Of a DNA stretch of 64,000 nucleotides, positions 1 through 64,000 are shown in pieces. Origin of the DNA: Eubacterium sp. Its GTDB lineage: Bacteria; Bacillota; Clostridia; Lachnospirales; Lachnospiraceae. The number at the start of each line of letters is the position of its first letter. Within the stretch, counting starts at the first letter, position 1. Below the pieces are notes generated by a model. It worked only from the letters and a program-made list of their open reading frames with translations. It made no database searches and was not told where the DNA came from. The stretch lies in NCBI GenBank assembly GCA_021769425.1, contig JAETSX010000010.1:1-64000 (forward strand), given 5' to 3'. The position numbers were made by a program, and so were the translations under genes.

Positions 1-169
1 TATCTTCTAAGCAGTATCGTCTTATCGTCATACCCTGGCAGGAGTTTATCTAACATATGTTCGGTGAACTCCTGTTCTTTTTTACCTCTTTAAAAATCGC
101 AATTTCCTATAAAGAAATAAACGCCTTACGGCGCCTGTCTTACCCCATGAAAGGGTTTATACCTATGCT

Positions 170-1000
170 TGTCTGCTATCGGGGATTTCTCTTGGAAACT
201 GCAGATGATTTCTTGATATGGATTGGTTTACTGGGACTCCCTAATCCATTGAAAATATCATCCCCTAAGGCTTGCTATCAGGGGATTTGTTAAGGAAATC
301 TGCATCCCCCATATAGGGGATGATTCCTACATCTCCTTCTTAAGACTTGTTAACAGGGGATTTGTTAGGAAATCTGCATCCCCCGCATAGAAAATTACAA
401 AACGCTTTTAAATATCTCCTTTTTAGAACTTACAATTAGGGATTTTATTGGGGCATTAACATACCCTATATGAGAAATGATAACTACAGCTCTTTTTTAG
501 AACTTTATCATGAAGAAATTTGATAGGGTATCTGCATCCCCCATATAAGAAAATTACAAAACAATTTTAAATGTTTTCTTATGTCTGATTGCCAGGGACT
601 TTGATGAAACATCTTCATACCTCACATAAGAAATGGCAACTATATCTCCCCTTTAAAACTTGTGATCAGGGGATTTGTTAGAACACCTGCGTACCCAACA
701 TCGGAAAATTACAAAACAATTTTAAATATCTCCTTAGGGCTTATTGCCAGGGACTTTGATGAAGTATCGTACCCCATATAGGGAATAATAACTACATCTC
801 CTTCTTCAAGCTTGCTATCAGGGACTTTGTTGGCTCATCATACCCACACTTACAATCATCCCTTTCTTCCTGAAACCTTAAAAGATAGCTTTGAATATCT
901 ATCTCCTGGGGCTTGCTATCCTCCTGATATACTCCATATATCTCTCTTGGAGATTTGCTATCAGGGAATCCCCTGGAAGTTATCTTACACATACAAGGCT
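170..1000. repeat. Degenerate dimeric tandem array, alternating ~74 and ~82 bp units
   Basis: The block reads like CTTGCTATCAGGGGATTTG, recurring at about 173, 271, 346, 429, 503, 585, 659, 740, 811 and 912. In the best-kept part the spacings alternate 75, 83, 74, 82, 74, 81 bp, giving a two-unit period of about 155-157 bp. The long unit carries an AAAATT-ACAAAAC-AATTTT inverted repeat; the short unit carries a sequence like AAATGATAACTACATCTCC at that place. Each unit has potential GGGGAT...ATCCCC pairing and, on the minus strand, a ribosome-binding-like AAGGAGATAT and a GGGTATG-like core. Units are diverged throughout and no protein-coding frame spans them. Function is unknown. Confidence 0.75.
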
Positions 1001-1030
1001 GAAACCCTACCATCCCTGACTGCAAAATGA

Positions 1031-1708
1031 TTTAAATGACTGCTCCCTTTTAGGAATGCATTTCGCTAGGCAGATTTGCCTTTTTTTACTTGCCTGCAAA
1101 AACCCTGAAAAATATCAGGCGGTTATCTGTGCTTGTAAAGACGCTCCCTTGAGCAGTTAAAAACCCTATGTTGCCTAATGTGTGGGCTATGTCGATGACG
1201 GGGGCGTGAAATTCAAAGATACCTGTCTCCCCTGATATAAAACTGGGGGATTGTCTGTTATGTTGGAAAATTATAATTGTATTAGGTGGCGGTTTATATT
1301 GACAGAAAATGGCGTGAACCGCCTGTTATTAATGGCTGAATTCTTTCCCCTTCCCACTAACTGGCATTTTAATATCGGCGGGGGTGCGCTTTCCGCATCT
1401 TGAATACCCCTTTTGATGTCTTTACTTCCTATATCCTTAGCTGTAGCAAACTTGATACCACATTTACTCTTTAACTGCTATTGCGCCCCTTATGTTGTTA
1501 TCTCTGCCTTGGATACTGCCTTTCTGAAATATGCACTTGTCTTGGCGGGGGACTTGATACCCCCTTTTGTATCGTTAAATACTGTATGGGTGAAAATACC
1601 ATTCTGAAAAAAATAATAATTGTGCTGAAGCACTCTTACTATTTGATAAATCTTTCAATACAGATATTATCTCCCTGCAAAAAACAGATTCCCTTATTCC
1701 TTCCTGTC
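1031..1708. other. AT-rich stretch with no supportable gene
   Basis: I see no open frame with a convincing ribosome binding site, no tRNA or rRNA fold and no recognisable protein remnant. Short echoes such as ACTTGATACC (about 1450 and 1554) suggest decayed repeats. The stretch lies between two repeat tracts and is probably accessory or degenerate DNA. Confidence 0.5.
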
Positions 1709-1712
1709 CCCA

Positions 1713-1890
1713 AAGCAGTGCCGTTATATGCGGATGGATTTGAATCTTGGTAATTCTTTCTGTTATCTGTGTTTTCTAAGCTGTGTCCATATATACGAAT
1801 GGTTTTGTATCTTAGTAATATTTTCTGTTATCTGCGCTTTCTAAGCTGTGCCTATATATACGAATGATTTTGTATATTACTAACTCCCTG
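1713..1890. repeat. 65-bp tandem repeat, about 2.7 copies
   Basis: The segment AAGCTGTGCCTATATATACG recurs at 1713 (diverged, AAGCAGTGCC), 1778 and 1843, exactly 65 bp apart. Between anchors the shared block is like TTTTCTGTTATCTGYGYTTT. The third copy breaks off near 1888. No frame crosses it. From about 1891 to 2123 I see nothing I can name. Confidence 0.8.
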
Positions 1891-2123
1891 TATCAACATA
1901 CACTTACGAAACTCACAATAACACTGGACTTACAATAACATAGAACTCAGTTTCCCCTTTCTCGCCCCCGCCATCTAAAATCGTGATAAATCATGTTAGC
2001 TTCTGTCTTGTTCCAATTCATTTCTTTATTTCTGAGATTTATATATTGTTTTTCTTTCTCTCTTTACTATTTTCCTCTATATCTGCCGCTTACCCCCGAC
2101 ACATAAACGACAATACGCAGGGA

Positions 2124-2152
2124 ACGGGACTGCCTGAAAAAGCAGTCCCCGT
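2124..2152 (-). terminator. Stem-loop downstream of the 67-residue orphan gene
   Basis: ACGGGACTGC at 2124-2133 pairs with GCAGTCCCCGT at 2142-2152 around a short A-rich loop, with one bulged base. It starts about ten bases beyond the stop of the minus-strand gene at 2163. There is no strong T-tract after it on the minus strand, so it may be a 3' stabiliser or a weak terminator. Confidence 0.5.
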
Positions 2153-2162
2153 AACCTGACGT

Positions 2163-2366
2163 TCACGCTCCTGTTTTCTGGTTTCCAGCCGCTTTTGGAT
2201 CATCCGCGTACTCAATCTCGTCCGCTATATCAGAAAGTTCCGAAGCAAGGAAACTGAATGCAGCCTGCTGTTCGCTTACCTTGTCGTTGCAGGATGACGC
2301 TGCCTCAAGCAATCCTGACAGCCCGCGCAGCTTCTCCACAGCCAGGCCAATCCTTACAATCCCCAT
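2163..2366 (-). CDS. Small acidic protein of unknown function, 67 residues
   Basis: Start chosen at the ATG at 2366, because GGAGGTG lies six bases upstream; the frame stays open ten residues further up but without a better site. The product begins MGIVRIGLAVEKLRGLSGLL, has no signal peptide or membrane segment, and turns acidic near its end (ELSDIADEIEYADD). It looks like one or two amphipathic helices. I do not recognise the family. It lies between the repeat tracts and the helicase/methyltransferase cassette, on the same strand, with a stem-loop after it. It could be an accessory gene of that cassette or a leftover mobile-element gene. The good ribosome binding site is the main argument that it is real. 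Confidence 0.55.
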   Translation of the reverse strand: MGIVRIGLAVEKLRGLSGLLEAASSCNDKVSEQQAAFSFLASELSDIADEIEYADDPKAAGNQKTGA

Positions 2367-2747
2367 AAACACACCTCCGCACTTTAAAAATACCACTATT
2401 TTCTCAAATTCTCTTTGCGAACTGTGTTATATTAACTCTAATCCTCCATCTGTGCAACCTTAAAAATCTTCCTTTAAAAACCGTACACAATCCCCATTTC
2501 ATTACGCGATATAAACCCAAATAAGCAAAATACACCCTTTCATGGCATTTCTCCCCATTGACTGAATAATAAAGGCAGTGGAAAACAATTCGGGGCAATA
2601 GTGAACACCCCTATAAGGGCAGTCAATGTTGGCAGTGGAAAGTGCAAACATATGTTTATATATAAAAAGTCTATAATTACCATTTCCTTATCTAACAAAT
2701 ATCAATATAGCGGCTCCTGCTTTTTACCTTCGCAGGGTAAACATACC
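2367..2747. other. Gap between orphan gene and helicase/MTase gene, with cassette motif
   Basis: No gene is evident. GGCAGTGGAAA occurs twice (about 2575 and 2632). The right end (2738-2755) carries TAAACATACCCTATTTTTT, the same core as the three leader repeats upstream of the cassette, and it overlaps the stop codon of the methyltransferase gene. Confidence 0.5.
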
Positions 2748-5700
2748 CTATTTTTTCCTAAACTTGTCATAGAAATATTTAGCCGTTGCTAACCGGTTTT
2801 TCTCCTCCAAATATTTCCTCCATTCATTCTTATATAAGAGTCTCAACATCTGCTCCATGAATTTCTTGTATTGCATAATGATTACTATTGGCTCAACCAT
2901 ATACTGGCTTCCGTCTGCGCCCATCTTAAATGTCGGCATCACATACAGCCCTTTTTCCCCTTTAACTTCATGTACATTATGCATATCCTTAAAATCGAAC
3001 TCTGCATTCGTAATCATGACTTCCACAGGTATATTGCTGATATGAGTAGCCGCAAGCATCCTCCTCACATACGCAAATGTAATCTTGGAATTGTTTGTTT
3101 CAAGGCTGTGCCTTTGTGCTCCCCCTATATTTTCATCTTCTCCCTTAAAATAATCCTCCTGCATCTTGGTATATGGTATAAAAATATATTTCGCTTTCTT
3201 ATCTTCCGATATATGCTTTGGCATTTTCTTATCATCGTCATCCCTGATTTTTATAATATACTTTTCATAATCCGCTGCATCGCCTTTACTGACAAAACTA
3301 TTGAAAAAAGCGAACACATTCAATTCCTTTCTTACAGGCTTTGGCAATTCATCTGCCCCATCTTTCACCATAATCCCTTCATCAGCAACTGCCTCTTTAA
3401 AATAGCATCTGCTATATGCTTCTTTCACTTCTTCTGGCAGGCATACATTACACCTTGAGGAGACGATATATGTGCCTTCGCACCCAGACAAACTTTCAAT
3501 AAACCGATCCATATTAAATCCATCCGGTACATAGTTTGCACTATCTGTTTCTGTATAGGGTATGTCTAGATACCATACAGTGCCTTTTTTATTGTAATTC
3601 CCTCTTTTTAATAAATTTATGGCGTCTTCCTGTCTAACCTCAACATCTTTAAAAATTTCCGCCCCATATTTCAGCCGCTCCTTATAACTTCTCATAAATT
3701 CAGCGATCTTATCAATTGTACAATGGTTATAAAAATGACGCTGGGGAAGGGAATTATACATCAGAAATAAAACCGCCAGATCTACATCGTTAATCCCTTG
3801 ATTTTTAACCACCTCCATATCTTTCTCCCCGGTCAACGTTAAGTATAATGCTTTCATTTTAAGCATGAATACATGCATGTACCGCTCAACGTTCTGAAAT
3901 ACCCGAACGTCAAAATCACCGCCAATATTATTATTAAATATCCCATGTATCTCATCCATGCGATCCTCAAACCGCATTGCCTTATTTGAATCCACACCCT
4001 GGTTCTTAACCCTATACTCTTTCACCTTTTTATTATATGCCTCTACATAACAATCCTCACATTCTTTCACTGGCCTCTCCAAAATTTCCTTTACAGCTAC
4101 AATTTGTTTATTCCTATCTTCTGAAACTTTTTTATTGCCCAGATATTTTAAAAACTTCCCAAAAAACCATCCCATAGTGTCATCTTCCTTGTTTGTGGAA
4201 AAAGCACTGGCTATAATTTTATCCACCTTTTCCTCTAAGGAATTAAGCTTTTTCTCATCTTGCAGGCATTGATAAAAAGCAACATTCATAATGCCCAAGT
4301 CATTATATACCTGTGTTGGGTAATTTCCTATGCCTTGGTAATATGCATTCATTGTATAAGCCCCAGAACCTCCAAAAGCATCTACCACACACTCTGTATC
4401 CTTCGCGTCTCTTCTCATCTCTACAATACTGTTTGCCATCCTGCACAAGAATTCAGGCTTTATCCCTTGGTAATATGGAACTGCTTTGAGGTATGGCCTA
4501 TAATCATATATCACTTCCTTTACGGGAGACATATCCCCCATTGACTCCTTGCAAACAGAATATTTTTGCAAAAAACTGTTATATTCATTCTCCAATTCGC
4601 TCTCGTTCTGGCATCCAACATGGCCATTTTCTGAACCATATTGGGGTTTCACTTCGGTTGCTAAATATTTATATGCTTTTTCATAGAGCATGTATTTTAT
4701 AAGCCTTGGCAGATCTTTTTCAAAAATTCCGCACTGCTTCCTCAAGATATTGTCACTGCTGCAATACCCTAAAGCCATTAAAAATTCCTTGGCCAACTGT
4801 TCCTGACCAAGATTGTTATCAGACAATCCCCCTATTTTCTTCAATCTTTCCAGCAGCTTAGCCTCATATTCATCAACATCCCTCTGTGTAACCCATATAT
4901 GGTCTGGCATTTCCACCAAAGTGGATGCCATCAAAAGCCAATCTTCCTTTGTAAATTTCCTGCGCGTTTTTCTAAAAACATGTTTAACCTCTTTCAGATC
5001 GCCATTCTTTTCTCTCCCAACAAATGCCCATTCTTTTCCCTTAAGCTCTAATGGGTCTTTTATCCTTTTTGATGAGTCACACACGCCCATCCTAAGAAGA
5101 GATTTCATTGACATCAGTTCTGGGTAAATATACTTTCCTTCGCAATATGTAAGCAAGTCTGTATACCTTTTCTTCTCACCTTTATTTGACACTTTGCACG
5201 CAGAAGTTTTTCTTTCTATCTCTTCCTTTAACCGTTTCATTCCCTCCTGATCGGCAAAATACCGAATTTCACTCTTGTCTTCTTCCTTTTTATCCAGTTT
5301 CTTTATCCCCGCCTGGTTTTCTGCTTTTCCATTCCTATAATTCACTCCTAAACTCCTATAGCTTATTTCTCCCGTCAGGCACCAGGAACAAAATGTTTTT
5401 ATATCTTCTTCACGTACATGAAAACGTTCTTTTGGTTTTCGCCCAGATTTATCTGCTTTCCTTACATCTGACATGTAAAAACAAATTTTTTTGATGTCAT
5501 CCAGAAGCTCTGCCTCACTTACGTTCAATGCTTTTGCATACTGTTCAAAATTTTCACAATTGTGATACCTCAAGACAGACTGCCAATCATTCTGCAACAC
5601 CCGCAAGAATTGCCGATACCCCTTCCGTTCCACGTCCCGCACATAAATTGCACAGCCTGTACGTTCAAAGGTTTCTGTATCATAATAAAATCCAATGCTT

Positions 5701-6404
5701 TCCGCCTCATTAAGCTCTTCTGCACTGAAAAGTTCCAATATTTCAAGTCTCTGCCATTCTGAATAATAATCTTTCTTTAATAGTCCGTCTTCCGGCAACG
5801 GTTCCAAATACATTGCAGGCGGTATAGGTAAGCTTTTATCCTTTTCCCACTCTTCTTTATCCTCTTTCAAATCCTGTTGGGTTTCTTCCAATTCCTCAAA
5901 ATCAGATCCCAACAATTTTTCAATGGCATCTTTTGTCAGTGCGACATTCTTGGGGTAATGCTGCCATATAATCCTCGCCTTTTTCTCCCCGCTCTTTGAA
6001 TTACGCAACACTCTCCCGACACGTTGGCGCAAGACAACTTGGGATCTTGTCGGGGCATATAAGTAGATGGTGTTCAATTTGGGTATGTCTATCCCCTCAT
6101 TCAACATATTGACACCAACCAATATTTTATTTTCATCTTTACAGTCTTTAAAATCCTTTAGCTCATCTTCATCTTTTGTAAGGATAAATATGTTCTGCAC
6201 ATCCATCTTCGTAAGGAATTCTTTGAGCTTCCTTGCCTTTTCTATCTTGTCAACAATAACTGCTGTCTGCCCCCAACTGTTATAATACTTCTTTATCCTG
6301 GCTGCAAGGTATTCCATTTCAAGCTCATCTGTATCTTCCTTTTCCTGTGGTTTCTCATGCCCCATGCCATCAAAATCCGTTACTTTTATGATGCTAGGTC
6401 TCAC
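2748..6404 (-). CDS. C-terminal part of helicase / D12-class adenine DNA methyltransferase fusion (downstream frame)
   Basis: This frame (1218 residues from a GTG at 6404) continues the helicase interrupted in the gene at 6394-7200. Residues about 94-134 carry helicase motifs V and VI (NEGIDIP and RQRVGRVLR). A middle region, about 200-640, is unrecognised. A D12/Dam-like adenine methyltransferase follows: motif I VDAFGGSG at about 674-681, a VYNDL element near 699, and a catalytic-motif equivalent DIPY (usually DPPY) at about 947-950. The separation of motif I and DIPY, about 265 residues, is long for the family. The last ~180 residues are unrecognised. There is no ribosome binding site at the GTG, so this is most simply the 3' part of one ~1,490-residue gene broken by a single base. 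Family knowledge suggests restriction-like defence; modification specificity cannot be read. Confidence 0.8.
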   Translation of the reverse strand: MRPSIIKVTDFDGMGHEKPQEKEDTDELEMEYLAARIKKYYNSWGQTAVIVDKIEKARKLKEFLTKMDVQNIFILTKDEDELKDFKDCKDENKILVGVNMLNEGIDIPKLNTIYLYAPTRSQVVLRQRVGRVLRNSKSGEKKARIIWQHYPKNVALTKDAIEKLLGSDFEELEETQQDLKEDKEEWEKDKSLPIPPAMYLEPLPEDGLLKKDYYSEWQRLEILELFSAEELNEAESIGFYYDTETFERTGCAIYVRDVERKGYRQFLRVLQNDWQSVLRYHNCENFEQYAKALNVSEAELLDDIKKICFYMSDVRKADKSGRKPKERFHVREEDIKTFCSWCLTGEISYRSLGVNYRNGKAENQAGIKKLDKKEEDKSEIRYFADQEGMKRLKEEIERKTSACKVSNKGEKKRYTDLLTYCEGKYIYPELMSMKSLLRMGVCDSSKRIKDPLELKGKEWAFVGREKNGDLKEVKHVFRKTRRKFTKEDWLLMASTLVEMPDHIWVTQRDVDEYEAKLLERLKKIGGLSDNNLGQEQLAKEFLMALGYCSSDNILRKQCGIFEKDLPRLIKYMLYEKAYKYLATEVKPQYGSENGHVGCQNESELENEYNSFLQKYSVCKESMGDMSPVKEVIYDYRPYLKAVPYYQGIKPEFLCRMANSIVEMRRDAKDTECVVDAFGGSGAYTMNAYYQGIGNYPTQVYNDLGIMNVAFYQCLQDEKKLNSLEEKVDKIIASAFSTNKEDDTMGWFFGKFLKYLGNKKVSEDRNKQIVAVKEILERPVKECEDCYVEAYNKKVKEYRVKNQGVDSNKAMRFEDRMDEIHGIFNNNIGGDFDVRVFQNVERYMHVFMLKMKALYLTLTGEKDMEVVKNQGINDVDLAVLFLMYNSLPQRHFYNHCTIDKIAEFMRSYKERLKYGAEIFKDVEVRQEDAINLLKRGNYNKKGTVWYLDIPYTETDSANYVPDGFNMDRFIESLSGCEGTYIVSSRCNVCLPEEVKEAYSRCYFKEAVADEGIMVKDGADELPKPVRKELNVFAFFNSFVSKGDAADYEKYIIKIRDDDDKKMPKHISEDKKAKYIFIPYTKMQEDYFKGEDENIGGAQRHSLETNNSKITFAYVRRMLAATHISNIPVEVMITNAEFDFKDMHNVHEVKGEKGLYVMPTFKMGADGSQYMVEPIVIIMQYKKFMEQMLRLLYKNEWRKYLEEKNRLATAKYFYDKFRKK

Positions 6405-6422
6405 AAAGGTATGGAGGTTTGC
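6394..6422 (-). other. Frameshift point between helicase halves
   Basis: In the upstream frame the minus strand reads AAT AGC AAA CCT CCA and runs into TAG. In the +1 frame it reads AAC CTC CAT ACC TTT GTG, coding LHTFV followed by RPSIIKVTDF, and joins helicase motifs IV-VI. The sequence shows no classic slippery heptamer. A one-base insertion is the simplest reading; a sequencing error or programmed +1 shift is possible. Confidence 0.7.
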
Positions 6423-7200
6423 TATTAATTAAATCTTTTATGTCAACAAGGGCAATCCTATTCCAACTCTCTCTTTCATCTTCTCCAATTTCACTTTCTC
6501 CATAATGTGATTTTATATGGCGCAGTTCTTTCGTATCCTTGTCATAGCCGTCTTTGAACCACTCGTTAAAGACATCCAGATACTTATCACCACGGTATAC
6601 TGTCGCGGTAAGCCCTATAATGCCAAACCTATTGACCTTATAATCCACCTCCACTTCCCCTCTATATTTTCTTCCGCCTATCAGCGATGACAGAAAATCG
6701 TTTACTCTGCTCGCACCAATGTGGTGTGCTTCATTATATACAATATATAGTTTCCTTCCCCCTTCTTGACTCTTGTTTACCCATTCTTCAAATTTACTGT
6801 TCAATTTCAACGCAACCCCGGCAATCGTCTGCACACTTGCAAAAATAACATTGGTGCCTGCATCTATACAGTCCACTTTCTCCCCTTGGCCTTTCCCCCA
6901 TATGTACTGGAAAGTATATTCATTGTCAGCCTTTAATTTCATAAATTCCCCAGCTGTCTGTTCCAGCAATGCAATCCTGTCCGCAATCCACAAAATCCTT
7001 GCCCCTTTCTTTAGGGCCTCCAGACAAAATTGGATGCCGATATACGTCTTTCCGCCGCCTGTTGGCAAATTAACTATAGTCGAAAATGCTTCTTTTTCCT
7101 TATCCATTGTCCTAAGCACTTCTAATGTTTCCTTTTGATAATCCCTCAACTCTAAAATGTCATTTCCACCACATAAAAGTCTATCTGTCTTTTTCTCCAT
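6394..7200 (-). CDS. N-terminal part of superfamily 2 helicase (upstream frame of a frameshifted gene)
   Basis: Start at the ATG at 7200, seven bases after GAGGAG; that site overlaps the stop region of the upstream gene, so the two are coupled. The 268 residues hold a ResIII-type ATPase half: Q-motif-like LRDYQ near 18, Walker A LPTGGGKT at 45-52, motif Ia WIADRIALLEQ near 71-81, and motif III GLTAT. Motif II reads NEAH (Asn156) where the family has DEAH, a one-base change that would be expected to impair ATP hydrolysis. The frame ends at a TAG just as the next helicase half opens in the +1 frame (6394-6404 overlap). Deleting one base, for example an A in the AAA near 6418, would join them. 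Confidence 0.85.
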   Translation of the reverse strand: MEKKTDRLLCGGNDILELRDYQKETLEVLRTMDKEKEAFSTIVNLPTGGGKTYIGIQFCLEALKKGARILWIADRIALLEQTAGEFMKLKADNEYTFQYIWGKGQGEKVDCIDAGTNVIFASVQTIAGVALKLNSKFEEWVNKSQEGGRKLYIVYNEAHHIGASRVNDFLSSLIGGRKYRGEVEVDYKVNRFGIIGLTATVYRGDKYLDVFNEWFKDGYDKDTKELRHIKSHYGESEIGEDERESWNRIALVDIKDLINSKPPYLCET

Positions 7201-7204
7201 GGCT

Positions 7205-8893
7205 TTACTCCTCAAAAGCATCCATCATGTATAATTGCAATTCTTTGTCTATCAGCCGCATCCCATATTCCTCAGCGGCAGCTCCCCGATCATGTACAAT
7301 CACAAGGATATTCCTTTTTTGCATCAACCCGCTGAGATACTGCTGGTTCATCTCATGTGCCTCTGTATCAATATATAACATTACGGGTCTTACCTGTTTT
7401 CCTTTTGGAAATAAGTTCTTTCCCACATACTTCTCAAATCCCTGTATGAGATCCCCTTGATCAGGCATTATATAAATATGGCTTTTTTTGCAGGTATGCT
7501 CGTCTATATCCTCTTTCTTGCCGCTTGGCGGGGCATTCAAGGCATCTATATATGGGAGCAGCCCTCCCTTTATATACTCCAGAGCTTCTTTTATGTCGCC
7601 CTCGCTAACTTCCCTGCCTTTGAATGCCTCCACAATCCAAAAACATGCGGCAGCTTTTATCTTCACTGCATAGGGTGAATCTGTTGCAATCACATTTTCA
7701 TTTACCCATTTGCTGATACAATCCACCCAATATTTGAGTGAGTTATCCATCCTAAACAAGCTTCTCACATTTATGTACGCCAGCAGCTCTGGCTCCAAGT
7801 TTTCTATCTTACCCATAGCATCTTTCGCATAATTGTCAATCAATTCTTCTATTGGAAGATACTGTTCCTCCTCATCTCTTCTACTTTCCAACTCCACTTC
7901 CTCCATATCATCCAATTCATATGCCCCAAAATGCTCATCTTCATATTCAATTCCTGCCATATTGTATTCTGACCTAAGCATATCCTCCGCCTTTTCCACT
8001 GTTTCCACTGCAAACTGATATTCCTTCCTTAATCTTTGGAATGTGTCATATTTTCCTGCTTCTCTCAAATAAGGCTTCATATCCTCTTCACTAGACAGAA
8101 TTTTCCTAAACATCCTCTCTTCCATCTTTAAAGTATCCTGCATAGTGAGCAGTTTCTCTATTTCCTCCCTGATGCGGCCCGCAGGTTGAAGCCTGCCTTC
8201 GTCATTAAACAGCATATTCCCATGTGCAAAAATGTAACGCGCATAAGAATAGTTGGCTCTCTGAAAGCTCTCGACATCATCATCTTCAAATTCTAAAGGG
8301 CTGGTCAGTATAAACTTTTTATTGTCGGTGCTGGAAATATTTGCAAATATATCCAAATCATTTGTAATTCCAATAAAACCCGTGCAGCAATAAGCAGCCT
8401 GGAGTTTCCTGTTTATGCACTCTGCAATCTTGATCCCCAATGTATCGCTGCTCCACGGCACTAACTTTTTCTTCCTGCCTTCCATCTTCAGCTTTGTGAA
8501 CGCATGATAGCTCCTTTCTGGAAAAATATCCAGTTTTGAAAAATCATTTGCTCTCAATCCAAAAATAGACACCAATTTTCCCTGGGGCAGATTGTACTTG
8601 TCAATCAGCAGATAACAACAGGCAAATATGAACTGAACCTCCTCCCTGATATGCATGCTCTTTCTGTTTCCTGCTCTCCTGATTGATTCCACAATATGTC
8701 CACTGATTATTTCATATTCTTTTTTCAACGCTCCAATATCAAAATCCGATGCACATCCCTCCTCCAGCTTCTTAAAAAAGCAATTAAACTCACCCCTTAT
8801 TTTCCCCATATCCGACGGACAGATGGCAATATCAGCAACTTCCTTATACATTTTATATTCAAAAGGCACACTATTTTTATATATAAGCTCCAT
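7205..8893 (-). CDS. Unrecognised 562-residue cassette protein upstream of the helicase/methyltransferase
   Basis: Start set at the ATG at 8893, seven bases after AAGGGGGTG; an upstream extension in frame runs through the leader repeats and has no such site. The protein begins MELIYKNSVPFEYK, has no signal peptide or membrane segment, and is rich in Glu, Asp and Lys. About residues 330-365 form a strongly acidic stretch (DDMEEVELESRRDEEE). The last ~70 residues include RPVMLYIDTEAHE and KRNILVIVHDRG, which look like alternating beta strands and helices of a Rossmann-like domain. I do not recognise the family. Its stop lies four bases before the helicase ATG, so the two are an operon and probably act together; a sensor, nuclease or structural partner role is speculation. 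Confidence 0.8.
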   Translation of the reverse strand: MELIYKNSVPFEYKMYKEVADIAICPSDMGKIRGEFNCFFKKLEEGCASDFDIGALKKEYEIISGHIVESIRRAGNRKSMHIREEVQFIFACCYLLIDKYNLPQGKLVSIFGLRANDFSKLDIFPERSYHAFTKLKMEGRKKKLVPWSSDTLGIKIAECINRKLQAAYCCTGFIGITNDLDIFANISSTDNKKFILTSPLEFEDDDVESFQRANYSYARYIFAHGNMLFNDEGRLQPAGRIREEIEKLLTMQDTLKMEERMFRKILSSEEDMKPYLREAGKYDTFQRLRKEYQFAVETVEKAEDMLRSEYNMAGIEYEDEHFGAYELDDMEEVELESRRDEEEQYLPIEELIDNYAKDAMGKIENLEPELLAYINVRSLFRMDNSLKYWVDCISKWVNENVIATDSPYAVKIKAAACFWIVEAFKGREVSEGDIKEALEYIKGGLLPYIDALNAPPSGKKEDIDEHTCKKSHIYIMPDQGDLIQGFEKYVGKNLFPKGKQVRPVMLYIDTEAHEMNQQYLSGLMQKRNILVIVHDRGAAAEEYGMRLIDKELQLYMMDAFEE

Positions 8894-9019
8894 GTTTACA
8901 CCCCCTTGGAAATAGTTTACTATAAATAATACTTTTCCGCCAGAAAAAATCTTCTTTATAAGGAATTTCCCTTTGCAGTACAACGATAAACTTCTAGCAC
9001 AGCATGCCTTTTCCCTTTC

Positions 9020-9235
9020 TTTTTTTAATAAACATACCCCAAAATTTTCCAATAATACTTTCCCTGAAGTATAGTCATAAGGTTTCAGAACTGACCTCTC
9101 TTCTCCTTTTTCATTTTAAGAATAAACATACCCTAAAAAATATTTTTCAAAAGTTCAGAGGTATTTAATGACATTCCAGAACCGCCATACCTTCTCCCCT
9201 TTTCTTTTCAACAAATAAACATACCCTAAAATATC
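9020..9235 (-). repeat. Three-copy 93-94 bp leader repeat upstream of the defence-like cassette
   Basis: AATAAACATACCC occurs at 9027, 9121 and 9214, spaced 94 and 93 bp. On the minus strand each copy reads (T)TTTAGGGTATGTTTATT followed by a purine-rich, ribosome-binding-like block (AAGGGGAGAAGG, AAAGGAGAAGAGAGG, AAAGGGAAAAGG) and then diverged sequence. Copies 2 and 3 share AAGTATTATT with the segment just upstream of the cassette ATG. It lies in the 5' leader of the cassette, so a regulatory role is plausible. Confidence 0.75.
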
Positions 9236-9494
9236 CAACAACAGTCCTTAAATTTCTCACATATAGCTCTTGTTACACTACGATGAAATATTATCAGCAT
9301 ATTAAAATCGCTCCAATTCAAAGGAAAGGCTCGAAGTACATCCATAAAACCGAACCCACAGCTTGAAAAAACCCCTCAAGCCCGCATAAAATGGGCATTT
9401 GTACGCCAAAAAGCCTCCTTTCCCGGCAGGGGCTATGCATACATCCATACCACCCAAATAGGGCTACGCAGTGCATCAATGACCCCCAGAAATA
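9236..9494. other. Gap between cassette leader and prfA terminator
   Basis: No convincing gene. The likely promoter of the minus-strand cassette should be here; candidates such as TTGAAT with TATGCT or GATAAT are poorly spaced, so I do not place one. The stretch after the prfA terminator is where AT-rich accessory DNA gives way to core genes. Confidence 0.4.
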
Positions 9495-9531
9495 GGAAAA
9501 GACAGTCGATGAAGCTGTCAAAGACTGTCCT
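9495..9531 (-). terminator. Rho-independent terminator after prfA
   Basis: On the minus strand GGACAGTC and GACTGTC form the stem (9523-9530 and 9501-9507) with a loop that itself contains GACAGCTTCATC, followed by TTTTCC. It lies about 70 bases past the prfA stop and marks the boundary of the core operon. Confidence 0.75.
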
Positions 9532-9597
9532 TTTTCCATATTTATTCAATTCCCGTACTAGCCGGACATCCCCAGAAACCCAGCAAAATCAAGGCTT

Positions 9598-10674
9598 TCA
9601 GGCTTTATCTTCAAAGCTGCTTAGCTTCGCAGCCTGATCGGCTGCAATACACGCATCCACAATCTCCTGAATATCCCCGTTCATCACCTTATCCAGCTTA
9701 TACAGCGTCAGGTTGATTCTGTGATCTGTCACGCGCCCCTGAGGAAAGTTGTAAGTCCTGATTTTCTCCGAACGATCTCCCGTGCCAATCTGGCTCCGTC
9801 TGGCTTCCGCTTCCGCATCATGCTGCTTCTGGCACTCGATGTCATAAAGCTTTGCACGAAGCAAGGCAAACGCCTTATCCTTATTCTGAAGCTGTGACTT
9901 CTCCGTCTGACTGTAAATCACGATTCCCGTGGGATAATGGGTCAGGCGAACCGCAGAATCGGTGGTGTTGACACACTGCCCTCCGTTTCCGGATGCACGC
10001 ATCACGTCAATGCGGATATCTTTTTCATCAATAACCACATCCACTTCTTCTGCCTCCGGCATAACTGCAACAGTAATGGTGGAGGTGTGAATCCGTCCGC
10101 CGGACTCTGTTTCCGGAACCCTCTGTACCCGGTGTACGCCGGACTCGTATTTCATCACGGAATAAGCTCCCTGTCCGGTTATCATAAAAGTGACATTTTT
10201 CATGCCGCCGATGCCGATTTCCTCACACTCCATAGTTTCCACCTTCCAGCGGCGGCCTTCTGCAAAATGCACATACATCCGGTAAATTTCCGCTGCAAAT
10301 AATGCAGCCTCGTCTCCGCCGGCCCCGGCGCGGATTTCCACGATAACGTTTTTATCATCATTTGGATCCTTGGGCAGCAGCAGGATCTTCAGCTTCTTTT
10401 CCAGTTCTTCCACCTTTGCCTTGGAATCATTCAGTTCTTCCTTGGCAAGCTCCCGCATTTCCTCATCGCTTTCCTCTTCCAACATAGCAAGGGAATCCTC
10501 AATATTTTGCTTCGCCTGTTTATATTCCTTGTAAGATTCCACAATAGGTGCAAGATCGCTCTGCTCCTTCATCAATTTGCGGAACCGATTGGTGTCGTTT
10601 GCCACATCCGGTTCACTTAACTGATTCATAATCTCTTCAAAACGAAGAAGGATATCTTCTAATCTGTCAAACAT
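9598..10674 (-). CDS. prfA: Peptide chain release factor 1
   Basis: The 358-residue product recognises UAA and UAG stop codons on the ribosome and triggers peptide release. Start chosen at the ATG at 10674, which has AGAGGAAGAG upstream and gives [14 protein letters not shown], the normal RF1 beginning; the frame stays open 46 codons further but that part is made of tandem-repeat DNA. The RF1-type codon-reading element sits in [14 protein letters not shown] (P-E-T matching the PxT signature), and the catalytic GGQ in [18 protein letters not shown]. It is followed by a terminator and preceded by prmC, the methyltransferase that modifies this GGQ glutamine, the standard pairing. Confidence 0.97.
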
Positions 10675-10708
10675 TTTTCTCTTCCTCTCTGTCTGTTTCG
10701 CTGTATCT

Positions 10709-10870
10709 CGATTGCCGCAGGCAGCAGAAACCAGGTAATCTTTGAATTCCGGGTATTGCGTTCCACTTTGCCGCAGACAGATTCCCGCAGACAGCGGGAA
10801 CCAGCTTATCACAAAGTTCCCGGTACCGTGTCCTATCTTGCCGCCGGAAGATTCCCGCAGACAACCCTGT
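10709..10870 (-). repeat. 70-bp tandem duplication at the 3' end of prmC
   Basis: AGATTCCCGCAGAC recurs at 10849 and 10779, with a diverged copy (CGATTGCCGCAGGC) at 10709, 70 bp apart. The copy at 10849 lies in the last codons of prmC; the others are in the prmC-prfA spacer. Seventy is not a multiple of three, so the extra copies are out of frame and follow the stop codon. Confidence 0.85.
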
Positions 10871-11675
10871 CACTTCCTGCAAGATCTTTCACAACCTTCA
10901 CGTTACAAAATCCATGCTTTTCCATCAGAAAAGACACTCTCTTTCCCTGATCATGGCCGATTTCAAAATATAAATATCCGCCGGGCTTTAAAAATTCCCG
11001 GCTCTTCGGTATGATTTTCCGGTAAAACATCAACCCATCTTCCGCCCCGTCCAGAGCTTCCAACGGCTCAAAATTCTTTACTTCCGGCATCAGCTTCCCG
11101 ATTGTTCCCGTGGGAATATAAGGCGGATTGGAAATAATCAGGTCGAATGTTCCGGTAATATTCTGAAATAAATCGCTGCGCACCCAATCCGCTTCCACCT
11201 GATTGTTTCTGGCATTTTCCTTGGCAATCAAAAGGGCCTGTTTGGAAATGTCACTGGCCGTTCCTTTGATTTCTGTTCCCGCATGCTTCAAAAGACTGAT
11301 GATAATGCATCCGGCGCCGGTGCACAAATCCAGCGCTTCCATGCCGGGCTCTAAAATTTTCAGCGCCTCTTCCACCAGCGTTTCCGTGTCCTGACGTGGA
11401 ATCAGCACATGGGAATTTACCTTGAAATTCAATCCCATAAATTCCTGAACTCCGGTAATGTACTGCAAAGGCACACGCTCGCTCCGCTTTTTCAGCAAAA
11501 GCTCATATTCCTGAAATTTTTCCTGTTCCATTTCATCAAAACCATGCATATAATATTCGCTTTTGTCCATTTTGCAGGCATATTCCATCAAATACCAGGC
11601 ATCTAACTGATAGTTCAGTATGCCGGCCTCTTTCAGCAAATTCCTCCCGTAATTCAATGCCCCCTCGAACGTCAT
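10833..11675 (-). CDS. prmC: Peptide chain release factor N5-glutamine methyltransferase
   Basis: The 280-residue enzyme methylates the glutamine of the GGQ motif of RF1 and RF2 using S-adenosylmethionine. Seen: an N-terminal helical substrate-binding part (about 1-85), the SAM-binding motif [11 protein letters not shown] near 115, and the substrate-binding NPPYIP motif typical of PrmC/HemK. It lies directly upstream of prfA, its substrate gene, and its ATG overlaps the DUF1385 stop by four bases (ATGA), so translation is coupled. Its last codons are the origin of a 70-bp tandem duplication. Confidence 0.96.
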
Positions 11676-12583
11676 AATTTTTTCTCCCTTAAGGTATTTA
11701 CATAGGTCCTCCAGTCAAAAACCGCTTCCACAGAGGCAATTCCCACTTCTATCATCTCTTCATCCGGCTCTTTGGTGGTTAATTTCTGCATCCACAATCC
11801 CGGCTTGCTTAAAGCATTCACCAGAGGATTGTCGCTTCTCCCCGCCAGCCGGATAAATTCATAAGAAATCCCAGCCACCAGAGGTACAATGGCAAGCCGC
11901 AGCGTCAGCCTAAGGATTCTGGAATCCACTCGAATAAACATGGTGGCGATAATTGTAAGAATCACAACCACAAACAAAAAACTTGTTCCGCAGCGTTTGT
12001 GCTCTCTGGAGCTTTTCTTCACATTCTCCACCGTCAAATCCATGCCGTGCTCAATACAATTGATGCATTTGTGCTCTGCGCCGTGATACATAAACACCCG
12101 TTTAATGTCCTCCATCCGTGAAATAAGCAGAATATATCCTAAAAATATCAGAAGCCTTAAGATTCCTTCAATGAGAATCACCGCCGTCTCGGATGCTATC
12201 AACTTCTGAAACAGCAGCGACATATAAAATGGAAATACCATAAAAATTGCCACTGCAAGCACAACAGACAGGCAGATTGTAATTCCGATTTCCGCCTTTT
12301 CCTTCTTCTGGTTCCGTTCTTCTTTTCCCGGTTCTTCCTCTTCAAAAAAGGAAGCAGAAAAGGTCAGACAGGACATTCCGAGTATCATGGATTCTATGAA
12401 GTTGATAACTCCTCTTACAAAAACCAGATTCCGAACCGTCTCATTCTTACAGATTCCGCCGTATTCCCTCTTCTCTACTACGATTTCATGATCCGGCTTA
12501 CGGACTGCAACGGCATAACTCTCTGCGTTTTTCATCATTACGCCTTCCATCACAGCCTGTCCGCCAATTCCAGAGTATGCCAA
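11672..12583 (-). CDS. DUF1385 family membrane protein (YqhQ-like)
   Basis: A 303-residue integral membrane protein of unknown biochemical role, widely conserved in Firmicutes. Start is a TTG at 12583 with AAAGGAGAG upstream, giving the family hallmark opening MAYSGIGGQAVMEGVMM. Several hydrophobic segments follow, around residues 55-75, 100-125, 135-160 and 200-240, and the conserved YHGAEHKCINCIEHG block sits near 165-182. It precedes prmC with a four-base overlap. The neighbour relation with prmC/prfA is conserved in Lachnospiraceae, but I can infer no function from it. Confidence 0.93.
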   Translation of the reverse strand: MAYSGIGGQAVMEGVMMKNAESYAVAVRKPDHEIVVEKREYGGICKNETVRNLVFVRGVINFIESMILGMSCLTFSASFFEEEEPGKEERNQKKEKAEIGITICLSVVLAVAIFMVFPFYMSLLFQKLIASETAVILIEGILRLLIFLGYILLISRMEDIKRVFMYHGAEHKCINCIEHGMDLTVENVKKSSREHKRCGTSFLFVVVILTIIATMFIRVDSRILRLTLRLAIVPLVAGISYEFIRLAGRSDNPLVNALSKPGLWMQKLTTKEPDEEMIEVGIASVEAVFDWRTYVNTLREKKL

Positions 12584-12681
12584 TCTTTTCTCTCCTTTCA
12601 GGTGCAGCGCTGCCCAAATATCCTGCCGCCAGCGTCTGCTGTTTCCTGTTGAATTGCTGCAGGACTGTACCGCTCATAATA

Positions 12682-12717
12682 GAAAAATAGAGGATGTCCA
12701 AGAAAAAAGACATCCTC
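12682..12717 (-). terminator. Rho-independent terminator after rpmE
   Basis: On the minus strand GAGGATGTC pairs with GACATCCTC around a T-rich loop (12709-12717 with 12690-12698), followed by TATTTTTCT. It separates rpmE from the DUF1385-prmC-prfA transcript. Confidence 0.88.
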
Positions 12718-12761
12718 CCTTTGCTGCATATCCTAATCATTCACGGAGCCTGCAAGTGATA

Positions 12762-12968
12762 TTACTGATTATTTATGCCATACTTCTTATTGAACTTATC
12801 AATACGTCCGCGAGCCTGGGCAGCCTTCTGCTGTCCGGTATAGAACGGATGGCATTTGGAACAGATTTCCACATGAATATCTTTCTTGGTTGACCCTGTA
12901 ACAAAAGTATTTCCGCAGTTGCATGTTACAGTTGCCTGATAATAATCTGGATGGATTCCTTCTCTCAT
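12762..12968 (-). CDS. rpmE: Large ribosomal subunit protein bL31
   Basis: The 68-residue protein [16 protein letters not shown]... binds the 50S subunit at the central protuberance and helps bridge to 30S. It is the zinc-binding type: cysteines in TCNCGN (16 and 18) and CSKCHPFY (36 and 39). Zinc-type L31 usually has a zinc-independent paralogue that replaces it when zinc is scarce; none is in this window. It has its own promoter and terminator, so it is a single-gene unit. Confidence 0.97.
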
Positions 12969-13044
12969 GATTTCACCTCTTCACACTGTATTTTAAATCT
13001 TATCTGATTTTCCAAAATTATGCTGCATACACAACAGCTTTATT

Positions 13045-13073
13045 AGCATAGCATACTTTTCTCATATATGCAA
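13045..13073 (-). promoter_or_regulatory. Predicted sigma-70 type promoter of rpmE
   Basis: On the minus strand TTGCAT (13068-13073) and TATGCT (13045-13050) are 17 bases apart, about 75-80 bases upstream of the rpmE start. No zinc-regulator box is obvious. Confidence 0.55.
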
Positions 13074-13089
13074 GTTGTTTTACGAAATT

Positions 13090-14823
13090 TTAGGAAAGTT
13101 TTGTCTTTTTTATCATCTGGCAGAACTCCCGGTTGCTGTTGGTACGCACAAACAGATTCAAAATCGTCTCCACAGCCTCATCTGTTTTCATGCCGTTGAT
13201 GGCCCGGCGCATAACCTCTACCGCTTCCTGCTCTTCCCGGTTCAGCAGCAGATCTTCCCTCCGGGTTCCGGAGCCGGTAATATCCACTGCCGGGAAAATC
13301 CTCCGCTCGGAAAGCTTGCGGTCTAAAATCAGCTCCATATTGCCGGTTCCCTTAAATTCTTCATAGATAACATCATCCATACGGCTGCCGGTATCCACTA
13401 ACGCAGTGGCAAGAATCGTAATACTGCCTCCCTCACGCATGTTGCGGGCTGCGCCAAAGAACCGCTTCGGCATATGTAACGCCGCCGGATCAATACCGCC
13501 GGATAACGTTCTTCCGCTGGGAGGGACAATCAGATTGTACGCCCTGGCCAGACGGGTAATGCTGTCTAAAAGGATCATCACATCTTTTCCATGCTCTACC
13601 AGACGCCTTGCCCGTTCAATTACCATCTCCGATACACGTTTGTGATGTTCCGGAAGCTCATCAAAGGTAGAGTAAATCACTTCCACATTCCTTCCTTCAA
13701 TTGCTTCTTTGATATCCGTCACTTCCTCGGGACGTTCATCGATCAAAAGAATAATTAAATGCATCTCCGGATTATTTCTGGTAACTGCCTTTGCCACCTG
13801 TTTCAAAAGCGTGGTCTTTCCTGCCTTGGGCTGTGATACAATCATTCCGCGCTGCCCTTTTCCAATTGGCGATACAATGTCCATAATCCGCATGGCTACC
13901 GCTGTCCGATCTGTTTCCAGCCGGATTCTCTCATTGGGAAAAATCGGGGTCAGATCTTCAAAATTCGGGCGTTTCAAGATCTCGGAAGGATGGTTTCCGT
14001 TGATGCTCTTAATGTACAAAAGTGCGCTGAACTTCTCCTGCTGGGTCTTCACTCTTGTATTTCCATGAATAATATCGCCTGTTTTCAGGCCGAATTTACG
14101 AATTTGGGAAGGGGATACATAGACGTCATGATCCCCCGGAAGATAGTTCTCACAGCGGATAAATCCATATCCATCCGGCATGACTTCCAGAATTCCGTGG
14201 GCGCTGACCCCGCTGTCCAGCTCCGGATTGTCTATCTCGATACCGTCTGCCGTGATAATCCGGTTAGGCTTACGCTCCTGATTCTGCGTTCTGCGTTCCT
14301 CTCTCCTGTCTTCCTGCCCCTGTATCTTCTGTTCCTCTTTTCTGCCTTCTGCCGGCTGGATTCTCCGTTCCTCACGTCCGCCCTCTGCCGGCTGCGCTTT
14401 CCGCTCCTCACGTCCGCCCTCTGCCGGCTGCGCTTTCCGCTCCTCACGTCCGCCCTCCGCCGGCTGCGCTTTCCGCTCCTCACGTCCGCCCTCCGCCGGC
14501 TGCGCTTTCCGCTCCTCACGTCCGCCCTCTGTCGGCTGCGCTTTCCGCTCCTCACGTCCGCCCTCTGCCGGCTGGATTCTCCGTTCTTCTTCTGAATTCT
14601 GTACTTTCCGTTCTTCCCGTCTGTCTTCTGCAGGCTGCACTTTCCGGCCCTCTGCCGGCTGGGTCTGCTTTTCTTCATTTTCTCCGCCGGAAGATTTCTC
14701 GTCCTCCTGAAGCATCAATTCTACCAGTTCACGTTTCTTCAATCCGGAAAGATGCTTTAATCCCCTCGCTTTTGCTACTTCTCTTAACACAGTTACTGAT
14801 AAACTCTCATACTTTTCTCTCAT
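13090..14823 (-). CDS. rho: Transcription termination factor Rho with repeat-rich N-terminal insert
   Basis: The 577-residue RNA-dependent ATPase ends transcription by translocating along RNA. The start has AAAAGGAGAAAG upstream. Order: Rho N-terminal helical domain (about 1-45, [20 protein letters not shown]), a low-complexity insert (about 45-185) of [12 protein letters not shown] repeats, the cold-shock-like RNA-binding domain ([15 protein letters not shown]), then the ATPase with Walker [12 protein letters not shown] and Walker [15 protein letters not shown]. Inserts between N-terminal and RNA-binding domains are common in Rho of Gram-positive bacteria with large genomes, but this one is built of nearly perfect 36-bp repeats. 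Confidence 0.96.
14350..14590 (-). repeat. 36-bp in-frame repeat in rho, six or so copies
   Basis: A 12-residue unit, [12 protein letters not shown], is repeated five to six times with few differences; the DNA unit contains TCCGCCCTCTGCCGGCTGCG on the plus strand at 36-bp spacing. Diverged copies extend either side. Being in frame and near identical, it should vary in copy number between strains. Confidence 0.9.
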
Positions 14824-15124
14824 TTCTTTCTCCTTTTGACTGCCATTTTCGGGAATCTCTGTCAGATCAGACTATGATTTTAACTGCTGTTTCTTATCAG
14901 CAGCAAATGATATACAGAAATTTCAATGAATTTCATTATACACTATCTTTTTGTAAATAGGAAGTACTTTTTTCCTTGATTTGTATTTTTTTTCATGATA
15001 TCCTTTAAAGAGTGATTGTTCATACTGCAGCGGATTCGCTATATTTGGACACGGATGAAAATACAGGAGCGTTCTCTGCAGTACGAATAAGGAATCATTT
15101 TTAATTAAAAAGGAGCGATTCAGT
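14824..15124. promoter_or_regulatory. Divergent control region of rho and malic enzyme
   Basis: On the minus strand TATAAT (14935-14940) lies about 110 bases upstream of rho; the best -35 at normal spacing is a weak TTCCTA. The rho leader then holds a small CTGCTG/CAGCAG stem (about 14884-14904). For malic enzyme I see the ribosome binding site AAAAGGAGCG at 15109-15118 but no clear promoter. Confidence 0.4.
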
Positions 15125-16279
15125 ATGACAACCAGCGAAAAAGCAATCTTTCTACATAAAGAATGGAACGGCAAGATTGAGACTACTGCCAAATCCCCGG
15201 TCAAAAACAGGGAAGACCTTTCCATTGCCTATACCCCAGGCGTGGCGGAACCCTGCAAACTGATTGCCGAAAATCCCGGCGATGCCTATCTGTATACTAT
15301 GAAAGCCAACACGGTAGCCGTTGTTTCCGACGGCAGCGCTGTGCTGGGGCTTGGAAATATCGGCCCTTATGCCGCCATGCCTGTGATGGAAGGCAAATGC
15401 GTCCTGTTTAAAGAATTCGGCGGCGTCAATGCCGTCCCTATCTGCCTGGACACCCAGGATACGGAAGAAATCATCAAAACAGTCACTTACATGGCTCCCG
15501 GCTTCGGCGGCATCAACCTGGAGGATATCTCCGCCCCCCGCTGCTTTGAAATTGAAGAACGGCTGAAAGAGACTTTGCCTATTCCGGTGTTCCATGATGA
15601 CCAGCACGGAACTGCCATTGTGGTGCTGGCCGGCATTATCAATGCCTTAAAGGTCACCGGGAAAGAAAAAGAACACTGCCGGGTAGTGGTAAACGGCGCA
15701 GGTTCCGCCGGAATCGCCATCACCCGCCTGCTGCTGACCTGGGGATTTCCCCGCATTACCATGTGTGACCGTCAGGGAATTCTCCACAAAAATTATCCGG
15801 GCCTTAACTGGATGCAGAAAAAAATGACCGAGGTTACAAATCTGGAACAGCAGACCGGAACTTTAGCGGACGCTTTAACAGGCGCAGACATTTTTATAGG
15901 CGTTTCTGCCCCGGGTATTGTAACTTCTGAAATGGTTTCTTCTATGAATAAGGATGCTATCTTGTTTGCCATGGCAAATCCTGTTCCGGAAATCATGCCG
16001 GACATCGCCAAAGCAGCCGGCGCAAAAATAGTGGGCACCGGACGCAGCGATTTTCCCAATCAAATCAATAATGTAGTGGCTTTTCCGGGGATTTTCAAAG
16101 GCGCATTGGAGGGAAGAGCTTCCCAAATCACCGAGGAAATGAAACTGGCAGCCGCAGAAGCCATTGCCGGCCTTGTATCCGAGGAACAGCTCAGCGCAGA
16201 TTTCATTATGCCGGAAGCTTTTGACCCAAGAGTGGCGCAGGCGGTAAGCCATGCGGTAAAATCCCATATTTCCAGGTAA
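15125..16279 (+). CDS. NAD(P)-dependent malic enzyme
   Basis: The 384-residue short bacterial form decarboxylates malate to pyruvate with reduction of NAD(P). AAGGAGCG precedes the ATG. Seen: the malic enzyme N-terminal domain with SIAYTPGVAEPC and the KANTVAVVSDGSAVLGLGNIGP signature, the metal-binding HDDQHGTA, and the dinucleotide fold VVNGAGSAGIA. The length is normal for the form lacking a phosphotransacetylase tail. The next gene begins five bases after its stop, so the two are probably cotranscribed. Confidence 0.95.
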   Translation: MTTSEKAIFLHKEWNGKIETTAKSPVKNREDLSIAYTPGVAEPCKLIAENPGDAYLYTMKANTVAVVSDGSAVLGLGNIGPYAAMPVMEGKCVLFKEFGGVNAVPICLDTQDTEEIIKTVTYMAPGFGGINLEDISAPRCFEIEERLKETLPIPVFHDDQHGTAIVVLAGIINALKVTGKEKEHCRVVVNGAGSAGIAITRLLLTWGFPRITMCDRQGILHKNYPGLNWMQKKMTEVTNLEQQTGTLADALTGADIFIGVSAPGIVTSEMVSSMNKDAILFAMANPVPEIMPDIAKAAGAKIVGTGRSDFPNQINNVVAFPGIFKGALEGRASQITEEMKLAAAEAIAGLVSEEQLSADFIMPEAFDPRVAQAVSHAVKSHISR

Positions 16280-16284
16280 CCCCG

Positions 16285-17307
16285 ATGTTTTGGAATGACA
16301 AACGATATTACTCTGTGGATTATTACCTGAAACAGACTTTCGGGGAAAAAGTCTACCGCCTGTCCTTAAACGGCGGTATGACCTGCCCCAACCGGGACGG
16401 CTCTGTCGGCAGCAGGGGGTGCATTTTCTGCAGCGCCAAAGGTAGCGGCGATTTTTCCCAGTCCTCTCATCTTACGGTTATGCAGCAATTATCCTCTGCC
16501 AAGCAGCAGATTCAGGAAAAACGGAACTGCCGGAAATTTATCGCTTATTTCCAGGCATACACCAACACCTATGCCCCCATTGAGGTTTTGCGAAAGCTGT
16601 TTTGGGAAGCCATCTCAGATCCGGACGTGGTAATCCTGTCCATTGCCACCCGGCCGGACTGCCTGTCAGAAGAGGTTTTATCACTGCTGGACGAACTGAA
16701 TCAATGCAAGCCGGTCTGGATTGAATTGGGACTGCAGACCATACACCCCAAAACCAGCCGGTTCATCCGCAGCGGATTTACACTGGAATGTTTCCACCAG
16801 GCAGTGGCAGATTTAACCAGACGGCGGATTTCTGTCATCGTCCATGTGATACTGGGACTGCCCGGTGAAACGCCGCAGCAGATGTTAGAGACGGTTTCAC
16901 ATGTAGGCCGTCTGCCTGTTTTCGGCATAAAGCTGCAGCTGCTCCATGTATTATCTGACACAGATTTGGGCGCATTGTATCAAAAGCGGCCCTTTCCTCT
17001 TTTTTCCATGGAGGAATATTGCGAGCTGATTGGAGACTGTCTGGAAATCCTGCCAAAAACCATTACCATCCACCGGCTTACCGGAGACGGCCCTAAGCAA
17101 CTGCTGCTGGCCCCTCTTTGGAGCAGCGCAAAAAGAACTGTCCTAAATCAGATTCAGAAAACCCTGAAAGACCGGGATACCTGGCAGGGAAAATATTATA
17201 TTCCAGACGAAAACGCCTGTTCACTGCATCCGAATTCATTCAGTGACATCCGGCGCAATGTCTGCATAAGGAGTGAAAAAAATGGCGGAAGCCCTGACCC
17301 AATATAA
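16285..17307 (+). CDS. TIGR01212 family radical SAM protein (YhcC-like)
   Basis: A 340-residue radical SAM protein of unknown substrate. The iron-sulfur cysteines are C34, C46 and C49 (CPNRDGSVGSRGCIFC), a wider first spacing than the classic CxxxCxxC and typical of this Elp3-related family. It continues with AYFQAYTNTYAPIEVL, ATRPDCLSEEVL and ELGLQTIHPKT, all family signatures. No strong ribosome binding site is visible, and it starts five bases after malic enzyme, so it may rely on coupling. Its 3' end overlaps the start of the DUF4364 gene by 26 bases. Confidence 0.93.
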   Translation: MFWNDKRYYSVDYYLKQTFGEKVYRLSLNGGMTCPNRDGSVGSRGCIFCSAKGSGDFSQSSHLTVMQQLSSAKQQIQEKRNCRKFIAYFQAYTNTYAPIEVLRKLFWEAISDPDVVILSIATRPDCLSEEVLSLLDELNQCKPVWIELGLQTIHPKTSRFIRSGFTLECFHQAVADLTRRRISVIVHVILGLPGETPQQMLETVSHVGRLPVFGIKLQLLHVLSDTDLGALYQKRPFPLFSMEEYCELIGDCLEILPKTITIHRLTGDGPKQLLLAPLWSSAKRTVLNQIQKTLKDRDTWQGKYYIPDENACSLHPNSFSDIRRNVCIRSEKNGGSPDPI

Positions 17308-17797
17308 ATTAATTGTATTGTATATGTTAGATCATGTGGATTTTCCATTGACCAACACCCAGATTTCCAATTTTGTACTGGAAAAAGAATATACGACTTA
17401 CTTTAACATTCAGCAGGCCATCAGTGAATTAATTGATGCGGAACTGATTCGAACAGAGTCCACCCACAACAACACCTGTTATTACATTATGCCCGCCGGA
17501 AGGGAAACTCTGTCCTATTTTCCCGACAAAATATCTGCAGCCATCAAATCAGATGTTCTGACCTATTTTGAGGAAAATAGGATAAAACTGAAACAGGAAA
17601 CCTCCGTAATTGCAGATTATTACAAAACCACTTCTCAGGAATATGCCGTACGGTGCCAAATCAAAGAAAAGGAACGTTCTCTGATTGACTTAACTATCAC
17701 AGTTCGGGCAAAGGAACAAGCGGAAGCCATCTGTGCCAACTGGAAAAAACAGAACGAAGAAGTATATGGATATCTGATGGATTTGCTGATGAACTAA
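17282..17797 (+). CDS. DUF4364 family protein, winged-helix-like
   Basis: A 171-residue cytoplasmic protein common in Clostridia. I chose the ATG at 17282 because AAGGAG lies eight bases upstream; an in-frame GTG nine bases earlier overlaps that site. Residues about 5-75 (LIVLYMLDHVDFPLTNTQIS, then NIQQAISELIDAELI) look like a winged-helix fold, so a transcription regulator role is possible. The start sits inside the end of the radical SAM gene. No operator site is evident. Confidence 0.9.
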   Translation: MAEALTQYKLIVLYMLDHVDFPLTNTQISNFVLEKEYTTYFNIQQAISELIDAELIRTESTHNNTCYYIMPAGRETLSYFPDKISAAIKSDVLTYFEENRIKLKQETSVIADYYKTTSQEYAVRCQIKEKERSLIDLTITVRAKEQAEAICANWKKQNEEVYGYLMDLLMN

Positions 17798-17876
17798 CCG
17801 CCGGAGTAATATATTTGATAACGGGCAAGAACCTGCCGGATTGCCATGCAAAAACCTTTCCAGAGCCAGACAAACT

Positions 17877-17972
17877 GGGCTGTTGCAAAAAGCTGTTATA
17901 TACAAAATATGGTATTCAAGACTCAAAAATCCCATCCATATATTGTGTATAAGCTGCATTTTGCAACAGCCC
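17877..17972. mobile_element. 96-bp palindromic MITE-like element
   Basis: GGGCTGTTGCAAAA at 17877 and TTTTGCAACAGCCC at 17972 are perfect inverted ends, and pairing continues inward imperfectly (TATACAAAATATGG against CCATATATTGTGTATA) to a ~24-base centre. The ends resemble IS terminal repeats of the GGnnCTGTTGCAAA type. There is no room for a transposase and no clear target duplication. It lies between convergent genes and may act as a bidirectional terminator. Confidence 0.7.
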
Positions 17973-18010
17973 CATCACTTAATCTGCAAAACAAAAGTCA
18001 CAGCTTCTGT

Positions 18011-20656
18011 TTACTTTTTGATCTTGCTGGTCGAATTTACTTTACTCCATGCGCCATACAGCATTTCCTTCCCGGATTTCTTATAACTGCGCACCCTTAC
18101 ATAATACTTCTTGCCGGTTTTCAGCTTTGTAACAGTATAAGAAGTCTTTGACGTTTTCTTAGTTTTTAAATTTTTCTTGAACTTCTTATCTGTGCTCACC
18201 TGCACCTGATAACCCGATGCCTTCTTATCCTTTGCCCATTTCACAGTCAGTTTTCTGCCTTTTACCGCCTTTGCTGACTTTACAGACTGTTTCTTCGGGC
18301 TTATCTTGACTGTCACCTGCTTAGATACGCTCCCCGCCTGAACGGTTATGACAGCGACCCCGGTATTTTTGATTGTCACTTCTCCGGTGTTCTTATCCAC
18401 AGCAGCGATCTTCGGCTTAGAGCTAGTAAAGGTCAGCTTGCCTTCTGATACCGCATTAATTTTAAATGGTTTTGCGCCGTAAGCAACCTTATATAAAGTT
18501 TTCTTACAGGTAATGGATACCGCTGGATTCTGTTCTGCCGCTTCCGCAATTGTAAAGTTGACCGTCTTGCTGCCAGTATATTTGCCCTTGCCTGTAACTA
18601 TTGCTGCCGCTGTTCCTGCTTTGATATTGTTGCTGTAAGATACAGTATAATCTGTATTGAAAACTAACGTTTTGCCACCCAGCTTCACGGTTACAGAAGG
18701 GGTTTTTGCTGTTCCATCGTATATGTAACTGGTCTTATCCAATGTTATGTCCGCTTTAGAAATGTCAGCGAGGATTCCTGTACTCCCGCCGCTTCCTGTA
18801 CCGCCATTTCCGTCATCTCCGCCCGTACCGCCGTTTCCTCCATCTCCGCCCGTACCGCCGCTTCCTCCGCCGTTTCCGTCATCTCCGCCCGTACCGCCAT
18901 TTCCGTCATCTCCGCCCGTACCGCCGTTTCCGTCATCTCCGCCCGTACCGCCGCTTCCTCCGTCTCCAACAATTGTAAAAGTGGCTGTTGCGCTTCCTGT
19001 ATACCTGAATTTACCCGTGACCGTTACTGTAGCTGTTCCCGGTTCTGTATTATCACTGTACGTAATGGTACAATCTCTAAAAGTTAATGGTTGATTATTT
19101 ACCTTCACAGTTACAGTTGGTGTCTTATCTACTCCATCATAATCATATTTGTCTTGACTCAATGTCACAACCGTATTCTCATTTGTAATCTCGGTAGGGC
19201 TGTAGTTGCAGTTGATTTTCATTCCCTCTAAGGTATTGCCTGTTTTAGTTATACTGTTCCACTGCTCCTCTGTTCCAGTAAAGTATATCTCCTGCAAAGT
19301 ACTAGATGCGAATGCTGCTATCCCTATCGTTGTTACGCTGTCTGGAATCAGAATAGTAACCACCCCAGAGGAAGCAAACGCTTGCCTGCCTATACTACTT
19401 ATTCCCTTAGGAATCTCGACTTCATTCAGTGACTTGCATCCACTGAACATTTCCATTCCCATATCGCTTATGCTTTGGGGCAATGTTATATTTATCAGGT
19501 TCCAACATCTCGTAAATATCCCATCACCTAATACTACCTGCTGACTGCTGGGTGCAAACGTTGCACTCACCATTTTCTCACAGTCAAAAAATGCGGATCC
19601 GCCTACTTCTTTAATACTTGCCGGCAAAGCAATAGCAGTAAGGCTTGTGCAGCCGCTAAAAGCGCTGCTTCCAATCACTTCCACCCCTTCAGGAACAGTT
19701 ACTGTACTGAGATTGAGACATTTCTGAAAAGAGTAACTGCCGATGTTCCTTACGCTGGATGGAAGATTCACATAAAGAATGGAAGACTCAGCAAATGCAC
19801 TGCTGCCTATTTCTGTCACACTGGTTGGAATCTCTGCACTAAAAATCCCGCATTTTCCAAAAGCACAGGCGCCGATGCTGGTAACGCCGTCCTCAATAAC
19901 CACCTTCAGGATTTGTTCTCTGTAATCCTTCCAGGGCTGCACTTCGATGCTTTCAAAATCCTCCATCCTCCCTTTGCCGGAGATAGTCAGCGTACCTGCC
20001 TTGGTTAAATTCCATGTAAGCCCTTCTGCAAGCTCACCAGATGCAATTGACTGGTTGGCATCAGGATCTTCCTCCGAAACATGGGTGATCGGATAGCGGG
20101 TGATATAGGCGCTTACGCTGTTCATGACTTGCTCCTTAGAAATTGGCCTTCCCCAATGAATCGAAGCGTTATAATTTCCTTCTGCAACAATCACGCCTGC
20201 ATCCGTTGCCTCAAGTACAATCACAGTATGGGAGTTCCCATTTACCCGCAAAATATCTCCGGGCTTTATATCCTCAAATTCAAACTCACCTGGCATATAC
20301 ATTCTGGCCTTCAACTCACCAAATGCCGCATCACTGAGTATAAAGGCAAAAGCTACGCAGCCCACAGCAACAATATTCTTTCCGCCCAGGGGTCCACCCT
20401 GCCAACGGTAATCTCCCTCTGGATTTGCGTTAGTCCAAGGCATGCCTTCTGGATATTCATCCTTCAACGCAATCATAGACTCATAGACTTCCTTTTCAGT
20501 CGGATCTATGGCGTCACGGGCCTCCATCTTAGATTCAGATTCTTCCGCAAGAGCATCCTCTTGCTGTAAAAGTTCTCCCTGGCCTGCGTATGCCACCGAC
20601 TGGGTAGAAATACAGAGGCACAAAGCTAAAATAACTGAAAGAATTCGTTTTTTCAA
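18011..20656 (-). CDS. Secreted BspA-type leucine-rich-repeat protein with N-terminal cysteine peptidase-like domain
   Basis: An 881-residue exported protein. A signal peptide spans 1-24 (ending SVAYA). Residues about 55-195 resemble a CHAP/NlpC-like amidase: Cys100 in VGCVAFAF and His143 in NSHTVIVLEA could be catalytic. BspA/LRR_5 repeats fill about 205-460. Two similar beta-sandwich modules (VTVKVNNQPLTFRD..., VTVKLGGKTLVFNTDYT...) flank a Gly/Asp linker of GGTGGDDGN repeats. A Big_2-like module and a fibronectin type III domain end the protein, with a very basic tail. There is no sorting signal, so it is probably secreted or held by charge. It may bind host or cell-wall glycans. It stands alone and converges on DUF4364. 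Confidence 0.88.
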   Translation of the reverse strand: MKKRILSVILALCLCISTQSVAYAGQGELLQQEDALAEESESKMEARDAIDPTEKEVYESMIALKDEYPEGMPWTNANPEGDYRWQGGPLGGKNIVAVGCVAFAFILSDAAFGELKARMYMPGEFEFEDIKPGDILRVNGNSHTVIVLEATDAGVIVAEGNYNASIHWGRPISKEQVMNSVSAYITRYPITHVSEEDPDANQSIASGELAEGLTWNLTKAGTLTISGKGRMEDFESIEVQPWKDYREQILKVVIEDGVTSIGACAFGKCGIFSAEIPTSVTEIGSSAFAESSILYVNLPSSVRNIGSYSFQKCLNLSTVTVPEGVEVIGSSAFSGCTSLTAIALPASIKEVGGSAFFDCEKMVSATFAPSSQQVVLGDGIFTRCWNLINITLPQSISDMGMEMFSGCKSLNEVEIPKGISSIGRQAFASSGVVTILIPDSVTTIGIAAFASSTLQEIYFTGTEEQWNSITKTGNTLEGMKINCNYSPTEITNENTVVTLSQDKYDYDGVDKTPTVTVKVNNQPLTFRDCTITYSDNTEPGTATVTVTGKFRYTGSATATFTIVGDGGSGGTGGDDGNGGTGGDDGNGGTGGDDGNGGGSGGTGGDGGNGGTGGDDGNGGTGSGGSTGILADISKADITLDKTSYIYDGTAKTPSVTVKLGGKTLVFNTDYTVSYSNNIKAGTAAAIVTGKGKYTGSKTVNFTIAEAAEQNPAVSITCKKTLYKVAYGAKPFKINAVSEGKLTFTSSKPKIAAVDKNTGEVTIKNTGVAVITVQAGSVSKQVTVKISPKKQSVKSAKAVKGRKLTVKWAKDKKASGYQVQVSTDKKFKKNLKTKKTSKTSYTVTKLKTGKKYYVRVRSYKKSGKEMLYGAWSKVNSTSKIKK
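18785..18965 (-). repeat. Gly/Asp linker repeat in the LRR protein
   Basis: Repeats of GGTGGDDGN, coded by 24-bp and shorter units (plus-strand TCATCTCCGCCCGTACCGCC). The array is in frame and near identical between copies, so it is likely to vary in length. Confidence 0.85.
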
Positions 20657-20826
20657 TTTTAAAACCTCCCAAAATTTAATGCTTTGGGAGAATGCTTCAT
20701 TTAAAATACTCTATTCTAAATAAAAATTCTCCCAAAATAAAATGTAATTTAACAAATTATACCATGATAAATACGGAGATACAAGCAATTTTTCAGAAAA
20801 TTAAGCTGACAGTCTGCAAATAAAGC

Positions 20827-20868
20827 CAAAAAAGCAGAAGCGTTTCGCCTCAAAGCCAACGCTTTTGC
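20827..20868 (-). terminator. Terminator after the beta-mannosidase gene
   Basis: On the minus strand GCAAAAGCGTT (20858-20868) pairs with AACGCTTCTGC (20834-20844) and is followed by TTTTTT. It closes the mannoside operon about 25 bases after the GH2 stop. Confidence 0.88.
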
Positions 20869-20891
20869 ATTTAAAATATAAAAAAACCTTT

Positions 20892-23315
20892 TTACCGGAT
20901 GTCATAAACGCTTCTCAACCGGATTCCTTTCGCCTCCCCGGAAATAATTTTCACCCGCTTCTCTCCTCCATTCATATCAAAATAGTTGTCGGAAAGAATG
21001 AAATCTTCCTGCTCATTCTGAATCTCCACGCTTTTTGCATAAGCGTCCGCTGACACAAAGATTTCATCTCCCTCCAGTCGGTAAGAAAGATGAGGATTCT
21101 CATAACGGAAATACTTTGGATAAGAGAATATAACAGTTCCCTCAGAGATCACTTTGCCATCCTGTCTCATCCCATAGCTTACATATTCCGAAAATACGTC
21201 CAGTTCCGGCAGCTCCGTCTTTTCAAGCCACAGGCTGGTAAGAGCCGGAATACGCACCTGTTTTGTTTCCCCGCTTCTTAAAATTTCCGCTTTTGCATTC
21301 CGAACTTCCCAGAATATTTCCGCCTGCTGCTCTGTTCTGGTCTCATTTGCAGCATTCAGGCGAATCGACTTTTCAAAGGTAAAATGCTCCCGGTTCATAT
21401 CCGCCTCCTGGGTCATCATCCCCTCTTCCTGGCAGGAAACCATCAGCGGCGCAAAAAACCTCTTTTCCGCATAATGCAGCGCTTTCCAGCGGCCGCAGTA
21501 ATCAATGGACGACCAGGAAATCACCGGCCAGCAGTCGTTTAACTGCCAGACAATGGCTCCCATACAGCGGCCCCGGTTTCGCCGGAAATGCTCTACGCCG
21601 TAGCGGATGGCGTCTGCCTGCAGCAGCTGTGAAGCGTAAATCAGCGTGTCAAAATCCGAAGGATAGAGGTAAGTCTGCTGGAGATAATTCATAATTTTCC
21701 CGTTTGCCCCATATTGCCTCTGGTGTTTTTCCATAATATAAGAAAAGAGATTCATGTCCCTGGGATCATCTGTGATGGTTTCCAGGGTCTTTTTTGCCGG
21801 CAGGGACTGAAATCCAAATTCAGACGCATAGCGGAAAAAATATTTCCGATACTCCGAAAACGGCCGGTTTCCATGCCATACGCTCCAGTAATGCACATCT
21901 CCCCTGTCCGGGCTGTTGGGTTCGTCAAAAGCTCCCCCGGAGGAAGGGCTGGCAGGCCAGTAAAAAGTCTCGGGATCATAAGTCTCCAACACTTCCGGAA
22001 TCAGCTGCTCGTACATCAAAATATAGTCCCGCACCTCTGTCTTTTTGGTAACCCAGTGATGCCCCTCTTCCACAAACATTTCCATCTCGTTATTGCCGCA
22101 CCAAAGTCCCAGGGAGGGATGATGGCGGAGCCGTTTGACATTGTCAATAAATTCCCGGCGGATATTTTCTTTAAATTCCGGCGTCAGTTCGTAGACAGCG
22201 CAGGCAAACATAAAGTCCTGCCAGACAATCAGCCCCAGTTCGTCGCAGATATCATAAAACCAGTCTTCCGGATAATATCCGCCGCCCCACACCCGGATGG
22301 CATTGTAATTGGCTGCCACACACTGTTCCAGCAATTTCCTGGTGGTTTCCGGCGTTACCCGTCCCAGCAGGTGATCCTCCGGGATATAATCGGCTCCCAT
22401 TGCAAATATCGTAATACTGTTGATTTCATGGGCAAAACCGGTTCCCCACTGATCTTCTTTTGTCTTCACCGTCATGGTGCGCAAACCGATGCGCCGCTCC
22501 CAAATATCAGAAGCAGCGCCATCTGTAAAGAGGGTGACTTTCACTTTGTAAAGGGGCTGGCTGCCGTACCCGTTGGGCCACCAGAGTCTGGGCTGTTCGA
22601 TCCGGATTTCCAGGGGAGAACCGTCGTAGGTTCGTACAGAGCCGTCCGGCGCAGTGATTTCCACCGTATAGCAAGCGCTTTCTCCGGCAGGAACTTCCAA
22701 AGATAATGTGACTTCTCCTCCCTCATGCTTCTGGCGGATATAAACACTGTCCAGCCTTGCGCCTGTTATTCCAAGCAAAGACACTTCCCGGAAAATCCCT
22801 GCATCCGGCAAGTGCGCGCCCCAGTCCCAGCCAAACATGCAATGGGCTTTCCTCAGATGGACAAAACCGTCCATGGCATCCTCAGACCCTAAGGTCCGGC
22901 ATTCTGCAAATGCCTCCCGAATAAATTTCAACGGAGAATGAAGGACAACTTTCAGTTCATTTCCGGTTTCTTTCAGAATATGGGTGACATCATATTCCCA
23001 GATCCGATGCATATTGTATGCATTTCCGACATGAATCTGGTTGAGGTAAATATCTGCAATGGTATCCAGTCCGTCAAAATGCAGCAATATTGTTTCACTT
23101 GCCAGCAATTCTTTTTCTGCATCGAAACAAGTTTCATATTCATAATCTTTTTCCATCAAAGGCAGGGCGCGGATTTCATTGTCTTTCCAAAAGGGATCTT
23201 CCATCTTTCCGTTGCGCAGCAAATCCGTATAAACTGTCCCCGGGACCACCGCCGGCTGGGCAGGCTCTTTCGGACAATGCATCTGCCAGTTTTTGTTTAA
23301 TTTTTGTTGTATCAA
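20892..23315 (-). CDS. Beta-mannosidase, GH2 family
   Basis: The 807-residue enzyme removes non-reducing-end beta-mannose, such as the beta-mannose next to the chitobiose core of N-glycans or in mannan fragments. Start is a TTG at 23315 with AAGGAGAAG upstream. GH2 sugar-binding and Ig-like domains precede a TIM barrel with acid/base Glu410 in WCGNNEME and nucleophile Glu499 in ASEFGFQSLP. WDWGAHLP and RVWGGGYY are typical of beta-mannosidases. There is no signal peptide, so it acts in the cytoplasm on imported sugars. It is the last gene of the operon, 15 bases after the isomerase. Confidence 0.95.
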   Translation of the reverse strand: MIQQKLNKNWQMHCPKEPAQPAVVPGTVYTDLLRNGKMEDPFWKDNEIRALPLMEKDYEYETCFDAEKELLASETILLHFDGLDTIADIYLNQIHVGNAYNMHRIWEYDVTHILKETGNELKVVLHSPLKFIREAFAECRTLGSEDAMDGFVHLRKAHCMFGWDWGAHLPDAGIFREVSLLGITGARLDSVYIRQKHEGGEVTLSLEVPAGESACYTVEITAPDGSVRTYDGSPLEIRIEQPRLWWPNGYGSQPLYKVKVTLFTDGAASDIWERRIGLRTMTVKTKEDQWGTGFAHEINSITIFAMGADYIPEDHLLGRVTPETTRKLLEQCVAANYNAIRVWGGGYYPEDWFYDICDELGLIVWQDFMFACAVYELTPEFKENIRREFIDNVKRLRHHPSLGLWCGNNEMEMFVEEGHHWVTKKTEVRDYILMYEQLIPEVLETYDPETFYWPASPSSGGAFDEPNSPDRGDVHYWSVWHGNRPFSEYRKYFFRYASEFGFQSLPAKKTLETITDDPRDMNLFSYIMEKHQRQYGANGKIMNYLQQTYLYPSDFDTLIYASQLLQADAIRYGVEHFRRNRGRCMGAIVWQLNDCWPVISWSSIDYCGRWKALHYAEKRFFAPLMVSCQEEGMMTQEADMNREHFTFEKSIRLNAANETRTEQQAEIFWEVRNAKAEILRSGETKQVRIPALTSLWLEKTELPELDVFSEYVSYGMRQDGKVISEGTVIFSYPKYFRYENPHLSYRLEGDEIFVSADAYAKSVEIQNEQEDFILSDNYFDMNGGEKRVKIISGEAKGIRLRSVYDIR

Positions 23316-23330
23316 TTCGCTTCTCCTTAT

Positions 23331-24011
23331 TTACTCTGCCTTGGGATATTCATTGCACAGCAGACGATAGGGCTCTTCATCTTCTTCAATCTCCGGAAAA
23401 CGGCCGATGGGCTCATAGAACCGGTTATCGTTTTCATCATCATTGCACATGGACACTTCCCCTAACAGCACGTCGCCGCTTCCTTCTTCCACATGGAAAT
23501 CATGGTACATATAAGGATAGATGGTAATGCTTTCCCCCGGCGTCAGCTTCACTTTTGTTCCTGCCGGAACCGTGTATTCCCTGCCGTCACAGTTAACTGT
23601 CACATCCGTATCCGCAAATTCCCCGTCTTCGGTGGAATTATACACGGTTATCAGCACATTGCCGCCTCCCCGGTTAATGATATCTTCCATTTTATTCCAA
23701 TGGAAATGCATGGGGGCCATCTGGCCTTCTTTCACCAGAAGAAGTTTTTCTGCATAAGTTTTGGTATATTTCTCCATTTTCAGATTGCCGTTCCGTATGG
23801 TTATCAGGGAAAATCCTACCTCATCAAATTTGCCAAGGCCGTAATCTGTGATATCCCATCCCAGCATATTGTCCCGAATTTCATTATATTCCGCCCCTTT
23901 GGTTTTCCAATCTTCAGCCGTCCATTTGCAAAAGGGCGGAATTTCAAATCCGTGGGCCTGTATGATTTCTTCCATGTGTTTGATTTCTGCGTTGATTTTG
24001 GAACGTTTCAT
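23331..24011 (-). CDS. D-lyxose / D-mannose ketol-isomerase, cupin type
   Basis: A 226-residue metal-dependent cupin isomerase. Start chosen at the ATG giving MKRSKINAEIKHMEE, with GAGGAG upstream. Metal ligands are visible in MHFHWNKMEDI (two His and a Glu) and in the later YHDFH. Family members convert D-lyxose to D-xylulose and D-mannose to D-fructose. Between a beta-mannosidase and alpha-mannosidase functions, mannose to fructose is the likely role here, supplying glycolysis after a fructokinase step that is not encoded in this window. Confidence 0.9.
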   Translation of the reverse strand: MKRSKINAEIKHMEEIIQAHGFEIPPFCKWTAEDWKTKGAEYNEIRDNMLGWDITDYGLGKFDEVGFSLITIRNGNLKMEKYTKTYAEKLLLVKEGQMAPMHFHWNKMEDIINRGGGNVLITVYNSTEDGEFADTDVTVNCDGREYTVPAGTKVKLTPGESITIYPYMYHDFHVEEGSGDVLLGEVSMCNDDENDNRFYEPIGRFPEIEEDEEPYRLLCNEYPKAE

Positions 24012-24063
24012 TTTTTTCTCCTCTTCTATCATTTCTTATAATTTGATATCGACTGCATATTGA

Positions 24064-25116
24064 TTATTTTCTGAGCAGGTCTTTTGCTTCTTCCTTGAGC
24101 TGATCTAACAATCGTTCTCCTGATAAAAATGTCAATATGAGATGTTTGGTTTCTGCGGCAAAAGGCTCCATCATATGCAGGCTATGTTCTTTGATGTGGT
24201 AAGGTTTTCCGTACACGCTGGAGTTAGCAGGCTCTAAGCCCACCACATAATCCCCGGACGCTGTGGACTTCCACTGCATAAAATACGGCAGTTCTTTTTG
24301 ATTATATTCTATTTTCAGGCCGATTCCCAGCTCTTCATTGACCGCCGCTGCAAAGGTATTTCCTTCTGCATCCGCTGCCATTTCATGAAGAAATACATAT
24401 TCCGGTTCATTGTCTTTCGGAGGCTCCATCCTGCTGTATTCCCCGGTATGGGGAGCTGAAATCTCATCCCTTGGCTGCACATTTCTGGTGGGCAGAACAA
24501 TCCGGGACCTCTCGCACAGAAATGGATAGCCCACATTCATATGGTACAAAAGCATCATCGGTTCCGGCCGGAATCCCTCATTGGAAATCCTGTCCTCAAT
24601 ATAAATTCTGTTTTCCCCATATACGGTGGAAATGTTCCTTCGCAGCACAAGATTTTCTCCGAAAAGCTCTCCTTCCCGCATCTCTCCGGTTAACGTCACT
24701 TTGTACTCATTTTCCTGCCAGCAGGCGTCTGCACACACATGCTCTGCAGGGGTTGTGCGTATCCTGCCGTGCATAGGGTAATCCCTTCCTTCTATGCTGC
24801 AGGGGGCGCAGATATTTTCCAGGCCGCAGGTGAACAGAAGCCCTCCCATGATGCTGCGCTGGGCTTCCGCTCCGTTGGTGTCAAAATGGTTCCTGCCCAT
24901 CAACCCAGGTTTTGACAAAAAGCTGATGTTGTGCCCGCAGAAGGATGCCTCTGCAATATCCATGCATTTATCAGCCATTACGGTAAATTCCAGCGGACCG
25001 TTTTTCACCTGATAGGCCTTCATTCCCCTGGCCCTGCCTTCTTCATAAGTCAACGGACGCGCATAGATAAGCTGCTGCATGCTCCCGACATAACTGTTCA
25101 GATGTTTCTTCACCAT
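24064..25116 (-). CDS. DUF4432 family aldose-1-epimerase-like protein
   Basis: A 350-residue cytoplasmic protein of the galactose mutarotase-like beta-sandwich superfamily, DUF4432 branch. Seen: ADKCMDIAEASFCGHNISF near the start, GGLLFTCGLENICAP, MHGRIRTTPAEH (a candidate catalytic His) and LLYHMNVGYPFL. The start has AAAGGTGG upstream. Its place in a mannose operon suggests interconversion of sugar anomers or a related lyxose/mannose/fructose step, but the substrate is unknown. Confidence 0.88.
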   Translation of the reverse strand: MVKKHLNSYVGSMQQLIYARPLTYEEGRARGMKAYQVKNGPLEFTVMADKCMDIAEASFCGHNISFLSKPGLMGRNHFDTNGAEAQRSIMGGLLFTCGLENICAPCSIEGRDYPMHGRIRTTPAEHVCADACWQENEYKVTLTGEMREGELFGENLVLRRNISTVYGENRIYIEDRISNEGFRPEPMMLLYHMNVGYPFLCERSRIVLPTRNVQPRDEISAPHTGEYSRMEPPKDNEPEYVFLHEMAADAEGNTFAAAVNEELGIGLKIEYNQKELPYFMQWKSTASGDYVVGLEPANSSVYGKPYHIKEHSLHMMEPFAAETKHLILTFLSGERLLDQLKEEAKDLLRK

Positions 25117-25155
25117 GAATAAGTTCCACCTTTCTGGTTCCTGTGTTTCTTTTAG

Positions 25156-25372
25156 GCTTCCGGCAAATCAGTATGCGGCAAATGGCCCTGATTTGCTTTC
25201 AGCAGTTTCGTCATGAATTTCACGCTTCCGGCAAATCAGTATGCGGCAAATGGCCCTGATTTGCTTTCAACAGTTTCGTCATGAATTTCACGCTTCCGGC
25301 AAATTAGTATGCGGCAAATGGCTCTGATTTGCTTTCAGCAGCTCCAACATGAGTTTCACGCTTCCGGCGCGG
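25156..25372 (-). repeat. 68-bp tandem duplication of the transglutaminase gene 3' end
   Basis: GCTTCCGGC occurs at 25156, 25224, 25292 and 25360, exactly 68 bp apart, giving three full units with few differences. The unit at 25292 is the true end of the gene and contains its stop; the two beyond it reproduce the codons for HLPHTDLPEA in a different frame because 68 is not a multiple of three. Confidence 0.93.
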
Positions 25373-28230
25373 TAGCCGCTGCAGGCATAAATGCCCTGCA
25401 GGCCCGGATTTACAATTACCAGAAGCGGCAGTTTCTCCGGATCTGTGTACATGCTGCGGGCCAGAGGCTCCACAATTTCTTCCAAGGAAACCTGATAAAC
25501 GCAAACCTCCGGCAAGGCTGAAACGGCCTGTTTCCAGGCGGCTGTTTTTGTCACATTTTCTTCCCGCACAAGAAAGCATACCCGGACGCCCATTCTTCGA
25601 AAACCCTCCTGATGGCCAGAGAGCTCATTCAGAACATGCTCAGTGGGCTCTTCTCCTGGCTCTAAAAAGGCCAGAACCGTTACAGCGTCCTTCGTCAAAG
25701 CGGAAATGGGCGTCCGTTTCCCATGATCCAGCGCTTCAAAATCTTTGAAGAAATGGCTTACCAACAGTTCTTCGGGAAGCCCTGTGCGCATCTTTAATGA
25801 TAACTCCTTTTTTCCGCCTGCCTGCAGAAAGATTTTGCATTCCGCCGCCAGTTGGTTTCCGTTGGGCAGCCGGTTCGCCGTCAGAATCCGGTAATATCCC
25901 GGCTCTAATTCCAGATTCAGCGCTGTGCCCTCAAATTCCAGTCCCTGATAATCCAGTGTGACAAACTGTCCGCTTCGAAATCGGGCAATGGTCCAGTTCT
26001 GAGAATAGTTCCATTCTTCTTCCTCTTTTCTCCTTAAGACGAGAACTGCCAGGCCAAAGGATTCTGCCTTATCCCCGTCTCCGCAGATTTCTCTTTCTGT
26101 TCCGGATAATTTCACAAAACTGCCGTTTCTGTAAATTTCCACCTCCTGCTCTGCCTGGCTGATCCGTGCGGGAATCCCCAAGGTGCGGCAAATGGCTGCG
26201 CACAGAATTTTTTGGCTCATAGGGGTTCCTGCCTGCAGCTTTAAAACGCTTGCAGGCGTGGAATAAAGAGTAGGGTACTCAAGCTGCTCTTCATATTCTA
26301 TATGGGTTTTGATATAGTCCCAGATTGCTTTCGGGTTCCTGCGAAACAGCTCCTTTTCTTCCTCACTGAAATAAGCTGATATTTCTTTTCGGTAACAGGT
26401 CATCTCTTCCCAAAAAATCCGCGGGCAGAGAATGTACTTACGATAAATCTCATCCTCTTCCCCAACCCACATACTGCGGTAAACAGAAGCATACTGCAAA
26501 TGCTCTTCCAGCACATCTGCACGGGCATCTCTGTAATCTTTTGGGTTTAAGCTATGCAGCAGCCATTTCCTGTCCGGGCTTTCATCCTGCTTAAGAAACT
26601 GGTATAACTGAGGGAAATTTCCTGCTGCATGGCGGAGAATCTCCTTCTCTTCCTGGTATTCTTCCGCCAATTCTTCCTGGTAAAACTTTTCTGTCCTGGC
26701 TACTCTTAGCATTGCCGCTTTCTGAATCCGTTCCCGGTTCTTTGTCCGCTGACGCTTTAGAATCTCCGGTTTCAAAAAAGTTTCCCCCGGCGCGTGAAAA
26801 TCAATGTCTGACCATTGGGCAAATTCTCCCTCCGCCCTTTGGAAAAACTTTCCTGACTGTATGATTTCCTGAATAGCTTCCTCCATTCTACAGGCGTCAA
26901 TCCTCAAATGGACTTGGGAACATTCCGAAACATCCAAAAGCTTTTCTGTGATTCTCCCCTCTTTGACGGCCCATAAATGGATTGTGCCAAGCCCCATGCT
27001 TAAGGCGGCTTTTCCTTCCCAGTCTGTCTTTAACACTGCAATAGGCCGGTACTCTGCGCCGTTGAGAACTTCCGCAAATACACGGGCATCTTTTGCCGGA
27101 CTGCCGTCCGGCTCTGTCACCGTTATCTGAAGTCTGCGGGTCTTTGCATATCCGGCAGTCACGTTCTGATAACAGGGGAGCTCCCCTTCCCGATACCACT
27201 CCATCTCACCGGAAACCTCCTCATTCCCAAAATATGTTTGAACAATCCTTCCCGCTGTCTCTGTCTCTTGCTTTTCCTGAGAACATCCTGCGGCAGAAAA
27301 CTTTCTGCCGAAATCTGAAAAACACCTTGCATGGATCAGCAATGCCCGGGAGGAAGCATTTACAAACCAGCCCTGGTTCAGCGTTTCTTCCGGCTCGCAC
27401 GCTCCCAGAAACTGCCAGGTTCCATCCACATATACTTCCACCCACGCGTGATTGTCATCGCAGTGGCTCCACCAGGGCGCATAAACCTGTCTGGCTCCAA
27501 TTCCCACGCTGCGGAAGGCAGTCACTGCAAAGACGGATTCTTCCCCGCACCTTCCTGCTCCGGCCCGGTACATGCCCATGGGAGAAATTGTGCGGAGATC
27601 AGAAGCCTCATAGGCGCAATGTTCCGCACACCAGTAATTGATTTCCAAAACAGCTTCTTCCAGAGATTTTCCCTGAATTCTGTCTTTCAGTTTCTCATAA
27701 AAGAACGGACGGCACTTTTCAATGTTTTCTGAATTAATCCGGTAATACAGCACATCATTCAAAAAAATTTTCTCCGGCAGATTCCTGCACCATTCCACTG
27801 TTTCACGCAGCCAAATCCCATGCCGGACAAAATCTGAAAATGTTTCAAAGTCATATTCCGCCATATCTCTAAGTGGCATTGTGCCGTAAAAGAATTTCAT
27901 GAGAATCTGTTCTTCCGGAGTGCATCCTGCAAGTTTATGCCGGATTTCTTCCTGAAATAATTTCATCCAGTTATTACGGCCCTTGCAGTCTGTTATGTTC
28001 TCTTGTTCCATCCGGTTATTACGGCCCGGGCAGTCTGTTATGTTCTCTTGTCCCATCCGGTTATTACGGCCCGGGCAGTCTGTTATGTTCTCTTGTTCCA
28101 TCCAGTTATTACGGCCCGGGCAATCTGCCGTCTTCTCTTCTGAAACGGCTCTTTGCCTGTCTGCCATCCACTGCATCCGGCTGTCATATTTTTGCTGTGC
28201 ATAATCCCGTAAATATTCTGAAAACACCAC
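25288..28230 (-). CDS. Large cytoplasmic transglutaminase-fold protein with C-terminal thioredoxin-like domain
   Basis: 980 residues, no signal peptide. Start is GTG with AAAGGCGG upstream. Residues about 35-92 are four 15-residue repeats (DCPGRNNRMEQENIT). The transglutaminase core holds Cys228 (GAGRCGEES), His261 (DDNHAWVEVYVDGTW) and LGACEPEETLNQGWF; where many relatives have Asp just before the CE, this one has Gly. A carboxypeptidase-regulatory-like beta domain follows (about 365-440), a second region with YSTPASVLKLQAGTPMSQK (about 640-720), and a thioredoxin-like tail without redox cysteines. The superfamily includes cytosolic PNGases, which cut N-glycans from peptides, and the operon processes mannosides, so a glycopeptide role is attractive but unproven. 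The 3' end is tandemly duplicated. Confidence 0.85.
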   Translation of the reverse strand: MVFSEYLRDYAQQKYDSRMQWMADRQRAVSEEKTADCPGRNNWMEQENITDCPGRNNRMGQENITDCPGRNNRMEQENITDCKGRNNWMKLFQEEIRHKLAGCTPEEQILMKFFYGTMPLRDMAEYDFETFSDFVRHGIWLRETVEWCRNLPEKIFLNDVLYYRINSENIEKCRPFFYEKLKDRIQGKSLEEAVLEINYWCAEHCAYEASDLRTISPMGMYRAGAGRCGEESVFAVTAFRSVGIGARQVYAPWWSHCDDNHAWVEVYVDGTWQFLGACEPEETLNQGWFVNASSRALLIHARCFSDFGRKFSAAGCSQEKQETETAGRIVQTYFGNEEVSGEMEWYREGELPCYQNVTAGYAKTRRLQITVTEPDGSPAKDARVFAEVLNGAEYRPIAVLKTDWEGKAALSMGLGTIHLWAVKEGRITEKLLDVSECSQVHLRIDACRMEEAIQEIIQSGKFFQRAEGEFAQWSDIDFHAPGETFLKPEILKRQRTKNRERIQKAAMLRVARTEKFYQEELAEEYQEEKEILRHAAGNFPQLYQFLKQDESPDRKWLLHSLNPKDYRDARADVLEEHLQYASVYRSMWVGEEDEIYRKYILCPRIFWEEMTCYRKEISAYFSEEEKELFRRNPKAIWDYIKTHIEYEEQLEYPTLYSTPASVLKLQAGTPMSQKILCAAICRTLGIPARISQAEQEVEIYRNGSFVKLSGTEREICGDGDKAESFGLAVLVLRRKEEEEWNYSQNWTIARFRSGQFVTLDYQGLEFEGTALNLELEPGYYRILTANRLPNGNQLAAECKIFLQAGGKKELSLKMRTGLPEELLVSHFFKDFEALDHGKRTPISALTKDAVTVLAFLEPGEEPTEHVLNELSGHQEGFRRMGVRVCFLVREENVTKTAAWKQAVSALPEVCVYQVSLEEIVEPLARSMYTDPEKLPLLVIVNPGLQGIYACSGYRAGSVKLMLELLKANQSHLPHTNLPEA
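27965..28130 (-). repeat. 45-bp in-frame repeat near the 5' end of the transglutaminase gene
   Basis: Four copies coding DCPGRNNRMEQENIT-like units at 45-bp spacing (plus strand contains GTTATGTTCTCTTGTTCCAT). The middle copies are almost identical, so the count may differ between strains. Confidence 0.9.
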
Positions 28231-28382
28231 TGTGCCGCCTTTCTCTATCTATCCTTTCCGCATCTGCCAAAAGTTTTTTCTTTCACAGATTGAATCCCCG
28301 CTGCCTGCAGCAGGGCAGTTCATTTTGTATCCGGTATCTTCGGCATTCTTTCGCGTATGGCAGTTCACATCCTGCTGACTGC

Positions 28383-29126
28383 TTACTTTGCATCCAACGC
28401 TTCCCTTGCTCTGCGTATTTCCTCCCCGTCTGTTTGGAAAATACTATATTCGCTGAGTCCGGGCATTCCCATGTTTACTCCTTCTTTCCGATAGGCCATG
28501 CCGCTGTCTAAAGTTTTCTTTCCAGACATGTGAAAGCAGAAAGTGTGGATTTCTTCTGCCAACTGCCGGATAACTTCATCATTCACTCCGCCGCCTGCAA
28601 GGATCTCTGTCCGTTCCCCTGCCTGGACAATAAGCTTTGAAAGGATTTCTTTTCCTTTCCTGCAATCCTGGGCCTGGCCGGAAGTCAGAATGATATCAAT
28701 GCCCAACGCCACCGCATCTTCCAACGTCTGATAAGGGTCCTTACAGACGTCAAATGCCCGGTGCAGCGTCAGAGAAAGTCCGTCTGCACATGCCCTTAAC
28801 CGTTCCATCCGGTTATGGTCTAAACTGCCGTCCGCCCTCAGGCATCCTGCGACCACCCCATCGGCACCCAGTTCCCGGAACAGGCGGATATCCTCTTCCA
28901 ACATCTGAAATTCCGCATCGGTATAAAGGAAATCTCCGAATCTTGGGCGGATCAGCGCATGGAGGGGGATATGGCATTTTTTCCGGATTTGTTTAAACTG
29001 GCTTACTCCCGGAGTGGTTCCGCCAATCAGCAGATTGGCGCAGACTTCCAAACGGTCAGCCCCGGCTTCTTCAGCAATTACTGCAGACTCCACAGAGTCC
29101 ACACACACTTCCAACACTTTTTTCAT
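28383..29126 (-). CDS. cutC: CutC family protein
   Basis: A 247-residue TIM-barrel protein. Start chosen as the ATG giving MKKVLEVCVDSVESA; an in-frame GTG four codons upstream is less likely. Family signatures: AGADRLEVCANLLIGGTTPG, LIRPRFGDFLYTD, LTLHRAFDVCKDP and ILAGGGVNDE. It is named for copper homeostasis, but direct copper handling is doubtful, and the fold resembles sugar-phosphate enzymes. CutC genes often sit in carbohydrate operons of Firmicutes, as here between the ABC importer and the transglutaminase-fold gene, which fits a sugar-related role. Confidence 0.93.
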   Translation of the reverse strand: MKKVLEVCVDSVESAVIAEEAGADRLEVCANLLIGGTTPGVSQFKQIRKKCHIPLHALIRPRFGDFLYTDAEFQMLEEDIRLFRELGADGVVAGCLRADGSLDHNRMERLRACADGLSLTLHRAFDVCKDPYQTLEDAVALGIDIILTSGQAQDCRKGKEILSKLIVQAGERTEILAGGGVNDEVIRQLAEEIHTFCFHMSGKKTLDSGMAYRKEGVNMGMPGLSEYSIFQTDGEEIRRAREALDAK

Positions 29127-29151
29127 AGCCTGCCTCACACTTTCTGGTTAA

Positions 29152-29215
29152 GACAGCCCTTTCCTTCCAGAACTGTGAGCGCTGGAAGGATTCTGCACAA
29201 AAGGCAGAGGCTGTC
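29152..29215 (-). promoter_or_regulatory. Intercistronic stem-loop between binding-protein gene and cutC
   Basis: GACAGCC (29152-29158) and GGCTGTC (29209-29215) enclose an inner stem CCTTCCAG/CTGGAAGG. On the minus strand no T-tract follows, so it is more likely a processing or stabilising hairpin that raises binding-protein mRNA over the downstream enzymes than a full terminator. Confidence 0.6.
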
Positions 29216-29242
29216 TTTTCTCTTGTTTCTATTTACTTGTTC

Positions 29243-30724
29243 TTATTTACTTGCTTTCCATTCATCTATCTGTTTCTGCATCTCTGCAATTACTTTATCA
29301 ATTCCGGTTGCCTCCAGTTTTTCCTGCAGCTTAGGCAGATATTCTTCCGGATCAACGCTGCCGGTAAATAAAGATTTTCCGAATTCATCCATTACATTTC
29401 CGAATCCTGCCACTTCTGTACTGACCGGATTTAAGTCGAAGTCAAACCCAAAGGACGGAGCTTCCACCGAAGAATCGTTAAATTCCTTGAAAGTCGCCCA
29501 TTTGTCCACAGGCTCATTCTCCAGCACATAGGTGTTGAACAAACCGCCCTGCACCCAGTAGGACACAGAATAGTTCTTCCTGGTTTCTTCATTCAGCTTT
29601 ATCTTGTTTTCGTACACATAAGGCTTGCCTTCCGCTGCTTTGGCTTCCTCAGCAGGAACCTCCACTTTATCCCAATGTTCCCCTTCAATGCCGTAATTCA
29701 AAAGATTTCTCAGATATTCGTCGGTATTGATCAGGTTCAAAAGCTCCACGGCCTTCTCAGGATGCTTGGTCTGGGCATTGACTGCTGTCAGCGCGCCCCG
29801 GGCGGAGATATTCGTCACATATGTGTCCATAATGGGAGTCGCAACCACTTCATACCCCAGGTCTTTGCCCCATACCAGTTCTGCATACGGCTGTCCGTCG
29901 CCTTTTGTCACAAAACGCTTGATGGATTTGTCATCGGATGCTGTGGCTGCATCCTTGTTAATATAGCCTGCCAGATAATATTTCCGCATGGTGTCCAGAG
30001 TGGATTTCATTTTCTCTGTTTCAAATACATTTTTCACGGTAAGAGTTTCATCACCGTACTCAATGCCCACCGGATCCTGGATTAAATCCATATAAATAGG
30101 CGCGGAATAGCTGCTGGTTAAGTACATAGGAACCACATCCGGTTCATTTTCATGAATTACTTTCAGCCAGGGCTCCAAATCTTCCAGGCTGTGAATTTCA
30201 TCTACCGGAACATTGTATTTGTCTACATATTCTTTGGTAAACACCCACATGGGCATACTGCCGATTTCCTTTTCGCTGGGAACGCCGTAAGTCTTGCCCT
30301 GGACTTTTGCCGCCTCCCAGAACCGGCTGTCTATGTTTTTATACATCTCTGTATCTTTGATATAATCGTCAAGTGCGAGGAATGCGCCCTTGTCAGCATT
30401 CTGGAAATAATTATTGGCCCAGGAACAGGTAAAGCACAGATCCCAGTCGTCTCCGGTGTTGACTACCACCTGCATTTTCTGGTTATAATCGCCCCACCCT
30501 GCAGTGTTGATTTTCAGTTTTACCCCTATCTTTTCCTGAGTGTACTCATTGACTTTTTCCAACACCTTATCCTGATCCTTCTGGGCGTCTCCGATCTGCC
30601 ACCAGGTCAGCTCCACTACCTCTTCTCCATTGGCGTTCGTCTCCTTTTTACCGCCGCAGCCGGTAAGAAGTCCCGCTGCCATAACCGCTGCAAGTCCAAG
30701 TGACGCAAATTTTCTGAATTTCAT
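29243..30724 (-). CDS. Sugar ABC transporter substrate-binding lipoprotein
   Basis: A 493-residue extracellular solute-binding protein, family 1, with a lipoprotein signal peptide and lipobox LLTGC (Cys23), so it is anchored outside the membrane. AAGGAGGAG precedes the ATG. TWWQIGDAQKDQDKVLEKVN and the DUF3502-like end (FGFDFDLNPV) match binding proteins for complex oligosaccharides that pair with LplB/LplC permeases. Ligands are probably oligomannosides or N-glycan fragments, inferred from the neighbouring mannosidases. No cognate ATPase is encoded here; such systems use a shared MsmK-type ATPase. Confidence 0.93.
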   Translation of the reverse strand: MKFRKFASLGLAAVMAAGLLTGCGGKKETNANGEEVVELTWWQIGDAQKDQDKVLEKVNEYTQEKIGVKLKINTAGWGDYNQKMQVVVNTGDDWDLCFTCSWANNYFQNADKGAFLALDDYIKDTEMYKNIDSRFWEAAKVQGKTYGVPSEKEIGSMPMWVFTKEYVDKYNVPVDEIHSLEDLEPWLKVIHENEPDVVPMYLTSSYSAPIYMDLIQDPVGIEYGDETLTVKNVFETEKMKSTLDTMRKYYLAGYINKDAATASDDKSIKRFVTKGDGQPYAELVWGKDLGYEVVATPIMDTYVTNISARGALTAVNAQTKHPEKAVELLNLINTDEYLRNLLNYGIEGEHWDKVEVPAEEAKAAEGKPYVYENKIKLNEETRKNYSVSYWVQGGLFNTYVLENEPVDKWATFKEFNDSSVEAPSFGFDFDLNPVSTEVAGFGNVMDEFGKSLFTGSVDPEEYLPKLQEKLEATGIDKVIAEMQKQIDEWKASK

Positions 30725-30746
30725 GATTTCTCCTCCTTGTTTTATC

Positions 30747-31709
30747 TTACTCCTTCACTGCCCCAACCGTCAATCCATTTACAAAGTATCTTTGGAAAAA
30801 CGGATAAGCAAAAATAATCGGTAACGTGGATATTACTACAATTGCCATTTTAATCGTCTCTTTCGGCATGTTTGCCGCCACTGCAATGCCGTCCACTCCC
30901 ATGGTGGCCTTATTATTTGCCAGCCAGTCAATGGAGCTTTCAATCTGGATCAGCAGATATTGCAGCGGTATCATATCTTTGTTGTCCATGTACATCATGG
31001 CGTTAAACCAGTCGTTCCAATATCCCAGCGTCAGAAACAGGCCGATGGTGGCAAGCCCCGGCAGCGCCATGGGAATGACTATCTGGAAGAACAGCCGCCA
31101 CTCTGATGCCCCGTCAATTTTTGCAGATTCCACGACTGCATCCGGAATACTGGTTTTAAAAAAGGTCCGCAGCACGATAATATTGAAAGAATTCAGACAC
31201 AGGGGCAGAATCAGCGCCCAAATGGTGTCCTTTAACATCAATACCTTTGTCACAATCAGATAATTTGCAATCATGCCGCCGCTGAACAGCATGGGAATGG
31301 TGATGACTGTGGTAAAAAATTTCCGGTAAGCATAATTCTTTCTGGACAGCGTATAGGCGTATGTGCCTGTCAAAAACAGGCCGATCAATGTACCGAGAAC
31401 GGTTACAAGGATGGTCACCCCATAACTTCTCAAAATATTCTCTCCTGCGCTTACGATGTATTCATAGGCATACAGGCTTAATTTTTCCGGTATAAACCGG
31501 TAACCGTTCATGGTCAGAGACTCTTCGTCCGTAATGGAAATAATAATGACGAAAATAAAAGGAATCACGCAAATCAGCGACAGTATCGCCAAAAATATGT
31601 TAAACAGCACATTTGTGGGCTTTTTGATCTGATTGTATTTGCAGCCTTCCTCCTCAATTGCCCGGATTTTTTTCTCCATTTTTCTTCTGGACATTCTTTT
31701 CTCAGACAT
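30747..31709 (-). CDS. Carbohydrate ABC transporter permease (LplC/YtcP-like)
   Basis: A 320-residue inner membrane permease with six predicted segments. GGAGGG precedes the start. The cytoplasmic EAA loop is visible as ESAKIDGASEWRLFFQIVIPM, where the ATPase docks. The end SerPhe...TVGAVKE is typical of the group. It lies between the first permease and the binding protein, so the three form the importer. Confidence 0.94.
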   Translation of the reverse strand: MSEKRMSRRKMEKKIRAIEEEGCKYNQIKKPTNVLFNIFLAILSLICVIPFIFVIIISITDEESLTMNGYRFIPEKLSLYAYEYIVSAGENILRSYGVTILVTVLGTLIGLFLTGTYAYTLSRKNYAYRKFFTTVITIPMLFSGGMIANYLIVTKVLMLKDTIWALILPLCLNSFNIIVLRTFFKTSIPDAVVESAKIDGASEWRLFFQIVIPMALPGLATIGLFLTLGYWNDWFNAMMYMDNKDMIPLQYLLIQIESSIDWLANNKATMGVDGIAVAANMPKETIKMAIVVISTLPIIFAYPFFQRYFVNGLTVGAVKE

Positions 31710-31724
31710 GGTTTCCCTCCTTCC

Positions 31725-32687
31725 TTAGAATAATGCATTTTCATTGTCCACTTTGGATACGATTTTATTTGCAATCATAATCAGGACAAAACCAACCGTT
31801 GACTGGAACAGGGCGGCCGCTGCGCTCATTCCGATTTCCCCGCTGGTCTTAAGGGCCCGGAAAATGTATGTATCAAGCACATTTGTCACCGGATACAGAG
31901 GGCCTGAATTCCTGGGAAGCTGATAGAACAGGCCGAAGTCCGCTTTGAAAATTCCTCCCACTGCCATAATCAGCAGAATGGTAATGACCGGCTTTAACAA
32001 CGGCAGCGTAATGTATTTGATCTGCTGCCATTTGGTGGCTCCGTCTAACACTGCCGCTTCATAATAAGTCTTGTCAATTCCGCAGATGGACGCCAGATAA
32101 ACCACAGTGTTATAGCCCATGCCTTTCCACTGGCTCATGAAAATAATGATAAAGGGCCAGTATTTCGTTTCCGTATACCAGGAAATGGGCTGCCCGCCGA
32201 ACTGCTGGATAATTGCGTTAAAGTATCCCTTTTCCGGATTCAGGAATGCAAAAACACAGTAACTTACCACAACCCAGGACAGAAAGTAGGGCAGAAACAT
32301 GGAACTCTGGTAAATCTTCATCATTCCTTTGTTTCGGATTTCATTCAGCAGCAATGCCAGAATTACCGGTATCACCACGCCCAGAACAATGAACGCTGCA
32401 TTATACAGCACTGTGTTCCTTACAATGATCCAGGCGTCTCCGCTGCTGAACAGGAACTTGAAATTGTCAAACCAGACGGTTTCGCTGGTAAACAGGTTGT
32501 AAAAAAACCCATCCCCTGACAGCCTGAATTTCTTGAATGCCACCAGAATCCCAAACAGAGGCAGGTATGCAAAAAACAGAAACCAGATTGCGCCCGGCAT
32601 ACTCAAAATCAGCAGTTCCTTGTTGGCCTTCAGCCGGCTGAGAAAATTCCCTTTCGGCTTTTCAGCTTTTTTTGTGTTTGCTCTCAC
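31725..32687 (-). CDS. Carbohydrate ABC transporter permease (LplB/YteP-like)
   Basis: A 320-residue permease. Start chosen at the GTG at 32687, seven bases after AAGGAGG, giving a normal N terminus; the frame stays open a further 52 codons without support. The EAA loop reads YEAAVLDGATKWQQIKYITL. FKKFRLSGDGFFYN and ENFKFLF-like elements match the LplB type. It heads the importer part of the operon, and a ~175-base gap to the regulator gene upstream probably holds the promoter. Confidence 0.94.
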   Translation of the reverse strand: MRANTKKAEKPKGNFLSRLKANKELLILSMPGAIWFLFFAYLPLFGILVAFKKFRLSGDGFFYNLFTSETVWFDNFKFLFSSGDAWIIVRNTVLYNAAFIVLGVVIPVILALLLNEIRNKGMMKIYQSSMFLPYFLSWVVVSYCVFAFLNPEKGYFNAIIQQFGGQPISWYTETKYWPFIIIFMSQWKGMGYNTVVYLASICGIDKTYYEAAVLDGATKWQQIKYITLPLLKPVITILLIMAVGGIFKADFGLFYQLPRNSGPLYPVTNVLDTYIFRALKTSGEIGMSAAAALFQSTVGFVLIMIANKIVSKVDNENALF

Positions 32688-32864
32688 ATTGAAACCTCCT
32701 TCATTTTCCACTGCGCAATGACTTACCGGTTCGTCAATGTGCAGTATGTTTTTTGATATATTAACTATATCATTGTGGAATTTGCATGGAAAGTTGAAAA
32801 CTTTTAGGTTCATTGAACAAATTACAGTTATGTTAAAACACAACGCATCCTACGCATTCTATGG

Positions 32865-34379
32865 TCAGTATTTCTTCATTTCCCGCAAAGAAGCCGGAGA
32901 CACCCCATAGCACTGCTTAAACTTCCGGTAAAAATAACTGGTATCCGGATATCCCACCTGCCTTGCAATATCATTGATTTTCATATTTGTGTTGAGTATT
33001 AAGTCCTTTGCAATCCCATTTTTAGTATTGCTCAGATAACGGGCAAAGGAACACCCCACTTCTTTCTGGAAGATCTGCCCCAGATAAGAAGCGTTCATAT
33101 GGTATTTATAAGCCAGTGTTTTCAGGTTCATATCCTCTTTGTAATTCTGATGCACCTCAGCAATAATCTGGCGCACCACCGGAGTATACTGGGAATCCTC
33201 CTCGTGCATGCACGCGATGATCTCTGTAATTTCAGAAAGAAAGGCCGTTTTGATTCCATGGATATCCTCTGCACGGAAAATAGTTTCAATCAGATCGGTC
33301 AATTCCTGAAAATTACCGGATTCCAGCTTGTATTCCTTTTTGATTTCCTGAAGCATTACGGCCATTTTTACAGCCGTCTGATACAGAGAGCCTGCGGAAG
33401 CGTCCCTGCTGATCTTGTTGATAAACAAATCTTCCATATAGCTCACCGCAGCATCCGTCTCTTTTTTCAGAATAAACCTGCGAAGCTGGTCTTCGTCCAT
33501 GTTTACGGCTTCTGTGGTTCTGTCCTGAATCTGTTTCTGGCTGATGCAAGTTCCGTACCCTTCCAGAATCAGATATTTCTGCAGCTTCCGGGCCATCCGA
33601 TAGCTTTCCGGAAGCTGGGCAATGCTTTGAAATCCAGGCCCCATGCAGATAAAAGTCATTACATTGAACTTACTCTCCACCTGATTCTGAATTTCTGAAA
33701 AGTATTCCTGCGCCTGATTTTCATCTGCCGAATCGTCTGCCAGAACCATCAGCAGGCTGTCCGGCGGCAGGTGGACGATACTCAGAGATTCTTCCTGCTT
33801 CAACTCCACAATCACATCTGTTATTTTCTTCTCTTTCAGGCCCTCCATATTCCATTTCATCAAAGCGGCATAATATGTTCCGCAATCCGCAGAAAGTCCC
33901 AGCATTTCGGCATACTGACGGGATTCCCCCTCTTCTGCCCGGCCGTTTAAAAAATGCATCCACTGCGTCTTTTCATCAATATACTGAATCTTTTTCTTGT
34001 CCATCTCATCCAGCTTCTTCACCGTCTCCCGAAGCTGGCGTTCCAGTTCTTCCTCGTCGATGGGCTTTAAGATATAATTTTCCACTTCCAGACGGATGGC
34101 TTCTCTTGCGTAGGCAAATTCGTCATATCCGGTCAGAATAATAAAACGCACCTGCTCTTCTTTCTCTCTGATTCTCCGAAGAAGCTCCAATCCGTCCATT
34201 CCCGGCATGCTGATATCGGTAACTACAATGTGCACAGGCTCTTTTTCCCACATTTCCAATGCCTCCGCGCCGTCATGGGCCATATGCGCCACTTGAAGAC
34301 CCAGGGATTCCCAATCCAGAATATTGCGGATCCCCTGTAAAATCAATTCCTCATCCTCCACGATCATTACCTTTTTCAT
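32865..34379 (-). CDS. AraC-type response regulator (YesN-like)
   Basis: A 504-residue regulator. Start at the ATG at 34379 after GAGGAG. An N-terminal receiver domain has acidic residues in VEDEE, phosphoacceptor Asp in VTDISMPGMDG (about 55) and Lys in ILKPID. A long middle region follows, then a C-terminal AraC DNA-binding domain with two helix-turn-helices (MNASYLGQIFQKEVGCSFAR; VGYPDTSYFYRKFKQCYGVS). With the adjacent kinase it should sense an extracellular glycan and activate the importer operon directly downstream. Confidence 0.95.
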   Translation of the reverse strand: MKKVMIVEDEELILQGIRNILDWESLGLQVAHMAHDGAEALEMWEKEPVHIVVTDISMPGMDGLELLRRIREKEEQVRFIILTGYDEFAYAREAIRLEVENYILKPIDEEELERQLRETVKKLDEMDKKKIQYIDEKTQWMHFLNGRAEEGESRQYAEMLGLSADCGTYYAALMKWNMEGLKEKKITDVIVELKQEESLSIVHLPPDSLLMVLADDSADENQAQEYFSEIQNQVESKFNVMTFICMGPGFQSIAQLPESYRMARKLQKYLILEGYGTCISQKQIQDRTTEAVNMDEDQLRRFILKKETDAAVSYMEDLFINKISRDASAGSLYQTAVKMAVMLQEIKKEYKLESGNFQELTDLIETIFRAEDIHGIKTAFLSEITEIIACMHEEDSQYTPVVRQIIAEVHQNYKEDMNLKTLAYKYHMNASYLGQIFQKEVGCSFARYLSNTKNGIAKDLILNTNMKINDIARQVGYPDTSYFYRKFKQCYGVSPASLREMKKY

Positions 34380-34402
34380 TTTATCTCCTCTAACCAAAAC
34401 TC

Positions 34403-36148
34403 TTAACCCTCACTGATTTTATCTGTTTCCTTCACTGCTTCCTCCCGGAGCTGAAAACGCAGAATCACCCGCAGACCCCCGCCCGGCCTTGCCTCCATAT
34501 GAATTCCGTACTCTTTGCCGTATACGGCTTTCAGCCTGCGGTTTACATTTGCAATGCCGATAGAAGCCTGCTTCTCCATCAGCTCCTCAGCCAGCTCCCG
34601 GTTTTTTGCAGCCAGTTCCTCTTCGGTCATTCCGGTTCCGTTATCCTCCACTGCTATCCTGACTGCTTTTTCTTGTTTCTCTACCAAAATCCGGATAAAA
34701 TTATCTTTCTCTTTCATCCGGATCCCATGAATAAAATAATTCTCAATAATCGGCTGCAGCACAAATTTAATCACCGGAATCTGCAGATATTCCTCCGGGC
34801 ATTCCAGAATTGCTTCAAATTGCCCCGGATAACGGAACTCAAACAGCTCCATATATTTCTTGCTGTAATGAAGTTCCTGGGCCAGGGTAATCACATCTGC
34901 TTCTTTTAACTGTGCACGGAACGTCACCGCCAGGCTGTAAAGCATTTTCCCCACCTCCCGGTCGCCGTTGCAGATTGCCTTCATGCGCACCGCCTCCAGG
35001 GTATTGTAGAGAAAATGCGGGTTAATCTGGCTTTGAAGAGCCGCCATCTCTGCATTTTTCTGTTCAATTTCCGCCAAATACCGCTTCTTGATGTGTTCTT
35101 CCAGATTAATGCACATTTCATTGAAATAACTGGAAATCACATCCAGTTCATCCCCGTTTCTGTCGGAAGGAATGCGTACCTTCAGATCCCCTTCCATAAC
35201 CTTAGTCATCCCGTCCAGAATCCGATCCAGCCTTTTTTCCAGGCGCTTCAGATGATACCTTACAAATGTTTCTCCCAAAGCCAGCGTCCCAAGCCCCACC
35301 AGAAGAATCATCAGGATAACAGGAAACGGAACCGCAGAGGCCCGCCCTTTCTCCAGATAGCTGATCGTATGGTATCCTCCGGTCTGTGTCTGCTCCACAT
35401 AAGCCCCCAGAAAATGCTCTAATGTCCCGGCCTCTTCCGCCTCCATAATCTCGCTTGCCTGATACTTCCCATTGGAATCAAACACTCTGGCGCCGGCATC
35501 ATTGTAGACCGCCAGTTCCGCCCTGGAATAGTATCGGCGGATACTTTCAAATTTACTGCTCTCAAAACCAAGGAGCATGCATCCCTTCACCTGCATATTG
35601 ACCGGATCTCTGATTTCCTTCAAATAGAAAAAACAATCCCCCTCCACCAAATCTCCCTGTTCCAGGCGTTCCAAAAATCCCTTGCCCCCGAATCTTTTGT
35701 AACTTTTTCCATCCCTGGTGTATTCTGTCACTACGCCCCGTTCATAACTGTAAAGCATAATCCTGCTTAAGCTCTGATATGCCTGGAACCCATCCAGAAA
35801 AAAGGTTTCCACTCCCTTATATTCACTGATTTTGCTTTCATAATAAGTATCCAGACGGTACTGCTGATAGTCTGCCGGCCCGTCCGTCAGGTAGTGCAGG
35901 GCGTCGTTTAGTTCCATGCCTGACTTGTACAGATCTTCATGGATATACTCTGCGATATCCGACGTCTCTTCCAGATAGGAATCCGCCGATTCGCTCATCA
36001 TACCCATATAATTCAGATTCTGCTCCAAAAAACGGTTTCTGGCGCTGGTGAAAAAAGAAACCATCATCACCAGCTCCACACAGCACAAAATCGCGGTGTC
36101 AATATAGAATAATTTTCTGTACAGCTGCCCTGACGTCTTGATTTCCAT
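34403..36148 (-). CDS. Sensor histidine kinase (YesM-like)
   Basis: A 581-residue membrane kinase. I chose the ATG with GGGAGGC upstream, giving MEIKTSGQLYRKLFY; a longer form from a TCAGAACAG-proximal ATG is possible. A first membrane segment (about 14-34), an extracellular domain to about 275, a second segment (FPVILMILLVGLGTLALGE), HAMP, His_kinase with NPHFLYNTLEAVR (phosphorylated His) and HATPase_c (VEDNGTGMTEEEL). The large outer domain implies direct sensing of a sugar. It partners with the AraC-type regulator 23 bases downstream. Confidence 0.95.
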   Translation of the reverse strand: MEIKTSGQLYRKLFYIDTAILCCVELVMMVSFFTSARNRFLEQNLNYMGMMSESADSYLEETSDIAEYIHEDLYKSGMELNDALHYLTDGPADYQQYRLDTYYESKISEYKGVETFFLDGFQAYQSLSRIMLYSYERGVVTEYTRDGKSYKRFGGKGFLERLEQGDLVEGDCFFYLKEIRDPVNMQVKGCMLLGFESSKFESIRRYYSRAELAVYNDAGARVFDSNGKYQASEIMEAEEAGTLEHFLGAYVEQTQTGGYHTISYLEKGRASAVPFPVILMILLVGLGTLALGETFVRYHLKRLEKRLDRILDGMTKVMEGDLKVRIPSDRNGDELDVISSYFNEMCINLEEHIKKRYLAEIEQKNAEMAALQSQINPHFLYNTLEAVRMKAICNGDREVGKMLYSLAVTFRAQLKEADVITLAQELHYSKKYMELFEFRYPGQFEAILECPEEYLQIPVIKFVLQPIIENYFIHGIRMKEKDNFIRILVEKQEKAVRIAVEDNGTGMTEEELAAKNRELAEELMEKQASIGIANVNRRLKAVYGKEYGIHMEARPGGGLRVILRFQLREEAVKETDKISEG

Positions 36149-36221
36149 TATGCCTCCCTGTTCTGACATCCTCTGTCCCTCTCTGTCTGGCTCCGGTTTT
36201 TGCCCAAACCCCGAAAACCGC

Positions 36222-36249
36222 AAAAAGGAAATGCAGTTTTCTGCATTCC
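36222..36249 (-). terminator. Terminator after the DUF624 gene
   Basis: On the minus strand GGAATGCAG (36241-36249) and CTGCATTTCC (36227-36236) form a stem with a short loop, followed by TTTTT. It ends the GH38-DUF624 transcript and separates it from the kinase gene. Confidence 0.88.
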
Positions 36250-36262
36250 CTGATTATCCTTA

Positions 36263-36931
36263 TTAATTTTTGCTTTCCAGTTTCTGCATCACGCCCTGAT
36301 TCATAAACATAATCAAAAATCCGTAAACGCTGCCCATAAACAGCGCCGTTGTCCCGGCCGAAATCTCAAATGCCGCCAAAATAACTGCAAATGCCGCAAG
36401 ATTCCCCAGAGTGGCTCCCGGCCTTGCAATCAGCAGCGTCACTGCTGTCCTGACAATCTGCACATTTCCCATTTCATAACGGCTGGCCAGAAGATACAGG
36501 TTAGGCGTTGCAAGGAGAATTCCTGCAAACAGCAATATAAATACAATTGCCAGCGGCAGAATTCGAACCTGCAGGGTAAAAAATTCAATATTGGTCCAAC
36601 AGATTAAAATCGCCAGAAGCTGCCCGGCCCCAAGCCTGATTTTCTGTAAATAATCGGAACAATACCCCTTCTTATAATCTGCGAATCCTCTCGTCTGGGT
36701 TCCGTGAATCAAACGGTTCATAGCATACATCACTGCGGAAAGCGCCGGGGCCATGGGAAGCAGGCACAAAAGGAACAATGGAAGGCATTCCCGTATCTGG
36801 CCTGCGCCGGCAAACAGTAAAAACAGCAGAACCGGAAGATTTGAAATCACAAACAGCAAATTAATGCTTACAAAATAGCATACTTTCTCACAAAATCCCA
36901 AAACTTTTTCTATTCGGAATAATTCTTCCAT
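36263..36931 (-). CDS. YesL-like DUF624 membrane protein
   Basis: A 222-residue membrane protein with five or six hydrophobic segments. Start chosen at MEELFRIEKVLGF, with GGAGACG nine to ten bases upstream. DUF624 proteins usually sit beside YesMN-type regulators and LplB/LplC importers; their job is unknown, perhaps assisting the transporter or sensor. GH38 lies upstream on the same transcript and a terminator follows. Confidence 0.9.
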   Translation of the reverse strand: MEELFRIEKVLGFCEKVCYFVSINLLFVISNLPVLLFLLFAGAGQIRECLPLFLLCLLPMAPALSAVMYAMNRLIHGTQTRGFADYKKGYCSDYLQKIRLGAGQLLAILICWTNIEFFTLQVRILPLAIVFILLFAGILLATPNLYLLASRYEMGNVQIVRTAVTLLIARPGATLGNLAAFAVILAAFEISAGTTALFMGSVYGFLIMFMNQGVMQKLESKN

Positions 36932-37027
36932 GAAAAACGTCTCCTTTTCTTTCAACAACCTGCTTCCTGCAAACCAGGCTCAAATACTGCATCTTAAAAC
37001 ATGTTTCACACAAAGCAGGCTGATGCG

Positions 37028-40000
37028 CTACTGAACTTCCACCAATATTGTTTTAATCTCATATGCATGAAGCTTTAACCGAATCTCATTCCCGGCAAAG
37101 GCATATAAAGGGCGCTCACGCAGATCGCCTTCTGCCCAGGCCTTCCATGGAACGCCAATCTTCACTGACACCTCCTGTCTGGAACCTGCAAATTCATGGA
37201 AACGAATCACAAGATATTTCCCATCTTCTGACTGCTTCACCGCATCCAGTTCCACCTGGTCATTGTCAAGGGCCAGAAAACTCTCATAAGACAGCAGACT
37301 CTTTCCGGGAACAGCCTGCATCGGCTCATTTAAGGCGAAAGCTTCCTGCACCACAGCGCCCTCCACAAAATCTCCTCTGTGGGGAAGCAGCGCATAAGTA
37401 AAGGTATGCTCTCCCTGATCCTGCAGATGATCCGGCTGGGTTCCTGCGCGAAGCAGGGAAATCCGCATCACGTTGTCCTTGATATCATGGCCGTATTTAC
37501 AGTCGTTCAACAAACTGACTCCGTAATTGCGCTCAGACAAATCCGCCCACCGATGGGCCACTGTCTCAAATTTCGCCTGATCCCAGCTTGTATTCCAGTG
37601 ATTGGGCCGTCTTACATTGCCGTACTGCACATCATAAGTTCCGTAAGTGGAACGGATATCCACCGGAAATGCCGCTTTCAAAAGCTGATGCTGTTCGTGG
37701 AAGTCCACATTTGTGCAGAAGTCAATCCTGCGGCTTCTGCTGTACAGAATCATATCCTGCCGGATACGGGAATTCATGTACTCCCATTCCATATGGATGC
37801 GCATGGCAAGGGGCCCCATCTCCGTAATTTCAAAAACAGTAAGTTCTGTAATTTCCCGCATTTTTTCCTGATAAAAAATATCAATATCCCAGGCGTCGTT
37901 ATCCAGCGGCTTATCCTCAAAAACCTGCAGCACATTTCCCCTCTGACCCTCCGGCAGCACATCGCGCCCATAAGTTTTATCAAAAAGTTTTGTAATCTGT
38001 CCGTACTGATTGATGGAAATCTGATAAAACGGCGTATCAATTTCCCTGCCGTGAACAGAAAATACCGCTTTGGGCACATCCTGCTTCTGAGATTCAAATA
38101 CAATGGTTTTCGTTCCCAGGGACGGAACTCTTTTTACTTCCACATAGGTTCCTCCTTGGCCTTTTTGAGAAACAAGAACGTTCCCGGCGCTGTCCCTGAA
38201 AATGCCGTCAGAAGTTTCCGGCACGGTTACCACCTGGTTCAGCTCCCATCCGGAAGCATTGAACACAGTATAGGCATGTTCCTTCTGTTCCAGAATTGCC
38301 TCATAGGCGTCTCTTTCCACATTTCTGGCAATCTTTTCAATCAGCCCATAATCTTTTCTGGAATCCTCGTAGACTTCATGGATGGAGGAACCCGGAATAA
38401 TGTCGTGAAACTGGTTAGTCAGAATATGCTTCCATCCCTTTGTCAGCTCTTCCTGTTTTCCTTCTGCCAGGCTGCCTTTTTGCAAAGCGGCCATCACGGC
38501 AAGCCCTTCCGCTCTTCGGTAGAGCAGTTCCATCTTCCGATTCATGCGCTTATTATATCCCTGGCTGGTATACGTGCCCCGATGATATTCCAGATACAGT
38601 TCACCGTCCCAGGTATGGACGTACTGATCCGTATCTTCCACCGTGTTATGCAGCCTGCGGAAATACTCCCCTGCAGTGGACATTTTCACATTAGGAAGCC
38701 CCGGAATCTTATCCATCCTCCTGCGGTATTCCAGCATATCCCGGTTCACGCCGCCGCCCCCGTCGCCGAATCCGAAAGAAATCAGCAAATCCCGGTTCAT
38801 CTGCTTCTCACTGTACTGATCCCATACCCCTTTTACCGTAGAGGGAAGCAGCTTCCCGTTGTAGGTGTAAAACCAGGAATCCGGCTCATTCCATGGCTCC
38901 GGCGTAGTGATAAAATGAGTCAGAATTTCACTTCCGTCAATCCCCTTCCACCAAAAGGTGTCATGGGGCATCCGGTTGTACTGGTTCCAACTGATTTTGG
39001 TAGTCATAAAGGTATGGATTCCCGCCTTTTTCAAAATCTGAGGCAGAGCCCAGGAATATCCGAACACATCCGGAAGCCACAGGTATTCCACCTCTTTGTC
39101 AAATTCATCCTTAATAAACTTGCTTCCAAGTAAAATCTGCCGGGTCAGAGATTCCCCGCTTGTAAGATTGCAGTCTGCTTCCACCCACATGCCGCCGTCC
39201 GCTTCCCAACGGCCTTCTTTCACTTTCTGGCGGATGGTTTCATAAATGTCGGGAAATTCCTGTTTCATGTATTCATATAACTGGGGCTGGGTTTGGAGGA
39301 AAATATATTCCGGGTACAGCTCCATCAGGCGGAATACGGTGGAAAAGGAACGGGAACATTTCTCCCTGGTGTGCTTTAGCCGCCACAGCCAGGCCACGTC
39401 AATATGGGTATGCCCCACACAGTAGACATTGATCAGGGAGTTTTTATCCATTCCGTCAATGCTTTCATTCAGATAATCATCGGCCTGATGAAGCGATTCA
39501 TAAAACAGTTCGCTGCCCGGAGAAGACCAGTCAATGCAGTGGCAGGCGCTGTCTAAGGCTTTGCGCAGTTCATGCTGCACAGGATTGCCTTCCTCCAGCG
39601 CCTGAATGGTTTGCCAGACCATGGAAGCCAGGTAGTGGAAATCATCGGCCTTTTCATCCAGCCAGGCCAAATCCGCCCGGGCAATCTTATGTTCCTGCTC
39701 TTTGGGAACTCCGCCGCCCTCAAGCCCTGACCACAGGCGGAACATAAGGTCCACAGAGGTTCCGCTGAGACTGCTGTCCAAAAATACTTCCTTATGGTTT
39801 GCGTCTACTCCCTGGTACATACTGCCATTGACGTACAGCATAGACTCAAACCCGGAATTGTTGCCTGCCCCGGTATTTCCGAAATCAAAAATGCCTACAA
39901 TTTTCTTTTCTTTCCATTCCGCCGGTATTCTAATCTCCTTATGCAGCCAGAGATATTTGTCTCTCCCTTTCCAGACGTCTCCTGTTTCTATGGTTTCCCA

Positions 40001-40168
40001 TTCTCCGCAGGATGCGCTGCCGCTGTCCAAAAATGCCGGGAACTTGGGATTTACCACACCCTGATTGTCCTCTGCCGCATCAAAACGTTTCAATGGGATC
40101 CCGTCCCGGTAGCGGTACTGCTCCAGTTCCTGGATGCGCCGTTCCAATTTTCGGTCTGTCAAAAACAT
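37028..40168 (-). CDS. Alpha-mannosidase, GH38 family
   Basis: A 1046-residue zinc-dependent enzyme that removes alpha-mannose from N-glycan or mannan fragments. Start chosen at MFLTDRKLERRIQ after GGAGG; the frame also opens five codons earlier. The zinc site begins with His253 and Asp257 region VGHTHIDVAWLW, and the nucleophile is Asp367 in LWLPDVFGYSWALPQ. The middle and C-terminal beta domains are complete. There is no signal peptide, so it acts inside the cell on sugars imported by the adjacent ABC system. Length and architecture are normal for bacterial GH38. Confidence 0.95.
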   Translation of the reverse strand: MFLTDRKLERRIQELEQYRYRDGIPLKRFDAAEDNQGVVNPKFPAFLDSGSASCGEWETIETGDVWKGRDKYLWLHKEIRIPAEWKEKKIVGIFDFGNTGAGNNSGFESMLYVNGSMYQGVDANHKEVFLDSSLSGTSVDLMFRLWSGLEGGGVPKEQEHKIARADLAWLDEKADDFHYLASMVWQTIQALEEGNPVQHELRKALDSACHCIDWSSPGSELFYESLHQADDYLNESIDGMDKNSLINVYCVGHTHIDVAWLWRLKHTREKCSRSFSTVFRLMELYPEYIFLQTQPQLYEYMKQEFPDIYETIRQKVKEGRWEADGGMWVEADCNLTSGESLTRQILLGSKFIKDEFDKEVEYLWLPDVFGYSWALPQILKKAGIHTFMTTKISWNQYNRMPHDTFWWKGIDGSEILTHFITTPEPWNEPDSWFYTYNGKLLPSTVKGVWDQYSEKQMNRDLLISFGFGDGGGGVNRDMLEYRRRMDKIPGLPNVKMSTAGEYFRRLHNTVEDTDQYVHTWDGELYLEYHRGTYTSQGYNKRMNRKMELLYRRAEGLAVMAALQKGSLAEGKQEELTKGWKHILTNQFHDIIPGSSIHEVYEDSRKDYGLIEKIARNVERDAYEAILEQKEHAYTVFNASGWELNQVVTVPETSDGIFRDSAGNVLVSQKGQGGTYVEVKRVPSLGTKTIVFESQKQDVPKAVFSVHGREIDTPFYQISINQYGQITKLFDKTYGRDVLPEGQRGNVLQVFEDKPLDNDAWDIDIFYQEKMREITELTVFEITEMGPLAMRIHMEWEYMNSRIRQDMILYSRSRRIDFCTNVDFHEQHQLLKAAFPVDIRSTYGTYDVQYGNVRRPNHWNTSWDQAKFETVAHRWADLSERNYGVSLLNDCKYGHDIKDNVMRISLLRAGTQPDHLQDQGEHTFTYALLPHRGDFVEGAVVQEAFALNEPMQAVPGKSLLSYESFLALDNDQVELDAVKQSEDGKYLVIRFHEFAGSRQEVSVKIGVPWKAWAEGDLRERPLYAFAGNEIRLKLHAYEIKTILVEVQ

Positions 40169-40433
40169 AGCAATTTCCTCCAATTCTATTCCTTATGTTT
40201 TGTATAGTCTTATCCTACCATGACGGGGACATTTGCTCAATTCAAAAGATTCTATATTTGATGTACAAATTTCAGCAGAATAATTTCCACAAAAACAACG
40301 GATGAAACTATAACTTGTTCGCTGCAGGCTGATTTTTATAGTATAATAATACTTACTGCATAAGATTGAGGCACAGACGAAAATTAAAATTGCTCTTTCC
40401 CACGTAAACTGTGATACCATAAGGAGACTCTTT

Positions 40434-41645
40434 ATGAAAAATATACAGAACATCGCTTTCCACCCGGGAAGCAAAGAAGAACTGCTGCCCGGCTTTACGG
40501 CCGAATTTCCTTATATTGCCACACGGGCGGAACTTGACAAGTATGCCGGGCAGTTTGTGCCCTGGCACTGGCACAGGGCTGCGGAACTTTTCTATATGGA
40601 AAGCGGCGCGCTGGAATACCACACACCTGAAGGGACTACCCTGTTTCCGGCAGGCTCCGGCGGCATGGTGATTTCCAATGTGCTCCACATGACAAAACCC
40701 ATCGCGGCCGGAGAGAAAAACATCCAGTTCCTTCATATTTTTGATCCTGCTCTGCTTGCAGGAGGGCCGGGCAGCAGAATCGGACAAAAATATATTGATC
40801 CGCTTCTGGAATCTTCACAAATTGAATTGATTCCCCTTTTTCCGGAACACCCCGGGCAGAAAAAAATAATTGCCTGTATGCGGGAAGCGTTTGAAATTTC
40901 CCCGCAAACTTTCGGGTATGAAATCAGACTGAGGAATGCCTTATCAGAACTGTGGCTGATGCTTTTGGAACAGGCCCGCTTTCTTTTTCAACAACACAGA
41001 AAAACCAGCAAAGACAATGACAAAATAAAACAGATGATGATCTATATCCATGAACATTATCCGGAAAAAATATCGGTCAGAACCCTCGCAGACTCTGCTT
41101 ACATCAGCGAACGGGAATGCTTCCGGGCATTTCAGGACTGCCTGCATCTTACGCCGCTTCAATACCTTACAAACTACCGCCTGCAGAGGGCCTGTCAAAT
41201 GCTTGCAGAAGGCCATGAGACGATCACGGAAATCAGCCATGCCTGCGGCCTGGGAAGCAGCAGCTATTTCGGCAAAATCTTTCGGGAACGCCTGGCGGCA
41301 GACTGGAAGGAACAAAAAACAACATTCTTCAGAACCTACGCGCTTCCTGTAGAAATCAAAAACAATGTCTGGATTGGAGGCAGAGCGATTCTACTGCCGG
41401 GAGTCACCGTCGGGGAAAACAGCGTCATCGGAGCAGGAAGCGTAGTCACCCGCTCTATCCCGGCAAATTGCATTGCCGTGGGAAATCCCTGTAAAGTCTC
41501 CACCGCTTTTCCGAGCCATAGAATGACCGCTGCCAGCGCAATACCGAAAGAGCCGCAGCCCCAGAGCCAATTCCCTGGGGCATTCCCTAAAAACGCTGTC
41601 AGCGCAATACCGGATAATCGCAGTAGTCCAGCGCCAGTTCACTGA
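40434..41645 (+). CDS. AraC-family regulator fused to a truncated hexapeptide acetyltransferase
   Basis: AAGGAGAC precedes the ATG. Residues 1-100 form an AraC sensor cupin ([19 protein letters not shown]), and 195-287 the AraC DNA-binding domain ([40 protein letters not shown]). The second HTH stops short of its usual end and, after an odd link (about 288-305), passes into the last ~50 residues of a sugar O-acetyltransferase ([40 protein letters not shown]). The acetyltransferase lacks its N-terminal two-thirds, so catalysis is unlikely. The last ~45 residues are unrelated and overlap the convergent GH125 gene by 47 bases. It probably regulates the divergent GH38 gene, if the truncated DNA-binding domain still folds. 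Confidence 0.85.
41530..41615 (-). repeat. 66-bp tandem duplication at the GH125 gene 3' end
   Basis: GCTG(T/C)CAGCGCAATACCG occurs at 41596, across the GH125 stop, and at 41530, 66 bases further on. The rest of the unit has diverged (TGCGATTATCCGG against GCGGCTCTTTCGG). The same DNA codes the tail of the convergent AraC chimera. Confidence 0.55.
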
Positions 41646-42888
41646 ACATGGCATTGGCCCAGGAAAACCATTCTCTGGTATACTGCTTATCATTATTTAT
41701 ATGAAAGCTTTCATGCATCGCCCCCGTCCCCCCGTCGGTTTCGGCAAGCATGCAGAGCATTTCAAGTTTCTTCTCTTTTGTCCTGGCGGTAAGACCTTCC
41801 ATCGCCAGGGCAATGGGCCAAATATGGTTAACCGGCGTATGGGAACTTCCAATGCCCCTTCCTTTGCTGCCCGCATAATAATAGGGATTTGCCTCGCTTA
41901 AAATCATTTTTCTGGTCTGTCTCGCAACTTCTTCTCTCTTCCCCCTGTATCCAAGATACTCCATGGACAGCAGGCTTGGAACATTTGCATCGTCCATCAA
42001 ATGAAACTGACCGTATCCATCGGTTTCATAAGCATACACTTCCCCGAATTCCTCGGTCTTTGTAATCCCAAAAGTCTCAATGCCTTCGTAAATCATTACC
42101 TTTAACCTGGCCGCTTCCCTTTGAAGTTCCCCATCTTTTAAAATACTGCCTGCAATTTCTTCCAGATACCCCAACGCCACTGCCGCAAACATGTTGGAGG
42201 GAATCAGATAGCCATAGGTGCATGCGTCATCGCTGGGACGAAATCCCGACCAGGCCATGCCAATTCCGGATTTCACCAATGAGCCTTTTCCCTCTCTGGA
42301 CAGGGTGTCGGTAAAGTATGTATTCCGCCGGATAAAGCGGTAGGGAGATGCTTCCTCATGGCTTTGTTCTGTGCAAAAAACTCTTAAAATTTCTCTTGCG
42401 CCGGCCCGGAAAGTTGTGTCAAAATGGTCTGTGCATCCCGTATTTTTCCAGATCAGATATGCGAACTGCAAAGGATAACACAAAGAATCCATCTCATATT
42501 TTCTTTCCCATACCCAGCCGTTTTGTTCCGTCATGTCCTGTTCCCAGCAATGCCCGTTCTCTTCCTCATTAAATGCATTGGCATAAGGGTCAATCAAAAT
42601 GTACTGAAACTGACGCCTGGACAGCCCGGCCAGCGCTTTTGTAAGAACCGGATCATTTTTTGCCGCGGGCAGGTAAGGCCGAAGCTGGGCGGAAGAGTCC
42701 CTTAACCACATGGCAGGAATGTCCCCGGTAATCACATAGGTTGTGCCGTCAGCCATGGTTTTTACTGTCCGTTCCAGGGTATCGGCATAACAGTTGCGAA
42801 AGATTTTAACGACTTTGGGATAATCTTTCAGTTTCTCCCCCACAGTCTGAAGGATATGATTGATGGAAGGATATTGCTGTTTTTGCAT
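41599..42888 (-). CDS. Metal-independent alpha-mannosidase, GH125 family
   Basis: A 429-residue exo-alpha-1,6-mannosidase of the DUF1237/GH125 family. Start chosen at [14 protein letters not shown] after AAAGGGG; the frame remains open 23 codons upstream into a palindromic repeat. Seen: [47 protein letters not shown] and [20 protein letters not shown], all family hallmarks, in a complete all-alpha toroid. It has no signal peptide and should complement GH38 inside the cell by cutting alpha-1,6 branches of N-glycans. Confidence 0.95.
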
Positions 42889-42943
42889 CGGTAAATCCCC
42901 TTTCTGTAAAAACAATGTTTCATGCCGCAAACCAGGAACAAAT

Positions 42944-42976
42944 ACGTAACAGTTCATCCTTCGGCTTCACTGTTGC
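42944..42976. repeat. Stand-alone GTAACAGT palindrome
   Basis: GTAACAGTTCATCCTTCGG and CTTCACTGTTGC form a short hairpin matching the family found at 53088, 60762, 61525 and 61681. It lies just upstream of GH125. Confidence 0.6.
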
Positions 42977-43112
42977 GGAATTTGCCCTTTGCCGCAGTGT
43001 TTTTCATCATAACATGATCTCCATGAAACAGCAATCCATCCTGAAAACTGAACCGGAATATGTCCACTGAAACTAATAAAATTCTACCCAGCGCTCCATA
43101 CTATTATTCCAT

Positions 43113-45521
43113 TTAATTTTCCGCGCCCCGCAGCCGCTCCACCAATGATTCTTTCGAAAAGCTCTGCAAAGACACAAGGGCAATCAAAAACGGCACAAAT
43201 GCCAACAGGGCCCCATAGGCCAGGGCAGCCCCGGCTGGAAACCGGAACGCCATATAAAATGCGCCGTTTTGGTACAGCAAATGACACAGCGCACATCCGC
43301 AAAGGCTGCCTGCCGTCATAGTAATTCCCAGCGTTACCAGCGCAAGAAGCATGCTTTCGCCCAAAACCATACTTCGGATCTGCCCTTTCTCCATGCCGAT
43401 GGATTCCAGCATGGCAAGCTCCTGTTTGCGGGTCACGATATTGGTAATCAATGTATTCATCATACTTAAAATACTGAACATCATAATGAAAATGGCCAGG
43501 CCGCTGATGGCTCCAAACAACTGCTCTGCATTCTGTTTATAGACAATCCTGCGCTCTGCAAGAGTTTCCAGGTCAAGCCCCGTTTTTTTCCCTATCAGTT
43601 CCTCTAATTTTTCCCCTATGACGGCTTCTTTCTCAGGTTCTGTGGAAACCAGAAGGTTCGAATTCAGACTCCCGACAGACCTCAATTCCAGAACTGCCTG
43701 CTCCGGCATTAAGAACCATCCCTCACATCCCTTTTGATCCAGAATGTACTGTCTGTTTAAACAGCCGAGAATCGTGACTTCCTTTTCCGCTAGTTTGCTG
43801 CCGTCATAATAATGGAGCACAATCTGTTCTCCCGGCTCAAATTTCCAACCGTAAATTTCCTCCACCGTCGCATTATCTACCGTAAGAATGTAACCGCCGC
43901 TCATCAATTTATCATAATCGGCGCTTCCCTCTTCCAGATAAGCGCCGATTTCCCTGGTTGCTTTATCAGACATGGGAGCTACATAATTATTTGAGCCATA
44001 CTCATCTCCTTTGGGGTAATCGAATGTTATGCCGAAATTTTTAACTTCCTCCACCTGCTCCACCCCGTCCCAGGAAGATATTTCCCGGATCATGCTCTCA
44101 TCCATGGGTTCCTGTGCCTGCATGCCGCTGATTCCATACTGGTTCAGTTCAATGGCTGACGATGCATAATTTATGTTAAATTCCGCATTGGTAAAATATC
44201 CCTGCCTTGCGTACTGCTCTTTGTCATAAGAAGACATATAGGTTGCGGCTGTCATAAACAAAATTCCGCCAAGACCCAGAGACAGCATGGTAAGAACCGT
44301 TTTCTTTCCGTTTCTGGAAAAATTCATCCTGCCCATTCCCAGAGGCGTAAGGCTGCGGCACATTTTCTTACCGGCCGCCTGCGGCATTCCGTCCTGGGGC
44401 ACATAACGCAGAGCCTCCATGGGGGAAACAGCCGCGGCAATCCGGGCCGGCTTACGGACAGAGCACATGGTTATGAAGTATACAGACGCAAACACCAGGG
44501 CAATTACCCACAGCGTATTCCCTACATGAAATCCATCGGGTATCATAAAATATCCTGCCGCTGTGCCAATCGCAACTCCGATGGGCGCCGAACGCAAAAA
44601 CAGCGTCCTTCCCTCCCGGGAAACAAATTTTTTAATCTGTTTTCTTGTCATGCCAATCGTGCGAAGCTGCCCAAACTGATGGATTCTTCCGATAACGGAA
44701 AGGTAAAACACGCCGTACACCACAAGAATGCCGGCCAAAAGAATCACAAAGCCCACCAGACCATAAAGCATCACCGACTGCATATTTACGGAACGGGAAT
44801 CCAGAAACGCTCTGGAAGGGCTTACATTTTTCCGCTGAATTCCCGCATCTTTGCCAATGGAATACATCATCTCTCTGCATTCCCCGGCAGATAAGAATTC
44901 GGCGTCCTTTAATCTGGCATATACTTCATAGGGCGCATCTTTTAGCTGACTGCCTTCTTTTGCATAGTCTTCTGATAAAAATACGGAGAACTGTTTTGCT
45001 TCTTCCTTCCCTATTAAAATGCCGGATACGGTAAAACTTTCGGTATTTCCGTCATAAAAAGGAAAGGTTACTTCACTGCCGATTTCGGGGTTAACCCCCA
45101 TCTTTTGAAGCAGTGCTTTTGGAACCGCAATTTCCTGTTTCGTTTCCGGCATTCTTCCGCTTTCCAGTTCCCCGGTACGAATTTTATCGGATAATTCATT
45201 CACATAAAAGGGCATTACATCGTACCCGTCCAGTTCTGTGAGAACCCCTGTCTTTACCTGAATCTGATATTCAATTCTATCCTCTTTTTTCAGCATTTCC
45301 ATCTGCTGGCGGGTCAGGTTAAAATATGCCGCCTGCTGCCTGTGGGAAAGCTCATTTTTTGTTTTCTGCTTCTGGCCCGATGCAAACATCAGGATTGCCG
45401 ACAGCAATGCCGAAGCCAGTACAATGGTAATCATAACAAACATATTCCGCATACGGCTTGCCCGCAGGCTTTCCTTTGCCATGGAGGAAATCATTCTCCC
45501 TGCCGCTTTTCTATCTTTCAT
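43113..45521 (-). CDS. FtsX/MacB-like ABC transporter permease
   Basis: An 802-residue membrane protein. Start at MKDRKAAGRMISS after AAAGGAAGAG. It has an N-terminal membrane segment (about 22-45), a large extracytoplasmic region, a first FtsX module (about 260-370, GFVILLAGILVVYGVFYLSV), a further segment near 425, a second extracytoplasmic region and a last FtsX module (about 655-790). This layout is usual for peptide or antimicrobial exporters and resistance permeases of Firmicutes. Its ATPase is the next gene upstream, and an AgrC/AgrA-like pair lies beyond, so it may export or resist a peptide; no precursor peptide gene is visible. Confidence 0.92.
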   Translation of the reverse strand: MKDRKAAGRMISSMAKESLRASRMRNMFVMITIVLASALLSAILMFASGQKQKTKNELSHRQQAAYFNLTRQQMEMLKKEDRIEYQIQVKTGVLTELDGYDVMPFYVNELSDKIRTGELESGRMPETKQEIAVPKALLQKMGVNPEIGSEVTFPFYDGNTESFTVSGILIGKEEAKQFSVFLSEDYAKEGSQLKDAPYEVYARLKDAEFLSAGECREMMYSIGKDAGIQRKNVSPSRAFLDSRSVNMQSVMLYGLVGFVILLAGILVVYGVFYLSVIGRIHQFGQLRTIGMTRKQIKKFVSREGRTLFLRSAPIGVAIGTAAGYFMIPDGFHVGNTLWVIALVFASVYFITMCSVRKPARIAAAVSPMEALRYVPQDGMPQAAGKKMCRSLTPLGMGRMNFSRNGKKTVLTMLSLGLGGILFMTAATYMSSYDKEQYARQGYFTNAEFNINYASSAIELNQYGISGMQAQEPMDESMIREISSWDGVEQVEEVKNFGITFDYPKGDEYGSNNYVAPMSDKATREIGAYLEEGSADYDKLMSGGYILTVDNATVEEIYGWKFEPGEQIVLHYYDGSKLAEKEVTILGCLNRQYILDQKGCEGWFLMPEQAVLELRSVGSLNSNLLVSTEPEKEAVIGEKLEELIGKKTGLDLETLAERRIVYKQNAEQLFGAISGLAIFIMMFSILSMMNTLITNIVTRKQELAMLESIGMEKGQIRSMVLGESMLLALVTLGITMTAGSLCGCALCHLLYQNGAFYMAFRFPAGAALAYGALLAFVPFLIALVSLQSFSKESLVERLRGAEN

Positions 45522-45545
45522 TCTTCTCTTCCTTTCGTTTTTTTG

Positions 45546-45665
45546 CAAATCTTATATCAATAGTTCTAATTTTTATTAGAACACAGCTTTCGAGCCAGTT
45601 CCTCTTGCATACCATAAATCTTATATGAATGGCTCAAATATCATTGGGATACCGCTTTCGGTCTC
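45546..45665 (-). repeat. ~69-bp tandem duplication between ATPase and permease genes
   Basis: AAATCTTATAT occurs at 45547 and 45616 (69 bases apart), and CGAAAGC.GT (minus strand) at 45592 and 45660 (68 bases). The unit nearest the ATPase stop and the unit beyond it have diverged otherwise. Inside lies a perfect GTTCTAAT-TTTT-ATTAGAAC hairpin (45563-45582) that may affect permease translation. Confidence 0.6.
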
Positions 45666-45668
45666 ATT

Positions 45669-46331
45669 TTATACACAGATTTTCCCGTCTTCAATCCGGA
45701 TTCTCACATCTGCTTTTTGGGCAATCTCCGGATTATGAGTAATCATCACAATCGTCTGGTGAAATTTTTCGCTGGTCATCTTCAACAGGTCAACGACTTT
45801 CTCGCTGGTGCGGCTGTCAAGATTTCCCGTAGGTTCATCCGCCAGGATAATGGCAGGTTTGGAAACCAGGGCCCTGGCAATCGCCACCCGCTGCTGCTGG
45901 CCTCCGGAAAGATGGCTGGGATAATTGGATAGCTTTCCATCCAGTTCCAGAAAACGCACTGCCTCTTCCAGGAACTTTTGGTCCTCCCGCTTTCCGTCCA
46001 AACGGACAGGCAGCACGATATTTTCATATGCCGTCAGGTAGGGAATCAGGTTATAATTCTGAAAAATAAAACCAATCCGCTTCCTGCGGAACACCGTAAG
46101 CTGTTCCTCCGTCATCTCCCCAATGTTCTTTCCTTCCACTTCCACACCGCCGGAAGTGGGATGATCCAGCCCGCCCAGCAGATTCAGCAGCGTAGATTTT
46201 CCGCTGCCGGAAGTTCCGATAATGGCCGCAAACTGTCCTTCCTCCACCGCTACATTTACATCATCCAACGCCTTCACCAGACTTTCCCCTCTGCCGTAAT
46301 ATTTTTTCAAATGAGATGTTTTCAAAATCAT
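45669..46331 (-). CDS. MacB/LolD-type ABC transporter ATPase
   Basis: A 220-residue ATP-binding subunit. Of three nearby ATGs I chose 46331, which is correctly spaced from AGGAGG and gives [13 protein letters not shown]. Walker A is [11 protein letters not shown], the Q-loop [10 protein letters not shown], the ABC signature [15 protein letters not shown] and Walker [13 protein letters not shown]. It powers the permease downstream; the spacer between them holds a 69-bp duplication and a hairpin. Confidence 0.95.
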
Positions 46332-46449
46332 AATCATCCTCCTGTTCTTCTCACCCCTTTGCTTCACAAGGGATGGATATTCTTATCGGAAGCCCGGAAC
46401 TTACCGGTTTCTGTCATCTGAAATCATCTTACCTCATCTGAGAAAATAT

Positions 46450-46484
46450 ACAAGAAGCGGCGCAGATTCTAATATCTACGCCGC
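46450..46484 (-). terminator. Terminator after the GHKL kinase gene
   Basis: On the minus strand GCGGCGTAGAT and ATCTGCGCCGC form the stem (46457-46484), then TTCTTGTATATTTTC follows. It separates the two-component genes from the ABC genes. Confidence 0.7.
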
Positions 46485-46552
46485 AGATTCTAAAGCCAAT
46501 TTTTTATATTGGAACACGAACGGGAAATTTGCCGTTCCCCGACAGTTCCGTT

Positions 46553-47839
46553 CTATGGCACCGGAATTAAAATTTTCAGGATAAATTTGTCACTTTCTCT
46601 TCTGGCCGTCAACTGCCCTCCATATTTTTCCGCCGTTTTCTGCATATTGGAAATGCCAAACCCATGCAGAAATTCATCCCCTTTGGATGTGCGCCGGTTC
46701 TTTCCCCCTTCCTGTGGCACACAGCAGTTCTCAATCAGCACAGACACAAAATTCTGCACTCTGCCTGCCTTCAGAAGAATCGTCCTCTGTTCCTCAGGCA
46801 GCTTCTCACTGGCTTCCATGGCATTGTCAATCCCATTGCCGAATAAGGCGCTTAAGTCCAGCGGTTCTATAAAATCAATTCCATGAAACTCCACTGCCGC
46901 TGAGAAATCAATCTGCCTCTTTCTGGCTTTTTCCGCCTTATCCTTAAGAATGATGTCCAGAAATTCATTTCCGGTATGAACATAATCCTCATAATCGGCA
47001 ATCTGGGAACGGAGCTTCCTGGCCAACTGTCCGGCCTTCTCTGATCCCCGGCTGTTTTCCAGCACCAGCAGATGATTTTTCATGTCGTGGTAAATGGCTC
47101 GGACCCGTTCTTCTTCCTTCATTTTGTCCTGATAATATTCCTGCCGCATCTTAAGCGTCTTAAGCTGATATGCGTTCTGCATGGCATCGCTCATATAGGC
47201 CACAAGACAGACGCAGCCCAGGGAAGAGAACACGGCGGTAATGCACAGCGGATAAATCACGGCAGACTCTCCTGTGGTAAAATAAATCGCTGTAAAGCAT
47301 CCTATGGTAGACACCACAATGATAGAATCCACAATCAGCCACATATTCGCCGTCAAATTCAGGCGGATCTCCTTTAAGGGCTTTCTTAAAAACCAGTAAA
47401 TTCCCAGCCAGAACAGCAGACGCGCCAAACAGGCTGCGGCATAGATGCCCGCATTTGCCAGACGGACGGAATATGTCCAATCCTCATGTTCGGCAGGGGC
47501 ATTCGCCACAGCGAAAAAAATCTTTCCGGACACATCATACATCAGAAAATTAACGGAAATCATAATGGGATAAAAGATAAATACAGCCGTCAATTTCTCC
47601 AGCAGCTTCCCCTGATGAAACACAGCCAGAAAAAGCATCAGCCCCCAGAGAGACAGCAGGATATTCGCAAGATCATGCGCATAGACGATCACACCGGAAA
47701 TGTAACTCGAACACCACAGAGCCAGAATGCGGACCGCAGGATGTTTCCGCAGAGGAATAAAGATATGCAAAATCCATAAAAATAAAAAGTGATACGCCCA
47801 TATAAGCGAAAAGGAACTGAACCCCAGAAAAGAAATCAC
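46553..47839 (-). CDS. AgrC-like GHKL sensor histidine kinase
   Basis: A 428-residue membrane kinase. Start is the GTG at 47839, which overlaps the regulator's TGA (GTGA) and has GGGGGGAT upstream. Five to six membrane segments fill residues 1-205. The kinase core has AIYHDMKNHLLVLENSRG (phosphorylated His) and a GHKL ATPase with LFGNGIDNAMEAS and GFGISNMQKTAEKYGG. Kinases like this sense peptides or cell-envelope stress and partner with LytTR regulators such as the one upstream. A terminator follows. Confidence 0.93.
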   Translation of the reverse strand: MISFLGFSSFSLIWAYHFLFLWILHIFIPLRKHPAVRILALWCSSYISGVIVYAHDLANILLSLWGLMLFLAVFHQGKLLEKLTAVFIFYPIMISVNFLMYDVSGKIFFAVANAPAEHEDWTYSVRLANAGIYAAACLARLLFWLGIYWFLRKPLKEIRLNLTANMWLIVDSIIVVSTIGCFTAIYFTTGESAVIYPLCITAVFSSLGCVCLVAYMSDAMQNAYQLKTLKMRQEYYQDKMKEEERVRAIYHDMKNHLLVLENSRGSEKAGQLARKLRSQIADYEDYVHTGNEFLDIILKDKAEKARKRQIDFSAAVEFHGIDFIEPLDLSALFGNGIDNAMEASEKLPEEQRTILLKAGRVQNFVSVLIENCCVPQEGGKNRRTSKGDEFLHGFGISNMQKTAEKYGGQLTARRESDKFILKILIPVP

Positions 47840-48549
47840 AGCATATCCCCCCAGTATTCCGTCATTTTCATCATAAACTCCTTCCGCCTGGGCTGGCTGA
47901 CCGGAAGGCGCTCCCCAGTATTTAAAATAATTTCCAACCCTTCCACTCCCTTTACAAAAGCCATATTCACCACAAAACTCTGATGGCACCGTGCAAACTG
48001 GCGTTTGGCACAGAGAAGGGCAGACACCTCCTTCATATTCTTGTAAATCACCTGGCTCTGCCCCTCGAAATGCAGCATCACATTCCGCCTGTCTGTTTCC
48101 GCATAACGGATATCTTTATACAATGCCTTATACCTGCCTCTGTCATTGACGAAGCTCAAATAGGGCTCGTCTTTCCCCTGATAATGCTTAAAATAGCGGT
48201 CCAATTCCATTTTCAGCACACCGTATTTCACGGGCTTTAACAGGTAATTGACGGCACGGTATTCATATCCTTTCCACACATATTGTTTTAAAGAAGTGAG
48301 AAAAATCAGCCCCACACTGCTGTCCATTCTCCGGATTTCCTCAGCGGTCTTCAAGCCGTTTAATTTTTCCATTTTAATATCCATAAAAATCAAATCATAC
48401 TCCGGCTTGTATTCCTGTAATAGTTCGCTGCCGTCATGATAGATAAAAAAGCAGAATTCCCTGCCGGTTTCGGCGGCATATTGTTCCAGCTTCCCCTGCA
48501 ACTCCCCAATCAGAGTATCCTCATCATCGCAAATTACTATCCTGAACAC
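47836..48549 (-). CDS. LytTR-family response regulator (AgrA-like)
   Basis: A 237-residue regulator starting at a GTG with AGGAGAG upstream. The receiver domain shows CDDED, phosphoacceptor Asp in IFMDIKMEKLNGLKTAEEI and Lys in LLKPVKYG. The LytTR DNA-binding domain (about 135-235) has VMLHFEGQSQVIYKNMKEV and FARCHQSFVVN. It is coupled to its kinase by a four-base overlap. Targets probably include the ABC exporter genes next to it. Confidence 0.94.
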   Translation of the reverse strand: MFRIVICDDEDTLIGELQGKLEQYAAETGREFCFFIYHDGSELLQEYKPEYDLIFMDIKMEKLNGLKTAEEIRRMDSSVGLIFLTSLKQYVWKGYEYRAVNYLLKPVKYGVLKMELDRYFKHYQGKDEPYLSFVNDRGRYKALYKDIRYAETDRRNVMLHFEGQSQVIYKNMKEVSALLCAKRQFARCHQSFVVNMAFVKGVEGLEIILNTGERLPVSQPRRKEFMMKMTEYWGDML

Positions 48550-48590
48550 TTCTGTACTCTCCTGTTGCCTGTATTTTTGGGGCCTGCCTG

Positions 48591-49016
48591 CTATTTAGAG
48601 GAATCGCCTTTCTCCAGGAAACGCATCCTGTTATCTGTTGCAGAGCCCTCCTGCAGAGTGGCAAATCCCGCCCTCTCCAGATTATTCTGTTCCCGATAAC
48701 ATTTCTGGCAAAGATGTCCAAAGGTGATGGGCGCACCGCAGTTGGAACAGTGTAAAGAATCCAGACGCGCCTCCTCTTCCTTATACTCGATTCTCCCCTC
48801 TGTAATCCATCTTTTCACCAGCCTGCGGGGAATATCAAAATGTTCTGCCACCTGATATTCTGTTACGTCTTTGGAACGGATATAATCTTTCACCTGAGAA
48901 AACAACTGATTTTCTTTGCACGCAGGGCATAACTCATCTTCGTAGTCCAACGGAAGGGCGCCCCGGCATATTGAACAGAATTTCATATTTTCAAATAATA
49001 ATGATGAATGTTCCAA
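48591..49016 (-). CDS. Zinc-ribbon helix-turn-helix protein (YvyF/TIGR03826-like)
   Basis: A 141-residue protein. I chose the TTG start at 49016 because AAAGGGAG precedes it; the internal ATG ten codons later has no site. Two cysteine pairs (CSICRG...CPACKE near 14-34; CSNCGAPITFGHLCQKC near 90-106) should bind zinc, and between them VTEYQVAEHFDIPRRLVKRW is a helix-turn-helix. In motile bacteria relatives lie in flagellar operons; no flagellar genes are here, so the role may be general regulation. Confidence 0.8.
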   Translation of the reverse strand: MEHSSLLFENMKFCSICRGALPLDYEDELCPACKENQLFSQVKDYIRSKDVTEYQVAEHFDIPRRLVKRWITEGRIEYKEEEARLDSLHCSNCGAPITFGHLCQKCYREQNNLERAGFATLQEGSATDNRMRFLEKGDSSK

Positions 49017-49031
49017 AATAACACTCCCTTT

Positions 49032-49772
49032 CTATTTTTTCCTGATACTGTATCCAAAAGTTCCAAGCGCCTGAGACAAGCCAAAATATTCTCCGTGAGA
49101 ATATACAATAGGTTCCGCCTTTTCCAAATGGAATGCGCCTTTTGCATCCAAATAGGATTCCGATATATGGACAGCCTTTACTTCTGCCAGAAACATATGG
49201 TGAGAACCCAGTTCCAGACATTCTGTCACTTTGCATTCAATATTCACCGGACTTTCCCCAATCAGGGGCGCCAAAACCTTAGATGCTGCCTGCCTTGTCA
49301 AATGCAGCTCCTGAAACTTATCGATCTCTCTGCCTGACTTCACCCCACAGTAATCTGCAGCAAACGCAAGCTCTCTGGTAGTCAGATTAATCACAAACTC
49401 TCCCGTCTCTTTTATCATGTGATAGGAATATCGTTCCGGCCTCACCGAAATGTATGCCATGGGAGGATTTGTACAGACGGTTCCCGTCCATGCCACTGTA
49501 ATAATATTGTCATTTCCTGCCCTGTCTCTAACTGTCACCAACACTGCCGGCACGGGATAAACCATATTTCCTGGTTTCCATTCCTGTTTGAAATGTTTTT
49601 GCTTTAAATCTTTTCGGTTCAATCCTTTCTGCTTCAAATTATTCCGGTTCGAACCCTTTTGCTTCGGACTTCTATGTATTCCGCTGTTTTTCACAGCTTT
49701 CGCTCCCCTGTTTTCAGCAGAAGAGCGGTTATTTCTCTGCTGATTTCCTGCGCTTTTCCTGTTCCCGGGCAT
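49032..49772 (-). CDS. Flavin reductase-like FMN-binding protein with basic repeat N terminus
   Basis: A 246-residue protein. The start after AGGAGAAAT is convincing, so the unusual N terminus is probably made. Residues about 1-65 are basic and disordered, with 8-residue repeats like KQKGLNRKDL. From about 66 the flavin reductase domain begins (EWKPGNMVYPVPAVLVTVRD), with TVAWTGTVCTNPPMAYISVR and GEFVINLTTRELAFAADYCG. Relatives are cytoplasmic FMN proteins that pass electrons to partner enzymes. Basic tails of this kind may bind nucleic acid or anionic surfaces; that is inference. Confidence 0.88.
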   Translation of the reverse strand: MPGNRKSAGNQQRNNRSSAENRGAKAVKNSGIHRSPKQKGSNRNNLKQKGLNRKDLKQKHFKQEWKPGNMVYPVPAVLVTVRDRAGNDNIITVAWTGTVCTNPPMAYISVRPERYSYHMIKETGEFVINLTTRELAFAADYCGVKSGREIDKFQELHLTRQAASKVLAPLIGESPVNIECKVTECLELGSHHMFLAEVKAVHISESYLDAKGAFHLEKAEPIVYSHGEYFGLSQALGTFGYSIRKK

Positions 49773-49773
49773 T

Positions 49774-51429
49774 TTATTTCTCCTGAAGGGCCAGCATTAA
49801 TGCCGGAATTAATTGTTTCTTTCTTGACACTACTCCCTCCAGCCAGAGACTGTCGCCCCGATCTGCCGCATGGCCGTGGAATGCCCGTTCCGCCGCTTCT
49901 TTGGCTGACTCACCCACAAAAATCAATTCTGAACTTTCCTCCAGAATATTGGTCAGCATCACATAAACCATATCCAGATTCCGCTCACTGCGCACCTGTT
50001 CAATATAGGGAATCAATTTCTTCTTCACCACCTGCAGCTCTTCTTCGCTCATGGCGCTGAGCTGGCCTACGCCGAACTCCTCCTCATCGGCAGAGAAAGT
50101 CTTAAAATCCTGAAATAAGATTTCTTCTGCAGACTTTGCCCCGAAATTGCTTCCTGCCTGAAACATCTTTTTCGCATGATCTTCAATTGTAATCCCTGCC
50201 AGTTCTGCCAAAGCCTCCGCCGCCTGTCTGTCCACCTGAGTACAGGTAGGGGAGCGGAACATCAGGGTATCCGAAATAATTGCGGAACATAAAAGCCCTG
50301 CAATACTCGGAGAAACTTCCACACCCTGTTCCTGATACATCTGATAAATAATAGTAGAGGTGCATCCCAGAGGCTGGTTCCGGAAAAATACCGGAGAAAT
50401 TGTCTCTAAACTTCCTAATCTGTGATGATCGATGATTTCCAGAATCTCTGCTCCGTCCACACCGTCTACCGCCTGAGTCTTCTCATTGTGATCCACCAGA
50501 ATAATCTGCTTCCGCTTCATATTCAGCAAATTTCTGCGGGAAATCATTCCTACATATTTCCCATCCTCATCCAGCACCGGAAAATCGCGGTGCCGCTCTT
50601 TGGACATAATCTCCCTTACATCATCTACATATTCCTCGGTCTCAAAGGTGATCAGGTTCTCCCGCCGCATAAAATATTTCACAGGCATACTCTGATTAAT
50701 CAGCCTTGCCACCGTATAGGTGTCGTATGGAGTGGTAATAATCACACATCCCCTGTCCGCCGCCAGTTTCTGAATGGTTTTGGATACTTTGGCGTCCGAA
50801 CAGACAATAATGCAGCTTGCATTCATCTCAATGGCGCAGAGCTGTACCTCATACCGGTTGCCCAGAATCACCATATCGTCGTCTTCAATATATTCTTCCA
50901 TCAGCTCCGGGCTTTCCGTGGCTGCCACTACCTTGCCTTTGATAAAATATCCGTGGGCATTCCCGGTAAGAACTTCCCCTTCCAAGGTTTCTGCTATATT
51001 CTTGTACTGGGTCCTTGCCTTTGCCAGAATCCGGTTGTCGTACACATCCATATAGGAAGTGGCAATATCTCCTGTGATAATCAGCCCTTCCAAAAGCCCG
51101 GTTCCGCTGGTAATCGGCAGGGTAACCACATTCTGAGCTTTCATCGTCTCCCATGCTGTTTTCAGAGAAAGATTGCTGCTGATTCCCGTAGTTTTGCGAA
51201 TCTCAATATCTTTTACCTGGGCTCCCACATCGGCCACATAAGCCGGGGACGGAATTCCAAAATGCTCCAATACATACTTACTTTCTTCGTTGATCTGGCC
51301 GGCGCGCCTGGCCTCATATTTGACTTCTCCAATTTTATTTTTCAATTCTGCATAAGCAATGGCTGCACAGATGGAATCTGTGTCAGGATTCTTATGACCG
51401 ATTACCCATACACTCTTTTCCTTTTCCAT
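49774..51429 (-). CDS. ppaC: Manganese-dependent inorganic pyrophosphatase with CBS and DRTGG domains
   Basis: A 551-residue family II pyrophosphatase that hydrolyses PPi to phosphate. AGAGGG precedes the ATG. The DHH domain starts with GHKNPDTDSICAAIAYA; a regulatory insert (about 70-305) holds a CBS pair split by a DRTGG domain (KVVAATESPEL, GDDDMVILGNR-like), then DHH continues with EIIDHHRLGSLETISP and DHHA2 at the end. CBS-containing forms are controlled by adenine nucleotides. It ends one base before the flavin reductase-like gene start region, and both are probably in one operon. Confidence 0.94.
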   Translation of the reverse strand: MEKEKSVWVIGHKNPDTDSICAAIAYAELKNKIGEVKYEARRAGQINEESKYVLEHFGIPSPAYVADVGAQVKDIEIRKTTGISSNLSLKTAWETMKAQNVVTLPITSGTGLLEGLIITGDIATSYMDVYDNRILAKARTQYKNIAETLEGEVLTGNAHGYFIKGKVVAATESPELMEEYIEDDDMVILGNRYEVQLCAIEMNASCIIVCSDAKVSKTIQKLAADRGCVIITTPYDTYTVARLINQSMPVKYFMRRENLITFETEEYVDDVREIMSKERHRDFPVLDEDGKYVGMISRRNLLNMKRKQIILVDHNEKTQAVDGVDGAEILEIIDHHRLGSLETISPVFFRNQPLGCTSTIIYQMYQEQGVEVSPSIAGLLCSAIISDTLMFRSPTCTQVDRQAAEALAELAGITIEDHAKKMFQAGSNFGAKSAEEILFQDFKTFSADEEEFGVGQLSAMSEEELQVVKKKLIPYIEQVRSERNLDMVYVMLTNILEESSELIFVGESAKEAAERAFHGHAADRGDSLWLEGVVSRKKQLIPALMLALQEK

Positions 51430-51511
51430 TCAATTCCCTCTAATACTTTATTCATTCTTCCTGTAACTGTCCCTTCACCGTTCCTGCCGACAGTCTACAG
51501 TTTCGGCATAT

Positions 51512-52918
51512 TTAGAAAATACCCAGCAGACGGCCTGCAATTCCGGCTATTCCCACAAGATTGACAGCCGTCAGCACAATCACGGCGCGGAAACGGCCTT
51601 TCATCACATTCATACTGCGGCTGCCCATCTCTACCGTCTCGATATCCCGCTTAATTTCTTCGATTAACGTCTGTATATTTCGGTAACATTTCACATTTTC
51701 ATTATGGACTTTCTCATTAATCTCAGCTTTTACCGCATCTAATTTATCGGAAAACCCATTTTGGGTAAGTTCGGCGACTTCTTTCAGACCAGCCTTCACT
51801 TCTTCCAGTTTTTCTGCAAGCTTCCCTGATTCGGTATGAACCATATCCAGTTTCCCGTTAATTCCCTCTGTCTCTCCCTTAACGGCTTCCAGCTTTCCTC
51901 CGGTCTCATTCCTGGATATTTCTGCATATTTTAATATTTCTGCATTGACATCATCTAATTTGTCCATGAGTTCTGCCAGCAATGCTTTTAACGTATCTGT
52001 CTGCTCCTCTGACTTCTTTTCCACGACAGCCGGAAAACTCTCTAGCTTATGGTCTACGGCTTCTGAAACATTCTGCATTCTTAAATCAACCACCGCATGC
52101 ATATCATGCATTTTCTGACCCACCAGATCAGAGACATTCTTCATGTTCTCTCCCACAGACGACGACAATTCTTCCATTCTGCTGTCTACGGTATGGGATA
52201 CTTCCCCCATCTTCCGATCCACTGTTTCCGTCACATTCTGCAGCCTGAAATCCACAGAGCCGGTAACGTCTTCGATTTTCCGATCCACATTCTCGGAAAT
52301 ATTCTGCAGCGTCCGGTCTACGGTTCCTGATACCCCCTGCAACGTCCGGTCTACGGTTCCTGATACCCCCTGCAAGGTTTGGTCTGTATGCTCTGACAGA
52401 TCCTGCAGCGTCTGGTCTGTCATTTCGGAAACCTTCTGTATCTTCTGCTCCACAGACTCTGTCATTCCCTTTACCGCCTGTTCTGTTGCAGCAAGTTCCT
52501 GTCTGGAATTGCTGCTCATCTCGTCAGTCCTTGCGGAAATCTTTTCATCCAATGCCTGAATCTCTCGGTTTATAAGGTTATCCATAGTTTTGATTTGATC
52601 ATCAAATCTGGAAACTATGGTATCAATCTGTTTCTGTACGCTTTTTACAAGCAAATCCGCCTCCTGCTGCTGAACTTCCAGCTCATTCTGAAGCCTTCTT
52701 GCCTGCTCTTCCCGCTCTTCTACCACTTCCTGAAGCTCATCTGCCTTATTTTCCTTAGTTACTAAAATACTTTGAAGCTGTTTAGCCTTTTCTCTGAATT
52801 CGTCAATCTGCTTCAGCAAAAAATCATCCTGCTGCATTCTGCTTAAGATTTTCTCCCGTTCCGGATCCTGTTCCCTGGTCTTATTCTGCTTTGGCAGCTT
52901 ATCCATAATATTGCTCAT
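51512..52918 (-). CDS. Coiled-coil protein with 11-residue repeats and C-terminal membrane anchor
   Basis: A 468-residue protein. Start after AGGAGG, giving MSNIMDKLPKQNK. Residues about 25-120 are a long charged coiled coil. About 135-290 are tandem 11-residue units with a V-D-x-x-(L/M)-x-x-(V/I)-(S/T) pattern (GTVDRTLQNIS, ETVDRKMGEVS), predicted amphipathic. A membrane segment ends it (AVIVLTAVNLVGIAGIAG). I do not recognise a named family; it resembles structural or scaffold proteins anchored with the bulk in the cytoplasm. Confidence 0.85.
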   Translation of the reverse strand: MSNIMDKLPKQNKTREQDPEREKILSRMQQDDFLLKQIDEFREKAKQLQSILVTKENKADELQEVVEEREEQARRLQNELEVQQQEADLLVKSVQKQIDTIVSRFDDQIKTMDNLINREIQALDEKISARTDEMSSNSRQELAATEQAVKGMTESVEQKIQKVSEMTDQTLQDLSEHTDQTLQGVSGTVDRTLQGVSGTVDRTLQNISENVDRKIEDVTGSVDFRLQNVTETVDRKMGEVSHTVDSRMEELSSSVGENMKNVSDLVGQKMHDMHAVVDLRMQNVSEAVDHKLESFPAVVEKKSEEQTDTLKALLAELMDKLDDVNAEILKYAEISRNETGGKLEAVKGETEGINGKLDMVHTESGKLAEKLEEVKAGLKEVAELTQNGFSDKLDAVKAEINEKVHNENVKCYRNIQTLIEEIKRDIETVEMGSRSMNVMKGRFRAVIVLTAVNLVGIAGIAGRLLGIF

Positions 52919-53087
52919 TTTTTCCTCCTGTATCTGACGCTCCATCCGGATATGAATTGAAATTCCATCCGGATGGAGCGCCAGTATTCCTTTTCAAAGT
53001 TCAGGCTACCCGCCATTTTATTTATTGTAGCATTTCAGAGATTGTTTGGCAAGGAGAAAGAGCAAGAACAATTCAGCCCCGTAAATA

Positions 53088-53238
53088 ATCAGTCACTGTT
53101 CACGCCTAAGGCGCCCACAGTAACAAATCCGGCCTATTTAAAGTTGCCTTACGGCAAGAAACCGGATTCTGGCTCCAATACGGTATTGGCCTGTGACCGC
53201 GCAGCGTGGTGCAGGGCCCAGGAGTGAACAGCAACAAC
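53088..53238. mobile_element. ~150-bp composite palindromic element, copy 1
   Basis: Begins with the hairpin GTCACTGTTCACGCC/GGCGCCCACAGTAAC, continues with AATCCGGCCTATTTAAAGTT, TTACGGCAAGA and TATTGGCCTGTG, and ends in GGAGTGAACAGCAACAAC, the inverse of the left end. It matches the reverse complement of 61525-61675 over its whole length with only scattered differences. It contains no gene and lies between genes, as a MITE would. Confidence 0.85.
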
Positions 53239-53286
53239 TTATCACAGAATTCGGATCTTCTTTATAGATACTTGCTTCCTGCAGCG

Positions 53287-53715
53287 CTAAGGAAGCTGAT
53301 TAGGGATTTGGTCCTTATATTTTTCATAAAGCCCCATCAGCTCATTTTTGTCTTCTTCGGTAAGCTGGCCTTCCGCCAGTGTTTTCAGACCCTCCATATC
53401 TCCGCTGGCTGCCATGTCTGCCGCCTGTTTGATGTTTTCCGGTGAAATATATTTTTCTGCGATCTGCGATACTTTTTCTACATCTTCTTCGTCCATTTGA
53501 TTCACAACATCAGAAACTTCTACCTCCTGGCCGTTGATGTTGACGGTTGTGCCAATCTGCTGTTCCAACAGTTTCTTTCCGATCTCGGTGGCCGCTGTCG
53601 TCCTGACTTTCTGCAGAATTGCGTCACGGCTGATAAAAAGGGTTCCGGCTGCTCCAATCAGGATAATGGTAACGGCCAGAAGACGGATGTGTTTTCTTTT
53701 CTTACGTTTGTGCAT
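53287..53715 (-). CDS. Membrane-anchored hypothetical protein
   Basis: A 142-residue protein. Start chosen at MHKRKKRKHIRLLAV; AGGAGG lies eleven bases upstream, a little far. A basic N terminus and one membrane segment (about 12-30, LLAVTIILIGAAGTLFIS) anchor an acidic extracytoplasmic domain. That domain has NGQEVEVSDVVNQMDEEDVEKV and a helical DMAASGDMEGLKTLAEG region. I do not recognise the family; similar small anchored proteins are common in Lachnospiraceae. Confidence 0.8.
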   Translation of the reverse strand: MHKRKKRKHIRLLAVTIILIGAAGTLFISRDAILQKVRTTAATEIGKKLLEQQIGTTVNINGQEVEVSDVVNQMDEEDVEKVSQIAEKYISPENIKQAADMAASGDMEGLKTLAEGQLTEEDKNELMGLYEKYKDQIPNQLP

Positions 53716-53880
53716 AGATATGATACCTCCTGGATATGTTGAATACTGCGGTTTCCATTGATTTTGGTTTTGAGCTGGGTCCCTCCTCATGATAAATACT
53801 ACCACATCTTTTGGGGATAGGGATGACAAATTTATTAAGATTTCCTGAATTTTCTGGGACAGTTCAAAAGAGACGGGCTG

Positions 53881-54024
53881 CTACCCGTCTCTTTCCTGCT
53901 CCCGGCAGGCGGAACAGCATCCGCTGCACCCGCTGCATCTTCCCGCTTTTTTGTCTTTATATATGCTGATTCCTGCGCAAACGGCTATTGCCAGCACCAC
54001 TGCTCCCACCAGAAATGTTCCCAT
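53881..54024 (-). CDS. FeoB-associated Cys-rich membrane peptide, 47 residues
   Basis: MGTFLVGAVVLAIAVCAGIS opens a single membrane segment, followed by KDKKAGRCSGCSGCCSACRE with five cysteines, then the stop. GGAGG lies seven bases upstream of the ATG. This matches the FeoB-associated Cys-rich family (Pfam PF12669), whose genes normally follow feoB and whose products may help ferrous iron uptake. Here no feoA or feoB is in sight; the gene stands alone behind a strong promoter with iron-box-like palindromes. Confidence 0.85.
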   Translation of the reverse strand: MGTFLVGAVVLAIAVCAGISIYKDKKAGRCSGCSGCCSACREQERDG

Positions 54025-54046
54025 ATTGAAATCCTCCTGTCTATTC

Positions 54047-54099
54047 TGAGAATGGTTATCATTTATAGTTAGTATATGCTAACTTTTTGAAAAAGTCAA
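54047..54099 (-). promoter_or_regulatory. Promoter with two operator-like palindromes upstream of the Cys-rich peptide gene
   Basis: On the minus strand TTGACT (54094-54099) and TATACT (54071-54076) are 17 bases apart. AGTTAGCATATACTAACT (54067-54084) is a near-perfect palindrome covering the -10, of a kind bound by DtxR/MntR-type repressors. TGATAACCATTCTCA (54047-54061) matches the Fur 7-1-7 consensus TGATAATnATTATCA at most positions and lies in the leader. Confidence 0.7.
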
Positions 54100-54156
54100 T
54101 CCCTATTTTCTTGACGTTCTCAGCGCTGCGGCAAATTGCAGCAAATTCGTCTGGCC

Positions 54157-54876
54157 TTATACCCGGTTGGCTGTCTCCAGGGCTATCTCGATCATTTTTC
54201 CAAATCCGGTCTGTCTTTGTTCAGAAGTAAGCTGCTCCGGTTTGTAAATATGATCTGAAATTGTCAGAATGCAGAGGGCCCGTTTTCCTGCTCTTGCCGC
54301 ATTAAGGTAAAGTGCGCCGCTCTCCATTTCCACTGCCAGCACGCCCATTTTCCGGAAGCAGTCTTTGCTGTTGGGCCGGTCTGTGTAAAAGGCATCCTCT
54401 GACAAGATATTTCCCACACGCACCGGAGTTCCCAGCTCCTTTGCGCTTTCCACTGCCGTGCTCAAAAGATGATAGTCTGCCAGTGGCGCCAAATGGCCCG
54501 GACAGTCAAACTGATCCGGATAATCGGACACAATGGATGCTCCCATTCCGATTACCACATCCATCACATTGACATCGTCCAAAAGGGCTCCTGCGGAACC
54601 TACTCTGATAATATTGTCCACATCATAAAAATGAAACAGTTCATAAGAATAAATTCCAATGGAGGGCATTCCCATGCCGGAGCCCATTACGGACAATTCC
54701 TTTCCCTTGTATAATCCTGTGTAGCCCAGCATTCCCCGTACCTGGTTGACGCATCTTACCTGCTCAAGATAAGTCTCGGCAATGTATTTTGCCCGCAGAG
54801 GATCCCCCGGCATTAATACAGTTTTTGCAAAATCTCCTGCTTTGGCTTCAATATGCGGCGTTGGTATATTTGACAT
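54157..54876 (-). CDS. deoD: Purine-nucleoside phosphorylase, DeoD type
   Basis: A 239-residue cytoplasmic enzyme that phosphorolyses purine (deoxy)nucleosides to base and (deoxy)ribose 1-phosphate. AAAGGAGGA precedes the ATG. Seen: phosphate-binding MPGDPLRAK, GSGMGMPS, RVGSAGALL and the nucleoside-binding VEMESGALY; Asp in ISDH near 206 matches the hexameric bacterial type with broad 6-amino/6-oxopurine specificity. It appears monocistronic. Confidence 0.96.
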   Translation of the reverse strand: MSNIPTPHIEAKAGDFAKTVLMPGDPLRAKYIAETYLEQVRCVNQVRGMLGYTGLYKGKELSVMGSGMGMPSIGIYSYELFHFYDVDNIIRVGSAGALLDDVNVMDVVIGMGASIVSDYPDQFDCPGHLAPLADYHLLSTAVESAKELGTPVRVGNILSEDAFYTDRPNSKDCFRKMGVLAVEMESGALYLNAARAGKRALCILTISDHIYKPEQLTSEQRQTGFGKMIEIALETANRV

Positions 54877-54976
54877 CGTCTGTTCCTCCTTTTTCTTTCT
54901 TTTATTAAAAACAGGATTTCCTTTCCGTCAGCCGGCGGCAATCCCGTCTGAGCACAAATAGCGCAAAAATCTTAAC

Positions 54977-55165
54977 GCCCGCTGCCTGCAATCCAATTCC
55001 CACTGCAAAGGCCGCAAGACCTGCATAAATGGATCATAAACTCTCACAGGCCCGCTGCCTGCAATCCAATTCCCACTGCAAAGGCCGCAAGACCTGCATA
55101 AATGGATCATAAACTCTCACAGGCCCGCTGCCTGCAATCCAATTCCCACTGCAAAGGCCGTCAGG
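54977..55165 (-). repeat. 73-bp tandem duplication of the azlD 3' end
   Basis: GCCCGCTGCCTGCAATCCAA starts at 54977, 55050 and 55123, exactly 73 bp apart. The last of these is the end of azlD, with the stop at 55117-55119. The extra units are nearly identical to each other and differ slightly from the gene copy. Seventy-three is not a multiple of three, so they are out of frame. Confidence 0.93.
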
Positions 55166-55440
55166 CTTGCGCAAACGGCAACAGTAAACAGTCCTTTTCC
55201 CCGATAGGCAGCCAGCAATGCGGCCGCCACCCCTGCACAGGCAGTAAACACGGAGCCTGTTGCATAGAACACTGCCGGAACCGTCATGGCCCCCAGCACC
55301 GTATAAGGAATGTATGCCAGAAAAGAACGTATCGCTTTGTTTTCAATTTTTTTATGAAAGATCAAAAACGGCAGTATGCGAATCAGATAAGTTACCCCGA
55401 ACATTACAAATAAATAGATCCAGAAATTCCCTGATTTCAT
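55117..55440 (-). CDS. azlD: AzlD family branched-chain amino acid exporter subunit
   Basis: A 107-residue membrane protein with three to four segments, starting MKSGNFWIYLFVMFGVTYLIR. AzlD works with AzlC to export branched-chain amino acids; family signatures RILPFLIF and IPYTVLGAMTVPAVFY are seen. Its ATG overlaps the azlC stop by four bases. The 3' end is tandemly duplicated. Confidence 0.93.
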   Translation of the reverse strand: MKSGNFWIYLFVMFGVTYLIRILPFLIFHKKIENKAIRSFLAYIPYTVLGAMTVPAVFYATGSVFTACAGVAAALLAAYRGKGLFTVAVCASLTAFAVGIGLQAAGL

Positions 55441-56225
55441 CGTTTTCCCTCCTGTATTCCTCTTGCTTTTCTTTTCTGCAAACCTGTTGTTTCCGGTTCT
55501 GTTTCCCGCTCTGTTCTCTCTTGCCGCTCCTGTTCCCCTGTTTCTATCGGGAAGAAAACTGCACCCACTGCAGAAGCGGCCACTGCACAGATAATAATGG
55601 CAAATCCCTGTGAAATATGTCCAAACAGCGGAATATAATAAATGCAGCAGCTCATAAGAACCGCCAGAATCACCATTTTCATAATGTTTCGGTCTTTCTT
55701 CATCTCAGGAATCACAATTGCAATAAACATTCCGTAAATGGCAAGCCCCAGAGCATCGCTGACGCTTTGAGGCAGAATATTGCCCAATACCGCCCCAGCC
55801 AGCGTTCCCAAAGTCCATCCCAGATAAGGCAGCGCTGCAAGCCCCAGAAAATACCGGCTGCCCACTTCCCCGCTGCGGCTCATTGCCACTGCAAAGATTT
55901 CATCGGTAACGGCAAAACCGAGAATCATCTTCTTTCCTGCCCGAAACCGGCTGTCCACTTTCTGGGACAGGGAAATGCTCATCAATGCATATCTGAGATT
56001 TATTACAAACTGGGAAACTGCCATTTCGATATAAGTTCCCGCCGCCGTCATCACGGTCAGCCCTGCGAACTGTCCGGCGGAAGTCAGGTTCATCATGGAC
56101 ATCAGCAGCGCCTCCCACCAGCGAAGGCCCGAAGACACCGCTGCAAGCCCAAACGTGAAAGACACGGACAAATATCCGATGCCGATAGGACTGCCGTCCT
56201 TAATCCCTTGTACCAACTGTTTCAT
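55437..56225 (-). CDS. azlC: AzlC family branched-chain amino acid exporter subunit
   Basis: A 262-residue membrane protein with a normal AzlC opening, KQLVQGIKDGSPIGIGYLSV, and typical ASAGQFAGL-like NLTSAGQFAGLT and NLRYALMSISLSQKV. About 225 residues form the permease; the last ~35 are a charged, low-complexity tail (ETGEQERQERTERETEPETT) absent from most relatives. Partner azlD overlaps its stop by four bases. Confidence 0.94.
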   Translation of the reverse strand: MKQLVQGIKDGSPIGIGYLSVSFTFGLAAVSSGLRWWEALLMSMMNLTSAGQFAGLTVMTAAGTYIEMAVSQFVINLRYALMSISLSQKVDSRFRAGKKMILGFAVTDEIFAVAMSRSGEVGSRYFLGLAALPYLGWTLGTLAGAVLGNILPQSVSDALGLAIYGMFIAIVIPEMKKDRNIMKMVILAVLMSCCIYYIPLFGHISQGFAIIICAVAASAVGAVFFPIETGEQERQERTERETEPETTGLQKRKARGIQEGKR

Positions 56226-56431
56226 AATTTTTATCCTCTCGTTCTGTTCCTTTTACTCTGATCCCTTGTTCCATTATACTAGATTCCGGGCCCTGCAACA
56301 ACCAGAAAAATGGTTCTTGCCAAATCTCCCATTTCAGGATATGATAAATAGCGTAGAGACAAAGAGCGAACGAGTCTGTTCCCTTTTATGAACTGCCTGT
56401 TTGTGCGCAAATGCACAGAATGGAGGACACA

Positions 56432-56656
56432 ATGAAGAAAACGCAGCGAATCCTGGCAATCATCGGTATTGTCCTGTTACTGGGACTGTATCTGTCCACA
56501 CTGGTTTTTGCTTTGCTTGGAAAAGATTTCTTTCCAATATTTATGGCATCCCTTTTTTCCAGCTTTGTAGTTCCAACGCTGATCTGGGCCTATGGTTTCG
56601 TATACAAATTAATAAAAAAAAGAGCTGCCTCTGAACCAGAAGAAAAAACATCCTGA
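56432..56656 (+). CDS. Small two-segment membrane protein
   Basis: A 74-residue protein MKKTQRILAIIGIVLLLGLY... starting five bases after GGAGG; an upstream in-frame ATG overlaps that site. Two membrane segments (about 8-29 and 36-60) end in a charged tail (KKRAASEPEEKTS). Many Lachnospiraceae have similar short proteins of unknown role. It stands alone on the plus strand with a long hairpin after it. Confidence 0.8.
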   Translation: MKKTQRILAIIGIVLLLGLYLSTLVFALLGKDFFPIFMASLFSSFVVPTLIWAYGFVYKLIKKRAASEPEEKTS

Positions 56657-56680
56657 CGAACCTATCTGTCCAAACAAAAG

Positions 56681-56780
56681 GGCTGCCGGAAAATGGCCGA
56701 ATTCCGCAACTGTTCCTGTGATTCTTTTCCTGTCACAGCAATTACTGTATGCGCATTACATTTTCCGGCAGCCTCTTTTA
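56681..56780 (+). terminator. Long stem-loop terminator or palindromic element
   Basis: GGCTGCCGGAAAA (56681-56693) and TTTTCCGGCAGCC (56761-56773) pair perfectly, with an inner CTGTGA/TCACAG stem, followed by TCTTTTA. The ~90-base span between convergent genes is longer than a plain terminator and could be a small palindromic insertion that terminates both ways. Confidence 0.7.
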
Positions 56781-56805
56781 GAACGTGTCCCAAATATGTT
56801 AATTC

Positions 56806-57417
56806 TTACTCCGCCGTACCTACGCCAAGGCTTCTCAGCTCTTCCTCCGCCTGCGATTTGGTATGAAACAGAATGGTTGCCATGCCAAGCTCATTGGCTG
56901 CAATTATATTGGCCCTGTTATCATCTAAAAATACACATTCTGTAGGCTCTAAATGATATTTCTGGAACAATGATTCATAAATCTCCTGCTCCGGCTTCAC
57001 GGCCTGCACTTCATAGGAAAAAATGGCTCCGTCCACATCCTCCACAAAGGAAAGCTCCTCGATGGTCTGGGAATACATCCGCCTGGAATAATTAGAAAGC
57101 AGATACACTCCATATCCCTGATCCTGAAAACTGCGGATCCAGGGGCATGCATAGTCATACTGTTTAATGCAGTTCCCCATATTATTCCAGAAATATACAA
57201 TCTCCGCCTCACAGTCCGGCGCCTGCTCCACAAAACCTTTCAAAAGCTCCTCATCTGACATTCTGCTCCGGTCAAACTCATTCCACAAATCGGACAGCAC
57301 CGTTGCATTCGCCACTTTCTCATAAATCTCCGGCGGATAATCCAGGGTATCCAGAAATCCCCGCCAGTCAAAATCCACCAGAACCTTCCCCACATCAAGT
57401 ACTATATTCTTTATCAT
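56806..57417 (-). CDS. HAD superfamily hydrolase (YihX-like)
   Basis: A 203-residue cytoplasmic phosphatase-like protein. Start at MIKNIVLDVGKVLVDFD after AAGGGAAG, ten bases past the purA stop. The nucleophile Asp is in LDVGKVLVDF, where the usual second Asp is replaced as in YihX-type HAD enzymes; the Lys (EVQAVKPEQEIYE) and acidic DDNRANI motifs are in place. Sugar-phosphate or nucleotide substrates are likely; cotranscription with purA suggests a link with nucleotide metabolism, which is inference. Confidence 0.9.
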   Translation of the reverse strand: MIKNIVLDVGKVLVDFDWRGFLDTLDYPPEIYEKVANATVLSDLWNEFDRSRMSDEELLKGFVEQAPDCEAEIVYFWNNMGNCIKQYDYACPWIRSFQDQGYGVYLLSNYSRRMYSQTIEELSFVEDVDGAIFSYEVQAVKPEQEIYESLFQKYHLEPTECVFLDDNRANIIAANELGMATILFHTKSQAEEELRSLGVGTAE

Positions 57418-57427
57418 ATTCTTCCCT

Positions 57428-58711
57428 TTATTTTCCATTGCGGTAAATAATGTCATCTCTGCCCGGCCCATTTGAAATCATGGTAATCGGGAATCCGATT
57501 CTTTCTTCTACGAATTCAATGTATTTCCTGCAGTTTTCCGGTAAATCTTCATATTTTCGGATTCCCCGGATCTCACATTTCCAGCCCGGAAGCGTTTCCA
57601 ACACCGGTTTTGCCTTTTCAAGCTGCACTGTGGCGGGAAACTCCGTAGTAATCTTTCCGTCAATTTCGTAGCCGGTGCACACCGGGATCTCATCCAGATA
57701 TCCCAGCACATCCAGCACGGTAAAGGCCACGTCTGTGGTTCCCTGAATCCGGCAGCCGTATTTGCTGGCCACTGTGTCAAACCAGCCCATGCGTCTGGGA
57801 CGGCCCGTGGTTACTCCGAACTCTCCGCCGTCTCCGCCCCGGCGCCTCAGTTCATCCGCTTCTTCCCCAAAAATCTCGCTGACAAAAGCTCCTGCCCCTA
57901 CAGAAGAAGAATATGCCTTGCAGACAGTAATGATTTTCTTAATTTCATACGGAGGGATTCCGGCTCCAATGGCCCCGTAAGCTGCCAGTGTGGAGGATGA
58001 GGTAACCATGGGATAAATTCCGTGATCCGGATCCTTCAAAGAACCTAACTGGCCTTCCAGCAGAATATTTTTCCCCGCCTGGACTGCTTCCCAGAGGTAA
58101 GCAGAGGTATCACAGACATAAGGCTCTATCATGTTCCGGTATTCCCTAAGCTCCTTCATCAGTTCTTCCGGATTCAAAAGCGGCTTATGGTAGAGATGCT
58201 CCAGCATGACATTTTTCGTCTCGCAGATTCTTTCCACCTTTTCCTTCAGCCGTTCTTCCTCAAACAGCTCACTGACCTGGAAACCGATCTTGGCATATTT
58301 ATCGGAATAAAATGGCGCAATTCCTGACTTTGTGGAACCAAAAGATTTCCCTCCCAGGCGCTCCTCCTCATACTGATCAAATAAAATATGATAAGACATC
58401 ACCATCTGGGCGCGATCGGACACCAGAATTTTCGGCATCGGAACGCCCCTGTCCACAATGGACTGAATCTCCTTACAGAGCGCCGGAATATTCAGCGCCA
58501 CCCCGTTTCCGATGATGCTTGTGGTATGATTGTAGAACACGCCGCTGGGAAGAGTGTGCAGTGCGAATTTGCCGTAATCATTGACAATGGTGTGTCCTGC
58601 ATTTGCACCGCCCTGGAAACGCACGATAATGTCGGCTTCTTTTGCCATCATATCCGTAATTTTCCCTTTTCCTTCGTCTCCCCAGTTTGCACCAACAATT
58701 GCATTTACCAT
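57428..58711 (-). CDS. purA: Adenylosuccinate synthetase
   Basis: A 427-residue enzyme joining IMP and aspartate with GTP in AMP synthesis. AAAGGAGG precedes the ATG. Active-site parts are seen: GDEGKGK at the start and FQGGANAGHTI with the catalytic His. The opening reads VGANWGDEGKG where most have V(G)xQWGDEGKG, and the IMP-loop LEGQLGSLKDPDHGIYPMVT differs from the common AQGTLLDIDHG form, marking the divergent clostridial branch. It has a clear promoter, and the HAD gene follows. Confidence 0.95.
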   Translation of the reverse strand: MVNAIVGANWGDEGKGKITDMMAKEADIIVRFQGGANAGHTIVNDYGKFALHTLPSGVFYNHTTSIIGNGVALNIPALCKEIQSIVDRGVPMPKILVSDRAQMVMSYHILFDQYEEERLGGKSFGSTKSGIAPFYSDKYAKIGFQVSELFEEERLKEKVERICETKNVMLEHLYHKPLLNPEELMKELREYRNMIEPYVCDTSAYLWEAVQAGKNILLEGQLGSLKDPDHGIYPMVTSSSTLAAYGAIGAGIPPYEIKKIITVCKAYSSSVGAGAFVSEIFGEEADELRRRGGDGGEFGVTTGRPRRMGWFDTVASKYGCRIQGTTDVAFTVLDVLGYLDEIPVCTGYEIDGKITTEFPATVQLEKAKPVLETLPGWKCEIRGIRKYEDLPENCRKYIEFVEERIGFPITMISNGPGRDDIIYRNGK

Positions 58712-58830
58712 TTAAAGTTCCTCCTTTATGTTCCCTTCCGGCAGAAGGGAGGATTTGCTATCTGAATTGTGCTTTTATGCCCATGCGGCCCGCTATATGG
58801 CAGGCTGAGCATGATAATAATTCATTTTTC

Positions 58831-58859
58831 ATTATAGCGGAAAACCATTCATAAGTAAA
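58831..58859 (-). promoter_or_regulatory. Predicted purA promoter
   Basis: On the minus strand TTTACT (58854-58859) and TATAAT (58831-58836) are 17 bases apart, about 120 bases upstream of purA. The leader shows no recognisable purine riboswitch or PurR box. Confidence 0.65.
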
Positions 58860-58992
58860 ATCAATGTTAATTATATTTGATATAATTATTTCTTATGGGC
58901 ATAACAGTTGCCAGATTAACCGCCCTCTCAAAGAAACGCATTTGAGCCAGTGACTTACAGACCTCTCTTTTCCTGAAATTTTATCTTTGGCA

Positions 58993-59021
58993 TTGTATTT
59001 TTCCTTTTTATTCTGTATAAT
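58993..59021 (+). promoter_or_regulatory. Predicted promoter of the TRIC-like gene
   Basis: TTGTAT (58993-58998) and TATAAT (59016-59021) are 17 bases apart, 37 bases upstream of the ATG; ACGGGAG serves as ribosome binding site. Between this and the purA promoter (58860-58992) I see nothing else. Confidence 0.65.
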
Positions 59022-59058
59022 AGGCCAAAATACGCAATAGAAACGGGAGCAGAGAACT

Positions 59059-59712
59059 ATGACTTACACAGAACTTTTTATTTTTACCCTGGAAATTATC
59101 GGCACTATCGCTTTTGCCTCCTCCGGAGCCATGCTGGGCATCCGGAAAAACATGGACATTTTCGGCGTCAATGTTCTGGGGATTACCACGGCTGTGGGCG
59201 GCGGCTGTATCCGCGATCTCCTTTTGGGCATTCACCCGCCTAAAATGTTTCAGAATTTCGCATACGTGGGCGCCGCCATTTTGACCTCCTGCCTGCTGTT
59301 TGTCTTATTTTACCTGAAAAAAGAGCTGCTGGAAAGCTCATTTCTGGAGCATTATGAACGGCTGATGAGCTCACTGGATGCAGTGGGCCTGGGCATTTTC
59401 ACCGTAACGGGCATCCGCACTGCCATGGCTTTGAAAAGCAGCCACATCAATAACATATTCCTTCTGGTTTTTGTAGGCGTAACCACCGGAATCGGCGGCG
59501 GCATGATGCGGGACGTTATGGCCGGAAACACGCCTTTTGTCTTTATCAAGCATGTATACGCCTGCGCCGCTTTAATCGGGGCTTTTTTGTATATTTTCCT
59601 GTACCGGTTGATTCCAGACACTGCCGCCATGCTGATCAGTTCTCTGGCTGTTGTGATCATCCGGCTGCTGGCCGCCCATTACCGCTGGAACCTGCCCCGT
59701 ATTCAGAAATGA
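59059..59712 (+). CDS. TRIC-like cation channel family protein (YicG/YadS, UPF0126)
   Basis: A 217-residue membrane protein with seven segments in two related halves. The halves show AVGGGCIRDLLLG and GIGGGMMRDVMAG, the glycine-rich repeats of bacterial trimeric intracellular cation channel proteins. Relatives conduct monovalent cations; some are proposed for glycine uptake. It has its own promoter. Its 3' end, including the stop, is duplicated as a 32-bp unit. Confidence 0.93.
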   Translation: MTYTELFIFTLEIIGTIAFASSGAMLGIRKNMDIFGVNVLGITTAVGGGCIRDLLLGIHPPKMFQNFAYVGAAILTSCLLFVLFYLKKELLESSFLEHYERLMSSLDAVGLGIFTVTGIRTAMALKSSHINNIFLLVFVGVTTGIGGGMMRDVMAGNTPFVFIKHVYACAALIGAFLYIFLYRLIPDTAAMLISSLAVVIIRLLAAHYRWNLPRIQK

Positions 59713-59760
59713 TCCGCCTTTTCGGACTCCGTATCCGGCAATGATCCGCCTCCCCATTCG
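59698..59760 (+). repeat. 32-bp tandem duplication at the 3' end of the TRIC-like gene
   Basis: CGTAT...AATGATCCGCCT begins at 59698, covering the TGA stop, and again at 59730. The two copies share AATGATCCGCCT exactly and TCGG at the end. Confidence 0.65.
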
Positions 59761-59766
59761 GCGGCA

Positions 59767-59814
59767 AAAATAAAACAGGATATGGTTTTCTGCTACCAGA
59801 AAACCATATCCTGT
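59767..59814 (-). terminator. Bidirectional terminator between TRIC-like gene and degV
   Basis: ACAGGATATGGTTTTC (59775-59790) and GAAAACCATATCCTGT (59799-59814) are a perfect 16-bp stem. On the minus strand TTTTATTTTTGCC follows, so it terminates the DegV gene best; it may also serve the plus-strand gene. Confidence 0.92.
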
Positions 59815-59866
59815 AAACGCTGTATAGAAATATTGCCGCTCCCTGCCATAAATGATCTGCATTCAC

Positions 59867-60733
59867 TTAAGATAATTTCTTTGCGCAGGCAATAGCCAAT
59901 GCCCCCGGCCCAATGTGGCATGCCACGCTTAAGGACAAAGGATCTACCATTGCCACCTCAGCCTGTGGAAACGCCTCCTGAACCTGAGTTTTAAATTCCA
60001 TTGCCGTTTCCGGATCTTTGGTATAGGCAATATACAGATGCATGTCCTTTCCTGTTTCATCTCCGAAACGTTTGGAAAAATCATTTTTAACAGCCTCTAT
60101 CATAATATTCCTGGCTTGTTTCACAGTTCTGGCTTTGGCAAAGGCATCCAGCTTTTCCCCCTGAATCTGAAGCACCGGCTTCAATTTCAGCAAAGTGCCC
60201 AGAGCTGCAGCCGCCGGCGTAATCCTGCCGCCTTTTTTCAAATATACCAGAGTGTCCACCATAATATAAATGCTGGAATCGTATTTTGTCTCTTCCAGAT
60301 AATTCCTGATCTCTGCTGCGCTCTTTCCCTGCTCCGCCAGCGCTACCGCGTCAATAACCGACTGTTTCTGGGTGACGGAAATACGCTGATTGTTTACCAC
60401 CTGTACTTTTCCTTCATAGTCCTGGGACAGCATCATCGCCGTCTCACAGGAACCGCTCAGTCCGCTGGACATGGGAATGTGCACAATTTCATCGTATTCC
60501 TCCAACAGCTTATCCCATAAATCCGTAACGGAACCCACCGCCGGCATGGAAGTGGAAATCTCCGCATTTCCTTCCAATTTCTCATAAAACTGTTCCTGGG
60601 TTAAATCAATATCCTCAAAATACGTTTCTCCATTGATAAAAAACGGCATGGGCAATACATTTACACCGTATTCCTTTGCCTGTTCCTGGGTAATTCCGCT
60701 GTTACTGTCTGTTACAACTGCAATTTTTCCCAC
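59867..60733 (-). CDS. DegV family fatty-acid-binding protein
   Basis: A 288-residue protein starting at a GTG after AAAGGAGGA. VTDSNSGITQEQAKEYGV, IPMSSGLSGSCETA and GPGALAIAC are DegV signatures; Thr/Ser residues in these bind the fatty acid carboxylate. Family members (FakB) hold fatty acids for phosphorylation by FakA kinase, feeding phospholipid synthesis. No fakA is nearby. The gene is monocistronic with a strong terminator. Confidence 0.94.
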   Translation of the reverse strand: MGKIAVVTDSNSGITQEQAKEYGVNVLPMPFFINGETYFEDIDLTQEQFYEKLEGNAEISTSMPAVGSVTDLWDKLLEEYDEIVHIPMSSGLSGSCETAMMLSQDYEGKVQVVNNQRISVTQKQSVIDAVALAEQGKSAAEIRNYLEETKYDSSIYIMVDTLVYLKKGGRITPAAAALGTLLKLKPVLQIQGEKLDAFAKARTVKQARNIMIEAVKNDFSKRFGDETGKDMHLYIAYTKDPETAMEFKTQVQEAFPQAEVAMVDPLSLSVACHIGPGALAIACAKKLS

Positions 60734-60761
60734 CTGAATTGTCCTCCTTTACTATTTGAAA

Positions 60762-60905
60762 AACAGTAACAGTTCAGCCTTCGCCTTCACTGTTACCGAA
60801 TCCAGCCCATTTAAAGTTTGCTTTCAGCAAAGGGCTGGTTTCCTGCTCAATCTACACATTCTTACGGACCTTGCAGCAAGTGCAAAGCCCTGGACTGAAC
60901 TTTTA
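60762..60905. repeat. Diverged composite palindromic element, copy 3
   Basis: Begins with the hairpin GTAACAGTTCAGCCTTCGCC/TTCACTGTTAC, then AATCCAGCCCATTTAAAGTT, CAGCAAAGGGCTGG and ends in CTGGACTGAAC. The order of blocks follows copies 1 and 2 but with many changes and no clean right end. It lies between degV and the HPt gene. Confidence 0.7.
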
Positions 60906-60942
60906 CGAAAAACATGCTGTTCCAAACATTGTCCTTCCTCTG

Positions 60943-61299
60943 TTATTCCATCCGCGCAATCACATCCATCACCTGGGTATAAGCTTCCTTCAGATTTGCC
61001 ACATCTTCTTCCAGTCCCTCATAATTCTGGCTGCGCAGCTTTTCCACTACCACAATGTCTGCATTCATCACTTTCTCCAATCCAAGATTGCCCGCCACGC
61101 CTTTTAAAGTATGGGCACAGTGAAAGGCGTCTTCATAGCTTTTCTCCGCCACGGCCTGTTCCAACCCTGCAAAATTCTTATCATCCTTAAACTTTAATAA
61201 AAGACGTTTCAGCAGCATCTCATTATTCATCAAACGGTTCAAAACTTCCTCCATGTTCACTCCTGCTGCAGCCAATGCTTCTTTTATCTCCTGATTCAT
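60943..61299 (-). CDS. Histidine-containing phosphotransfer (HPt) domain protein
   Basis: A 118-residue single-domain protein. The phosphorylated His63 lies in FHCAHTLKGVAGNLGL, the HPt hallmark, within a predicted four-helix bundle. It would relay phosphate between a hybrid kinase and a response regulator elsewhere in the genome; no partner is adjacent. Its ATG overlaps the stop of a short upstream frame (ATGA), which suggests coupled translation. Confidence 0.92.
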   Translation of the reverse strand: MNQEIKEALAAAGVNMEEVLNRLMNNEMLLKRLLLKFKDDKNFAGLEQAVAEKSYEDAFHCAHTLKGVAGNLGLEKVMNADIVVVEKLRSQNYEGLEEDVANLKEAYTQVMDVIARME

Positions 61300-61412
61300 A
61301 CTGTCTCCTCGCTTTCTCCTACCTCTATTGTTTCAATTTCTTTTCTGGACATACGGAAACATTCCATAATCTTGGGGAAAATATTCCGCAGTCTCCCCCG
61401 GAATCTTATCAT
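61296..61412 (-). CDS. Possible 38-residue leader peptide coupled to the HPt gene
   Basis: The ATG at 61412 follows AGAAGGAAG. The product, MIRFRGRLRNIFPKIMECFR then MSRKEIETIEVGESEETV, has a basic amphipathic N-terminal half and an acidic tail. It ends by overlapping the HPt start. I do not recognise it. It could be a real small protein or a translated leader; an upstream extension to 61487 is less supported. Confidence 0.4.
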   Translation of the reverse strand: MIRFRGRLRNIFPKIMECFRMSRKEIETIEVGESEETV

Positions 61413-61524
61413 ATGCTTCCTTCTGTTCTCCTCTGATTTTTCATAGTCTCGCTTATTAATTTTATTGTATATTTGCCGGACTGTCAATAAACAAATCTAA
61501 TACAATGCGTGAAAATGGTAACGG

Positions 61525-61675
61525 TTGGTTACTATTCACTCCTGGGCCGTGCACTGCGCTGCACGGCCACAGGCCAATACAGTAATGGGGCCAGAATCCG
61601 GCCTCTTGCCGTAAGACAACTTTAAATAGGCCGGATTCGTTACTGTGAACACCATGGGTGTGAACAGTAACAACG
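61525..61675. mobile_element. ~150-bp composite palindromic element, copy 2
   Basis: The reverse complement of copy 1: left end GGTTACTATTCACTCC, right end hairpin ACTGTGAACACC/GGTGTGAACAGTAACAAC. AACGGTTGGTTACT stands at both edges (61520 and 61672), a possible target duplication or partial tandem copy. A lone palindrome piece (61681-61711) follows. Confidence 0.85.
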
Positions 61676-61680
61676 GTTGG

Positions 61681-61711
61681 TTACTGTTCACTCCTCAGCT
61701 TCACTGTTACT
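61681..61711. repeat. Partial GTTACTGT palindrome
   Basis: TTACTGTTCACTCCTCAGC followed by TTCACTGTTAC matches the family's palindromic head without the rest, directly after copy 2. Confidence 0.6.
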
Positions 61712-61732
61712 TAATCTGCCCATTCCAAATGG

Positions 61733-61768
61733 CAAAAGAGACTGGGGAAGTTCTTAGCTTCCTCAGTC
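61733..61768 (-). terminator. Terminator after groEL
   Basis: On the minus strand GACTGAGGAAG (61758-61768) pairs with CTTCCCCAGTC (61740-61750) and is followed by TCTTTT. It lies about 65 bases beyond the groEL stop. Confidence 0.88.
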
Positions 61769-61833
61769 CCTTTCTATTTCTATGACAGCCGGGATACTGT
61801 CATCTCATTTCCGCTATGAAGCCTGCGCCGGAA

Positions 61834-63474
<1,641 letters not shown>

Positions 63475-63612
63475 TTATATTGTGATCTTAACATAATTTA
63501 ATTTAAAACGTTCTGTTGCCAACCTCGACCTGCGCTCTGCCCGGCATCGCCAATCAACAACGACCTCCTGCACGTTCTGCCTTAGCTTCCGGCCCGCCGG
63601 CCGCTAACAGCT

Positions 63613-63912
<300 letters not shown>

Positions 63913-63954
63913 TTATTCAGCTATCTGCTCTGCTTTCTGCATTTCTTTTAGTTA

Positions 63955-63981
63955 TTAGCGCTCATTTGTATCGAGTGCTAA
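63955..63981 (-). promoter_or_regulatory. CIRCE operator of groESL
   Basis: TTAGCGCTC-N9-GAGTGCTAA matches the CIRCE consensus TTAGCACTC-N9-GAGTGCTAA with one difference. It is bound by the heat-shock repressor HrcA. The promoter should be close by or just past the window edge. Confidence 0.95.
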
Positions 63982-64000
63982 TTGCTTATGTACATAATTT

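Follow-up and report, generated by a model that had tools for sequence, protein, structure and literature searches.

What is the two-gene cassette that lies 3' of the core gene prfA in a Eubacterium sp. contig (GenBank JAETSX010000010.1, assembly GCA_021769425.1), and does it belong to the defences of its host? The window, that is, the whole analyzed stretch of 64,000 nucleotides, carries on its minus strand gene A, followed by a much longer coding region, gene B, which consists of two pieces, B1 and B2 (cf. Table 1). A preliminary description had presented the pair as a possible new defence cassette. Our analysis points to a restriction-modification-like anti-phage cassette of two genes, confined to one clostridial genus, carried as cargo 3' of prfA and decayed in each copy seen, a reading to which we give about an even chance.

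Table 1. Positions of the cassette features in the window
Feature	Position	Strand	Basis or remark
Leader between prfA and upstream array	9299-9552	minus	blastn
Upstream array, four direct repeat units	9263-9296, 9194-9227, 9101-9134, 9007-9040 (span 9007-9296)	minus	matrix, exact 13-mers
Gene A, 562 aa, no family	7205-8893	minus	ORF; 29% identical relative in G003 (X68)
Helix-turn-helix-like stretch of A, residues 102-121	8531-8590	minus	judged by eye
NDLDIFANIS in A, residues 178-187	8333-8362	minus	NDLDMFANIS in X68
B1, first SF2 helicase half (PTGGGKT, NEAHH, TAT)	6394-7200	minus	ResIII 1.3e-21, DEAD 2.5e-9
B2, 1218 aa: second helicase half, middle part, D12-like methyltransferase, C-terminal part	2748-6404	minus	Helicase_C 1.1e-10
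RQRVGRVLR, second helicase half in B2	6003-6029	minus	motif
D12-like adenine methyltransferase region of B	3285-4487	minus	hhalign, PHROG, shuffle controls
Motif I, FGGSG	4362-4376	minus	methyltransferase region of B
YND	4293-4307	minus	methyltransferase region of B
Motif IV, DIPY, B2 residues 947-950	3555-3566	minus	methyltransferase region of B
Second array on the far side of B, with eight units of ~71-83 bp	243-854	minus	putative link to cassette

Genomic setting and gene A

The cassette had been said to lie in AT-rich, repeat-laden DNA beside core genes, and this is what we found: the G+C content of A, B1, and B2 is 0.385-0.406 as compared with 0.458-0.517 for prfA, prmC, and rho, repeat arrays flank the A-B pair on both sides, and prfA is adjacent. 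The likely ATG of B (position 7200) is located 4 nt past the stop codon of A and is preceded by GAGGAG, in agreement with the proposed translational coupling. Gene A itself, described earlier as coding for a 562-residue protein that could not be placed in a family, matched no Pfam, PADLOC, NCBIfam, or PHROG model at E 0.1. The prediction of its structure from two sequences reached a mean pLDDT of 38.2. Assignments of A as a nuclease, a nucleotidyltransferase, or a Toprim protein, made by eye from NDLDxFANIS and C-terminal strands, had no profile support and were dropped.

Gene B encodes a helicase and a methyltransferase in a broken frame

Helicases of superfamily 2 (SF2) are recognized by two RecA-like halves with Walker A, DExH, TAT, and QxxGRxxR motifs. 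Both halves of a ResIII/DEAD-type enzyme are present in B, as indicated by the Pfam models ResIII and Helicase_C and by the located motifs, with DEAH reading NEAH as a departure from the SF2 pattern. The helicase and the methyltransferase had been reported as joined in one gene, which stands as far as the domains are concerned but not for a single frame: B1 stops at 6394, B2 carries on in another frame, and the interruption separates the first half of the helicase from the second. B2 may start from a GTG overlapping the end of B1, and no ribosome-binding site was seen by eye ahead of it. Since the halves lie in different frames and B2 has no visible ribosome-binding site, B must count as broken, barring an assembly error, and it is probably inactive in the window genome. 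B2 is no chance frame, because the other five frames of this stretch hold 33 to 124 stops each.

For the methyltransferase, Pfam models did not match B even at E 10, and two PHROG 'DNA methyltransferase' models did (phrog_56, 2.4e-9; phrog_1996, 9.2e-6). When three proteins assigned to MethyltransfD12 by Pfam were used as the hhalign query, B2 was aligned on the motif I side with a probability of 91.6% (E 8e-7) and on the motif IV side with 94.6% (E 7.3e-8), while the highest control values were 1.1% and 0.7% for 60 shuffles of each stretch and 1.8% for 13 other proteins of the window. The similarity thus appears in the order motif I, long insert (~266 residues), motif IV, and together with the helicase matches it upholds the earlier assignment of an SF2 helicase and a D12-class methyltransferase. 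The catalytic [DNS]PP[YFW] was not found, as B2 reads DIPY where the three compared D12 proteins have DPPY. With NEAHH and DIPY in place of the usual motifs, even an intact B would be of uncertain activity. The middle and C-terminal parts of B2 each belong to no known family, and the structure of the methyltransferase region, predicted from one sequence, had a mean pLDDT of 35.1. No nuclease domain was recognized in A or B with Pfam, PADLOC, NCBIfam, and PHROG models.

Recurrence of the cassette and the site 3' of prfA

A second species of the genus, Lachnospiraceae X68 (G003), has a relative of A with 29% identity at the matching site 3' of prfA, and directly behind it the same helicase begins, with 49% identity over 68 residues. 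There, the helicase gene is cut by a multi-copy element, a break unlike that in the window. With a remnant of A at the prfA site of a third congener (G013), the 29 genomes of the genus hold two full A genes (G000 and G003) and one remnant. The preliminary description was to fall if homologues proved to be a known restriction or conjugation system or if the two genes were not consistently paired; neither came true, on the evidence of one other species, and the pairing recurs at the same locus in two species. Where A is full, in the window genome and in X68, it is open and B is broken; no working system was observed, and the B of the window is at best a relic.

No full relative of the cassette was found in the other genomes sampled, the search with B2 covering 299 genomes of the family at E 1e-15, a threshold that could miss distant relatives, and that of the class using the last 619 residues of B at E 0.001. 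Three plasmid helicase matches (Deinococcus, Treponema, and Arcobacter) had, by annotation, neither a fused methyltransferase nor an A-like neighbour. On the Deinococcus plasmid, a methyltransferase gene lies nearby on the opposite strand.

The site downstream of prfA is variable and bears known defence genes in relatives. Its cargo includes AbiH (G015 and G024), SNF2 with YhcG/PDC-S02 (G007), HD-CE with a GHKL ATPase (G014 and G016, the ATPase part also in G020), and PIN (G001), as judged from 12 ORFs of nine loci that were chosen as likely cargo and not at random. These defence genes belong to genomes other than that of the window. Among the matches listed, the open-access literature offered nothing relevant on a prfA-side hotspot.

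Repeat arrays

The direct repeat unit of the upstream array is about 34-35 nt long. When the window array was scored with a matrix derived from 18 repeat units in four other genomes, the sum of its three best scores was reached by none of 500 spacers from first-order simulations, and its best single score by eight of them. The leader is common over its length to X68, G012, G013, and G025 (blastn), and leader plus array occur in five of 26 loci, among them all three with A or its remnant. The link between array and A is not strict, as G012 and G025 show the array but no A in the stretch examined. Comparison of the two species that carry a full A shows divergence of both array and A, which co-evolving partners would also show. 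Type III toxin-antitoxin systems have a repeat RNA ahead of the toxin gene; this reading of the upstream repeats was rejected, as 14 units yielded three predicted pairs with no compensatory changes and hence no conserved fold.

Comparison with known systems

The cassette had been distinguished by its layout from type I restriction, DISARM, and BREX, and we agree, since A and B match none of their component sets. For type I (separate HsdR, HsdM, and HsdS), A matched no model and B matched type I R models at its helicase part only; neither protein had a Drm match (DrmA, DrmB, and DrmC; PADLOC, E 0.1) or a match to BrxC, PglX/BrxX, or PglZ (PADLOC, Pfam, and NCBIfam). PADLOC models in general matched only the helicase parts of B. 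Profile alignment relates B to D12-class N6-adenine methyltransferases (PF02086) around motifs I and IV, but B has DIPY for DPPY, lies below the reach of Pfam, and carries this region fused behind a helicase.

LlaGI and LlaBIII are type ISP restriction-modification enzymes, whose methyltransferases are gamma-class. According to PMC4666363, a type ISP enzyme is a single chain of nuclease, SF2 motor, middle part, methyltransferase, and C-terminal part, and B follows this order from the motor onward, with a long middle part. However, no nuclease model matched ahead of the helicase, the ResIII match beginning ~16 residues past the start of B; furthermore, the methyltransferase resembles the D12 class, its motif I lying far ahead of motif IV, and there is a second gene, A. 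CglI restricts with two proteins, the nuclease R.CglI and the helicase-like ATPase H.CglI (PMC5737866), and likewise one of the two proteins here is helicase-like, but no nuclease was recognized in A, and B has the methyltransferase fused to the helicase. Direct repeats also precede the type I restriction operon that RptR controls in E. coli, where they are repressor sites (PMC12255303); RptR differs as a small separate repressor, its minimal site TAGCTA is a different sequence from the repeat here, and A is not known to bind DNA. Titles and abstracts in the open-access literature contained no description of such a helicase-methyltransferase fusion or two-gene system.

Interpretation

The defence reading draws on the domains, the pairing, and the defence-bearing site; the intact system that it presumed did not materialize, as B is broken in both species. 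We infer that in the ancestral B an SF2 motor and a D12-type adenine methyltransferase acted together within one polypeptide. Target recognition would fall to the stretch of ~266 residues that separates motif I from motif IV; alpha-class enzymes have their target-recognition part at this place. A, translated with B, would act as a partner of B, most likely as a DNA-binding regulator or a specificity subunit, or else as a conditional effector. Through its helix-turn-helix-like part, A may bind to the direct repeats ahead of the A gene and repress the operon, and the cassette is thus perhaps self-regulated. An A-B complex would then engage unmodified incoming DNA, which might be stopped by motor-driven remodelling or cutting. 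A bolder and rather improbable version is an undescribed ATP-dependent restriction class of motor, D12-type methyltransferase, and ~560-residue partner, with the array serving as operator or as self/foreign reference sites.

That no nuclease was recognized could also mean that the pair only modified or processed DNA, marking or remodelling that of the host in an epigenetic or replicative role; A would then be a regulator, and restriction would not take place. An A that stays open beside a broken B is in line with this, and for the same reason a toxic nuclease A held in check by methylation from B fits poorly. However, the sporadic occurrence in the genus and a site common to defence genes agree better with conflict than with housekeeping, and we regard such a role as rather unlikely. 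Presence and absence of this kind are also element-like, and the helicase half of B has phage relatives (phrog_16, 1.5e-24; 330 phage records at E 1e-3), as if A and B had served the replication, spread, or counter-defence of a phage, integrative element, or plasmid. On the other hand, searches of 50,697 phage records and 72,556 plasmid records and six viral-contig scans yielded no full relative of A or of the rest of B, and no integrase or structural gene was recognized beside the cassette, the contig ending 2.7 kb beyond B with the far side unseen; a relic of a mobile element is therefore unlikely.

Least probable, in our view, is that B is intact, whether through an assembly error, two cooperating chains B1 and B2, or a frame-shifting ribosome. 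Both pieces are otherwise open throughout, as after a recent change or an error, and the overlapping GTG would suit a second chain. Against this, the GTG lacks a visible ribosome-binding site, the break splits one helicase into its halves, and the B of X68 is also broken, differently.

Taken as it is, the locus shows a defence-like cassette, its motor gene broken in two ways in two species and its partner gene still open. To our knowledge, a D12-type methyltransferase is not usual in motor-fused enzymes; intact relatives, if they exist, would form a restriction-type system whose partner protein belongs to a new family, and the repeat array would make it easy to find. The variable site 3' of prfA could be mined for further unknown systems in the genus.

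Three remaining matches were taken as chance: (i) an Rfam CRISPR-repeat match inside gene B (30.8 bits against a cut-off of 36; E up to 1), (ii) an Rfam CsrC match in X68, far below its cut-off (E up to 1), and (iii) a class-level profile match in G571 (E 7e-4) that falls in a coiled-coil gene. By eye, the latter gene adjoins the apparent cell-shape genes mreB, mreC, and mreD.

Genes A and B in the window

In the window's genome (4.9 Mb in 228 contigs), prfA is followed by gene A, whose product belongs to no known family, and by gene B, which is split into two pieces of different frame, B1 and B2. AAGGGGG lies upstream of the ATG of A, and the A stop and the ATG of B (7200), the latter preceded by GAGGAG, are 4 nt apart; in a congener, Lachnospiraceae bacterium strain X68, counting from its first ATG, the helicase gene shares 17 nt with the end of A. 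Both arrangements suggest that A and B are translationally coupled. The preliminary description placed a helicase and a methyltransferase in one gene, whereas gene B, as sequenced in the window, is broken: B1 terminates at a stop (6394), B2 carries on in a different frame, and no purine-rich site was seen by eye upstream of the only usable start of B2, a GTG. Since the match to PHROG family phrog_16 is divided between B1 (profile 270-431) and B2 (profile 473-758), the frame change sits between two halves of one helicase.

Features of the window and of post-prfA loci in congeners
Feature	Position	Strand	Description
prfA	9598-10677	minus	NCBIfam TIGR00019
Spacer, prfA to A		minus	~700 bp
Gene A	7205-8893	minus	562 aa
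B1	6394-7200	minus	first piece of gene B
B2	2748-6404	minus	second piece of gene B
Second array	243-854	minus	eight imperfect ~71-83-bp units
Tandem repeat	1713-1883		65-bp, 2.6 copies
Small open frame	2163-2396	minus	77 aa
rho	13090-14823	minus	
A remnant, G013	L051 1641-1912		two frames
HD-CE + GHKL ATPase protein	L050 3157-6207		
HD-CE + GHKL ATPase protein	L062 1-3096		
HD-CE + GHKL ATPase protein	L060 1402-4203		two overlapping frames
Open frame and helicase start, G025	L052 3177-3860		167-aa frame without a Pfam family, then ~50 residues of an apparent helicase

Domains of gene B

Pfam analysis revealed ResIII in B1 (1.3e-21) and Helicase_C in B2 (1.1e-10) and indicated no methyltransferase in B2, so the D12 assignment of the preliminary description required a separate test. 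Three plasmid proteins that paired weakly with B2 in tblastn (E 0.1, 0.2 and 3), and that are D12 methyltransferases according to Pfam, were aligned and compared with B2 using hhalign. Against residues 600-1218 the probability was 94.6% (E 7.3e-8 over 911-982, on the side of motif IV), where DIPY of B2 aligns with the DPPY common to all three proteins, and against residues 640-760 it was 91.6% (E 8e-7), covering FGGSG and YND. Shuffled controls (n=60 per stretch) reached at most 1.1% and 0.7%, and 13 other window proteins, including PrmC, at most 1.8%. Two PHROG DNA methyltransferase families also matched B2 (2.4e-9 and 9.2e-6), and both proposed domains, the superfamily 2 helicase and the D12-class adenine methyltransferase, were thus borne out. 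Motif I (677-681) lies well ahead of motif IV (947-950), with about 266 residues between them, which is the alpha-class order. Residues 139-599 (461 residues) and the last 178 gave no PADLOC or PHROG match at E 1; the phrog_16 match of whole B2, extending to residue 407, is driven by the helicase part. Gene B departs from the usual motifs in having NEAH instead of DEAH and DIPY instead of DPPY, which may be natural or marks of decay; B of X68 is truncated ahead of both positions.

Rarity of the pair

The genome samples overlap, and every count for A or B2 includes the window's own genome. A was present in 2 of 61 genomes among relatives (its own and X68), in 1 of 397 family genomes and in 1 of 387 order genomes, while a two-row profile of A matched 2 of 391 class genomes, the second match being judged chance. 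With a cut-off of E 1e-15, B2 had a match in 1 of 299 family genomes, and it matched in 2 of 29 genus genomes, one being a 55-residue helicase match; its last 619 residues were found in 1 of 391 class genomes. Neither A in plasmids (E 1e-3) and phages (E 1), nor the A of X68 in plasmids, nor B2 in plasmids and phages at 1e-6 gave a match, and at E up to 5 the B2 matches listed from plasmids and phages were just short helicase or methyltransferase pieces. B1 alone retrieved distant helicase relatives from 17 plasmid and 330 phage records (E 1e-3). Genome-contig scans returned no B2 and, with the A profile, X68 as the sole match; six viral-contig scans returned no match. The gene pair noticed earlier is real and rare, and it is probably undescribed.

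Pairing in X68 and cargo 3' of prfA

The pairing recurs in a homologous locus, as the preliminary description had proposed to check: in X68, an A with 29% identity to that of the window over its length precedes the start of a helicase that shares 49% identity with B1 across 68 residues. Homology to B ceases 71 bases short of the contig end, and since the final 75 bases have ten more near-full copies in that genome (88-100% identity), B is interrupted at this point by a repeated element; searches of the X68 genome revealed no more of B. Among the genus genomes, prfA was recovered in 28 of 29, and 26 loci were examined (window, X68 and 24 others), leaving out G009 and G010, which have fewer than 290 bases after prfA. 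Congener G013 carries a remnant of A at the post-prfA site, preceded by an array of three direct-repeat units. The search among the 61 relatives' genomes had missed this remnant, whose identity to the A of X68 is 64% over residues 1-42 and 55% over 45-91, in different frames.

Twelve hand-picked ORFs from nine of the 26 loci were scanned for cargo, the remaining 17 loci being covered as ORF lists only. AbiH occurred in two loci (G015, G024), three loci encoded HD-CE and/or GHKL ATPase, with UPF0236 also present at one of those with HD-CE, G007 had SNF2 together with a YhcG/PDC-S02 nuclease, and PIN and a transposase turned up in one locus each; two ORFs had no match. PADLOC named just the AbiH of G015 and both G007 genes, and gave the AbiH of G024 a marginal type I methyltransferase match. 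From these matches, the post-prfA site is a variable cargo site with known defence genes in some congeners, which serves as context for A-B and does not prove a defence role. The HD-CE and GHKL ATPase proteins of three congeners (~1000 aa) had no match in PADLOC and are thus possibly another unnamed defence gene.

Leader and upstream array

Direct repeats of about 35 nt lie between prfA and A, six in X68 and G012 and three in G013 and G025. A matrix built from these 18 units, none contributed by the window's genome, scored 7.0, 5.7, 2.4 and 0.7 in the window's spacer (next best -6.9), and three of the four scored units were exact GGGTATGTTTATT copies. None of 500 simulated spacers matched the sum of the top three scores, and 8 of 500 matched the top single score. 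In a profile including the window's own units, its copies gave weak matches (E 0.09 to 2.9), which indicates that the arrays resemble one another loosely. A leader of about 250 nt ahead of the array is common at full length to these five array loci only; in nine others the match covers no more than the first 126 nt, and 12 of 26 gave no match, an extent of sharing that suggests where the cargo begins. Wherever A or its remnant occurs (three loci), the array is present as well. The G012 contig ends 138 nt past the start of the last unit, without A, and in G025 a transposase-bearing insert directly follows the array. G013 and G025 are nearly identical at this site, and owing to common descent the five array loci are not independent witnesses. 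No RNA covariation was found among the units, so DNA sites are the simpler reading of the array. Beyond the insert, G025 carries the 167-aa frame and then the first ~50 residues of an apparent other helicase, truncated.

Known systems and a possible role

Type ISP enzymes come nearest to B in domain order, but they have an N-terminal nuclease (PMC4666363), whereas B does not. CglI consists of a separate nuclease paired with a helicase (PMC5737866), and the A-B two-gene layout is absent from the examined passages of a 2026 BREX survey (PMC12839542). In the RptR system (PMC12255303), direct repeats ahead of a restriction operon act as repressor sites, a precedent for repeats ahead of such an operon, as before A.

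We read the A-B pair as a restriction-modification-like cassette, in which B would combine a motor and an adenine methyltransferase in one chain and A would be its partner. In both genomes with full A, A is open and B broken, which argues against A being a nuclease lethal without methylation by B and favours A as a regulator, a specificity subunit or a conditional effector; residues 102-121 of A look helix-turn-helix-like by eye.

Other repeats and frames of the window

Downstream of B, 2.7 kb with few open frames lead to the contig end (window base 1), and no second copy of window 200-2700 was found in its own genome. The units of the second array, beyond B, follow partly a ~155-bp double period and include near-palindromes such as CATCCCCTATATGGGGGATG; this array had no match in the 25 other loci, which do not cover the far side of B. 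The same region contains the 65-bp tandem repeat and the small open frame, which had no NCBIfam match, has a plausible ribosome-binding site and is followed by a hairpin-like stretch. Elsewhere in the window, Rho carries an N-terminal run of near-identical 12-residue repeats.
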